Below are positions 1-40,209 of a stretch of 40,209 nucleotides of DNA, piece after piece. The stretch is taken from IMG/VR virus record IMGVR_UViG_3300044993_000127, positions 1 to 40,209 of that record. One strand, given 5' to 3'. The position numbers and the translations under genes are program-made. The DNA is from a virus. Every line of letters starts with the position of its first letter. Position 1 is the first letter of the stretch. A model generated the notes under the pieces. That model searched no databases and had not been told where the DNA came from. It saw only the letters and a program-made list of their open reading frames with translations.

Positions 1-76
1 ATGTGTAGCTGAAGCGAGCAATTTCGACAGATCGTCCTGCGCCGGTATCAATCTCAAAACTGACGTCGTAGCTCAT
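1..76 (-). CDS. Hypothetical phage protein, N-terminal fragment (runs off left edge)
   Basis: An ATG at 76 opens a frame that runs leftwards off the window, so only about 25 residues are visible (beginning MSYDVSFEIDTG). A GAGGG ribosome binding site lies about 7 bases upstream. The opening resembles small unknown proteins common in phage early operons, which often start MSYD and are acidic, but no function can be given. It is the most distal visible gene of the leftward early operon, after the small acidic gene at 168-362. Confidence 0.5.
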   Translation of the reverse strand, partial: MSYDVSFEIDTGAGRSVEIARFSYT

Positions 77-167
77 CGTATCCGCCCTCTTCGTTGCAGA
101 GAAGTAATAAGAGCACCGGTTAGCCATCCCGACGTAAAACAACAAATAAAAAAAAGGGTTTCCAGCA

Positions 168-362
168 CTACTCATCCTCCGATTGTTCAGGCTTTTTATA
201 TGTGATGATGATTTCACTTTCCAAGACCGTATCCTTACCCACGACCAGTTTTTTTAAATGCTCGGTTTTCTGCTTGTCTCTATCACGACAATGTTTTTCA
301 AATTCATCTGATAAGTTCCCGGATTGTAGACTGCTTGGGGTGGCTTGGTCGTTAGTGGTCAT
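168..362 (-). CDS. Small hydrophilic hypothetical protein (64 aa)
   Basis: A 64-residue charged protein with no membrane segment and no recognised domain; the C-terminus is acidic (ends EQSEDE). The ATG at 362 follows a strong AGAAGGAAG ribosome binding site, which supports translation. It begins one base downstream of the stop of the methyltransferase gene, so the two are very probably co-transcribed and perhaps translationally coupled. The local DNA is AT-richer than the replication genes upstream. Function unknown. Confidence 0.55.
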   Translation of the reverse strand: MTTNDQATPSSLQSGNLSDEFEKHCRDRDKQKTEHLKKLVVGKDTVLESEIIITYKKPEQSEDE

Positions 363-363
363 T

Positions 364-843
364 TCAACTTCCTTCTGAATCTTTCATAAAAACTATCCAG
401 TGTGTTTTGCCGTTTTTACCCGTCATTTGGCCTAATAGCGGTTTTTGATCGGTTAGTTTTATCACTTCAGATACTTTGATATCTGTCTCGTTCCATTTAA
501 ATATTAGAGTTCCATTGGGTTTCAGCACCCTGAAACACTCCCGAAATCCTGCGGTTAATAAAGGCGTAAAATCAGCTGGTAATTTCCCATATTTTTTAAC
601 CAGCCATGAATTTCTACCCACCTTCACGAGGTGGGGTGGATCAAAGACAACCATATGAAATGAATCATCTTGAAATGGAAGATTTGTAAAATCGCAAACC
701 GTATCAGGGGACACTGTAAATATGCGTCCATCGCAGAGGGTTTGTGATTCGTGGCGGATATCGCAGAAATGAACCAAGGGGTTAGTTTTATTAAAATAAA
801 ACATCTTTCCGCCACAGCAAACATCTAGTACTGTTTTAGACAT
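364..843 (-). CDS. SAM-dependent methyltransferase, phage type
   Basis: A class I Rossmann-fold methyltransferase of about 159 residues. The N-terminus carries a SAM-binding-like motif (VLDVCCGG, about residues 6-13). A DPPH tetrad near residue 95 sits where DPPY/NPPY lies in amino-methylating enzymes, followed by a helix and the strand GTLIFKWNE. The family transfers a methyl group from SAM; a DPP[YH] motif points to adenine-N6 or cytosine-N4 of DNA, but no target-recognition domain is visible, so the substrate is uncertain. A GTG lies one codon earlier at 846, but the ATG at 843 is preferred because it overlaps the upstream stop as TGATG. A likely role is protecting phage DNA from restriction. 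Confidence 0.75.
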   Translation of the reverse strand: MSKTVLDVCCGGKMFYFNKTNPLVHFCDIRHESQTLCDGRIFTVSPDTVCDFTNLPFQDDSFHMVVFDPPHLVKVGRNSWLVKKYGKLPADFTPLLTAGFRECFRVLKPNGTLIFKWNETDIKVSEVIKLTDQKPLLGQMTGKNGKTHWIVFMKDSEGS

Positions 844-1019
844 CACTCGCCCACAGCCTCTAACGGTTCAACAGCCGTGACCGTGACACGGGTTGGTTGG
901 CAAGCCTGCATCCGTTTAGTCAGTAGCATGCTTAGAAACGGGGTTTTGTCGCCTTCCTGTGGAACTGAATTAATCAGCTCACCCTGGGCCGTAAATTTAA
1001 AATCAATATAAAACGTCAT
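843..1019 (-). CDS. Small hypothetical protein (58 aa)
   Basis: Reading leftwards from an ATG at 1019, a 58-residue frame (begins MTFYIDFKFTAQG) ends at a TGA that overlaps the methyltransferase ATG (TGATG). Its own start overlaps the stop of the small membrane ORF at 1016-1111 as ATGA. These two stop-start overlaps, and the way it fills an otherwise empty gap in a tightly packed operon, are the main evidence that it is real. No domain is recognised. Confidence 0.55.
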   Translation of the reverse strand: MTFYIDFKFTAQGELINSVPQEGDKTPFLSMLLTKRMQACQPTRVTVTAVEPLEAVGE

Positions 1020-1111
1020 GTCTCTAATCTTTCAACTTTTCCAATGACACAAAACACAGCGGCCAGGGCCAGCAAGGGGGCTGCCACCAGGTAATTTATC
1101 ACGGTTTTCAT
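1016..1111 (-). CDS. Very small single-pass membrane protein (31 aa)
   Basis: A 31-residue frame beginning MKTVINYLVAAPLLALAA with one hydrophobic segment of about 19 residues and a short charged tail. A GGAGGG ribosome binding site lies 10 bases before the ATG, and the stop overlaps the next gene's ATG as ATGA. It lies largely inside the C-terminal part of the HTH gene at 1032-1280 in another frame, so one of the two may be shorter than drawn. It could be a small holin-like or regulatory membrane peptide; no function is claimed. Confidence 0.4.
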   Translation of the reverse strand: MKTVINYLVAAPLLALAAVFCVIGKVERLET

Positions 1112-1280
1112 TGTGTTGATTCCCTCCGATGGGTTGATTGCATTGCTTGATGATCTGCCCGACACGCTCCCCGGTGAGCCCGTACTGCTTGCCGATGGCC
1201 CGTTTGCTGACACCCTGCCGGTGAAGTTTCAGAATCATTCGGGTGCGTTCGCCAATCTGCTCCAGTGTCAGCCTTGTCAT
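1032..1280 (-). CDS. Small helix-turn-helix DNA-binding protein
   Basis: About 82 residues from the ATG at 1280. Residues about 10-45 form a resolvase/sigma-region-4 style helix-turn-helix (ILKLHRQGVSKRAIGKQYGL, then TGERVGQIIKQ), as in many phage late-gene regulators and recombinase tails. The remaining residues are low in regular structure and overlap the 31-residue membrane ORF. The start lies just past the stop of the tail-completion-like gene (sequence CTCTGATGCGATG). A longer in-frame start exists at 1337 but would overlap the upstream gene widely. Probably a transcriptional regulator; target unknown. Confidence 0.55.
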   Translation of the reverse strand: MTRLTLEQIGERTRMILKLHRQGVSKRAIGKQYGLTGERVGQIIKQCNQPIGGNQHNENRDKLPGGSPLAGPGRCVLCHWKS

Positions 1281-1284
1281 CGCA

Positions 1285-1881
1285 TCAGAGCCTTGAACGA
1301 ATTGCGTCATCGAGGGAGAGCTTGAACAGGCGCTCAAACCGCTCGTCCACGACTTTCTGAACCGTACGCTCCAATTCGAACCGGGCTTTCACTTGGGTCG
1401 TTGGACGCAGGGCATAGAGTAGCTGGATGGGTGTTCTGGCTTTTGTCACCCGCTGGTAAATGCCCAGGCGGCCTTTGACCGTGGCGATGAAGGGCTGACG
1501 CGGCCCGGACTTGTCCAGGATTCGCCGTGGCCGGTTGGACTTGGTGACGATATCCCGCTTGTTGCGTTTAATCTTCACCGGGATAGCCACGTGTCTACCC
1601 TTGGGGCGCTTCGTCCCGCCTTTGTCCTGACGCTCCATAAATTCGTCCACACTGCCCACCTTGGCGGCCTGATTGGCCTTGGTCGCCTTCTCGATGCGGA
1701 TGCCCTTGCTCACATAGTTGTTCCGGATGATGAACCGCCTGGGCAGCTCCCTACGAATTGCCTTCTGGGCATCCGAGGCCGTCCAGGTCAACGCTCGCGC
1801 ATTGGCAAATGGAAGCTGGTCCTTGGCCAGCTGAGACAAGCCTTTGATGGCTTTGGTGGTATCGACGCTGATTGATATCAC
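1285..1881 (-). CDS. Prophage minor tail protein Z-like (tail completion)
   Basis: A 198-residue basic protein that begins with a short beta strand (MISISVDTTKAIKGL) and continues with a helix-rich section and clusters of Arg/Lys. This layout and the phrases QLPFANARALTWTASDAQKAIRRELP and FERLFKLSLDDAIRSRL resemble the prophage minor tail protein Z (GPZ) group of tail-completion proteins. Such proteins usually sit between the head and tail-tube genes, but here the gene lies in the early operon between two DNA-binding regulators. Its start overlaps the end of the XRE gene by four bases. The assignment rests on overall pattern, with no catalytic motif to check. Confidence 0.55.
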   Translation of the reverse strand: MISISVDTTKAIKGLSQLAKDQLPFANARALTWTASDAQKAIRRELPRRFIIRNNYVSKGIRIEKATKANQAAKVGSVDEFMERQDKGGTKRPKGRHVAIPVKIKRNKRDIVTKSNRPRRILDKSGPRQPFIATVKGRLGIYQRVTKARTPIQLLYALRPTTQVKARFELERTVQKVVDERFERLFKLSLDDAIRSRL

Positions 1882-2369
1882 AGCTTTTTATCCTCCATCA
1901 GGGTTTCAATTTCCTGGATTACCTCGGTGACGCCGTCGAGAATCAGTTCCAGGCGTGTGATGTGACCGGTGCGCATGTTGATAACCTGGGCGATTTTCCG
2001 AATCAGCGAGGCCGGTGCCTGCCCGTTGAGCGTGAGCAACTCCAGATACCGTCGCTCCCGCCGGGTGATGGGTGGCACCATCGGGCGGATGTCCCGTGAG
2101 TACAGGCCGTAGAGGTCATTCGGCGTGATGCCAAACAGATGGCACAGCTTAGACACCTGCTGTGAGTTCGGCTCGAAGCGGCCTTCGTGCCCTTCCATCC
2201 ACCGCCGGATCGTGCCTTCACCCACGCCAATCATTTGAGCCACCTGCACCGGTGTTCGTCCACTGGTGCCGATGAAGTAGGTCAGTCGTTTGTGAAACGC
2301 GCTCTGGGGCGTGATGCTCTCGACCGGGTACACCAGCTGCATCTGCCTCTCGTTCATCTCTGCTGCCAT
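1878..2369 (-). CDS. XRE-family helix-turn-helix transcriptional regulator
   Basis: A 163-residue protein with a lambda-repressor-type helix-turn-helix at about residues 38-60 (TPVQVAQMIGVGEGTIRRWMEG), then a linker (FEPNSQQVSKLCHLFGITPNDLYGL) typical of XRE domains. The C-terminal half is helical and may serve dimerisation. It follows the replication initiator by 15 bases and overlaps the next gene by four bases, so it belongs to the distal early operon and could control late transcription or replication. A second ATG four codons in is an alternative start; neither has a strong ribosome binding site. Confidence 0.75.
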   Translation of the reverse strand: MAAEMNERQMQLVYPVESITPQSAFHKRLTYFIGTSGRTPVQVAQMIGVGEGTIRRWMEGHEGRFEPNSQQVSKLCHLFGITPNDLYGLYSRDIRPMVPPITRRERRYLELLTLNGQAPASLIRKIAQVINMRTGHITRLELILDGVTEVIQEIETLMEDKKL

Positions 2370-2384
2370 TATTCTCGTTTCCCA

Positions 2385-3356
2385 CTATCCCCGGATGATT
2401 TCCAATAGCCCGGGCTGGCATCCGGCCCCGTCCCAGTTTTCGCCGCTTTCGTCACTGAGGTAAAAAAGATCCCCGCTGGATTCGCCAGGCGCTCGTGGGT
2501 TGATAGCCCGGAACTCGACCTGGTGCTTGCTAAAAACCCGCCCGTCGGTAATGCAGCGGACCTGGCCGCCTTCGTCCAAGTGGTCGAGAATCTGCTTCCA
2601 GCGTGGCGTGGTGGCTGGCTTACTCACGGTCTGGCCTCTGCGTTGGCCGTCGGGCCGGTAGTCCTGGATGCGCCCCCAGAATGCCGACTCGAACCACTTG
2701 GGCGCTGACTTGCCGGAAGAAGTCGCCGCGTCCACGGTTTGCTGCCAGCATTCGCGAAGCACCAGATCGCCCAGGTTGGGATACTGAGCCTTGGCTTTGC
2801 CGAGCACGCGCCTTACCGTGCCGCCTGCCCAGTGCAGGTTGGTCAGATTCGGGTTTTTTGAGGCCACCAGGTAGTCGACGGCATCGGAAACAAATTTTTC
2901 ATTTTCGGCATCGTCTGCGCACGCGGCACGCGTTAGCGTGCTTTCTCTCTCTGTTTCTAACTCTGTCTCTAACTCTGTATCTTGGGCCGGAGTCGCTACG
3001 GATTCACTCCGGAGTTTTTTATTTTGCTTTTTGGTGTGTTCGTCCCTGTATTCAACCATCTTAGGGCAATCGATGCGTATCAAATTCTGACGGTTTTCTG
3101 TGAAAGAAATTTTAAAAAGTTTCAAGTTTTCGCAGAAAAGTAGGAAGTTTTTGATCTTTTTTTCAGAAATTCTGAGGATTCTTTTCCAACTTGAGACCGG
3201 AAGTTCGACATGGGTTCGGTCGGTTTCGTCCATCTGTTCGCCGATGGTTTCCAGGATTAAAAAATAAATGCCATAGCCCTCTGGCCCGAATTCATCCAGG
3301 ATTATCGCCAACTTTTCGTCTCTATTGGCCGTTGATATGTGCTTGAACCAACGCAT
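2385..3356 (-). CDS. Phage replication initiation protein (winged-helix N-terminal domain)
   Basis: A 323-residue protein whose first 100 residues (MRWFKHISTANRDEKL, then EFGPEGYGIYFLILETIG) match the Lin1244/Lin1753-type (DUF4373) winged-helix domain of phage replication initiators, functionally like lambda O. A low-complexity acidic linker of repeated TELE units follows near residues 125-140, then a C-terminal helical domain (about 150-240) suited to contacts with the host helicase or loader. The DNA encoding the linker holds 12-base tandem repeats next to AT-rich DNA, so the origin may lie inside the gene as in lambda. The gene lies downstream of the helicase and small genes in the same leftward operon. 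Confidence 0.7.
   Translation of the reverse strand: MRWFKHISTANRDEKLAIILDEFGPEGYGIYFLILETIGEQMDETDRTHVELPVSSWKRILRISEKKIKNFLLFCENLKLFKISFTENRQNLIRIDCPKMVEYRDEHTKKQNKKLRSESVATPAQDTELETELETERESTLTRAACADDAENEKFVSDAVDYLVASKNPNLTNLHWAGGTVRRVLGKAKAQYPNLGDLVLRECWQQTVDAATSSGKSAPKWFESAFWGRIQDYRPDGQRRGQTVSKPATTPRWKQILDHLDEGGQVRCITDGRVFSKHQVEFRAINPRAPGESSGDLFYLSDESGENWDGAGCQPGLLEIIRG
2944..2979. repeat. 12-base tandem repeats inside the replication gene (possible origin iterons)
   Basis: Two near-identical 12-mers, tctaactctgtc (2956-2967) and tctaactctgta (2968-2979), follow a diverged third unit at 2944-2955. They encode the TELETELE linker of the initiator. On one side, 3000-3180 is strikingly AT-rich, as expected of an unwinding element. 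Lambda and related phages keep origin iterons inside the initiator gene, so an origin is plausible, but the repeats could simply reflect the repetitive peptide. Confidence 0.35.
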
Positions 3357-3391
3357 GTCTCTCTAACCTATATTTCCCGCTATTCTCTTGC

Positions 3392-3583
3392 TTACTCTCC
3401 GCGATTATTCCGATTGATAGACTTATGAATCGAGACCTCGGTGGGCCTGGTGTCGTTGCTGAGGAGCTTTAGGAATACTACAGCCGGGTACACACAGCCC
3501 CAGATGATAAAGCAGGCAATGGCATCGGCCAGCCACTCCGGCAGCCACCCTGGCAGTGACACATTCCACGATTCGTTACTCAC
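3392..3583 (-). CDS. Small single-pass membrane protein (63 aa)
   Basis: The preferred start is a GTG at 3583 (VSNESWNVSLPGW), which follows a GGGAGGGAG ribosome binding site and overlaps the end of the upstream gene by eight bases; an ATG at 3613 would embed it further. Residues about 15-40 (LADAIACFIIWGCVYPAVVFL) form one clear membrane helix, followed by a polar basic tail. Such proteins in phage early operons are sometimes exclusion proteins or inner-membrane anchors, but nothing here identifies the role. Confidence 0.55.
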   Translation of the reverse strand: MSNESWNVSLPGWLPEWLADAIACFIIWGCVYPAVVFLKLLSNDTRPTEVSIHKSINRNNRGE

Positions 3584-3785
3584 GCACTGCTCCCTCCCGA
3601 TATTTATCCACACAGGCCTGATAGGATTCTTCAGGCGTTCGTCCGGATGCGCTAATGGCCGATCCTGGAATATCCCCGGTGGTCATCAGGTAACAGTTCC
3701 AGATGCCTCTGCGACGGTTCCAGGCCACCATGGCGTGGTCATAGCGCCGCATCACATCGAACAGGGTGGCCTCTGTGCTAGACAT
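3576..3785 (-). CDS. Small hypothetical protein (69 aa)
   Basis: A 69-residue soluble protein starting MSSTEATLFDVMRRYDHAMV with aromatic residues typical of a compact fold and no membrane segment or metal site. It overlaps the coiled-coil gene before it by eight bases and the membrane gene after it by eight bases; tight packing and conserved direction support coding. The family is not recognised. Confidence 0.55.
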   Translation of the reverse strand: MSSTEATLFDVMRRYDHAMVAWNRRRGIWNCYLMTTGDIPGSAISASGRTPEESYQACVDKYREGAVRE

Positions 3786-4047
3786 TCATTCCGGCCTCCT
3801 GTGCCTCCTGGAGCCTGGCTTTTAACCGTTTGACCTCGCTCTCGGCAGACAGGCGCTTGCGGCGCTCCTCTTCGGCGAATTCGTGACACGCAATGTAATT
3901 GGCCAGGATGACGGTTCGTTCGTACTTGCCTGGTTTGTCTGCCAGCAAGCGCATCGCCGCCTCTTTGTGATGAGGCAGCGCTGGCGGAATCACACAGCGT
4001 TTCGGTGCTGGGATGGGTTGGTGCAGACTCATTCCCTGCTCAAGCAT
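3778..4047 (-). CDS. Small coiled-coil hypothetical protein (89 aa)
   Basis: The first half is proline-rich and basic. The second half (about residues 55-85, EFAEEERRKRLSAESEVKRL) is a strong coiled coil. The ATG at 4047 has a GAGGAGG ribosome binding site six bases upstream and overlaps the helicase stop (ATGCTTGA). A second ATG at 4032 is possible but its spacing to a ribosome binding site is poor. It may be an accessory of the helicase just upstream, though only position suggests this. Confidence 0.55.
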   Translation of the reverse strand: MLEQGMSLHQPIPAPKRCVIPPALPHHKEAAMRLLADKPGKYERTVILANYIACHEFAEEERRKRLSAESEVKRLKARLQEAQEAGMNV

Positions 4048-5503
4048 GGGAGGCCTCCTCGTAGTGCTGAACGATTAATTGCTCGGCGTAACGGCTGCCC
4101 AGGTACGAGCCTAAATTCTGGAAGCCCTGATGCATGCCAATCTGCTGGGCCACCCATCTGGCGGGTTTTCCGTTGGCCCTGGCAAACCGCAACAACTGGA
4201 TAAACCGTTTGACGATCGCCGGTGTTTCCACTTTGGGTGGCGTAAAGTCTTCTGGTAGCAAGACAAAGTTCGGCAGCGGTTTGCTGGTGGTGGCTGGGCG
4301 TCGGATTGCGTCGTTCAGTCTAAGTCCCTTTTCCCAGATGCCATTGGCTTCGTTCAGCCGGTATTTGCTCGGCGGAATCGGCGCGTTTTTATCTCGGTCA
4401 GCCAGCGTCCACTCGTGTTCGTCCAGGAGGTGGCCGTGGGTTTCCACCAGTTCACCGTGGTCAATCAGGATACAGTCACGCTTGCCGCTCTCTGGGCACG
4501 GGCGTAGGCCTCGACCGGCTTGTTGAATGTACAGGGCTTTGGATTGGGTCGGACGTGCCAGGCCGATGTAGGAGATTGAGAGCAAGTCCACGCCCTCACA
4601 AAGCACGTTGGCATTGGTGACGATATCAATATGCCCGGCTTCGAGTCTGGCCAGGATACTTGCTCGCTCGGCATCGGGTGTGGTTCCGTCCAGGTGCTCT
4701 GCATGGATGCCTGCCGCGTTAAAACTCTGAGCCATGGCTTTTGAGTGCTCGATGCCGACACAGAATACAATTCCGCGTCGTCCCAGTGCGTGGCGTTTGT
4801 ACTGGTTCACCACCGCCTCCAGGTGCTCTGTCTGGCTCATGTAATGGCTTAATTCGTTCTGGATATAGTCTCCGTGCATTTTACGCACTCGGGACAGACC
4901 GCCCAGGTCATCGCCTTTAATCATCACCGGGGGCACCAGATAGGGACCTTCTGGGTGGTTGATGAGCTCCTCGATGGTGGCCACCTGGATCAATTCCTGG
5001 GCCATGTCATCAAAGCCTGAGCCATCCAGACGCCAGGGTGTGGCCGAGACCAGCAAGAGTTTGGCTTTGGGATAACGGGCCAGAAAACGGCCATAGCGAA
5101 ACGCCTTGGCCAGGTGGGCCTCGTCGATGACAATCACATAAGGCTCGATAGGGAGCGATCTGGTTCGCATTGAATCGATGCTGCAAATCTGGATGGCGGC
5201 CATTTTTTCCGTACTGTCATTGGCTTTGATAATGCCGTGACGCAGGCCCATGCGCCGAATCGTCTTGGATGCCTGGGTGATTAATTCGCCCCGGTGGGCC
5301 ACAACCACAGCAGGCCGTCCGGCCATCACATTTTGACGGATGAATTCACTGAATATCACTGTCTTGCCACCGCCGGTGGGCAGCTGGAGAAACACGCCCT
5401 TAATACCTGCCCCGAATGCCATAGCAATCCGATCCAGCGCTTCCTGCTGGTAATCGCGCAAATCAATCGGCGTCACGATATTATCCGACGTAGCCAGGGT
5501 CAT
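4040..5503 (-). CDS. SF2 DEAD/DEAH-box helicase (RadD-like)
   Basis: A 487-residue superfamily 2 helicase. Visible motifs are motif I LPTGGGKT (about residues 41-48), Ia VVVAHRGEL, II VIDEAH (about 130), III VSATPW, IV/V around TNANVLCEGVDL and VI QQAGRGLRP; the C-terminal 90 residues are an extra domain. This arrangement fits the RadD / type III restriction-like helicase group, which remodels DNA or branched junctions. The start is placed at the ATG at 5503 because it overlaps the stop of the upstream zinc-finger gene (TCATGA). The RuvC-like resolvase two genes upstream suggests a joint role in phage replication and recombination. Confidence 0.85.
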   Translation of the reverse strand: MTLATSDNIVTPIDLRDYQQEALDRIAMAFGAGIKGVFLQLPTGGGKTVIFSEFIRQNVMAGRPAVVVAHRGELITQASKTIRRMGLRHGIIKANDSTEKMAAIQICSIDSMRTRSLPIEPYVIVIDEAHLAKAFRYGRFLARYPKAKLLLVSATPWRLDGSGFDDMAQELIQVATIEELINHPEGPYLVPPVMIKGDDLGGLSRVRKMHGDYIQNELSHYMSQTEHLEAVVNQYKRHALGRRGIVFCVGIEHSKAMAQSFNAAGIHAEHLDGTTPDAERASILARLEAGHIDIVTNANVLCEGVDLLSISYIGLARPTQSKALYIQQAGRGLRPCPESGKRDCILIDHGELVETHGHLLDEHEWTLADRDKNAPIPPSKYRLNEANGIWEKGLRLNDAIRRPATTSKPLPNFVLLPEDFTPPKVETPAIVKRFIQLLRFARANGKPARWVAQQIGMHQGFQNLGSYLGSRYAEQLIVQHYEEASHA

Positions 5504-5805
5504 GAGCGGCAGTCCCCGCAGTATTTGCGCCATTGGCTGTTAGCTTCAAAGGCTTTGCCGCAATCAATGCAAATCTTTTGAAATATCGGCTTTTTGTACC
5601 CGTTTTTGGATTTAACAACCGTTTCCCGTTGGGGTTCCGATCCACACAGCGATTGGATAGAGTCATAGGCTTGTTTCAACGGCACCATGGCTGCTTCCAG
5701 TCTGGCCAGCTCGGCCTGGATTTCCTGCAGTCTGGTCTTTAACTCCTGGCGCTTGGTGTGCATCTTTTGCAGCGCCGTCATGATGTTTTCAAGCTGTTTT
5801 TTCAT
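5500..5805 (-). CDS. Coiled-coil protein with C-terminal zinc ribbon
   Basis: 101 residues. Residues 1-50 form a coiled coil (heptads in TKRQELKTRLQEIQAELARLE). The C-terminal 30 residues carry two CxxC pairs (CIDCGKAF and CGDC) that should bind one zinc ion. It overlaps the resolvase stop at its start (TGATG) and the helicase start at its end, so all three are probably translated together. Such proteins may bind nucleic acid or adapt the helicase, but no specific family is recognised. Confidence 0.6.
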   Translation of the reverse strand: MKKQLENIMTALQKMHTKRQELKTRLQEIQAELARLEAAMVPLKQAYDSIQSLCGSEPQRETVVKSKNGYKKPIFQKICIDCGKAFEANSQWRKYCGDCRS

Positions 5806-6377
5806 CAGAGAACCCGCCTCCGTGCTTCCCGCTTTAGTGCCGCCGCCTTGCGGTATTCATCCCCACTCATTAACCAGACGAATGCAGCGGCCAGTGCGTC
5901 GGCGTGGTTGTCGTCCACAATCTTCGAGCCCTTCATATTCCAGACCGTCTGGACGGCCGCTCTGACCTCGTCCTTGCTGGCGCTGCCATTGGCGGCAATC
6001 CGGGCCTTGATTGATGTGGGAGAGACGGCATAAAAGGCCAGGCCGTAGGTTTTAGCAAAATCCTTGCAAAGCGCAGAGACAGCGCCCATCACGTTGGTGG
6101 TGTCTCCGCTCCGCCGAATAGGCGTGGTGTGTTCAATCACCAGCTCAGTGGGACGAAACTGGGTCATGAGGGTGACGAGATCGGTTCTGAGTACGTTCAG
6201 GCGATCCATCAGGCTGGTGGTGGGGCCTTTCATCCGGATGACACCAGAGGTCAGAAGCCTGCCCGTCACCCCGTAAGCGACGGGGTGAGACGGGTCAGCT
6301 TCGACGACGGCAAATCCAGTATTCACACTGGCCTGGTCAAGCACCAGGGTGACGTGATGCGTCAACTGGCTAGGCAC
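5805..6377 (-). CDS. RuvC-like Holliday junction resolvase
   Basis: 190 residues of RNase H-fold nuclease. The first strand carries the catalytic aspartate (LVLDQASVNTG, D14), a second acidic residue lies in ELVIEHT (about residue 82), and the C-terminal DDNHADALA (about 155-163) supplies the last metal-binding aspartates; this order is diagnostic of RuvC. It resolves branched DNA before packaging. The length is near that of cellular RuvC (about 170). It lies between the acidic protein and the zinc-ribbon gene, with overlapping ends on both sides. Confidence 0.85.
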   Translation of the reverse strand: MPSQLTHHVTLVLDQASVNTGFAVVEADPSHPVAYGVTGRLLTSGVIRMKGPTTSLMDRLNVLRTDLVTLMTQFRPTELVIEHTTPIRRSGDTTNVMGAVSALCKDFAKTYGLAFYAVSPTSIKARIAANGSASKDEVRAAVQTVWNMKGSKIVDDNHADALAAAFVWLMSGDEYRKAAALKREARRRVL

Positions 6378-7029
6378 TTTCCACCTCGTCGTTATTGCGG
6401 TAAAACTTGCGGGCGGCAGCGATTTGGCCCTGGGTCAGGCGCTGGCCCAGGTGAATTTTTTTGACCCGGAATTGCTGAATAAAGAACCGGCGTAGATCCG
6501 AGATACTGATGCCTAATTCAGCAGATAGGGACTTGAGCGTCTGTGGCGCGATGGCCTGGACGTTGTCATCTGACGAAGGCTCTTCGTCAGAACTTTGATC
6601 AGGATTTGATTCATCGTCCGGGGTTTCTGTCTCGGCATCTGACTCAGCGTCCTCGGTCGATTCTTCCTCGGTTTCTTCGGTGGTTTCTTCGTCCGGGCTT
6701 TCGGCAGGCTCGGGTTTCGGGCCATCCGGATCAAATTCTTCCAGGTCGTCATCACTGGGTGTGTCATCATCCAGCGGTTCCGGATCAGCAGAATCCACAA
6801 TCTCGGTATGGAATGTCAGCTGGCCGGAATCCAACTGGTTAAGCAATTCATCACGCTGTTTTTCTTTCGCTTTGATCTCGTTCTTGAGCGCGTTGGCTTC
6901 ATTCACTTTAATCTCGCGGTCGTTTTTAAGGTTTGCTATCTCTTTTGAGATTGCATACAGATGCTCCAGGCGCTCTGTTTTGCTGACAAAATTCAACTGG
7001 GGCTCGTTATCGGCTGTCTCAATTGCCAC
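6370..7029 (-). CDS. Acidic coiled-coil protein with C-terminal helical domain
   Basis: 219 residues in three parts: an N-terminal coiled coil (about 15-70, Lys/Glu heptads), a very acidic disordered tract (about 75-150, Asp/Glu/Ser/Thr/Pro) and a C-terminal fold of about 55 residues (SLSAELGISISDLRRFFIQQ) with a helix-turn-helix look. The start is a GTG at 7029 behind an AAGGAG site. The acidic tract could mimic DNA or bind basic proteins; a role beside the resolvase and helicase is inferred from position only. The structural protein at 32171-32686 has a similar acidic tail after a similar helical stretch. Confidence 0.6.
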   Translation of the reverse strand: MAIETADNEPQLNFVSKTERLEHLYAISKEIANLKNDREIKVNEANALKNEIKAKEKQRDELLNQLDSGQLTFHTEIVDSADPEPLDDDTPSDDDLEEFDPDGPKPEPAESPDEETTEETEEESTEDAESDAETETPDDESNPDQSSDEEPSSDDNVQAIAPQTLKSLSAELGISISDLRRFFIQQFRVKKIHLGQRLTQGQIAAARKFYRNNDEVESA

Positions 7030-7168
7030 GGTTCACTCTCCTTTATGCCTATGATGGTGATGCCCTTCTTAGGGGCGGCCGCACGGTAATCACCTGCCTT
7101 TCTTACTTGTGCCCTCTATCGTCCCCTTCGATGCTTACTTACTAGTCGTTTGTTAGTGACTTAACAGC

Positions 7169-7270
7169 TCATAAGTTCACCACCTCCTGTCTTTTCACCA
7201 TCTCGTGGATCACCTCGGAATGGTTTAGGATTTGTTGGGTGCCGGTTGCCTCATCACCGGAAGGTTTCAC
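7169..7270 (-). CDS. Possible 33-residue peptide in the 7.03-7.47 kb gap
   Basis: A GTG at 7270 opens a 33-residue hydrophilic frame whose second half reads QQILNHSEVIHEMVKRQEVV, a plausible helix. The ribosome binding site is weak. Its stop overlaps an ATG (TTATGA) preceded by a strong AGGAGGTGG site, but that ATG leads only to a three-residue peptide. Coding is uncertain; it is the best protein candidate in a gap of about 440 bases. Confidence 0.25.
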   Translation of the reverse strand: MKPSGDEATGTQQILNHSEVIHEMVKRQEVVNL

Positions 7271-7361
7271 CGTTCCACTCTGGGGTCAGTAATAGCTCGA
7301 ACCCGAATAGCAGGTGTCGCTACCCTATGATGTTTACGACGGCATAGGCACCCTGTCTCTT

Positions 7362-7468
7362 GACTGCTGGCCGGATTTGAACCGACTCTTTGCTGTTTCC
7401 ACCGCCAAGTTCACAAAGGATTAAGCGGAATTTGTGCCTTGCGTGTACGCCGCCACGCCGCAGCAGTC
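7362..7468 (-). other. tRNA-like cloverleaf element, non-canonical
   Basis: On the minus strand a perfect acceptor-like stem (gactgctg at the 5' end with cagcagtc at the 3' end, part of a 10-base inverted repeat 7360-7369/7461-7470) encloses a D-arm-like hairpin (gcgt/acgc), a central hairpin cacaaa/tttgtg with a 13-base loop, and a perfect T-arm with loop ttcaaat. The whole is 107 bases. The D-loop and anticodon loop do not fit a working tRNA, so this is either a decayed class II tRNA or a structured RNA using tRNA mimicry. It begins a few bases after the stop of the gene at 7474. Confidence 0.35.
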
Positions 7469-7473
7469 AAACC

Positions 7474-7668
7474 TCAACTTGCCACCTTCTGGTAAAGAAT
7501 CCACTCCATTTGCGATATAGTGAGTTTGTTAGGCTCTAAGCTGGTCCGGCGGAGGATTTCCCCCACCAACTCAAGTTCGTAGCATTCCCTGCCGCAGAAG
7601 GGCTCACCGGTGGTTTCAGCTAGGTAAGCCTGGTTGATTGGCTCAAAGCAGTGGGTGCACTCCATCAT
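7474..7668 (-). CDS. Small zinc-finger protein (64 aa)
   Basis: 64 residues. The N-terminus has CTHC at about residues 4-7 and a second cysteine pair, CGREC, near 25-29, together able to hold a zinc ion. The C-terminal half is helical (KLTISQMEWILYQKV). Similar small Cys-rich proteins are common between recombination and replication genes in lambdoid phages. Two adjacent ATGs (7668, 7665) follow an AGAGGG site; either could be used. Function unknown. Confidence 0.55.
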   Translation of the reverse strand: MMECTHCFEPINQAYLAETTGEPFCGRECYELELVGEILRRTSLEPNKLTISQMEWILYQKVAS

Positions 7669-7670
7669 TT

Positions 7671-7994
7671 CTAACCCTCTGCCTTATCCACAAATTGATC
7701 CGACCGATTAGCTAGAAAATGAGTAAACATTAAAGCTGTTGAGCGACGGCTTAAGGCTTCACGAGCAATGCTTGCACCACCAGAAGCCAGCAATTGGCCA
7801 GTGCAACAAATAACCGATTGAAAACTATCGTCGCCATCATCAAAAAGCTCTGATGAGGCGATTAAAATGAAACCATTCTTGTAGTCCTGCACTTTATCGA
7901 GATCGCCGGACGTATTATGAAATTCTCGCAGTAGTTTAATTGCTGCTTTGACTTCGTCCAGGGTTATAGCTTTTTGTTGTTCAGCAACTGTCAT
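7671..7994 (-). CDS. Hypothetical protein (107 aa)
   Basis: The ATG at 7994 (MTVAEQQKAITLDEVK) is chosen over the one at 8036 because it has a well-spaced GGAG site and avoids a 14-base overlap with the upstream gene. The product is helical and soluble; its middle (LLASGGASIAREALSRRSTALM) suggests a packed helical bundle. No enzymatic motif is visible and the family is not recognised. It is part of the early operon, just before the small zinc-finger gene. Confidence 0.5.
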   Translation of the reverse strand: MTVAEQQKAITLDEVKAAIKLLREFHNTSGDLDKVQDYKNGFILIASSELFDDGDDSFQSVICCTGQLLASGGASIAREALSRRSTALMFTHFLANRSDQFVDKAEG

Positions 7995-8022
7995 GAAATT
8001 CTCCAATTCAATGTTTAGGGTG

Positions 8023-8226
8023 TTAATCTGATGCATCCTTATCCGGAAACGTCCAGTCCAGGAATTTAACCTGGCACGTCCCCACCCACTGCATCACGTG
8101 AAAACTGTGCATCGGGTTCCTTGTCGCCAGGCGTTCGGCTTCCTGCTTGGCGCTCTCATAAGTGCTATGGATGTGGGTTGGATTTTTACCGGCCTGGTTC
8201 CAAACCAGCCAAAACGCTTCAGCCAT
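8023..8226 (-). CDS. Hypothetical phage protein (67 aa)
   Basis: A 67-residue protein rich in Trp and His (begins MAEAFWLVWNQAGKNPTHIH). The pattern of an aromatic N-terminal strand followed by YESAKQEAERLA resembles small single-domain phage proteins of unknown function found near recombination genes. It overlaps the end of the J-domain gene by eight bases. No active site is visible. Confidence 0.5.
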   Translation of the reverse strand: MAEAFWLVWNQAGKNPTHIHSTYESAKQEAERLATRNPMHSFHVMQWVGTCQVKFLDWTFPDKDASD

Positions 8227-8803
8227 TGCTTAATTGCCTCCTCGCTTCTTCTATAGCCTGGTTCAATTCGAGCATTTGTGATTCAGAACCGCCTGCGTCC
8301 GGATGGGCTTTTTTCGCTTTGGCGCGAAAGATTGCTTCGGCTTCATCCAGCGAGGCGTCCGGATAAATACCCAGAACCTCGTGCCAGGCCTTGGCCGGTG
8401 GTGGTAACGCCTTGAACCCGGCCAGCTCCTGCTCAAGCGACTGGGAAGTTTTACGCCGCGTGAGGGCTCGTTTTTCAGTCAGGTAGAGGTGAATATCCCA
8501 GAGATTGTCTTCCGGCCGAAAATAGCCATCGCAGGCAAGGCTGTAGTCGCATTGACCAACCCGAAAATACACGGCAACACCTGGATCGTCATCTCGGCGT
8601 GGGCGGCCGGTCAAAGTCCCCTTCGGATTCACATAATCGCAACAGATGGTGATGTTGTAGGCATTCCACCGGCCCAGCTCAGAAACGAGCTTTTCCTTGG
8701 CTTGTGCCCAGGAGTGCGCACCATAACGGCTCTCGGTGCGATGCTCGCGAGGTGTCCGATTTAAGTGGGCTGGCCAGGCCAATGAGCGATAGGATGAACT
8801 CAT
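8219..8803 (-). CDS. J-domain (DnaJ-like) phage protein
   Basis: 194 residues. The N-terminal 130 form an unrecognised domain beginning MSSSYRSLAWPAHLNRT. The C-terminal 55 residues are a J domain: WHEVLGIYPDASLDE, then AIFRAKAKKAHPDAGG with the essential HPD tripeptide at about residues 168-170. J domains stimulate Hsp70 ATPases, so this protein probably recruits host DnaK to a phage complex, comparable in principle to lambda's use of DnaJ/DnaK at its origin. It lies between RecT-linked genes and the zinc-finger gene. There is no zinc-binding DnaJ centre. Confidence 0.75.
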   Translation of the reverse strand: MSSSYRSLAWPAHLNRTPREHRTESRYGAHSWAQAKEKLVSELGRWNAYNITICCDYVNPKGTLTGRPRRDDDPGVAVYFRVGQCDYSLACDGYFRPEDNLWDIHLYLTEKRALTRRKTSQSLEQELAGFKALPPPAKAWHEVLGIYPDASLDEAEAIFRAKAKKAHPDAGGSESQMLELNQAIEEARRQLSNG

Positions 8804-9084
8804 ACTGTGATGATGTCCTCATTGGATTGATTCGCACTATTCAGATTGGATGCCTTATAGCGAAGCTCGTAGAGCGCGTTATAGGCTTCGTCGATGCTAT
8901 TCATGTACCTGCCATTTGCTGAGAGTTTTGAATGCATCAGCTCAATTAAACAGGTTAAGGCCTCACCGAAATCGAGCTTGTGGGCGAACTGTCCATTGCT
9001 CAAAACGGAGTAGTGTCCTGGCTCTGACATTTCAACGACAATGGTGCGAGGCTGGAAGTAGGGCACCGGCAAATTAGCCATCAT
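8800..9084 (-). CDS. Hypothetical protein (94 aa)
   Basis: 94 residues with a beta-rich first half (RTIVVEMSEPGHYSVLSNGQ) and a helical second half. No cysteine pairs and no membrane segment. Two adjacent ATGs at 9084 and 9081 are both possible starts. It overlaps the ends of its neighbours by four bases each, as expected in a coupled operon. Function unknown. Confidence 0.5.
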   Translation of the reverse strand: MMANLPVPYFQPRTIVVEMSEPGHYSVLSNGQFAHKLDFGEALTCLIELMHSKLSANGRYMNSIDEAYNALYELRYKASNLNSANQSNEDIITV

Positions 9085-9278
9085 CTCAGGCCCTCTAAGC
9101 GTGCCTTAATGCGTTCCATCAACTGAATACGATGATCCATCTCGTCTGGTTTCATCGTGCCGTCGTTGACCATCCTGCCGAAGACGTGGCGACGCATAAG
9201 GATTTCACGTTCAATTTCCCTGATTTCCTGCTCAAGCTCATGATTGTATCCAGGCAGTGAAAGCGGCTGTTGCATCAT
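9081..9278 (-). CDS. Small helical hypothetical protein (65 aa)
   Basis: 65 residues, almost entirely two amphipathic helices (HELEQEIREIEREILMRR and MDHRIQLMERIKARLEGL), likely a helical hairpin. It starts at tandem ATGs overlapping the RecT stop. Small helical proteins beside recT are common in phages and may assist recombination, but this is only positional. Confidence 0.5.
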   Translation of the reverse strand: MMQQPLSLPGYNHELEQEIREIEREILMRRHVFGRMVNDGTMKPDEMDHRIQLMERIKARLEGLR

Positions 9279-10231
9279 TTACCTGCTTTCTCGCCCGCTG
9301 GCGGCTCTGTCGGTTTACCAGCGAAGGAATCCAGACGGGACTGCTGGGGCTCTTTGCTCTCGGCCTGGCCAGCATCATCCGGCTCGCTGGTTTGCGCCCA
9401 GATATCGATGACTTCTCCGGTTTCCACGTCCACCGTGGCATACCGGCCATCGTGGGCCGCGTCATCAATCTGCATGGCTATGCGCATCTGAGGCGTTAAG
9501 GCCATCGGGAGCCGTTTGTAGGCTCTGCGGAATACCGTCTTTTTGCCCATTTCCTCGAAGTGCTTGCCCCAGACAGAATCCTTTTGCTTGCCGTATTTGG
9601 CGGCCTGTTTATAGTTCGCCGATTCGTCCCGAACGCGCTCGACATCGGCCTTGGTCATGAATTCCACATGCCTCGAACCGTCCTTGAATCGCACCAGGCA
9701 ATAGAACCCGATGAGATCGCCCCGTGGGCCTCTCAGCTCCGGCTTGTGCTGGATGGGCTCCTCACGGCCATAATCGAGATCGAAATGGTCGTTGGCATAC
9801 ACATCCACGCAGCTAATCGAGCTGATTTCGCCGCTGTTCCGCACCAGGCGCATCAGGCCCTTGTAGCCGGGAATGACCTGGACTTGCTGACCGTAAGGCA
9901 ACAGGTAAACCTGGCCGTGGTACGGATCCGGCTCCAGACCCATCGCCGCTGCCGTGATGAGGCTTTTCATCAGGGAGCCAGGGTCACACTCCAGGAGCTT
10001 GGGCGTCTGTTTGATGTTCAACACGAACATCTGTTTCAGGCGGTTAAAGTCGAGGTGAGGCGGCATCACCGCCGTGATGTCGGAACGGATGGACTCGACT
10101 AGGACGCCCATGGCGTTGGCCCGGTCCTTCGTGGCGGCCTTTGGGTCCTGGACTTTCGCCATGGCTGCTGCAAAGTCTGTTTTCGTAATGCCTTTACTGC
10201 CGTCTGGAGCGGTTGCTAGTTGATTAGCCAT
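9275..10231 (-). CDS. recT: RecT family single-strand annealing protein
   Basis: 318 residues. The central region carries the RecT signature: SLMKSLITAAAMGLEPDP, then YLLPYGQQVQVIPGYKGLM, and later FEEMGKKTVFRRAYKRLP. The last 60 residues are acidic and disordered (probably for contacts with SSB). RecT anneals complementary single strands for double-strand break repair and phage genome recombination. It overlaps the upstream exonuclease gene by eight bases (ATGGCTAA), the classic exonuclease-annealase pair, and functions with it. Confidence 0.92.
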   Translation of the reverse strand: MANQLATAPDGSKGITKTDFAAAMAKVQDPKAATKDRANAMGVLVESIRSDITAVMPPHLDFNRLKQMFVLNIKQTPKLLECDPGSLMKSLITAAAMGLEPDPYHGQVYLLPYGQQVQVIPGYKGLMRLVRNSGEISSISCVDVYANDHFDLDYGREEPIQHKPELRGPRGDLIGFYCLVRFKDGSRHVEFMTKADVERVRDESANYKQAAKYGKQKDSVWGKHFEEMGKKTVFRRAYKRLPMALTPQMRIAMQIDDAAHDGRYATVDVETGEVIDIWAQTSEPDDAGQAESKEPQQSRLDSFAGKPTEPPAGEKAGK

Positions 10232-11204
10232 TATCGTTGGCCTCCTTCAATTTCATCTTGGTCACCCGGAGCACACGATAGGTCGAGGCCTTAACCATGT
10301 GCTCGGCTCGGGTCATTTCCTTATAGGTGACCTTGTATCCGTCACCCACAGCCACATCCGCCTCGGCTTTGGAGAGCACCTCGATAAACTTGGCTTTGAT
10401 CAGGTCCTCGTTGTCTTTGGCTTCTTTGGTGTTCTGTTTAGCACGCTCCCACAGTTCGCAGAGTTCCAGCAGTGAGCCATCGTCGATGACGGCCACCTTG
10501 TTGATACCCTCGAACAGCTTGGCCGCCGTGGCCAGGTCGGCGGAATCGGATATCTCTGGAACTTGGCCCAGCTGGATCGTTTCCCAGAACTCGGCAACGG
10601 CCTCCTCCAGCATTCTGATGGTGGTCTCGTGCCGCTTCCGGATGATGACGTGGGACTCGTTCCCACCCACCAGCATGCCTATGGCGCCCCAGGTTCTGCC
10701 GGTGACGGCCAGCTGATGCTGCAGCTGGAGCTCGATGTGGAGCGGCGCCTCGATGGACTTGTCTTCGTTCACTTGGAACGACGAATAGAACACGGACCGA
10801 TCCACGTTCTTGATTTCCAGGCAGCCAGGGCCATCCGGGTGGTTTAAAATTTCATAGTCCAGGCTGGCGCCCATGCCTTTGACAGTCGGATGGAGCAGGT
10901 AGCGGCGAACCTTCTGGATTTTCCAACCCTGTTCCTCGGCTATGCCCTGGGCAATCATGGGCTCCAGTAATGTCCCCCAGCGCATGCGCTCGTTGCCGAA
11001 CTCCGGACGGGCTACCTTGCCCGATTTCTGATGCCAGAGATTAAACCGGGTGATATAAGGCGATTCGCCAAACAGGGCCGCCACTTCGGAGCCGCCGATA
11101 TTCTGAGCGCGAAGCTCATGCCAGTGGGCCTCATCCTCGACTTTGACGTGACGCTTGCCCGTCAGCGCATCGGTGATGCCTTTCTCTTTCTCTGCCAGGG
11201 TCAT
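10224..11204 (-). CDS. YqaJ-type (lambda exonuclease-like) viral recombinase
   Basis: 326 residues of the PD-(D/E)XK fold. The N-terminal IGGSEVAALFGESPY, the aspartate in MGASLDYEIL and the E-I-K of CLEIKNVD (about residues 112-130) form the metal-binding catalytic set; QLQHQLAVTGR supplies the conserved Gln/His helix. Family members degrade the 5' strand of double-stranded ends, making the single strand on which RecT acts. An AAGGAG site precedes the ATG at 11204. The length is greater than lambda Exo (226) because of a helical C-terminal extension, as usual in YqaJ proteins. Confidence 0.9.
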   Translation of the reverse strand: MTLAEKEKGITDALTGKRHVKVEDEAHWHELRAQNIGGSEVAALFGESPYITRFNLWHQKSGKVARPEFGNERMRWGTLLEPMIAQGIAEEQGWKIQKVRRYLLHPTVKGMGASLDYEILNHPDGPGCLEIKNVDRSVFYSSFQVNEDKSIEAPLHIELQLQHQLAVTGRTWGAIGMLVGGNESHVIIRKRHETTIRMLEEAVAEFWETIQLGQVPEISDSADLATAAKLFEGINKVAVIDDGSLLELCELWERAKQNTKEAKDNEDLIKAKFIEVLSKAEADVAVGDGYKVTYKEMTRAEHMVKASTYRVLRVTKMKLKEANDNG

Positions 11205-11241
11205 AAACCAGAGCTCTCCTTTTATGCCGCCTATTAACGAG

Positions 11242-11610
11242 TCAGCGCCGGAAAAACAGTGCGGATGCCACGAGAACGACTGCCGTCAGCCCGATACGAG
11301 GCAAAAACGGCGGAACACTGACGACGCTGGGTGTAAATGAGTCCATTGCCGGAATCGAACCGGTTACTTCAGGGATGGCAGACCCGAAGCCCGAACCTGG
11401 TTGGACAGGGAAACCGGCCGAAGCCGGGACGAAGGGTAATGACTTGGTTATTGTTTGTTGGTTAGAGGAGAAGGAATCGCCACCCGCAGGATTCGAACCT
11501 GCAACCATCGGCTTTGGAGGCCGCTGCGCTCCCGATTGCGCCAGGGTGACAGAGACAGGGGCCACCGGCCCCGAGGATGGCACGTAGTTCGTAACAGGGA
11601 ACTCAGACAC
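11242..11610 (-). CDS. Doubtful ORF spanning the tRNA-Trp gene, with C-terminal membrane segment
   Basis: A GTG at 11610 opens 122 residues rich in Pro, Ser and Val and ending in a hydrophobic helix plus RR (LTAVVLVASALFFRR). The frame runs straight through the tRNA-Trp and the tRNA-Gly-like element, and parts of it (VAGSNPAG, VTGSIPAM) are the peptide phrases typically produced by translating tRNA T-arms. Against coding: this overlap. For coding: no stops, a membrane-like end, and a neighbour that also encodes a membrane protein. A shorter in-frame ATG at about 11343 would leave only 34 residues. Confidence 0.25.
   Translation of the reverse strand: MSEFPVTNYVPSSGPVAPVSVTLAQSGAQRPPKPMVAGSNPAGGDSFSSNQQTITKSLPFVPASAGFPVQPGSGFGSAIPEVTGSIPAMDSFTPSVVSVPPFLPRIGLTAVVLVASALFFRR
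11340..11406 (-). other. Degenerate tRNA-Gly(GCC)-like element
   Basis: On the minus strand, gtccaac at the 5' end and aatggac at the 3' end give five paired bases of an acceptor stem. A T-arm with loop ttcgatt follows an anticodon-like hairpin whose loop ctgccat holds GCC in the right place, and the discriminator is T, as in bacterial tRNA-Gly. The D-arm is missing (only 11 bases where about 18 are expected) and two acceptor pairs and one T-stem pair are broken. Most likely a decayed tRNA, about 70 bases downstream of the intact tRNA-Trp. Confidence 0.3.
11478..11550 (-). tRNA. trnW: tRNA-Trp (anticodon CCA)
   Basis: A complete 73-base cloverleaf: acceptor GTCACCC/GGGTGGC (one G-U pair), T at position 8, D-stem GCGC/GCGC with A14, G18-G19 and A21, anticodon loop CTCCAAA (anticodon CCA at 11515-11517), T-stem GCAGG/CCTGC with loop TTCGAAT, and G at position 73 as in bacterial tRNA-Trp. 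The 27-43 pair is a G-A mismatch; all other stems pair. The 3' CCA is not encoded (ATT follows), so the host CCA-adding enzyme is needed, a common trait of phage tRNAs. It lies in the leftward early operon between exonuclease and regulatory genes. Confidence 0.9.
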
Positions 11611-11614
11611 GGGA

Positions 11615-11908
11615 CTAGAAGCCTTTGAATAGTGCGTGGGCGAACCAATCAACGGCCGCAGGCCAGTCCAGACCAAAGCCCATCAGGAGCATCATTACCT
11701 GGATGGCCACTAACAGGAACACCGCTGCGTTCGCCAGCGTATAGCCGCCACTGCTAATATAGGATTCCGCCGTATAGCCTCGGGAAACGGACTTGCCACC
11801 TTTTACGCTTGCGGTAGTATTTGTAGTTGTGTCCGTAGTACGAATGACCTGCAAAGCCGCATGACGTTGGCAGCAGGCTGCCTCGGCTTTGGGTGTTTTG
11901 TGGCGCAT
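11615..11908 (-). CDS. Small membrane protein (97 aa)
   Basis: 97 residues: a Thr/Ser-rich hydrophilic first half (including TTDTTTNTTASV) and one membrane helix at about residues 57-80 (LANAAVFLLVAIQVMMLLMGF), with a short amphipathic end (WPAAVDWFAHALF). An AGGAA site precedes the ATG at 11908. It is the third gene of the early transcript after the Cro-like gene, a place where some phages keep exclusion or host-membrane proteins. No family recognised. Confidence 0.5.
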   Translation of the reverse strand: MRHKTPKAEAACCQRHAALQVIRTTDTTTNTTASVKGGKSVSRGYTAESYISSGGYTLANAAVFLLVAIQVMMLLMGFGLDWPAAVDWFAHALFKGF

Positions 11909-11929
11909 GGCTGTGGTTCCTTTCCCTAA

Positions 11930-12151
11930 TTACGCTTCTGTTGCTTGTTGTTCACGCAGCAGACGGTTGGCACGCATCATTTTGAGATGGCGCATCACGC
12001 TGGCCAGGTTGTGCTTGGATTCTTCGCTGCCGATGCCTGCTTCGTCGAGCGCCGACTGGGAGCGCTCCAGCAAGTCGTCGGTGATTGCGTCACGGCCAAA
12101 GGCGATGACGACGTGTGGACGTCGATTATTGGGTTTTCCATCCCGCGTCAT
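11930..12151 (-). CDS. Small basic hypothetical protein (73 aa)
   Basis: 73 residues, basic at the N-terminus (MTRDGKPNNRRPHVVIAFGR) and helical thereafter. It is the second gene behind the early promoter, the slot used in lambdoid phages for early regulators such as CII or antiterminators, but no helix-turn-helix or arginine-rich RNA-binding motif is clear enough to assign it. An AGGAAGG site precedes the ATG. Confidence 0.5.
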   Translation of the reverse strand: MTRDGKPNNRRPHVVIAFGRDAITDDLLERSQSALDEAGIGSEESKHNLASVMRHLKMMRANRLLREQQATEA

Positions 12152-12196
12152 GGCTGTTTTTGCCTTCCTGTTGGCTAGTGCTTTGTTACAGGTTGT

Positions 12197-12436
12197 TTAC
12201 CTAGTGCCGTTTTTCAAAACTTCCCCAGAGGTTGATTCTTCCTCAAAAAAATACTCTATAGGCTTTTCAAACGCTTCAGCCAAAACAGCGAGCGTGTTTG
12301 CGGAAGGGACTGACAATCCCCGTCTTAACTTACGGATGCAATTGTGTGAGACACCGGCAAACCGTTGGATGCCAGCTATAGAAACTCTTTCATCACTCAG
12401 GAGTGCATCTAATTTTCTCGCCGAAAATTTCTTCAT
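12197..12436 (-). CDS. Cro-like XRE repressor
   Basis: 79 residues with a helix-turn-helix at about residues 20-42 (SIAGIQRFAGVSHNCIRKLRRG) and the usual following helix (SANTLAVLAEAFEKPIEYFF). It is the first gene of the leftward early operon, divergent from the CI-like gene, with three operator-like sites between them. By position it is the lytic switch protein that shuts off repressor synthesis. An AGGTG site lies about seven bases before the ATG at 12436. Confidence 0.75.
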   Translation of the reverse strand: MKKFSARKLDALLSDERVSIAGIQRFAGVSHNCIRKLRRGLSVPSANTLAVLAEAFEKPIEYFFEEESTSGEVLKNGTR

Positions 12437-12449
12437 ATTTCACCTATTA

Positions 12450-12459
12450 ACCTATAGGT
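12450..12459. promoter_or_regulatory. Operator site 1 (perfect palindrome ACCTATAGGT)
   Basis: A perfect 10-base palindrome in the untranslated leader of the Cro-like gene, close to the expected early transcription start. Related sequences at 12489-12501 and 12512-12523 suggest a consensus AACCTATAGGTT bound by both divergent XRE proteins. Confidence 0.7.
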
Positions 12460-12461
12460 AC

Positions 12462-12490
12462 ATCTTAAACCCTTGGGTGATTTTGGTCAA
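12462..12490 (-). promoter_or_regulatory. Early leftward promoter (functional PR equivalent)
   Basis: On the minus strand TTGACC (12485-12490) and TAAGAT (12462-12467) are separated by exactly 17 bases, a good sigma-70 promoter. It would start transcription near 12455, just ahead of the Cro-like gene. Operator 2 overlaps its -35 box and operator 1 sits near the start point, so repressor binding would block it. Confidence 0.7.
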
Positions 12491-12501
12491 CCCCATAGGT
12501 T
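12489..12501. promoter_or_regulatory. Operator site 2 (AACCCCATAGGTT)
   Basis: An imperfect palindrome with intact outer AACC and GGTT, overlapping the -35 box of the early promoter. It is the weakest match of the three sites because of an extra base in the centre. Confidence 0.5.
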
Positions 12502-12521
12502 CGATGCCAGGAACCTATAGT
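12493..12521 (+). promoter_or_regulatory. Repressor maintenance promoter (PRM equivalent)
   Basis: TATAGT at 12516-12521 is a good -10 box, while the -35 position (12493-12498, ccatag) is poor, as in activator-dependent maintenance promoters. The predicted start falls on or next to the ATG at 12527, so the repressor message is probably leaderless like lambda cI. Confidence 0.5.
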
Positions 12522-12523
12522 TG
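12512..12523. promoter_or_regulatory. Operator site 3 (AACCTATAGTTG)
   Basis: Nine bases match the consensus left part AACCTATAG; one G of the right half is missing. It overlaps the -10 box of the repressor promoter, so binding here should turn off repressor synthesis, the classic role of OR3. Confidence 0.5.
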
Positions 12524-12526
12524 AAT

Positions 12527-12925
12527 ATGTGGAAATTCGGCCAATACATAAGCGAACTGCTTTCAGCTAAAGACTGGAATATGGCAAAGCTAGCCAAAGA
12601 GGCTGGTTTGTCCCATCAGTACGTCCGATGGGTTGTCAATGGCGAAACAGCAGACAAGCCAAACCCTCCAAGCATAAGTGTTGACACTCTTCTGTCCCTC
12701 TCAAGGGCCTTAGGAGCCAGCCCAATAGCTTTATTGAGGGTGTATGATGGAAAAAGCCCAGATAGTGACGAGCAACTAGCCCCGGATACCCTTGGATTAC
12801 TCGCTGATTTTATAGGGAAGCTGCCTCCTGAGGTTGTTATTCAGGCTTTGGAGCAGCGTTTCCCGGATAAGGACAGCAAAAAGCGTTTTGCACAGAAATA
12901 CTTTGAAGGTAAAGAAAAGGAATAA
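12527..12925 (+). CDS. CI-like phage repressor, XRE family, no cleavage domain
   Basis: 132 residues from the ATG at 12527. The helix-turn-helix lies at about residues 18-40 (MAKLAKEAGLSHQYVRWVVNGE). The C-terminal part is a helical segment that could mediate dimerisation. There is no S24/LexA-like protease domain, so induction by RecA-driven self-cleavage is not expected; an antirepressor or another route is likely. There is no ribosome binding site at a proper distance, consistent with a leaderless message. It is divergent from the Cro-like gene and is inferred to maintain lysogeny through the shared operators. Confidence 0.75.
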   Translation: MWKFGQYISELLSAKDWNMAKLAKEAGLSHQYVRWVVNGETADKPNPPSISVDTLLSLSRALGASPIALLRVYDGKSPDSDEQLAPDTLGLLADFIGKLPPEVVIQALEQRFPDKDSKKRFAQKYFEGKEKE

Positions 12926-12929
12926 CGCC

Positions 12930-13466
12930 GTGCCTGCGCTTATTATTGGTGCAGTTGTTTTATTGGCCATACTTTGGCAGGTTATTCAGTTCATCTGGCC
13001 GATCCTCCTCATCATCTTTATTGTGATTGTTGTCGTTTTCGTGGCCCAGGTTCTCAGGAATTCTAATGAGCCAACATCGAATGGCGGCATTGAGCTCCGT
13101 GCAGAATTTAAGTCAAAACCAGACAATGTAAAAACTGATAAAGCAATTGAGGCCCAAAAGGGTACGGTATTTGAAGAATGGTGGCGGGTCCGAGATCGCT
13201 TGGGATATGAAGATCACTACTCGACTAACGAAGATTTGAGAGATTCGATTCGTTATGCCATTGGAGTGTGGAAAACCTTGAAAGGGCTTGATACACCTAT
13301 TCCAGATGAACTTTATATCAAAGCAATTGACGCTATTTTTAATAGCCCAGAACTTTTGCAGTATGCAAGTAAATGGAGTGATAGCGTTTACAACCGCCGA
13401 ACACCATGGCATCGAACTCGCCTAACCCAGAATGATTACTTTAATCGAGTCGCGTCGCTATTTTAA
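12930..13466 (+). CDS. Membrane protein in the lysogeny cassette (possible exclusion protein)
   Basis: 178 residues from a GTG at 12930, five bases after the repressor stop, with an AAAAGG site. The first 42 residues are strongly hydrophobic and probably form two membrane helices in a hairpin (PALIIGAVVLLAILWQVIQF and WPILLIIFIVIVVVFVAQVL). The remaining 135 are a soluble domain with many aromatic and acidic residues. It should be expressed with the repressor in the lysogen, the usual situation for superinfection-exclusion or lysogenic-conversion genes. The DNA is clearly AT-richer than the structural genes, a sign of separate origin. Its stop overlaps that of the opposing small gene. Confidence 0.55.
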   Translation: MPALIIGAVVLLAILWQVIQFIWPILLIIFIVIVVVFVAQVLRNSNEPTSNGGIELRAEFKSKPDNVKTDKAIEAQKGTVFEEWWRVRDRLGYEDHYSTNEDLRDSIRYAIGVWKTLKGLDTPIPDELYIKAIDAIFNSPELLQYASKWSDSVYNRRTPWHRTRLTQNDYFNRVASLF

Positions 13467-13612
13467 TCACAGAGCCAATTAAGCAACATACACTCATATA
13501 ATCCAGTAACTTCACCATCTAGCCGCCGGAATACCTGACACAATGAATCCTCATCCAATTCGTCAAATAAGCAATGCAAATTTAAACCAGTTTCGCTGGC
13601 TTTTTGGAGCAT
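13463..13612 (-). CDS. Small acidic protein on the opposite strand (49 aa)
   Basis: A 49-residue frame starting MLQKASETGLNLHCLFDELD behind a strong GGGGAG site. The composition is convincing for a small alpha-helical protein (then VFRRLDGEVTGLYECMLLNW). It opposes the flanking lysogeny genes and its stop overlaps the stop of the membrane gene. The frame is open a further 12 codons upstream (from a TAA near 13650), so an undetected non-ATG start is possible. A ten-residue leader ORF lies just before it. Function unknown. Confidence 0.5.
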   Translation of the reverse strand: MLQKASETGLNLHCLFDELDEDSLCQVFRRLDGEVTGLYECMLLNWLCD

Positions 13613-13637
13613 TTTCTCCCCGCTTTCTTCGTTTAAA

Positions 13638-13670
13638 TCAGATGGTTACCGGACACACAAAAACGAACAT
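13638..13670 (-). CDS. Ten-residue leader peptide MFVFVCPVTI (putative)
   Basis: An ATG at 13670 follows a GGAGGGG ribosome binding site that sits in the 9-base loop of a hairpin with 7-base arms (13671-13677/13687-13693). The ten codons end at a TGA 25 bases before the 49-residue gene. The arrangement looks like a translated leader controlling the next gene, but the peptide is too short to confirm by composition. Confidence 0.3.
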   Translation of the reverse strand: MFVFVCPVTI

Positions 13671-13693
13671 AACTGTTCCCCTCCAAAACAGTT
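13671..13693 (-). promoter_or_regulatory. Hairpin presenting a ribosome binding site in its loop
   Basis: The arms aactgtt/aacagtt are perfectly complementary; the loop reads ttggagggg on the minus strand. The hairpin ends directly at the ATG of the ten-residue leader, so folding may expose or hide the initiation site. Confidence 0.4.
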
Positions 13694-13740
13694 ACCTTGG
13701 CACTAATTCAGGCAATCAACACGCAATATATTTCTTGAGA

Positions 13741-13776
13741 TTTACACATGTAGCAAAAAACAATCGTATGTGTAAA
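13741..13776. repeat. Inverted repeat tttacacat/atgtgtaaa
   Basis: Perfect 9-base arms at 13741-13749 and 13768-13776 separated by 18 AT-rich bases. There is no T-run next to it on the plus strand, so an operator is more likely than a terminator. It lies upstream of both the minus-strand small gene and the plus-strand membrane gene at 13836. Apart from the small minus-strand features, 13467-13835 holds nothing else convincing. Confidence 0.4.
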
Positions 13777-13835
13777 GATGATATAGCTCAGTTTAATGCG
13801 AAAGAATCATGATTAGCTTAGGGAAGGCTAACACT

Positions 13836-14084
13836 ATGGATAATGAGCCAAAATCATTCAAAGAACGATGGAAACGTTCTACTCGCAGCCAAAAGAATGG
13901 GTATATTGCTCTGGGTATATCGAGCGCCTTGATAATCGGTATGCAATTTACGTTTTTAGGCGGTCTGCCTTGGTGGGTTTACATTCTCTTCTGGCTGATG
14001 CTTGCTGGCGGTCTGGCAGGTGCCTTTAATCAGGGTTCTGCTAATCAAAATCTGGCCGATATGAACAAGTCAGATGAAAAATAG
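13836..14084 (+). CDS. Small two-helix membrane protein (82 aa)
   Basis: 82 residues from the ATG at 13836 (MDNEPKSFKERWKR); an earlier in-frame ATG at 13809 has no good ribosome binding site, whereas GGGAAGG precedes this one. A basic amphipathic N-terminus leads into two membrane helices (IALGISSALIIGMQFTFLGG and WWVYILFWLMLAGGLAGAF) and a short acidic tail. It overlaps the start of the serine recombinase gene by 11 bases, so the two are translationally coupled. Possibly a lysogenic-conversion or exclusion protein; no family is recognised. Confidence 0.6.
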   Translation: MDNEPKSFKERWKRSTRSQKNGYIALGISSALIIGMQFTFLGGLPWWVYILFWLMLAGGLAGAFNQGSANQNLADMNKSDEK

Positions 14085-15633
14085 CAGCTGTTTTCTTTAT
14101 GCCCGCGTCTCCTCCGACAAGCAAGAGGACGAAGGCTACAGCATTCCGGCCCAGCTCCGTATGCTCCAGGAGTATGCTGACCGCCAAGGCTTCACAGTGA
14201 CCGAGGAGTTCATCGACGTTGAAACCGCGAAGCAACCAGGCCGGTCTGCCTTCAATCGGATGGTTAAGGCACTAAAAGCCAAAAACGCCCCTAAAATCCT
14301 CCTAGTGGAGAAAACCGACCGTCTCACCCGTAATTACCATGATGAACTAACCATCAACAGCCTTGTGCAGGAACAAGGTGTGTCCGTCCACTACGTCAAA
14401 GAAGGCGAGATCATCTGCCAAAACGCCAGCTCCCACACGAAGCTGATACACAACATCAAAGTGGCCCTCGCCCAGCACTATGTGGACAACCTCTCCGAGG
14501 AAATCAAGAAAGGCAAGCGAGAAAAGGCCAAGCAAGGCGGATGGTCGAGTAAGGCTCCGCTCGGTTATCAAATGGTCAAGGGTGAGCTCCAGGTGGATCC
14601 GGAAGGTGCCGCTTTTGTAAAGAAAGCATTCAGCCTGTTTGCCTCTGGAATTTACTCACTGCGGGCCTGTGCCGATAAACTCTTCGAATCCGGATTGATT
14701 TATAAGCCTGGCATCCCGGTCATCCAAGCCGCCACGCTGCAGAAAATACTAACGAATCGTCTCTACCTGGGCGAGGTTCACAACAACGGAGAGCGTTACC
14801 CAGGCAGGCATCAGCCGCTGGTGGATGAAATCACATTTCAGCAGGCTCAGAGAGCACTCAGAAAAGACAATAAACCGCTCAGTTACACGGCAAACACCTT
14901 TGTGTTCCGTGGCATCGTCAACTGTGGTGAATGTGGCTCGCCGCTCGTTGGAGAGCTAAAAAAAGGCGGAAAATACACCTATTATCGGTGTGTCACGAAG
15001 GCGCACCGCGGGGAATGCTCCCAGGGTTACATCAACGAAATCAAGATGTCAGAAGCGGTCAAGCAAACGTTTCTCCGGATTCGCTTTCCGGAACACGTCA
15101 AAGATGCCATAGGCCTTGCAGTGGCTGAATCCGACAAAATCAAACAACGACAGGACGAGCACCAGGCCAGCGAGATTCGCAGAAAACTAACCAACGCCAA
15201 AAGCGCAATTCAGCAGGCATACAGAGACCGCACGGCCGGGATAATCGACGCTGAATTCTTTCAGGAGCTGGCCGCAGAGTACAAAGAAAAAATCCAAAAC
15301 TTAGAAATTGAGTTACAGGCCATCGGGAATGCGGATATCGATTATTACGAGACCGTTCAAATGTTGTTCGAACTCGGCGAAACCTTGTATTCAAGCTGGA
15401 TTGCAGGCACTGTGGAAGAAAACGCGTTACTTTTGAAATTGGTGTGTTCGAACTTTTCTGTCAAAGACGGAAACCCGCTCATTGAGCTGAAAGAACCGTT
15501 CCGAACATTGGCCAATACTGGCACTTGTAAACTTTGGTGGAGCAATAGAGAAGTAGCTCGAACGCTCCTGATACCTCTTCTTACGCAACACTCTGTTACA
15601 ATTAGAACAATGCATCAAGCCTTGTGTGCCTAA
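14074..15633 (+). CDS. int: Large serine recombinase (phage integrase)
   Basis: 519 residues. The N-terminal resolvase domain has the catalytic serine in FLYARVSSDKQ (S13), the supporting arginine in EKTDRLTRN (about residue 85) and the E helix thereafter. A recombinase domain (about 160-270, APLGYQMVKGELQVD) and a zinc ribbon (CGECGSPL, then YYRC and GEC, about 287-315) follow, with a coiled coil at about 350-410. This order is that of phiC31/Bxb1-type integrases, which join attP and attB without host factors. The start has little ribosome binding site but overlaps the preceding gene. No tyrosine integrase or excisionase is visible. Confidence 0.93.
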   Translation: MKNSSCFLYARVSSDKQEDEGYSIPAQLRMLQEYADRQGFTVTEEFIDVETAKQPGRSAFNRMVKALKAKNAPKILLVEKTDRLTRNYHDELTINSLVQEQGVSVHYVKEGEIICQNASSHTKLIHNIKVALAQHYVDNLSEEIKKGKREKAKQGGWSSKAPLGYQMVKGELQVDPEGAAFVKKAFSLFASGIYSLRACADKLFESGLIYKPGIPVIQAATLQKILTNRLYLGEVHNNGERYPGRHQPLVDEITFQQAQRALRKDNKPLSYTANTFVFRGIVNCGECGSPLVGELKKGGKYTYYRCVTKAHRGECSQGYINEIKMSEAVKQTFLRIRFPEHVKDAIGLAVAESDKIKQRQDEHQASEIRRKLTNAKSAIQQAYRDRTAGIIDAEFFQELAAEYKEKIQNLEIELQAIGNADIDYYETVQMLFELGETLYSSWIAGTVEENALLLKLVCSNFSVKDGNPLIELKEPFRTLANTGTCKLWWSNREVARTLLIPLLTQHSVTIRTMHQALCA

Positions 15634-15634
15634 A

Positions 15635-16117
15635 ATGCGCGTTCTGATTCCCATTTTAGCTTTTTTCCTACCTTCAGTATGCTTTGCAGAACCCGTTTGC
15701 AAGGTTCACGACGGCGACACGTTTAGGACTTGTTCCGGAACCAGCGTCCGGATGAACGGCATCGATGCCCCAGAGCTCAAACAGCCCTATGGATACGTGG
15801 CCAGGGATGCTCTCCGGCGTATGATTCTCTATAAAGACGTCCAGCTCACCTGTAAGGGGAAATCATTTAAAAGACGAGTTTGCACGGCTACTTTGACCGG
15901 TCATGATATTGGTGAGGCGATGGTTCAGCAGGGCTATGCCTTCGATGCTACCCAGTTCAGCAAGGGACGCTACAAAACGAATGAGCGATCAGCACAAGCC
16001 AGACGAGTCGGACTTTGGGTGCAGCCCGATGGGGGCATCCGGCCATGGGACTGGCGCCGAGCACAAAGACAACGATACGCTGACCGTCGAGCAAGCAAGG
16101 CAATTGCTGGCGATTGA
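15635..16117 (+). CDS. Secreted thermonuclease (staphylococcal nuclease family)
   Basis: 160 residues from the ATG at 15635, two bases after the integrase stop; a GTG at 15626 is also possible. Residues 1-19 are a signal peptide (MRVLIPILAFFLPSVCFA) with cleavage expected after FA. The catalytic features of the SNase domain are visible: HDGDT, VRMNGIDAPE with the Arg, Asp and Glu, and the arginine in KRRVCTATL; GLWVQP closes the fold. The family cuts DNA and RNA with calcium. Several cysteines fit export to the periplasm. It could destroy incoming phage DNA or scavenge nucleotides for the lysogen. Confidence 0.85.
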   Translation: MRVLIPILAFFLPSVCFAEPVCKVHDGDTFRTCSGTSVRMNGIDAPELKQPYGYVARDALRRMILYKDVQLTCKGKSFKRRVCTATLTGHDIGEAMVQQGYAFDATQFSKGRYKTNERSAQARRVGLWVQPDGGIRPWDWRRAQRQRYADRRASKAIAGD

Positions 16118-16337
16118 AGCGCCAAAAAGATTTGATATAGATACTTCAAAGCCTTATTCAGTCCTGATTCGTTCATCTGGCCAGGGTGACTATAGGTTCG
16201 TCATCGATATCGAAGGCTATACCAGCTACAGCATTCATCGGGGTGGCGTCTGGCGAAATATTTCCAGGTCTGAGCGTGATGTTTTCAGAAAAGCCCTGGG
16301 CGGATTGCTTCAGAAAACGTTCAAACCCAAATCCTAG
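15981..16337 (+). CDS. Hypothetical protein overlapping the nuclease gene (118 aa)
   Basis: A frame shifted relative to the nuclease, running from an ATG at 15981 to 16337. The part beyond the nuclease stop reads as a good protein (TLTVEQARQLLAIEAPKRFD, then IHRGGVWRNISRSERDVFRKAL) with no domain I recognise. The first 45 residues lie inside the nuclease gene; an ATG at 16029 would shorten the overlap to about 90 bases. Neither start has a clear ribosome binding site, so the N-terminus is uncertain though the C-terminal half seems real. Confidence 0.5.
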   Translation: MSDQHKPDESDFGCSPMGASGHGTGAEHKDNDTLTVEQARQLLAIEAPKRFDIDTSKPYSVLIRSSGQGDYRFVIDIEGYTSYSIHRGGVWRNISRSERDVFRKALGGLLQKTFKPKS

Positions 16338-16405
16338 CGGCGAAACGAACTGCCCAAAAAAAAATTTAACAAATCGCCGATTATCGGGGTTGCGCGTCAC
16401 CCGCA

Positions 16406-16438
16406 TTCCGGAGGCCCCGGAAGGACCCAATTTTTTTT
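16406..16438 (+). terminator. Possible terminator after the integrase-nuclease unit
   Basis: A stem ttccgg/ccggaa (16406-16411/16417-16422) with a five-base loop is followed, after eight bases, by a run of eight T. An A-run at 16350-16358 upstream gives the block a roughly symmetrical look, so it may also stop leftward transcription. The gap between stem and T-run is longer than ideal. Confidence 0.4.
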
Positions 16439-16489
16439 GAAGGGCTGAATCCTACACATAGTGTAACATTGGGGCCTTAAGGCTTTAAA

Positions 16490-16512
16490 ACTGTATAAGT
16501 GTATGATACAGT
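16490..16512. promoter_or_regulatory. Operator-like inverted repeat and -10 box upstream of higB
   Basis: Perfect arms actgtat/atacagt separated by nine bases lie just before higB. TATGAT at 16502-16507 is a good -10 box inside it. Toxin-antitoxin operons are normally repressed by the antitoxin at such a palindrome, so this is the likely HigA site. A second small palindrome tacac-ata-gtgta lies at 16453-16465. Confidence 0.5.
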
Positions 16513-16521
16513 GATAACATC

Positions 16522-16812
16522 ATGATTAAGACATTCGCTAACAAGCTCGCCGAAAATCTGTTTCACGGCAGATCATCCAAGGAAACCCGCAAGTTTCCGC
16601 ATGAGTTGCATCGTCGGTCAGAGCTTTTATTGGATGCCTTAAACGCTGCCACCGAACTGCAGGACATGGCTTCACCGCCGGGCAACCGACTGGAGAAGCT
16701 ATCGGGAGAGCTGCAGGACAAGTACAGCGTGCGAATCAATGATCAATGGCGGATTGTCTTCCGCTTTGAGAATGGAAACGCCCATGAGGTAGAAATACTC
16801 GACTATCACTAG
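16522..16812 (+). CDS. higB: HigB toxin (RelE superfamily mRNA interferase)
   Basis: 96 residues. The opening MIKTFANKLAENLFHGRSS and the ending YSVRINDQWRIVFRFENGNA with EVEILDYH match host-inhibition HigB/RelE toxins, including the basic residues (R and K in INDQWRIVF) that cut mRNA on the ribosome. It precedes its antitoxin, the typical order for HigBA. It is separated from the integrase unit by about 185 bases holding the terminator and promoter. Confidence 0.88.
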   Translation: MIKTFANKLAENLFHGRSSKETRKFPHELHRRSELLLDALNAATELQDMASPPGNRLEKLSGELQDKYSVRINDQWRIVFRFENGNAHEVEILDYH

Positions 16813-16879
16813 CAAAACCGACTAGCACCAGGGGCAATTAAGGTGAAGGATTGGACCAGTAACTAGGAGTTCGTGAGAC

Positions 16880-17167
16880 ATGCGCCCGAAAGAAAGGAAA
16901 CCAGCTCATCCTGGAGAAATTTTGGAAGAGTTGTATATAAAGCCCCTTGGTTTAAGCCAAGGACAGATTGCAGCGCACCTTGGTATTCAACGTGGACAAT
17001 TAAATAATATAATCCACGGCAAACAGGGTGTTACTCCGCGTCTTGCTCTGCGATTAGCAGACGCGTTTGGTACCACACCAGAGTTTTGGATGAATCTACA
17101 ATCCAATTGTGAGCTCTGGGAAGCAGCTAGAAAGCATGAAAGAATCACCGCTTTAGTAGCAGTCTAG
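16880..17167 (+). CDS. higA: HigA antitoxin (XRE family)
   Basis: 95 residues. The HPGEILEELYIKPLGLS start, the helix-turn-helix GQIAAHLGIQRGQLNNIIHG (about residues 27-47) and the TPEFWMNLQSNCELW stretch near the end are the HigA/VapI signature. An AGGAG site lies well placed before the ATG at 16880. It neutralises HigB and represses the pair. The stop overlaps that of the convergent patatin gene, which marks the border between the lysogeny and late regions. Confidence 0.9.
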   Translation: MRPKERKPAHPGEILEELYIKPLGLSQGQIAAHLGIQRGQLNNIIHGKQGVTPRLALRLADAFGTTPEFWMNLQSNCELWEAARKHERITALVAV

Positions 17168-18024
17168 CCCCACTGGCTGTACGAGCCGAGCTTGCCCTGG
17201 CGGAAGAGGGCGCGCTTGGTGTCTCGGTCGATGTTGAAGTCGGCGGTATCCACGTTCTTAACTGGTGAGGCCAGGTCATACAACCGTGGGTCGATGACCT
17301 TGAGCTTGGCGAACCTTGCCAGGGCCATGCGATGACGGGTGGCTGCCGTCACCTCGTAGGCATAGAGCGCCCGCTTGAGCAAACCATTCGGCGTGGTGTC
17401 ACCGCCTCGGTTGACTGTGCCAGGGAAGCCAAGGACGATGGCGGTCACGTCGGCGTCAGCAGGCAGAAAACTCAATGGTGGATGCTCACCAAGGCCGCCA
17501 TCCATCCAGCGGCGTGAATCGGCTACCAGGCCAGGCAGGGCCATCGAACGTGTGAGAACCGTGCCAAAGCCCAGGTCCGTGAATGCGTTTTCCACCCATA
17601 CGGTTTTGACGGTGGCCGATTCAATCACGCCCTCTGGTTTACGATGGCAGTAGAGCACCTGGGCGTTGTCTTCCGCATCCCAGGCATTGATGACCAGGCC
17701 GTTGACCGGTTCAAGCTGAAGGCTGTCCAGGTAGGCCGCTACCCGGTTGAGCTCTACTGGCTTGGCCAGAATGCCAAGCTCTCGAATTTTCCATGGAATC
17801 CAGCCGCTCAACAGGCCTTTGAAATCAGACCGCTCGAAAAAACTGGCCATCTCCAAAGGGCTCCAGTGATTGGCAGCCAGGGCCGCTACCAGGGCGCCAA
17901 ATGAATCGCCAGTGATGATGTCATAGCGATGCGGGTGATAGTGCCCCATCATCTCGCCTGCGCGTAACACGCCAGCCAGGGCGATGCCTCGAACGCCGCC
18001 ACCGGCGATGGAAAGTGCTTTCAT
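17164..18024 (-). CDS. Patatin-like phospholipase
   Basis: 286 residues from the ATG at 18024, which overlaps the endolysin stop by four bases; a longer frame to 18216 is only the shadow of that gene. The patatin marks are all present: oxyanion loop AGGGVRG (about residues 7-13), nucleophile elbow GDSFG (about 39-43) and the catalytic aspartate in WMDGGLGE (about 180). The family hydrolyses acyl chains of phospholipids with a Ser-Asp dyad. No signal peptide is seen. As the last gene of the late operon, coupled to the endolysin, it may attack host membranes at lysis; alternatively it may serve host takeover. Confidence 0.88.
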   Translation of the reverse strand: MKALSIAGGGVRGIALAGVLRAGEMMGHYHPHRYDIITGDSFGALVAALAANHWSPLEMASFFERSDFKGLLSGWIPWKIRELGILAKPVELNRVAAYLDSLQLEPVNGLVINAWDAEDNAQVLYCHRKPEGVIESATVKTVWVENAFTDLGFGTVLTRSMALPGLVADSRRWMDGGLGEHPPLSFLPADADVTAIVLGFPGTVNRGGDTTPNGLLKRALYAYEVTAATRHRMALARFAKLKVIDPRLYDLASPVKNVDTADFNIDRDTKRALFRQGKLGSYSQWG

Positions 18025-18452
18025 GGATACGTCCACCGTGCTCTCTTGGGCCTCGTGTCGATATGGCACCAGGTGTTGGCCTTGCCGTAGCCTCCGGGCC
18101 AATTGTCCAGGTCGAGCGTTTTCTGCTCTCTGGCTGAACAATCGAAATCGACTGCCGTGGCCAGCAGGTGCTCGCTTTTTTCGCCGCCGCCCGCCTGGGC
18201 GTTGGCCACCGGGCAAGAATAGCCGCGATTCGGAACCACCCGCCTGCCGAGTTTGGAATTAAAGCGTTCCAGGTGCCCGGCCAGGGTTTTGAGGCGCTCT
18301 GTGTAGAGTTTTTGCTTGTCGACCGGCAGACACCCAAAGTAGTCCCAGGAAAGCTGGTCAAACACCCGTCTGCCGTTGATGAGTCGCACAAAAAAGTGTT
18401 GCAGCTGGTACTGGGGGCTCAGGTGGTCCGTCAGTTTATAAATATGGGGCAT
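18021..18452 (-). CDS. Endolysin, M15 peptidase (D-Ala-D-Ala carboxypeptidase-like)
   Basis: 143 residues from the ATG at 18452 (MPHIYKLTDHLSPQ), preceded by a strong AGGAGG site. The zinc ligands of M15A peptidases are visible: SEHLLATAVDFD with the HxxxxxxD pattern (about residues 96-107) and CHID near the end (about 132-135). RVVPNRGYSCPVANAQAGG matches the substrate groove region. The family cuts peptidoglycan cross-links. No signal peptide is present, so a holin is needed; the membrane protein at 19902-20225 is the candidate. Confidence 0.85.
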   Translation of the reverse strand: MPHIYKLTDHLSPQYQLQHFFVRLINGRRVFDQLSWDYFGCLPVDKQKLYTERLKTLAGHLERFNSKLGRRVVPNRGYSCPVANAQAGGGEKSEHLLATAVDFDCSAREQKTLDLDNWPGGYGKANTWCHIDTRPKRARWTYP

Positions 18453-18465
18453 GGCTGCCTCCTGA

Positions 18466-19896
18466 TTAGGTGAGTGCAGTGACACAGGCCGCGGCGTTGG
18501 TTGCGCCGATGGCGACCCCGGCGGCCTTGGGATGAATCTTGTCGGTCTCGTAGTACGTCGTGTTGGCCGGGTCGTCCCCGTCATCGAAATACTCGTTATT
18601 GCCCCACTGGGACAGCGCATTGATGCCATAGGCCGATGGATTGGCCTCAACAGCGGCGATTAAGTCCCGGATTTTGGCTGTAATGGCAACCGATGTCCGG
18701 GCAATCGGCAGCGAGTACCCCAGAGGCATCCCGTGGTGGTAACTTTTCCATTGGGCTGCCAACGCGGTAAGGCGCTCTAAGGTGGTGGCCACCGTCTGGC
18801 CATTGGGCAATAAACCGCCAGAGGTATCGGTGGTAAGGTCATTGGTGCCAGCGTGAAGCAACCCGATGACGTCGAGTCGTGAGGATTCCGGCACATAAAG
18901 ATCCGTGGCGATTCTGGCCCAGTGGGTAGTGCGTAGCGTTTCCAAGGTGGCGCCATCCACTCCCAGGCTGTGAACGTAATCGGTGGCATTACCGCCCAGC
19001 TCGACGGCCAGCTTGGCATAGAGCTTGTCGGCTTCGGCCACGATGTTGCTGTTGAAGCTGATGGAATCACCGGTTAGCAACACCAGGCGATTGAGCAGTA
19101 CGCCAGGACGAATGTTCTGGTCGATGTTCTGGGTGAGCCCCCACATTTGCGCATCCGTCCAAACACCTGGTCCGATTAGTAGCGTGTCAAAATGCCCTAA
19201 AAAGAAATTACCAGCGCCTAAATTAGAACCTAAAAGGCTATTTTGAGCACGAGAATTGGTGATAGTGGTTCCGCTGCCAACAGCTGACCCAAAGTTCTCA
19301 ATAGTGCCCACGCGATAGCCGCCTCGATAGAGACGAGCGCGTCGGTTAATATAATCGACGGTACCGCCGTAAACCTGCCATTTGCTGGCATCGTTTAAAT
19401 AGCCTGCTGTTGCGGTAGACGTTGTATCCGCGTCGAGTTTTCTACCTTGGACTTTGACGCCGCTAGCGGTAAGGTTCAAACCGGCCCGGTTGATACTACC
19501 CGATGCGGCGGTACTCATTGACCATATGCAACGCTCTGCAGAAAAATTATCTGATTTTACAAGCGCCAAGACAGAATAACCATTAGCACCATTGAGTAAA
19601 TCCCTGATAGACGTATCCCCGAACAAATGGCGAGCGCCATCGAGGTATAACGCTTGTCGGCTGTCTACGCTTTCAGGTAACGGCATTCTGGCATCTGTCA
19701 TCGTTTCAAAGTAACTAGCCGTGTTTCGACTTGTCCAACGCTGTACTCGTCCGCCATTAGCTTCTTTAGGCGTTATGCCTTGGGTTGAGTCCATCCAGAT
19801 AAGCCCAGGAATTGAGAGCGGATCGACAGGACCCAGGCCAGACTGGCCCATAAACCCGGATATTCCGGACATTCCCGATAACCCGCTGAGTCCCAT
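18466..19896 (-). CDS. Tail-associated SGNH hydrolase with glycine-rich N-terminus and lectin-like domain
   Basis: 476 residues in three parts. Residues 1-22 are a glycine/serine repeat (MGLSGLSGMSGISGFMGQSG). About 25-245 is a beta-rich domain of the concanavalin/LamG type (LYLDGARHLFGD, ALVKSDNF, NDASKWQVYGG). About 265-476 is an SGNH esterase with LLTGDSISF (nucleophile), HAGTNDL (Asn block) and KIHPKAAG (His/Asp block). Such proteins deacetylate surface polysaccharide, so this is probably a receptor-modifying tail fibre or depolymerase. It lies between the fibre genes and the endolysin. Confidence 0.8.
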   Translation of the reverse strand: MGLSGLSGMSGISGFMGQSGLGPVDPLSIPGLIWMDSTQGITPKEANGGRVQRWTSRNTASYFETMTDARMPLPESVDSRQALYLDGARHLFGDTSIRDLLNGANGYSVLALVKSDNFSAERCIWSMSTAASGSINRAGLNLTASGVKVQGRKLDADTTSTATAGYLNDASKWQVYGGTVDYINRRARLYRGGYRVGTIENFGSAVGSGTTITNSRAQNSLLGSNLGAGNFFLGHFDTLLIGPGVWTDAQMWGLTQNIDQNIRPGVLLNRLVLLTGDSISFNSNIVAEADKLYAKLAVELGGNATDYVHSLGVDGATLETLRTTHWARIATDLYVPESSRLDVIGLLHAGTNDLTTDTSGGLLPNGQTVATTLERLTALAAQWKSYHHGMPLGYSLPIARTSVAITAKIRDLIAAVEANPSAYGINALSQWGNNEYFDDGDDPANTTYYETDKIHPKAAGVAIGATNAAACVTALT

Positions 19897-19901
19897 GCCG
19901 T

Positions 19902-20225
19902 TTAATCCCTATGCATTAATAAATCCTGAATCGTCACCGTATTGCGATTAATCGCCTGAGTGCAGTGGTCGACCGCGCTGCATACTTTGGTCATTGCCTC
20001 GGTATTGCGTTCGACGATGCCTGCAAACCGGTCCTTGTCGGCCTTGTGCTCTTCGCACCGGATCCGTAATTCATCACACTTGGAGTCGTTGACCTGCTTG
20101 ATAAACAGCAACAACTTGGTGACCAATACCGCCACACCGGTAAAAAAGACACTAATAATGACCGCTAATTGCCCGCCGTACTCACTCAGGGCTTTTAAAA
20201 TAACTGGATCAAACCCATCCACCAC
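19902..20225 (-). CDS. Membrane protein, holin candidate
   Basis: 107 residues. One strong membrane segment lies at about residues 18-42 (GQLAVIISVFFTGVAVLVTKLLL), followed by a charged helical domain with several cysteines and a likely coiled coil. A single-pass protein just upstream of the SGNH gene and close to the endolysin fits a holin or other lysis protein, but the long soluble tail is unusual for a holin. The rest of the late operon offers no better candidate. Confidence 0.5.
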   Translation of the reverse strand: MVDGFDPVILKALSEYGGQLAVIISVFFTGVAVLVTKLLLFIKQVNDSKCDELRIRCEEHKADKDRFAGIVERNTEAMTKVCSAVDHCTQAINRNTVTIQDLLMHRD

Positions 20226-20285
20226 GCATTATCCACTTCTCTCTGCCTTGCTGGGTGACCACACACACCCGCATAAGGCTTTGTT

Positions 20286-20627
20286 TTAAATCGTGCCGCC
20301 GATTGTCACGCTGGTTTGAGCGCCATTAGCTGCAAACGCCGCCGAAATCGAATCAGCCACAATGTGGTCAAGGGGATACCAGCCAGGGCCTGGCTTGGAA
20401 ACATAAACGAGCTCCGTGTATGAGCCAGCGGTAATTGTGATCACGCCATCGCCGCTGAATCCCGACTCTTTGACCGACCAACGGAGCATCCCGCCCTTGA
20501 CCGAGTCGTTCGAGACGCCGGTTTTCGTCAGGGTGGCCGTCAGCAGCGTGTTGCTTCCGGATACACTGTCAATCAGGTCATAGTTTGAGCCTTTAGGGCC
20601 TTTGTTCTGGATGACGGTTTGAGCCAT
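20286..20627 (-). CDS. Tail fibre-region hypothetical protein (113 aa)
   Basis: 113 residues, beta-rich with many Ser, Thr and Gly, without membrane or signal segment (begins MAQTVIQNKGPKGSNYDLID). The composition and place between fibre genes suggest a virion surface or fibre-tip protein. It does not match a family I can name. Confidence 0.5.
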   Translation of the reverse strand: MAQTVIQNKGPKGSNYDLIDSVSGSNTLLTATLTKTGVSNDSVKGGMLRWSVKESGFSGDGVITITAGSYTELVYVSKPGPGWYPLDHIVADSISAAFAANGAQTSVTIGGTI

Positions 20628-20633
20628 GCCGGT

Positions 20634-21047
20634 TTAACTCCCTGTCATAACCGCTAAAATCTGCGCCTTGCCATCGGTAATGGCCGCCTCGACCTCCGGC
20701 GACAAATTGTACTGGGCCACGATGGCCGGGATACTCACATTCTGGATGACGGCAAGAGCTGCCTCTTCCAGGCCGTAGGTCCGCAGTGAATCCACTTTGG
20801 AGATGGCCTCGGCAAAGATAGCCTGGAGAGAGGGGTCAAAGGACTGAATCACCGCAATGAGCGCCTCAGTTTTATTGACGGGCTTTGGCTCAAAATCTTC
20901 CTCAGCCGGGCCTGCCTCCGGAACGTCGACGAGCTCGTAAACCTCCGGGTCGTATTGCCCGGCAAAGTCCCAGCATGCAAACATCCGCTCACCATTAGAT
21001 GAACGCTTAAATAGGCCAGATACTTTGTGTTGTAACGCTTTCATCAA
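20634..21047 (-). CDS. Hypothetical protein downstream of tail fibre (137 aa)
   Basis: 137 residues from tandem start codons at 21047. The N-terminal 40 residues are beta-like with aromatic residues (SNGERMFACWDFAGQYDPEV), then an acidic Pro-rich linker and a helical C-terminus (about 55-137). It follows the fibre gene by a single base. Proteins here are often fibre assembly chaperones, but the sequence does not clearly match that family. Confidence 0.5.
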   Translation of the reverse strand: MMKALQHKVSGLFKRSSNGERMFACWDFAGQYDPEVYELVDVPEAGPAEEDFEPKPVNKTEALIAVIQSFDPSLQAIFAEAISKVDSLRTYGLEEAALAVIQNVSIPAIVAQYNLSPEVEAAITDGKAQILAVMTGS

Positions 21048-21048
21048 A

Positions 21049-22038
21049 TTAAAGCCTCATCATAAATCCAAAGGCAGTGATAAACGCCAGGAAGTCGGTC
21101 GTTGTACCGTTCTTGCGCCATTCAAAATCACCGCTGGAATCGCAAAGAATGATCTGATCCATGTTGACATCACCTGATACGCCACCACCTGTGGTGCCTC
21201 GGATGATGGTGCTATGTTGAGGCCCGGTGGAACCCTTAACCCGTACTTCCAACCGGTCGACACCTGCAGCGCCTGGTGTGGTTTGTGTGTAGGCATCGCC
21301 GTGGTATATCAACTCTCGCATGCCTGGGGCGGCTGCTGGCACGTACGCGCCGCTGGTACTGGTGCTGTTCCAGGTGCCAGACGTGCCATCCACCGCGTTA
21401 ACGATGATGCGGTACACATCCCACTGCACTTCTTTGTCCGGGCCTTTACCACGGCAATAAAACTTGAGAATGTTCCCAGAGCCGTCGGTCTGCACAGCGC
21501 CCACCAGGCGCTTATAGGTGGTGTACCCGCTTGGCAGCGTTGGCGCCGAGAAACTGGTTGAATACACAAACCCGGTACCGGATGCGCCTTTGCACATCCA
21601 GACGGCGTACCATGTGCTGTTGGCTTTGGTTCCTGCGTCGATGGAATTAATCCCGACGGCCGTGTTGAGTGTCACGTTCTGGGTGCTGGTGATTTCCATC
21701 ACGGCTGCGCCGGTGGCATCCACACAACGTCCGGTTTGCATCTGGATCGTGTTGGCGTTCACCCAGAGCATTTCCAAGCCGTACAGATAGCCCGGAATAA
21801 TGCCACGCAGGGACTGAATCGCCAGAAACAACTGGTTAAATGCGGTTTTATCCAGGGTAATGCCTGCGCCCTCGATGACGTTGGCAATCTCTTCCTGGAT
21901 GTGATTACACCAGTCCGGCGTTACCAGCGTACCCTTGGGAGCGCCTGATGTCGGGTACTGGCGAAAATATCCCGGAGTAGCCAGGTCTTCGGGTGTCGGT
22001 AAAACGCCAACATTGGTTGTATGGTCAATACGTTGCAC
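21049..22038 (-). CDS. Tail fibre protein
   Basis: 329 residues from a GTG at 22038. The N-terminus (MQRIDHTTNVGVLPTPED, then PGYFRQYPTSGAPKGTLVTP and NHIQEEIANVIEGAG) is the baseplate-anchoring part common to Mu-type and related fibre proteins. The middle and C-terminus are beta-rich with Gly/Ser/Thr, as expected for a trimeric receptor-binding shaft. The gene follows the baseplate gene gp48 and its start lies in a hairpin. Confidence 0.75.
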   Translation of the reverse strand: MQRIDHTTNVGVLPTPEDLATPGYFRQYPTSGAPKGTLVTPDWCNHIQEEIANVIEGAGITLDKTAFNQLFLAIQSLRGIIPGYLYGLEMLWVNANTIQMQTGRCVDATGAAVMEITSTQNVTLNTAVGINSIDAGTKANSTWYAVWMCKGASGTGFVYSTSFSAPTLPSGYTTYKRLVGAVQTDGSGNILKFYCRGKGPDKEVQWDVYRIIVNAVDGTSGTWNSTSTSGAYVPAAAPGMRELIYHGDAYTQTTPGAAGVDRLEVRVKGSTGPQHSTIIRGTTGGGVSGDVNMDQIILCDSSGDFEWRKNGTTTDFLAFITAFGFMMRL

Positions 22039-22055
22039 AGGACGGTCCTCCTGTG
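22036..22055 (-). promoter_or_regulatory. Hairpin covering ribosome binding site and start of the tail fibre gene
   Basis: On the minus strand cacagga-ggaccg-tcctgtg forms a perfect 7-base stem with a six-base loop. The AGGAGG site lies in the left arm and loop, and the GTG start codon is the last three bases of the right arm. Folding would hide both and lower fibre translation. Confidence 0.45.
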
Positions 22056-22103
22056 ACTACCATACCCGCCCTGGCCGCCGTGTTGGGGTGTCACGCCACG
22101 GGG

Positions 22104-22700
22104 TTATGAATAACTGAATTCTAGAATCGTGTGGGCTGGTTTGATTTTATTCAGAGCGCATTCGAGCTGGTCGTTGTTGAACGTCCACAGGTGCTCACCT
22201 GCCAGGCTCTGGCCAGCATAAAACAGGGTGCTGCTGGTGGCCGGTGCGTTGACCTGCCAGTAGTGGATGGCCGATTCGTCCATGACCATCTCACCGGCGT
22301 AGCTCTGGCCAGCGCGAAACGGCCGGTACTCGGTGATGGTGATTTCAAACCCAAGCCGTTCCGCCACGTCGATAAAGTACTGAGGCGTCTGTTTGCCGAT
22401 TTGCGTCAGCTTGGCCACAATCGCATTGCGTCGTTGCTGCAATGTTTCCAGCTGGCCAGTACACGCATCAGGCAAACCGAGAACACGCTCCCAGTCTTCC
22501 AACAGCTCGATGGTGGTTCTCGGGTCGACCTCCTCGATCAGGTCCCAGGCACGGCCATCGATTCGAGCCGGTTCCTCGCTGATGGCCTTAAGGGTTTCGG
22601 CTTGTTTGCTGTCAGCCTTATAAACGCTGTTCCAGGCCCATCCCTGGGGCCACAAACCTATCAGCTGCTGAAAATAGTCGGAAGCGCGTAAGCGTGGCAT
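22104..22700 (-). CDS. Mu gp48-like baseplate/tail protein (YmfQ family)
   Basis: 198 residues. The opening SDYFQQLIGLWPQGWAWN and the sentence LEDWERVLGLPDACTG followed by QQRRNAIVAKLTQIGKQTP are hallmarks of the YmfQ/DUF2313 family (Mu gp48), which lies between the baseplate wedge and the fibres. It probably links fibre to baseplate. The gene follows baseplate J by 12 bases. Confidence 0.88.
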   Translation of the reverse strand: MPRLRASDYFQQLIGLWPQGWAWNSVYKADSKQAETLKAISEEPARIDGRAWDLIEEVDPRTTIELLEDWERVLGLPDACTGQLETLQQRRNAIVAKLTQIGKQTPQYFIDVAERLGFEITITEYRPFRAGQSYAGEMVMDESAIHYWQVNAPATSSTLFYAGQSLAGEHLWTFNNDQLECALNKIKPAHTILEFSYS

Positions 22701-22712
22701 TATGTATCGTCC

Positions 22713-23777
22713 TTACGTCCAGGTAATCGTGCCCATAGTGGCAATCTGCCCGGTGGTATGCGTTACGTTGGCATTGGGCGTGGTCAGAACATGATCAGTC
22801 TCACCGGCCGCAATCGAGATGGCCTCACGAATCCGACTGACAAGAATCGTACCGCCTGGCTTTGCATCACGCCTGAGCATATCCTTAAGCTCAGCCTCGA
22901 CCGCTGCCCGGATTTCGGCTGTGTCATCGGTGCCCAGGTCGATGGTGAAGTTCATCGGTGCCGCAATAGGCGCCACTGCGGTCACATCCGCCGTCACTGG
23001 ACGAACGCTCTCCAGGTACGTCTGGACAGTGGTCACGTCGCCTGCCAATGGGATGCCATTGGTATAGGTATCATCCATCATAAAACGGACGATGACCGTA
23101 CCCTCACCCTCTTCCAGCGGATAAACCCACACGCGGGTAACGCCTGCCACCGATAACGTCCAGGCCTCGTAGTCGAATTTGGCGCCGCCGTGTGGCGGTT
23201 CCTGAATGCGGGCCAGTAATCGCGCCCGCAGGCTGTCGTCGGATTCGGTATCGGTACCGCCGGTCAGAGCGCTGGTGGTTCCGGTGGCATTGGCTCCGGA
23301 GACTGGCGAGGAAAAACTTAGCACCGTGTTGATGGCTGCGTTCCCAGCTTCCGCCGCCGTGCTGGCTTCGATGGCGATGGCAACAGTACCGCCGGAGATG
23401 ATGCCACTGGCCGTGGTCACGTACTCAAGGCCATCGCCACGGCGTAGTACCGTGCCCGAATCGATAACCGTCCCATTGCTGCCGGTGATGGTCACCGTGC
23501 CGGTGGCCTTGGTGGCCGCCTTGCGAGAAATTGCCCAGATGGCCGCCCACCGGTCGAGAAACTCGGTGATGGCCGAGTCGGGAAACACCTGGCGCGAAAT
23601 AAAATCGAGAAACCCATATAACCCGTGGGCCAATCCGGCGAGGACGCGGCCAATGACCGTAAGCGCTGCCCGCCGCAGTCGGCTGTCTGCCCCAGATAAA
23701 CGGCTGTTGATGTCGGTTTGTACCCGGTCAATCAGTGTCTGCAGGCTTGGCCTGGAAAATCCGGAATCGAACGACAT
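22713..23777 (-). CDS. Baseplate assembly protein J-like (Mu gp47)
   Basis: 354 residues. The N-terminal RPSLQTLIDRVQTDINSRL and HGLYGFLDFISRQVFPD and the central GTVLRRGDGLEYVTT are typical of the baseplate J/gp47 family, a wedge protein of contractile-tail baseplates. Its start meets the end of gp46 at 23777. It is intact, which makes the amber codon in the sheath gene of the same operon stand out. Confidence 0.92.
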   Translation of the reverse strand: MSFDSGFSRPSLQTLIDRVQTDINSRLSGADSRLRRAALTVIGRVLAGLAHGLYGFLDFISRQVFPDSAITEFLDRWAAIWAISRKAATKATGTVTITGSNGTVIDSGTVLRRGDGLEYVTTASGIISGGTVAIAIEASTAAEAGNAAINTVLSFSSPVSGANATGTTSALTGGTDTESDDSLRARLLARIQEPPHGGAKFDYEAWTLSVAGVTRVWVYPLEEGEGTVIVRFMMDDTYTNGIPLAGDVTTVQTYLESVRPVTADVTAVAPIAAPMNFTIDLGTDDTAEIRAAVEAELKDMLRRDAKPGGTILVSRIREAISIAAGETDHVLTTPNANVTHTTGQIATMGTITWT

Positions 23778-24250
23778 TAACGAGTCACCTCCACAACATC
23801 CGCCTGGATCTGCTGCCAGGGGTAATCAAAGCGAAACTCCTCGCGGCCGGTGGGCTTGTCGATGCCGACGAAAATAGCCATGACACCCATGCGCGGATAG
23901 GTCACCTCCACATCCACACGGGATGCAACACCGTCCTCGATGAGCCATCGCAAGGCTTCCCGGCAATATTCCTGAGCCCTGGCCAGCGTGGCCTGGGTCT
24001 GTTTTTCCCGGCTCAACAGCCAGAGTCGGCTGCCGATTCGGTCACCTTGAATGGGCTCAAAGGTATCGCCCCACCATCCCCGACGTGAGCCAGCGTCATA
24101 GGGCAACGGGTCATCGATACGCGCCCGGCGATCGGTAAACAGCGAGACGATCACTGCCGAATGCAGGTCCTGGCCGGTGGCCAGATCAGCGTTCTCCAGA
24201 TAGAAATCGAACAGTGTGTCGTCGATGAATTGAAAGCGAAGATCCGCCAT
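23777..24250 (-). CDS. Mu gp46-like baseplate protein
   Basis: 157 residues. The phrases FTDRRARIDDPLP, RRGWWGDTF and SRLWLLSREKQT are the marks of the phage GP46 family, a baseplate wedge component related to T4 gp25. It lies between the gp45 spike and baseplate J, the same order as in Mu. Confidence 0.92.
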   Translation of the reverse strand: MADLRFQFIDDTLFDFYLENADLATGQDLHSAVIVSLFTDRRARIDDPLPYDAGSRRGWWGDTFEPIQGDRIGSRLWLLSREKQTQATLARAQEYCREALRWLIEDGVASRVDVEVTYPRMGVMAIFVGIDKPTGREEFRFDYPWQQIQADVVEVTR

Positions 24251-24259
24251 TGTGGGCCC

Positions 24260-24781
24260 TTACTGCTGCTGGTTCGGTACGTTGGTCGTCGAACCGGTCT
24301 CCGGATGCCTATGAATATTGTAAATATCCCGGTCGGCTTCCATGCTCCGGACGCCATCGGACACGTTGCCGGTGGCATGAATATCGCCGGTTACCGTGAG
24401 ATTACCCTCGACGCTCACGCCGCCTGTGGCCGCAAAGATGCTAATGGCGCCGGTGGCGTTGTGCAGCGTTATGTAAATGCCGGTGGCCGTATAAATTGAG
24501 ACATCGCCAGGCAGAAGGCCTTTCTTCCGATATCGCCGGTCGTCGGCCACAATCACAATCGGATGATCTCGGTTCCCGCCTACGCACAAGGCCACTGCCT
24601 CGGCACCAGTGAGAGGGACGGACGAGAATCCATAATTCTGATAGCGCTCGACTGTGTTGTGGGTCTCTTCGGCCAGCAAGTCAATCTGCATCGTCTGGAT
24701 GCCGGGCGCGTCATTCACCAGGTTCACCAGCGCCCGGCCCAGCATATTCTTAACCATCCGAGCCACCGCCTGCAGGGTCAT
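24260..24781 (-). CDS. Mu gp45-like baseplate spike protein
   Basis: 173 residues. An N-terminal OB-like domain (QIDLLAEETHNTVERYQNYG) precedes a beta-helical C-terminus of short Gly/Thr repeats (VEGNLTVTGDIHATGNVSD). The tip ends IHRHPETGS, a His-rich motif that in Mu gp45 and P2 gpV holds an iron ion at the membrane-piercing apex. It overlaps the hub gene by four bases. Confidence 0.92.
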   Translation of the reverse strand: MTLQAVARMVKNMLGRALVNLVNDAPGIQTMQIDLLAEETHNTVERYQNYGFSSVPLTGAEAVALCVGGNRDHPIVIVADDRRYRKKGLLPGDVSIYTATGIYITLHNATGAISIFAATGGVSVEGNLTVTGDIHATGNVSDGVRSMEADRDIYNIHRHPETGSTTNVPNQQQ

Positions 24782-25878
24782 AGGTCGAACTCCTCGGTGT
24801 CTTTCTTGCGCTTTTTGTTTTTCTTGCGGCCTTTCTTCTTTTTCACCGGCGGCAACTCAAACTCAATGAGCAGCTGATAGGCTTGCGGCCTGACGACAGT
24901 CAGCTGGGTGATCTGCCCGCCATTATCGTCAACGGTAAACGTCAGCTCAGAAATCAGCATATTGGCATTGATGCCGCAGGTGGCGCTGATGACCTTGACG
25001 ATGGTGTTCACCGTCCAGAGCTGGCCATTGGGGTTGAGCCATCCCTGAACCGTGATGGTGGCTTTCCGGGAACGTCCGGAACGCACCGCCACTTCCCATC
25101 GTGCCCTATCCAGGCAGCGTGAGGAGGTGGCCTGCCCTTCCGCCTGGACAAGTAGTGGGCGATAACGGGAAATCTCTGGATCGCGGGCACTGCCCAGGCC
25201 CTTGGTGGACACCTGGCCAGGGGTGTTGTCATCGCCTTGGGTTTGGCCTTTCACGTAAATCGTGCTGAACCGCTCACGGGCGTTGAAATTGCCCTGGATC
25301 GCCTTAATCAAACCGCCCTCTTTGAGCGTGATGCCAGAGGGAATGCTCTTGGCCCGCGTAATTAACAGGCCGCCCTGGTCATCCGCCATGGCCAGTACGG
25401 CACGCAGGCGGCACATCCGCTCGATCGCCTCGTACACTGTCTCGCCCTGCTGAATGGCGAACTTGGGAAACGCCGCGCCGGTGTCCACATCCGCTCGGAC
25501 TTTGATACCGAATGGGGCGCAAAGGATGGTGGCAATCGCCTCAAGCGTGAGCCCTGACCATTGCCCAGTGGGATGGACTGCAGAACAGTCAACCAGGTCG
25601 CCGGTGGTGTCCCGCCCGGATACATCAAGGCCGTGGGACTTGTCATCCAGGGACACATTGACCTCGTCCACGTAGCCGGTGAGGATGGTGGACGAACCGA
25701 TGCGCACCTTGCAGCTGTCGCCTGGAAAAATCTGCCGGACTTTCTCGGTGACTGCCCACGGATCAGATAGGCCCAGGCGAAACTCACCAGAGAGCGTCTC
25801 CATCGAGCGCGTCACCTCGATGGTTTTCCAGCCGACGTTGGCCTGTCCGTTGATGGAAAGTGATAGAAGCGTGCTCAC
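24778..25878 (-). CDS. Baseplate hub protein (Mu gp44/gpP-like)
   Basis: 366 residues. The first domain (SLSINGQANVGWKTIEVTRS, then PGDSCKVRIGSSTILTGYVD) and the later SGRDTTGDLVDCSA match the Mu gpP / T4 gp27-type hub family that holds the spike. The C-terminus is a Lys-rich tail (about 340-362, PPVKKKKGRKKNKK), unusual for the family and perhaps a local expansion. It overlaps both neighbours by four bases. Confidence 0.9.
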   Translation of the reverse strand: MSTLLSLSINGQANVGWKTIEVTRSMETLSGEFRLGLSDPWAVTEKVRQIFPGDSCKVRIGSSTILTGYVDEVNVSLDDKSHGLDVSGRDTTGDLVDCSAVHPTGQWSGLTLEAIATILCAPFGIKVRADVDTGAAFPKFAIQQGETVYEAIERMCRLRAVLAMADDQGGLLITRAKSIPSGITLKEGGLIKAIQGNFNARERFSTIYVKGQTQGDDNTPGQVSTKGLGSARDPEISRYRPLLVQAEGQATSSRCLDRARWEVAVRSGRSRKATITVQGWLNPNGQLWTVNTIVKVISATCGINANMLISELTFTVDDNGGQITQLTVVRPQAYQLLIEFELPPVKKKKGRKKNKKRKKDTEEFDL

Positions 25879-27080
25879 ACCAGCACCTGCAGCTCACTGC
25901 CTCCAGGGACAAAGCCCGGATGCCGGATTTTGTTCCGGTCGATAAGATCCTGATCGCGCTCGGCTGAATCGTATTGTTCATAGGTGACAGCCAGGGCTGG
26001 GAGCGTTTCCCGGAGGCGTACTGTTTTGACGCGCTCCAGGTTGCCGCCTCGGGTCGTCACATCAGCCACCACCGCCGTGTGTAAGTCAACGAAGGCCTGC
26101 AGCACTTCATCATCATCGGTATCGCCGATGGTCAGAATCTCGTCGTCCAGGTAGGTGGCAACCTCGTCCCGGAATACCACCGCGTCGTCATAGCTGTCGA
26201 AGTCGATATCCGGAACCGCCTTGGCCATCCCGATGAGGGCCTCACGGCGCACCAGGTCAACCTGGGCCTTGCGATTCTGTGCCTGCCGCTCTCGGGTGGT
26301 TGTCGTGGTGGGTACCGGCACAAAATCATCACCAAAGGCCAGTAAGCGCTTGAACGCTTTGTAGGCATTCAGCGCATCTGGAAAGACCTGATCCAGGGCG
26401 TTGGTGATTTCCTGCACCCTAGCGACAAAGCTGCGAGGGTTGCGAACCAGAGTCGATTTCTCCGACACAAAATCCGACACGGAACCAAACAAGACCGGGC
26501 TGATTTCCGGATCCACCGGGTAGGCATTGCCAGCCGCTTCGATCTGGTCAGCCATAGCAACGCTCACGGTTTCGGCATCGGTGGCGACGAATTCCGGGAA
26601 ACCGTCGGTATCGAACTTGGCCTCGAACGTGGTGGCCACGGTTTCCTGGGCTGTTTCAGCCTTGGTCAGGATAGCGGCCCGCGTGTCGATGTCTGCCTTG
26701 GGGTATTGATTCTCGCCAGCCTGGACGAATACCAGGGTGAGGTACTCGATGCCGCCCTCGTTCTTGCTCCAGCTGGTTTTGCAGCCATCCGCCGGGATAA
26801 CGTCGATGGAGCCTAGCGTCGGATGGATGAGCGTCCCCGGTTCGGAGCGGTCCTCGATGGCAGCGATAAGTCGATCCCGCTGCTCCGGGTACTCCTCACC
26901 CAGGAGGTACGCTGTCAGGTTGTATGTTCTGGCCTTACGGCCCAGGTCTTCGCCGTAGGGGTCATCCCGGTACGGGTACTCGTGCAACACATTGCGCCGC
27001 CCAAAGTCCACATCCGCCGAATCCACATAGAATTCAACGCCTCTGAAGCTCGCTTTTTGTAAACGGTCACGCCAGGCCAT
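25875..27080 (-). CDS. DNA circularization protein (Mu gpN-like tail/baseplate protein)
   Basis: 401 residues. The start AWRDRLQKASFRGVEFYVD and the segment RKARTYNLTAYLLGEEY followed by TLIHPTLGSIDVIP are those of the DNA circulation family N-terminus (Mu gpN). In virions the protein joins the tape measure to the baseplate hub; the older name reflects an early genetic assignment. It follows the tape measure gene directly. Confidence 0.9.
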   Translation of the reverse strand: MAWRDRLQKASFRGVEFYVDSADVDFGRRNVLHEYPYRDDPYGEDLGRKARTYNLTAYLLGEEYPEQRDRLIAAIEDRSEPGTLIHPTLGSIDVIPADGCKTSWSKNEGGIEYLTLVFVQAGENQYPKADIDTRAAILTKAETAQETVATTFEAKFDTDGFPEFVATDAETVSVAMADQIEAAGNAYPVDPEISPVLFGSVSDFVSEKSTLVRNPRSFVARVQEITNALDQVFPDALNAYKAFKRLLAFGDDFVPVPTTTTTRERQAQNRKAQVDLVRREALIGMAKAVPDIDFDSYDDAVVFRDEVATYLDDEILTIGDTDDDEVLQAFVDLHTAVVADVTTRGGNLERVKTVRLRETLPALAVTYEQYDSAERDQDLIDRNKIRHPGFVPGGSELQVLV

Positions 27081-27082
27081 CG

Positions 27083-28750
27083 CTAATACCCCGGCGCCAT
27101 CATAGGACCACGGGCCGCCTTGTTGGTGCTGACGACGACTTTACGCGCCGTCCGGCTCTCCACATTGGCCACCTGGGGCATGCCTTTGGAATCGATGGTC
27201 AGCGTGATGTGCAGCTCGTCTCTTCCACCCATCTGGCGCTGGTTGAGAATCCGTCCCGACTGATTGGGGATGAATGTTTCCTGCCCGAACTCACCCACGG
27301 TATACGCCAGGCCTGCGCGAACCGGTCCGCCAATCGCCCGCTTGCCGCCTTTTTGAGCCATGATGGCGTCGTATCGTTTCCGAGCCGCAGGGTTCAACTT
27401 GCTGGTATCCATCACGGTCGCTCGACCGCCGCCGGTGGCATAATTCAATAAGGCCGGAACTTCTTTCAGGTTCGAGACGATCCGATCCACCAGCTGCTTA
27501 AACGGCGTCCACTTGTTATACAAAATCGTCCCGGCAATGCCGATGGCGGTAATGGTAATGAGCGCAGGCGCAAATGGAGCCAGAGCCGTGAGCAATAGCC
27601 TGCCAAAGGTCACCACCGCCGTGCCAATCATGCCCCAGTTGAGGCCCATCAAACCAAGGCCTGCATTGATTAGACCAACCCCGGCAACGATGGATTGAAT
27701 GTAGCTCACGACCACTGGAATGGCCATGGCCGCGACGATGACCTTTAACAGGTTGCCATAGCCGCCCAGGTTCTTTGCCAAGGCTGCAATCGTGCCGCCG
27801 ATTTGTTTCAGGACTGGCCAGACTTCAATGGCTGCCTGTTTAAGTTCAACGAACATCGCCTTGAGTTCTGTGCCAACACTCTGAGCCAGCTTTTTCATAC
27901 TGCCATCGTTGGCCATCTGGTTGAGTGAATCCAGGACTCCGGACACTTCGTCCTTCATCATGTCGAACAGCCCGGAGCCCATCACCATCAACTCAAACCG
28001 GGTGAATGCATCCGAAATATTGGAGAGCATCCCGGCAAAGGTCTTCGACTGTTTCTCCATCGCACCGGCGTACTTATTGTTCCAGATGCCCATCAGGGTC
28101 GCCTGGATCAGCTCCCGGTTGTTGGCCTTGACCTTCTTGACGACTGTCTTACCGTTCTTGTCCGTGTATTCATAGGCAATCATCCCGCCGCCTTTTCGGG
28201 CCTTGATGCCAAATTCCTTCAGGCGCTCATTTTCGCCAGTAATGGCATCGGCGATGGCTTCCACCGATTGCATCAACGGTTTACCCATCGCAGCGGATGT
28301 GTCACCCAGCGAACGCAGAAGGCCTTTGGTTGGCTCCATCCCATAGGCACGTAGCCGTACAAAGGCCTCTGTGACTTCACCGATTTCGTAGGGAGTGGTG
28401 GCTGCAAAATTCGAAACCCAGCTCAGGGCTTTCTCCGCCTTTTTGGAGGAACCTTCGACGGTTTCCAAAATCGTTCGGTAGTTTTCAAACTCAACGGCCG
28501 TGTCCACAAACAGCTTTTTAAAGGCATAACCGCCTACGGCAGCCATTGCCGTCAACCTGGCTGCAAAAGCCCCGGTTTCTTTTCCTGCGTTGGATAACGA
28601 GCTTTTGAATTTGTCGGTGGCGTTAGCCATCGACTTGAGATGCCCCGACGCTTTGAGCTGGTTCAGATGTGAGCCAAGCTGCTTCAAAGGCCCGGACGCT
28701 TTATCCAGGGCCTTGATCACTATGGCGACTGAGTACTCTTTGAATCCCAT
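27083..28750 (-). CDS. Tail tape measure protein
   Basis: 555 residues. The N-terminal half is helical with Lys/Ala/Leu repeats and the tape-measure core (YRTILETVEGSSKKAEKALS and VTEAFVRLRAYGMEPTKG). Two hydrophobic stretches at about 345-420 (VIVAAMAIPVVVSYIQSIVA, LALMGLNW-like) are typical of the membrane-entry part. Tape length sets tail length, so a rather short tail is expected. Its start lies inside the C-terminal frame of the upstream chaperone frameshift product, the standard arrangement. Confidence 0.9.
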   Translation of the reverse strand: MGFKEYSVAIVIKALDKASGPLKQLGSHLNQLKASGHLKSMANATDKFKSSLSNAGKETGAFAARLTAMAAVGGYAFKKLFVDTAVEFENYRTILETVEGSSKKAEKALSWVSNFAATTPYEIGEVTEAFVRLRAYGMEPTKGLLRSLGDTSAAMGKPLMQSVEAIADAITGENERLKEFGIKARKGGGMIAYEYTDKNGKTVVKKVKANNRELIQATLMGIWNNKYAGAMEKQSKTFAGMLSNISDAFTRFELMVMGSGLFDMMKDEVSGVLDSLNQMANDGSMKKLAQSVGTELKAMFVELKQAAIEVWPVLKQIGGTIAALAKNLGGYGNLLKVIVAAMAIPVVVSYIQSIVAGVGLINAGLGLMGLNWGMIGTAVVTFGRLLLTALAPFAPALITITAIGIAGTILYNKWTPFKQLVDRIVSNLKEVPALLNYATGGGRATVMDTSKLNPAARKRYDAIMAQKGGKRAIGGPVRAGLAYTVGEFGQETFIPNQSGRILNQRQMGGRDELHITLTIDSKGMPQVANVESRTARKVVVSTNKAARGPMMAPGY

Positions 28751-29126
28751 GCTTCCTGCGCCTTATTGGCTTCGATACAGGTATTGGCCCAGAACGTTAA
28801 CTGGCCAGCTGTGAGTTTTTCGATGTCGCGAATTCCGCCGCCACACTGGCAAGCGAGTCTCCAGGCAATAACCGCCCAATCTTCAGGGAATCGGGCAAAA
28901 AAGGTGTCACGGCGCTTTCGAGCTTGTCGAAGTCATCCAGCATCATTTCACCCAGTGCGCCTGGTGTGATTCCGGCCAGTGTACCAACCAAGGCATAAAT
29001 GCGTTCTTCGGCGTTGGTTAGATGCGCCGTCTCGCGCATGTGCTTGACTCGGGGTTCTTTGATCTGAACCGTGGTCGTCATCTGCCCGTCAATCTCAACG
29101 GGATTTTTTAACTCAACGGTGATCAT
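28720..29126 (-). CDS. Tail assembly chaperone, -1 frameshift fusion product
   Basis: The fusion shares 77 codons with the shorter gene at 28797-29126. At the slippery heptamer T TTT TTG (28902-28896) a -1 shift opens a 58-codon extension ending at TAG 28720-28722 (begins ARFPEDWAVIAWRLACQCGG). The extension is plainly protein-like, with the pattern DWAVIAWRLAC, DIEKLTAGQLTFWA. Expected product: about 135 residues, made in small amounts. Tailed phages typically make chaperone pairs this way just before the tape measure gene, and P2 uses the same TTTTTTG string. The extension overlaps the tape measure start by about 30 bases. Confidence 0.8.
28797..29126 (-). CDS. Tail assembly chaperone, unshifted product (Mu gp41 / E family)
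   Basis: 109 residues in frame 0. MITVELKNPVEIDGQMTTTV and EERIYALVGTLAGITPGALG fit the phage tail assembly chaperone E/41/14 family. It guides tail tube polymerisation on the tape measure and is absent from the virion. Its last 32 codons overlap the -1 frame of the fusion product. The ATG overlaps the tail tube gene stop by four bases. Confidence 0.85.
   Translation of the reverse strand: MITVELKNPVEIDGQMTTTVQIKEPRVKHMRETAHLTNAEERIYALVGTLAGITPGALGEMMLDDFDKLESAVTPFLPDSLKIGRLLPGDSLASVAAEFATSKNSQLAS
28896..28902 (-). promoter_or_regulatory. Programmed -1 ribosomal frameshift site (T TTT TTG)
   Basis: In frame 0 the codons TTT and TTG occupy 28901-28896; the preceding base is also T, so both tRNAs can slip back and re-pair. 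The -1 frame then stays open for 58 codons. No strong downstream pseudoknot was checked. Confidence 0.8.
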
Positions 29127-29488
29127 GCCTGAGCCACGCTTTCTTGGATTTCAACACCTTCCCAGCGCACGTTGAACTTGCCCTCAACCGCATCCAGCTC
29201 AATGGCTGTAACCACCCAGGCATTCCGGAGGACGTAACGGGTGCCGTCGATGAGTTCGGCGGTAATTGTCGCATCCTTCTGGTCTTTGATTTTTTGAACC
29301 GAGATGCCCTTACGTGTTAGCTCTGCCTCAATAAATGGGGGCTTGGGCATCTCTTTATACCCGTGGACGGCATCAACACCCACAATGGTCTCTCGCTCCA
29401 GGTCAGAGACGCCAACGGTGACCGAGCCGCCCAGGGCTACAAGCTCACCGTCGATTTTTAGAAATACTTTTCCCGCAATTGCGCCCAT
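29123..29488 (-). CDS. Tail tube protein (Mu gpM-like)
   Basis: 121 residues of the contractile-tail tube fold. The pieces GKVFLKIDGELVALGGSVTV, GVDAVHGYKE and MPKPPFIEAELT are typical of Mu gpM, whose hexameric rings form the inner tube. It lies downstream of the sheath gene as in Mu and upstream of the chaperone. Confidence 0.9.
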   Translation of the reverse strand: MGAIAGKVFLKIDGELVALGGSVTVGVSDLERETIVGVDAVHGYKEMPKPPFIEAELTRKGISVQKIKDQKDATITAELIDGTRYVLRNAWVVTAIELDAVEGKFNVRWEGVEIQESVAQA

Positions 29489-29506
29489 GTTGGTCGATAA
29501 CCTCCG

Positions 29507-30982
29507 TTACAATCTGAACTGGATCTGGGTGGCGATGATCCGCAGCTGGTTGACGAGATCCGGCGGAAGCAGGATATTGACCCGGTTCGGGTCACTGCCG
29601 TCACGCTCCACCACCAGGTCGTCCTTGAACTGGTCGACGTTTTCCACCAGGCCGTTCTCTTCCCAGAGCCCGAACAACGCGATGCACTCGTCCCGGATAT
29701 CGCGAGGTGTGACCAAGGCCTGACCAACACCCACGCGGGTGCCGTCGTCGGCAATTTTGTATCGTGGAAACTTGAGCTTCATCCGAGTCCGGAACGATTG
29801 AGACAAGTAGGCCAGGGTTGCCATCGTCTCTGTGTCAAGGTAGGACGGATCTGGTGCGCTTGCCACGTTGAGCTGGTAGGTCGTCGCTGCCCGCTCGATG
29901 CGTACGGTACCATCGCGATCCACACTGAATGTGGCGATGCCGTCGGTGAGCAGAATATTTCGTTCACTCAACAGGAACCGGCTCGTCAATGGTGGCGCGA
30001 GAACGCCTTTAAGATCCAGCGTCTGCAACGGCCTGGCCGGGTCGATGGTCAGGTAGTAGGCCGCCACCGCCGCGTACGCCGCTGCCCATTCATAGGGGGG
30101 TGTCGGGCTATCGTTGTAACCCATAATCGTCAAGTGCTGGCTGTTGTGCGAATTGCCCAGGGTGGTTAAATTCGCCACCGTGGCCCGGTGCGCCGAAAAA
30201 GCATGTGACTCCAGCAATACCAACGGCCCCCAGCGCAGCGTTAACTCGGTTTTCAACGCTGACAGGTTGGTGCTGTCGGTGTAAGGGTTGACGATGAAAT
30301 CATAGATTTCCTCGGGCATGGCATCGATTGCGGTTTGCAGTGTCGGGTTGGTCGTTCCGGAAGCCATCGCCGTGATGGTCAGCGTCACGCCCGCCGGTGT
30401 TTTCTCGCCGCCCAGGCTGCCCCGGTAATTGGTGCGGATGTCGATATCATTGCCCCACAGACCCTTGTGCCTGCAAGCGATGGTCACGGTGGCCGTATCA
30501 ACAGTAGAGGTCACTGGCAAGTCGGCTGCCGCGTTGATGGCTGCATTGATGGCGGTCGCAATACTGCTGGCGGTATCGGCTGTGGTCACGCCAATGGTGA
30601 GACGCTGGCCAGCAATATAGAGATTAATCGTACCGGCCTCGGTCGGTGTGCCACTCACCACAATCGTACCGGTGGCGGCAACGCCGGAGCCGTTGTCGTC
30701 CAGAGCAATGGCCTAGGACTCGGTGTAGTTGTTATTGAGTTTTAAGGCCTTAAACATATTGGCCAGCTGGGAGCCACGGCCAAAATAGGTGACGGCCTGC
30801 TCGTAGCTGGTCACCAGTGTTGGAACGCCAGCGGCTACAGTACCGGCAGATAAGCGCTGCCCGAACACCATCAGACGGGTGGCAAATCGAATCAGCCCCT
30901 TGTTGGCTTTCGTGTTGTCAATTTCGACGTAAACACCAGGAACCCGAATATTCGACGGGATCGTATTAAATGAAACGGCCAC
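29507..30982 (-). pseudogene. Tail sheath protein (Mu gpL-like), interrupted by an in-frame amber codon
   Basis: The frame runs 492 codons from the ATG at 30982 to the stop at 29507, the length of Mu gpL (495 residues). The opening AVSFNTIPSNIRVPGVYVEI is the gpL signature and the C-terminal half is intact (RDIRDECIALFGLWEENGLV). The only defect is TAG at 30713-30715 (codon 90), splitting TES from AIALDDNG without any frameshift. An 89-residue fragment and an internal start at 30661 would not make a sheath. Because this is a single substitution it may be a natural amber mutation, a sequencing error or a suppressed stop. TAG is used as a normal stop by the capsid gene and others here, so global recoding is unlikely. 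Confidence 0.9.
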
Positions 30983-31167
30983 TACTTATCGCCTCCCTTG
31001 TTTTTCTGAGGCGAGGATTCTGCCTCGGATGCCAATACCACATCCCCATCAGCCAGCCGACGCCGCCAATAGGTCGTATCCGTCACGGCAGCGCCTTCCG
31101 GCGGCAGAATCCGCAACGTGTGTGGGTCACGGATGACCAGACTCGGGTGTGCAGGCTTTACATACAC
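30982..31167 (-). CDS. Mu gp38-like small tail protein (DUF2635)
   Basis: 61 residues from a GTG at 31167 with a GGGAG site. VKPAHPSLVIRDPHTLRILP and EGAAVTDTTYWRRRLADGDV match the DUF2635 family that precedes the sheath gene in Mu-like tails. Its stop meets the sheath ATG. Its function is unknown even in the model phages. An 86-base gap before the next upstream gene holds nothing clear. Confidence 0.8.
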   Translation of the reverse strand: MYVKPAHPSLVIRDPHTLRILPPEGAAVTDTTYWRRRLADGDVVLASEAESSPQKNKGGDK

Positions 31168-31253
31168 AGTTCAAGGCTCCCGTCGATAATGCAAACAGCG
31201 ATTAATCGCATTATTCCAAATTCTGCAAGGCCTTTGTTTCGTCACGCCATTTG

Positions 31254-31862
31254 TCAGGATTGGGGCAGATTCACCAAGTCTGTTTTATCGATCTGGCCGT
31301 CCGGGCCATCGACGTCTGTATTCCGAGGCGAATACATATCCCACTCAACACTGAGCGTTTCGAGGTTTGGAATCTGATCCAGATCCTCGATGGTGATTTC
31401 ATCCTGCTCATACGTGCATTTATAGCCGATTTTCGCCACGGCGATGGGTTGCTCACCATCGACAATCATGGCGATTTCCGTGCGGTCATACAGGCAGCTT
31501 TCGACGATTCGGTCATCTTTGTTTGACGCCAGGTAGTAGGGGATGCGGGCCATAATCTGCTCGCACATCGTATCGAGATCGGCGGCATAGGTATCATTGG
31601 CCTTGACGATGACTTCGACATCGAGGGCGCATTCCATTTTATAAACGAGTGGCGGATCGCAAATCACTTCCAGCACCCGGTCATCCAGCGTGTACACATT
31701 AATGGCGGGCAATTCGGTGGCGTCTTCAAGCCTGGCCTGGTGCGCCAATATCCGTGAATCATACACACGGCCTTGTGCGCTTGTCGGGTAAACGCCAGGG
31801 CTGATGGCCGTACCCAGCCGGGCCACGACATAGTCTCGAATTAATTTTCGCTTGAGCGTCAT
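31254..31862 (-). CDS. Tail completion protein, Mu gp37-like (DUF1834)
   Basis: 202 residues. The opening KLIRDYVVARLGTAIS and the phrases ELPAINVYTLDDRVLEV and KMECALDVEVIVKAND resemble the DUF1834/gp37 group, the tail terminator position in Mu-like phages. Its place between the head-tail joining gene and the small DUF2635/sheath pair agrees. It would cap the tail tube for joining to the head. Confidence 0.75.
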   Translation of the reverse strand: MTLKRKLIRDYVVARLGTAISPGVYPTSAQGRVYDSRILAHQARLEDATELPAINVYTLDDRVLEVICDPPLVYKMECALDVEVIVKANDTYAADLDTMCEQIMARIPYYLASNKDDRIVESCLYDRTEIAMIVDGEQPIAVAKIGYKCTYEQDEITIEDLDQIPNLETLSVEWDMYSPRNTDVDGPDGQIDKTDLVNLPQS

Positions 31863-31864
31863 GA

Positions 31865-32167
31865 CTATCCTCGGTGGAGATAAACCTCGGTGATGCCGGT
31901 GCCGTCTGGACGCTTGTCTGCCATCCGGTACTGAACGCCACTAACATAGACCGGCGTGCCAGTGGGTTTATTCTGAACATCCATCGATCGGCAGGTGATT
32001 TTTGGTTGGCTAGTCGACACCGCTGCGACGCCTTCCTCCATCTGCCAGAATTCGTTGTCAAAAATGGCCCGGATGGTGGTTTGATTGCCAACCGGGCCAA
32101 TTTGAACCTCCTGGGCAAATTCCGTGAGGTTGAAAAACAGGTCGATGTTTTCAAAATCCAGCGTCAT
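31865..32167 (-). CDS. Head-tail joining protein (lambda FII-like)
   Basis: 100 residues beginning MTLDFENIDLFFNLTEFAQE, beta-rich (VQIGPVGNQTTIRAIFDNEF, CRSMDVQNKPTGTPVYVSGV). This is the pattern of small head-tail attachment proteins of the FII/ATP-binding-sugar-transporter-like group, and the position after the capsid-linked genes and before the tail terminator fits. Confidence 0.7.
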   Translation of the reverse strand: MTLDFENIDLFFNLTEFAQEVQIGPVGNQTTIRAIFDNEFWQMEEGVAAVSTSQPKITCRSMDVQNKPTGTPVYVSGVQYRMADKRPDGTGITEVYLHRG

Positions 32168-32170
32168 GGG

Positions 32171-32686
32171 TTAGGACTCCGGGCTGAATTGCTCCTCGGT
32201 GGTGAATTCTTCGCCGGAGGAATCGTCAGAAGTGTATTCGTCCGGTGTTTCCTCGGGCGATTCTTCCTCACTGGTTTCTTCTTCGGTCGACTCCTCGTCG
32301 TCGAGGGCCTGCTCCACGATGGCAAGCGGCACGATATCGCGGCCTGCATTCAGTACCAGGGCGAACTTGTCACGTAGCAGGGCCAGGGTTTGCTTCACGT
32401 TCAGGCCCAGCTGCTCAGCCAGGTCCTTGACGGTGAAGGTTGCGTCCGGCGTTTCCTGCAGGGATTCTTCCGCCGCCTTTACATCCTTGGCCAAGGTTGG
32501 TGTCAATTCGCCGTCATATTCAAACACCTCGCCGTGCTTGAATCCCACTGGCTTCTCGATGGTGTACACATGGACGTCGTCGGTTTTACCCAGGGCGTGG
32601 GCGCGATCCGTGTATTGCTTGTCTGTCAGACGAATCCGGCCGCTATTAAGCAAGACAAACGGGCTGGTGACTTCAAACAACCGCAT
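32171..32686 (-). CDS. Capsid-region protein with acidic C-terminal tail (gpFI position)
   Basis: 171 residues from the ATG at 32686, placed there because of an AAGGAGAGC site; an earlier ATG at 32707 is less likely. The N-terminus (MRLFEVTSPFVLLNSGRIRL) is beta-like, the middle is helical (FTVKDLAEQLGLNVKQTLAL), and the last 40 residues are almost pure Asp/Glu/Ser/Thr. Lambda gpFI, an acidic packaging accessory, occupies this position, but sequence similarity to gpFI is not evident. It resembles the early protein at 6370-7029 in layout. Confidence 0.55.
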   Translation of the reverse strand: MRLFEVTSPFVLLNSGRIRLTDKQYTDRAHALGKTDDVHVYTIEKPVGFKHGEVFEYDGELTPTLAKDVKAAEESLQETPDATFTVKDLAEQLGLNVKQTLALLRDKFALVLNAGRDIVPLAIVEQALDDEESTEEETSEEESPEETPDEYTSDDSSGEEFTTEEQFSPES

Positions 32687-32759
32687 AAGGCTCTCCTTCA
32701 AAAACAAAAAATAAGAGGCGGCAGGATTTAAGCCAGACCGCCTACGCTTCGCGTCAGAC

Positions 32760-33713
32760 CTAGATCAGGGTGACATGAACGGCTTGCTGCCAGTAGCCAT
32801 ACCCGGCGTTCCGGATAGCCTTGATACCGTATTGGTGCTTGTCCTCGTTGAATTCAAGTTCACTATCTTCGGCAAGGGCTTTGACTTTGACACCTTCTTC
32901 CTCTTGCAGGACAAAAGGCTTGACCTGGCCATCAGTACGAATAACAGTGAATTTATCATTCCATCCAGCGGCCGATAACCTTGAGCTTGGCTTTACGGTG
33001 ATACTGAAATCACTATTGGCCAGGGTGTTGTCTTCTCCGCTTGCCAAAACCTTGCTCTTAACAGCTGCATTCGACGGGTTCAAAAGATTAATGGGCACTG
33101 TTACGAGAAAATTATTGGCATTCTCGTTCATCGGTTCGCCCTGATCATCTTTGAACATGAGCATCTGTTGTATACCGGCGTAAATCGCGTGTACCATTTC
33201 ACCAGCAGAAGGTGCTGTGATGATGCCATGCTGTGCCGTTGGATATGTTGAAATATCCGCCTCAATTTTATTCGACTGACTGCCGCTAATACCCTCAGAG
33301 TGATCCGTGTCAAAGAAATACTGACCGTCATAGCACAGGCTGGATGCCCCGTTGACGATTAATTCGATGACCAGCTTTTGCCAATGTGTTTTGGCCCGTT
33401 CCGCTAATTCACGAATACGAACATAGGTTTGACCAGTCTTGTCACGACGCATATCATCAACCAAGACTTCGAGCGTTGCCTCGAATTTTTTGTTCCAGAT
33501 GGTGAATCCATTGTCACGGAACCCCTTGGCATGACGTCCGCCGATCCATTCGCGCATAGCAGGAACCATTCCGAGCCACTTGTAGGTCTCCGACTCCTGG
33601 TCACTGTCGAACTTCATCGCAACACTATTCAGCCAGCTTTGGCCAGTATCCTGCTCAAGGGCAAGATAGAACTCCCCGATAATCGCCCGCGAGCTTAAAC
33701 CCTTTGCACCCAT
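32760..33713 (-). CDS. Major capsid protein (Mu gpT-like)
   Basis: 317 residues. The phrases ETYKWLGMVPAMREWIGGR, NKKFEATLEVLVDDMRRD and SSLCYDGQYFFDTDHSEG belong to the Mu major head subunit gpT family, an HK97-fold shell protein. An AAGGAG site precedes the ATG at 33713. It ends with TAG, relevant to the amber codon in the sheath gene. It is combined here with lambda-type portal and terminase, an unusual pairing. Confidence 0.9.
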   Translation of the reverse strand: MGAKGLSSRAIIGEFYLALEQDTGQSWLNSVAMKFDSDQESETYKWLGMVPAMREWIGGRHAKGFRDNGFTIWNKKFEATLEVLVDDMRRDKTGQTYVRIRELAERAKTHWQKLVIELIVNGASSLCYDGQYFFDTDHSEGISGSQSNKIEADISTYPTAQHGIITAPSAGEMVHAIYAGIQQMLMFKDDQGEPMNENANNFLVTVPINLLNPSNAAVKSKVLASGEDNTLANSDFSITVKPSSRLSAAGWNDKFTVIRTDGQVKPFVLQEEEGVKVKALAEDSELEFNEDKHQYGIKAIRNAGYGYWQQAVHVTLI

Positions 33714-33770
33714 AACTTTCTGCTCCTTAACATTGACTGCTTAATTCCTGTTGGCGCTGGTTCCCAGGCG

Positions 33771-34328
33771 CTACGCCAAGAGTTTGGCCAGCGCGTTGAC
33801 CTTGGCGGCCAATGAAGCGATGGCGTTGCGTACTTCTGTCTGACTGTAGGTGCCTCCGATAGCCGCAATGGTATCCGATGCCGTTCCACCGCTGCTGTCG
33901 GTCAATGCGCCAATCAAACCCAGGTCGCCCTTGTTGGCGTCAAACGCCACGATGCCGACGCCGGTGCTGATGAACCGATGCACACGGCCCACGTAACTAT
34001 TGCTAGTGGCGGTCAGGGTGAACGTGTCGTCGTCGCTTGCATAGACTGGTTTGCCCACATCGGTGATGGCGAGGCTGCCAACGCTCAGTTGAACCAAGCC
34101 TTCTGTCCGGACTCGAACATTCTTGGCTCCGGCAGCGCCGGTGCTGTTGTCCACGTTGGATTCGGCAAAACCCCGGAAGGGATCGCCAGCCACCAGCGGG
34201 CGGGCATAACCCGAGCCGTTATCACCCACGGCAGCGCCTTCGTAAATGATATCGGTGGCGATGACGGGTAGTTCGTTGATGCTGCCCAGTTCAAACGTCC
34301 GGGCCTTATCCACTGCTAAGGTAGTCAT
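33771..34328 (-). CDS. Capsid decoration/cement protein (DUF2190-like)
   Basis: 185 residues. The central part (INELPVIATDIIYEGAAVGD, PLVAGDPFRGFAESNVDN, RTEGLVQLSV) is the DUF2190 pattern of capsid cement proteins, which bind the outer face of the expanded shell. The C-terminal 50 residues are helical. It lies between protease and capsid genes as in many lambda-type head modules. Confidence 0.8.
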   Translation of the reverse strand: MTTLAVDKARTFELGSINELPVIATDIIYEGAAVGDNGSGYARPLVAGDPFRGFAESNVDNSTGAAGAKNVRVRTEGLVQLSVGSLAITDVGKPVYASDDDTFTLTATSNSYVGRVHRFISTGVGIVAFDANKGDLGLIGALTDSSGGTASDTIAAIGGTYSQTEVRNAIASLAAKVNALAKLLA

Positions 34329-34376
34329 TCACTTGATCTCCTTGTTTCCAATCACAAAATGCTTGCTTAGACTCGC

Positions 34377-35543
34377 TTAAGCACGGCCCTTGATTTTGAC
34401 CAGGCCTTTTTCATCGGCCTTGCAGAACGCCGTGTAGGCTTCCAGCGAACTGAATTCGTTCTGCAGGTCTTTGGAGGTTTCCCACTCAGCTTTGCAACGC
34501 GCATCCAACGGGAGGTTGGGATCGATGGCAGCGGCTTTGTCCTCAGCCTTGGCGGCATTGACCGGTGTAAATTTCACAGCGGAGGGCGCGTCAGCCTCAA
34601 TGGCTTGCATGGTGGTTTTGCCAAGAGCTTTCTCGGCGGCCACAATTTTGAGGGCAGCCTGCTCCGGTGATGTCACGCCGTCGTACATGAGCTCCTGCAC
34701 CAGGGCGTCATGCCCGGCCAGCATCTGCTCGGATACGCCTTTGATGCGGGCGCGTTCTGATTCGGCGCCCTCTTTTTTTGCTTGCGCCTGGATGTCTTTC
34801 AGCAGGTCCGGCGCCTTTTCCTGCAATAGCTGCATGGTGATTTCCACGGGGGGTTCTCCTTTCTGATTAACAGGGATGTGAGCCGTGTTTTCAGGCTCGA
34901 TGGAGGCAGGCGCAGGCCGTGCCACGCTTGTGAGTGCGGCCAATTGTGGCGGCACGTTCTGGAACTTGGATGCGTCAAAATGCGCGATAGCGGCCATGGG
35001 AACCGATTCGGAGACCACGTCCACAAAGCCGTTGGCCTTGGCTTCCTGGGCGGTCATCCAGGTTTCATCGCTCATCATCTGAGCGATAGTGGTACGGTCA
35101 AGGCTCGTCTTACGCTGGTAAGCATTAAGGGCCGTCTCTTTGACTTTCTGCAGGAGCTCCACCGCCTTGAGCATGTCGTTCTCGTTGCCGACAGCCACCG
35201 TCAGCGGGTCGTGGATCATGAATAGCGCATTATCCGGCATGGTGATGGTATCCGCCGCCATGACGATGACGCTGGCAATGGATGCAGCCAGGCCGTCAAT
35301 GCGTGCATTCACCTTGGCCTTGTGATTCAAAAGCAGGCTATAAATGGCCTGGCCATCGAACACGGCGCCACCTGGGCTGTTGATAAACAGGTTGATGGTG
35401 TCCAGGTCACCCAGGGCCTTCAGGTCCTCGGCAAAGCGCTTGGCGGATATGCCATCTCCCCACCAGTTCTCACCAATCTGGTCGTAAATATAGATATCGG
35501 CCGTCTTCTCACCATTGGCCTTCATTGAAAACCATTTATGCAT
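34377..35543 (-). CDS. ClpP-type head maturation protease with fused scaffold region
   Basis: 388 residues from the ATG at 35543, which overlaps the portal stop. The N-terminal 190 residues are a ClpP/crotonase-fold serine protease: INSPGGAVFDGQ, the nucleophile in DGLAASIASV (about residue 85), the histidine in FMIHDP (about 110) and the aspartate shortly after. The C-terminal half is Ala/Glu/Lys-rich and helical (LLQEKAPDLLKDIQAQAKKE), fitting an internal scaffold as in lambda C/Nu3. It cleaves itself and head proteins during maturation. Confidence 0.88.
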   Translation of the reverse strand: MHKWFSMKANGEKTADIYIYDQIGENWWGDGISAKRFAEDLKALGDLDTINLFINSPGGAVFDGQAIYSLLLNHKAKVNARIDGLAASIASVIVMAADTITMPDNALFMIHDPLTVAVGNENDMLKAVELLQKVKETALNAYQRKTSLDRTTIAQMMSDETWMTAQEAKANGFVDVVSESVPMAAIAHFDASKFQNVPPQLAALTSVARPAPASIEPENTAHIPVNQKGEPPVEITMQLLQEKAPDLLKDIQAQAKKEGAESERARIKGVSEQMLAGHDALVQELMYDGVTSPEQAALKIVAAEKALGKTTMQAIEADAPSAVKFTPVNAAKAEDKAAAIDPNLPLDARCKAEWETSKDLQNEFSSLEAYTAFCKADEKGLVKIKGRA

Positions 35544-37104
35544 CGGGGTTCTGAGCCTCCTGATCTGGACTGGTTGTGTTTGTGGGCTGCGCATTCAGCC
35601 CGGCAGCCTCACGCATCTCGTGCTCCTTCACGCGCTGGGCGTGGATCTCTTCCCAGCTCAAACCGGAGTAGGCTGCCGTCTCTTCGGTTAGTGTGGATAT
35701 CCCCATATCCACCCGGAGCTCGGCGGCTTTGACTTCCTTGAGCTCGTCAATCTGTCCTTTGGCCGGGCCAATCCACAGCGCTCTGGCATACGCTGCACGA
35801 ATGGCCGGGTCCTTTAGAAAACCGGGGGCGCTCAGACGACCGGTGGCAACAGCCTCGGTCAGCCAGGCTTCATAAATCGGTTGGCAGAAGTTCTCGGCCA
35901 GCCATGAACGACGGGCCTGGAAAAACTTCCACGCTTCCAGCAAGGCGGCCCGCGCTGCTGAATACGAGGCGGTAAAGTGTTTGACCAGCAATTCAAAGGG
36001 CAATTCCAAACCCACGCCAATCTGACGCAACACGGCCATCACGAAGGGATCGAACTTCTCGTTGGGACGCCCAGGATTGGTGGTTTCAATGGATTCATTG
36101 GGGGCCAGGCGGAGCATTGCTGCCGGGCCGAGTTTGAAATCCTTGTCCGACGTTTTGCCGCCCACTTCCTCGGCAGGCTGGAAACCGCCCAGTTCACTCT
36201 CGGACTTGATAAACACGGTGAATAACGAGCTGACCACAGCCGCCATCACCTCGGCGTCGGTGTAATCGCCCAGCTGCTTGAGTGGTTGAATCACTGGCGC
36301 CAGATCCGGAATACCCCGACACTGGTTGATGCGAAGCTGCCGGAATAAATGGAGCACATTCCGACGGCCTGTACGCTCGCCAAAGGCCGGTATTCTCGTC
36401 CAGGTCATTGCCCATCCACTGAACCCGCCCGGGTGCTTGTCGGAGATGTGGTAGGCCACCGGTGCGCCATATGGGTTCAGCTCAACGCCGCCACAGAGGT
36501 CATCGGTGTCTGCCTGGCGGTTAGGATTAGAAACCCGATCCGCCTCGATCAGCTGGATGGCCAGCCGATAGGTCACAGGGACGTTCGGCTTCCACATGGT
36601 CATCAAGGCGAACACGTCGCCATTTTCCAGCACGGAGCGAAAAGCCAGATCCTGCATGTCGTAAAAATTGACGGTCCTGGCAAGGTCACACTCTTTCTGC
36701 ATCGCCCAGAGGCGGAACTCACGCTCGGCGTTCTTTTCCCAGGCGTCGGCCTGTTCTGGCGTCAAACCCAGATATTCGTGGTCTATCCAGCTTTGCAGTC
36801 GAAGGCCTGAGCCGACGACGTTTGTGACCTTGGTATTAATCGCACCAGCGGCCAGCGGGTTGTTTCGTATGAGATCCCGAGAGCGTGCCCGCAGTGTCGG
36901 CAAGTCCGGCACGCTGGCGGCATTGGCGCTGCTGTCCCGATAATCCCACGACGATAGCGCCCGGCTTTTGCGCGATGCGCCTTTGTACCCGCCGCCGGTC
37001 ATCTGCAGAATCAATCGATTCCGTTTGCGCTCGACGCCCAGCGCCGGGTTAAAAAACTCGATCACCCGATCAAGAACATTGCTTTCGATCTGTGGCAGTC
37101 TCAT
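35536..37104 (-). CDS. Portal protein (lambda gpB family)
   Basis: 522 residues. NNPLAAGAINTKVTNVVGSG, NAEREFRLWAMQKECD and the C-terminal FELLVKHFTASYSAARAALL with EAWKFFQARRSWLAENFC are the classic gpB portal blocks. Twelve copies form the DNA entry channel. It follows the small gpW gene, overlapping it by four bases. Confidence 0.95.
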   Translation of the reverse strand: MRLPQIESNVLDRVIEFFNPALGVERKRNRLILQMTGGGYKGASRKSRALSSWDYRDSSANAASVPDLPTLRARSRDLIRNNPLAAGAINTKVTNVVGSGLRLQSWIDHEYLGLTPEQADAWEKNAEREFRLWAMQKECDLARTVNFYDMQDLAFRSVLENGDVFALMTMWKPNVPVTYRLAIQLIEADRVSNPNRQADTDDLCGGVELNPYGAPVAYHISDKHPGGFSGWAMTWTRIPAFGERTGRRNVLHLFRQLRINQCRGIPDLAPVIQPLKQLGDYTDAEVMAAVVSSLFTVFIKSESELGGFQPAEEVGGKTSDKDFKLGPAAMLRLAPNESIETTNPGRPNEKFDPFVMAVLRQIGVGLELPFELLVKHFTASYSAARAALLEAWKFFQARRSWLAENFCQPIYEAWLTEAVATGRLSAPGFLKDPAIRAAYARALWIGPAKGQIDELKEVKAAELRVDMGISTLTEETAAYSGLSWEEIHAQRVKEHEMREAAGLNAQPTNTTSPDQEAQNPDA

Positions 37105-37313
37105 AGTACGGGTGTGACTCCGCGCACCTGGATGCCACCGGCCGCCTCACGAGAGGCCAGCGAGCGGTAGTGCTTTTCAAGCTCCAGCAATTCCTTGAGG
37201 TTGGCTCGGGTCAGGGAACGGTTGCCAATTGAGTAGGATTGAGCACCGCCCAGGATGGCAGAGATTGCCGCCTGGACCTCTTCGGCCATTTCTGCATAGG
37301 ATTTCAAGGCCAC
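37101..37313 (-). CDS. Head-tail connector gpW-like
   Basis: 70 residues from a GTG at 37313 with an AGAGGG site. QAAISAILGGAQSYSIGNRS and LTRANLKELLELEKHYRSL match the lambda gpW fold, two helices and a small sheet, which joins the portal to the tail. It has the lambda order: terminase, W, portal. The 81-base gap before it holds no gene. Confidence 0.9.
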   Translation of the reverse strand: MALKSYAEMAEEVQAAISAILGGAQSYSIGNRSLTRANLKELLELEKHYRSLASREAAGGIQVRGVTPVL

Positions 37314-37394
37314 GGATAGACCCTCTAGTCATTGGATAGCCCTGATTAAATCAGTTTTAACGTGCCGCTTGTTGAGTCACGCCATACGTGCCGA

Positions 37395-39302
37395 TTACAG
37401 CTCAACGCCTCGCGATACCACCCGTTTAAAAGTGACGGGTGCTTTTTGGTTCTCAGGTTCTGGCGGCTTGAGTCGCTCGGCCCAGGCCTCGAAATTCGGA
37501 TTCAGCATTTTCATCGCCGCCAAGGCGTACACGTTGACGTCCAGCGCCTCGTTTCGGGCTCTGGTTTTTTCCCAAACCCGGTAGGCAAAGCCCTTGGAAA
37601 ATTTAATCTTGGCCTGCTCGGCGGTCAGCTGGGAAAAATATTCGGCATCGTAGTCGTCCGGAAAATGGTAATACCCTGGGCCAGGTTCCGGCATGCGCAG
37701 CCGGGCATAAATCATATCCTTGGCCGTATCGACGCCGATATGCACCAGGTCGACATCCCTGCGATCCTTGCCTTTACGCTTGGCGCTGACGCGTTTGACG
37801 ATGGGCCGCCCGGCTCCATCCTGGCCGTTGATGGCGTAAATCCGTCGGCCTTGCCGTGGGCGGACGTAGTCATACACCATCTGCGTCTGGTACTTGGCAT
37901 CAATAAACACCGAGGCGATGGTTAAATCGTGGCCGTTCTCGTGGCGGAAGCGTGTGCCCAGGTAATCGTCCAACGCCTGCCACACATCGCCCTGTGAGGT
38001 ATCCCCATAGAATATCCGGTACTCGATGCCCCAGCTTTCCTCGGCAATGCCCCAGCCGCGTACCTCACATTCAATCCGATCGGCCTGAATGTCGACGCCT
38101 GCCGTCAATACCAGAGCACCGGCTGGCACCTCGGCATCGTATGTTTCCCGGCGCTGGGCCAGCCAGTTCTCGTCGACCGTCTCGCCTTTTTCTTCCCAGG
38201 TTTCGCCCAGTACCGTGTTGACGAACACCCGCAGCGTGACCGGGTCCTTTTTGGCTTCCACAAATTCGGCGGCGATATTGCCCCAGCTGGCGTTGGCGAA
38301 TACTGAATACCCAGCCCAGATAAAGAAGCTGGCATGGCCGTTGAATTCAGCATGGGCAATCCACTGGCCCTGCTCCAGCATCCTTACCTTCTGCTTCTCT
38401 TCGATGATGCAGCCGGTGGAGCACTCAAAATATGCCTCGTGGGGTTTGCCCTCCGGCCAGCGCAGCACGGCCTGAGAGTATCCCAGGTGTTTCTTTTTGT
38501 CGTTGAACTCCAGCGTCTGCATCACGCCGCAGTGGGGGCACGGCACATAAAAATGGCGCTGGTCGCCTGCGAGGAATTCTCGCTCAATCCGGCTGACGCC
38601 TTTGATGGTGGGTGTTGAGCCTTTAAGAAACAGGGCATTATCAAAGGTTTGCGCCCGCTTTTTACCCAGAGCGATCTGGTCGCCCTCGTCGCCTGCGCCC
38701 TCAACCGGGTAGCCGTCCACCTCGTCGAACAGCACAACCCGCACCGTAATCCGGCGGAAGCCTCGCGGGCTGTTGGCCCCCACAAAATAGAGCTTACCGC
38801 CAGGAAATGACTTGGACTGGATGGTTTGCTCCTGGTCTTTGACCGGTTTTTCCTTCTCCGACTTGACGAGATCCTGACGGCTGGCTTTCGTGAATAATTC
38901 CGCCAGGACAGGCGTGTCCCGAATCATTGGGTCGAATTCATCCTTGGAATACCCCTTGGCATCCTCGATGGTGGGCTGAACCATCAGAATGGGTGACGGG
39001 TCCTGGTGGATGAAGTAGGCAATGGCATGGTCGATGATTTTGGTATAGCCGACGCGGGCGGATTTCATTACCGAGATTTCCCGCACGGTGGGATCGGTGA
39101 CCGCATCCATGATGCCCACCTGGTACGGGATATTGTGCCACTTGCCTGGGGTTGCCGAGTTTTCCGGGCTTAGATAGGCGTACTTTTCTGCCCAGTCTGA
39201 GAGTGTGAGTTTTTCCGGAGGTTTCAGGGCCTTAAGGGATTTCCGGACGACGTTCAGCAGGCCCGGATGCCAATCTCTATATAGTTGTTTTTGAGAGCTC
39301 AT
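37395..39302 (-). CDS. Terminase large subunit (lambda gpA family)
   Basis: 635 residues. N-terminal ATPase: ENSATPGKWHNIPYQVGIMD, SARVGYTKII near residue 80-90 in the P-loop place, and the Walker-B-like VVLFDEVDGYP (about 195-205). C-terminal nuclease: TAGVDIQADRIECEVRGWG (about 400-420) and FIDAKYQTQMVYDY. A CPHCG zinc motif lies at about 240. It cuts and packages DNA. The gpA type suggests cos-site ends; no cos site was identified. It overlaps the small subunit gene. Confidence 0.95.
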   Translation of the reverse strand: MSSQKQLYRDWHPGLLNVVRKSLKALKPPEKLTLSDWAEKYAYLSPENSATPGKWHNIPYQVGIMDAVTDPTVREISVMKSARVGYTKIIDHAIAYFIHQDPSPILMVQPTIEDAKGYSKDEFDPMIRDTPVLAELFTKASRQDLVKSEKEKPVKDQEQTIQSKSFPGGKLYFVGANSPRGFRRITVRVVLFDEVDGYPVEGAGDEGDQIALGKKRAQTFDNALFLKGSTPTIKGVSRIEREFLAGDQRHFYVPCPHCGVMQTLEFNDKKKHLGYSQAVLRWPEGKPHEAYFECSTGCIIEEKQKVRMLEQGQWIAHAEFNGHASFFIWAGYSVFANASWGNIAAEFVEAKKDPVTLRVFVNTVLGETWEEKGETVDENWLAQRRETYDAEVPAGALVLTAGVDIQADRIECEVRGWGIAEESWGIEYRIFYGDTSQGDVWQALDDYLGTRFRHENGHDLTIASVFIDAKYQTQMVYDYVRPRQGRRIYAINGQDGAGRPIVKRVSAKRKGKDRRDVDLVHIGVDTAKDMIYARLRMPEPGPGYYHFPDDYDAEYFSQLTAEQAKIKFSKGFAYRVWEKTRARNEALDVNVYALAAMKMLNPNFEAWAERLKPPEPENQKAPVTFKRVVSRGVEL

Positions 39303-39744
39303 CGAGCACCTCGTGCGCCATATTTTTAAGCTGCTGGCGCATTTCTTTTAAGCTATCGATGCCAAGTAGTTTATGAGACCAATCCTGGGAGATGCTATTC
39401 ACTTTAGATTTCAGGTTGGCCATCAGGGTGAGCCACATGTCTTCCACTTCTGAGACCGGCACCAGAAGGCCTTCAATCTGTGCCGTTCGCAATTCTTCCC
39501 GTTTGGCTTTGGCCTCGGTCATCCGGACCTGGGCCGCATAGAGATCGGCTTTGGTTTTGCCGCCTTCCGGAGAGTGCTCTTTGTTCAGATTCTGCAGGTA
39601 CTTGATGTAGCCCTGAACAGACGGCAGTAGCTCATACTGGCCTTGTTTGGCTTTGGGGATAATCCCTTCCTTGGCCAGCTGCTGAACGCGCCGCTCAGAC
39701 ACACAAAGCAGCTTGGCCATTTGGGAAAGGGAGATTACTGACAT
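39277..39744 (-). CDS. Terminase small subunit (Nu1-like)
   Basis: 155 residues. The N-terminal winged helix (ISLSQMAKLLCVSERRVQQLAKEG, about residues 4-27) recognises DNA ends, and the coiled C-terminal part (DLYAAQVRMTEAKAKREELR) is typical of Nu1. It overlaps the large subunit gene by 26 bases and the methylase gene at its start by one base. Confidence 0.88.
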   Translation of the reverse strand: MSVISLSQMAKLLCVSERRVQQLAKEGIIPKAKQGQYELLPSVQGYIKYLQNLNKEHSPEGGKTKADLYAAQVRMTEAKAKREELRTAQIEGLLVPVSEVEDMWLTLMANLKSKVNSISQDWSHKLLGIDSLKEMRQQLKNMAHEVLDELSKTTI

Positions 39745-40209
39745 TAGGCAGCAACGCTATCCCCGTTTTTGGTAATCGTTAAGTCCGGGAATAAATCGCG
39801 CATCCGGGAAACGATGACGTCGCAGTACTTCGGGTCAAGCTCGATGAGCCTTGCTCTGCGGCCCTGCATATGTGCGGCCACCATGGTCGAACCGGAACAA
39901 CCAAAACCATCAAAGACAATCTCACCAGGCTGGCTGCTGTTCTGGATAGCCTTTTCAACCAGCGCAATAGGCTTCATGGTTGGATGAACACCATTTCTCA
40001 TCGGCTTGGGAAAATCCCACACGCTCGCTTGATTTCTTCCACCATACCAACGATGAGGGCCACCAGGCTTCCACCCGTAAAGTATGGGTTCGTGCTGATA
40101 CTGGTAATCCATTCGCCCCAAAACAATGGAGTTTTTAACCCAGATAAGACACTGCTTAAGCTCCCACTTGGTTCTGACCAAGGCCGTTCGAAACGCGTGC
40201 CACTCGGAG
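39744..40209 (-). CDS. DNA adenine/cytosine-N4 methylase, C-terminal part (cut at right edge)
   Basis: About 155 codons are visible, reading from the edge (SEWHAFRTALVRTKWELKQ); the ATG/GTG-like start inside the window is not the true start. VWDFPKPMRNGVHPTMKP and FDGFGCSGSTMVAAHMQGRR (SAM motif I) near the C-terminus show a beta-class arrangement, in which the DPPY motif lies upstream, outside the window. It modifies adenine N6 or cytosine N4. Such methylases, often with a ParB-like N-terminus, precede terminase in many phages; the N-terminal part cannot be judged here. Confidence 0.88.
   Translation of the reverse strand, partial: SEWHAFRTALVRTKWELKQCLIWVKNSIVLGRMDYQYQHEPILYGWKPGGPHRWYGGRNQASVWDFPKPMRNGVHPTMKPIALVEKAIQNSSQPGEIVFDGFGCSGSTMVAAHMQGRRARLIELDPKYCDVIVSRMRDLFPDLTITKNGDSVAA

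Follow-up and report, generated by a model that had tools for sequence, protein, structure and literature searches.

The question raised by this locus is how a single in-frame TAG codon came to interrupt an otherwise complete tail sheath gene, and whether the phage can still make a full-length sheath from it. The gene lies in a stretch of 40,209 nucleotides, hereafter the window, which covers positions 1 to 40,209 of the virus record IMGVR_UViG_3300044993_000127 from IMG/VR. An initial annotation of the window had put forward a natural amber mutation, a sequencing error and read-through as the options, which proved to be the right set to compare.

The sheath gene is located on the minus strand at 29507–30982, and direct reading indicated that its frame runs from a GTG start codon at 30982–30980 to a TAA at 29507, comprising 492 codons including the final TAA. 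The TAG reported at codon 90 of this frame was present at 30713–30715 of the minus strand (CTA in plus-strand letters), dividing the gene into an 89-codon open stretch for the N-terminal part of the sheath (30716–30982, minus strand) and a 401-codon open stretch with the final TAA (29507–30712, minus strand), in which sheath homology is kept to the C-terminus. The flanking residues were as previously quoted, LNNNYTES before and AIALDDNGSG after, and protein comparison indicated that the homology spans residues 2–492, through the TAG. The Pfam sheath domains PF04984, PF17482 and PF17481 were all found downstream of the TAG; PF04984 (83.2 bits) and PF17482 (68.4 bits) both exceeded the Pfam cutoff, giving the combination of Phage_sheath_1 and a C-terminal sheath domain, and the PF17481 match was below its curated cutoff. 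The frame was also a profile match to the solved sheath chain 9khy, and the protein was 52% identical to the sheath of Bordetella phage PY223 and 44% identical to Mu gpL. Judged by homology, the gene is a member of the gpL family, interrupted as recorded. It shares full-length homology with the family members in PY223, Mu and SfMu, which are uninterrupted, whereas the copy in this phage does not have the uninterrupted full-length reading frame of a Mu-type gpL sheath, owing to the one internal TAG at codon 90. Because the 401 codons past the TAG keep full homology and a coding-like GC3 (0.73, compared with 0.62 before the TAG), there is no sign of long decay.

The surroundings of the gene are those of a Mu-type tail module. 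Directly upstream, a DUF2635 gene resembling Mu gp38 (30982–31167, minus strand; PF10948, E 2.9e-16) ends in a TAG that shares one base with the sheath GTG, and directly downstream is an intact tail tube gene (29123–29488, minus strand; PHROG 185, E 2.9e-24), followed by chaperone, tape measure and baseplate genes in the usual order, the succession from DUF2635 to the tape measure being the same as in PY223, Mu and SfMu. The remaining head and tail genes seen looked whole, which, within the coverage of the PHROG profiles, bears out the earlier statement that the other virion genes are intact. The tail region also contains a protein (18466–19896, minus strand) without a PHROG match, in which a weak GDSL lipase/acylhydrolase domain was seen.

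The description of the phage as Mu-type was borne out for the tail module but not for the phage as a whole, which encodes a large serine recombinase at 14074–15633 and for which no Mu transposase was found among the open reading frames scanned. RecE/RecT, a helicase and a terminase are also encoded, as is the Mu-like tail, and the phage thus appears to be temperate, with a serine integrase and a tail of Mu type, and not a transposable Mu. Both contig ends (1–363 and 39744–40209) seem to cut phage genes, those of a small MSYDVSFEID protein at the left and a DNA methyltransferase at the right, so that a short part of what would be a circular map may be missing from the record. With phage genes on both sides of the serine integrase and ends that seem to cut through such genes, the contig looks more like an excised or packaged genome from which a small piece is missing than like a prophage flanked by host DNA.

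To place the TAG in the family, sheath relatives were drawn from records of phages, from viral contigs, from a single genome contig and from prophages of 398 genomes belonging to the same phylum as that contig, with the stop entered as Trp in the query protein and as X for the tree, as a device that makes no claim on the residue. We counted 121 loci with at least 400 aligned residues, corresponding to 112 distinct proteins. None of the 121 loci had an internal stop, a count that is slightly biased toward whole genes by the viral loci being the best-scoring 80 of 599. Within the same sample, with its viral loci the best 80 of 599, the residue at the column of the TAG was Trp in 71 of the 112 distinct sheaths, Tyr in 13, Gln in 9 and Thr in 5, with Val, Phe and His in 3 each and a few others in the rest. 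Thus, 93 of the 112 had Trp, Tyr or Gln, the codons for which were nearly all one base from TAG (7 of the 9 Gln were encoded by CAG). In a FastTree tree, 11 of the 12 nearest sheaths had Trp at the column, the exception being Val, in agreement with the suggestion in the initial annotation that Trp is common at this site in relatives. Because the closest sheath among those fetched (viral loci, best 80 of 599) was only about 55% identical, an ancestral Trp in this lineage is something we infer rather than see. No near-identical phage was found by megablast in phages, by an exact pattern scan around the TAG site in viral contigs or through the terminase. As far as can be seen, the stop appears to be private to this record.

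The use of TAG as a sense codon throughout the phage (code 15) was rejected. Among 40 listed genes, which were picked by hand from the open reading frames such that unlisted genes broken elsewhere could be missed, the terminal stops were TGA in 14, TAA in 14 and TAG in 12, and across about 10,600 codons no stop other than the sheath TAG lay inside a gene. The phage uses the standard code. TAG-recoded phages likewise have in-frame TAG in structural genes, as in the code 15 crAss-like phages with recoding in several structural proteins (PMC9523058) and in phAss-1, where 41 ORFs contain TAG and three suppressor tRNAs have the CTA anticodon (PMC10607447). They differ in having TAG in many genes and often CTA suppressor tRNAs, whereas this phage has one such TAG, terminates genes with TAG and has no suppressor detectable by ARAGORN or Rfam, even when the tRNA region was scanned permissively. 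The sole tRNA found in the window was a tRNA-Trp (11477–11551, minus strand; ARAGORN; Rfam RF00005, 59.2 bits), and its CCA anticodon is not expected to read UAG, in agreement with the initial annotation. In the known UGA-reading tRNA-Trp, a D-arm position is mutated to A. The phage tRNA-Trp has G at this position and, together with its anticodon, was accordingly rejected as a UAG suppressor. About 110 bases after it, the sequence aaccggttcgattccggcaatggactc (11337–11364, minus strand) resembles the T-arm and 3' end of a second tRNA; it gave no tRNA call by ARAGORN or Rfam, and is possibly a tRNA remnant.

The TAG is therefore very probably a single-base difference, in the form of either a genuine spontaneous nonsense allele or a wrong consensus base, and not a case of recoding. 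With Trp in 71, Tyr in 13 and Gln in 9 of the distinct sheaths, the simplest origin would be a change of one step, with a Trp codon as the most likely starting point; since 3.7% of random substitutions in the genes of this genome were computed to create a stop, a single chance change or error would suffice. The TAG would end sheath translation after 89 residues, from which we infer a loss of sheath function, and if the base is real, no contractile tail would be made in a normal host, and the phage could persist only in the lysogenic state, with a sister phage that complements the defect or in an amber-suppressor host. Spontaneous amber mutants of phage structural genes are similar, in that one TAG, a single base away from a sense codon, interrupts a late gene that is essential, although the present case is known as a sequence record and may be a consensus error. 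The TAG is most likely an ordinary chance mutation or sequencing slip.

A natural nonsense mutation, meaning that the sheath gene is really broken in the phage or lysogen that was sampled, has in our judgment about an even chance of being correct. The phage looks temperate, with a serine integrase, so that a dead late gene can be carried in a lysogen, and a simple transition would turn the codon most common at the column into the TAG. Against this, the lesion would have to be very recent, with all the other head and tail genes seen looking whole. A dead tail gene is also slightly surprising because the contig, with phage genes flanking the integrase, resembles a genome that was excised or packaged more than one that is integrated and decaying. 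Should the base be real, the record would show a temperate phage whose contractile tail has been knocked out naturally.

A consensus error, either a sequencing or assembly slip or a minor allele taken into the contig consensus, is a reasonable possibility that we hold tentatively. It would fit one isolated base in an otherwise intact genome, a stop shared by none of the relatives and a virus record from IMG/VR, but there is locally no homopolymer or repeat to make an error especially likely. Were it an error, the TAG would illustrate why a stop made by a single base in an assembled contig should be backed by reads.

Suppression, in which a tolerated residue is inserted at the TAG by an amber suppressor tRNA of the host or by leaky read-through to give a full-length sheath, is unlikely. 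Gln and Tyr are residues commonly inserted by amber suppressors, and both occur at the column, where most relatives have Trp, Tyr or Gln. However, the phage itself has no suppressor tRNA, and TAG terminates 12 of its other listed genes. RNA folding around and after the TAG was no better than that of shuffled sequences (z of -1.39, 0.74 and -0.43, i.e., about -1.4 to +0.7), so that neither the stimulatory structure nor the conservation of the stop in relatives that marks programmed read-through was found. Furthermore, the sheath is needed in many copies, for which weak read-through would not suffice. It is highly doubtful that the host carries a natural amber suppressor on which the phage depends or which it uses as a switch for the sheath; this alone would make the TAG important, which is ordinary whether it is a real allele or a consensus error.

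A split sheath, in which the 89-residue N-terminal piece and a restarted C-terminal piece act together, is extremely improbable, since the position of the TAG about ten residues ahead of the Pfam beta-sandwich domain and the first in-frame restart codons after it (GTG at 108 and 109) would suit it, but no clear Shine-Dalgarno sequence was found upstream of these codons and the gene was split in none of the 121 relatives (viral loci, best 80 of 599).

Near the serine integrase, the window also contains, at 16522–18216, a pair of genes for a HigB-like toxin and an HTH antitoxin and, after them on the opposite strand, one for a patatin-like phospholipase, all of which are likely accessory (moron) genes.
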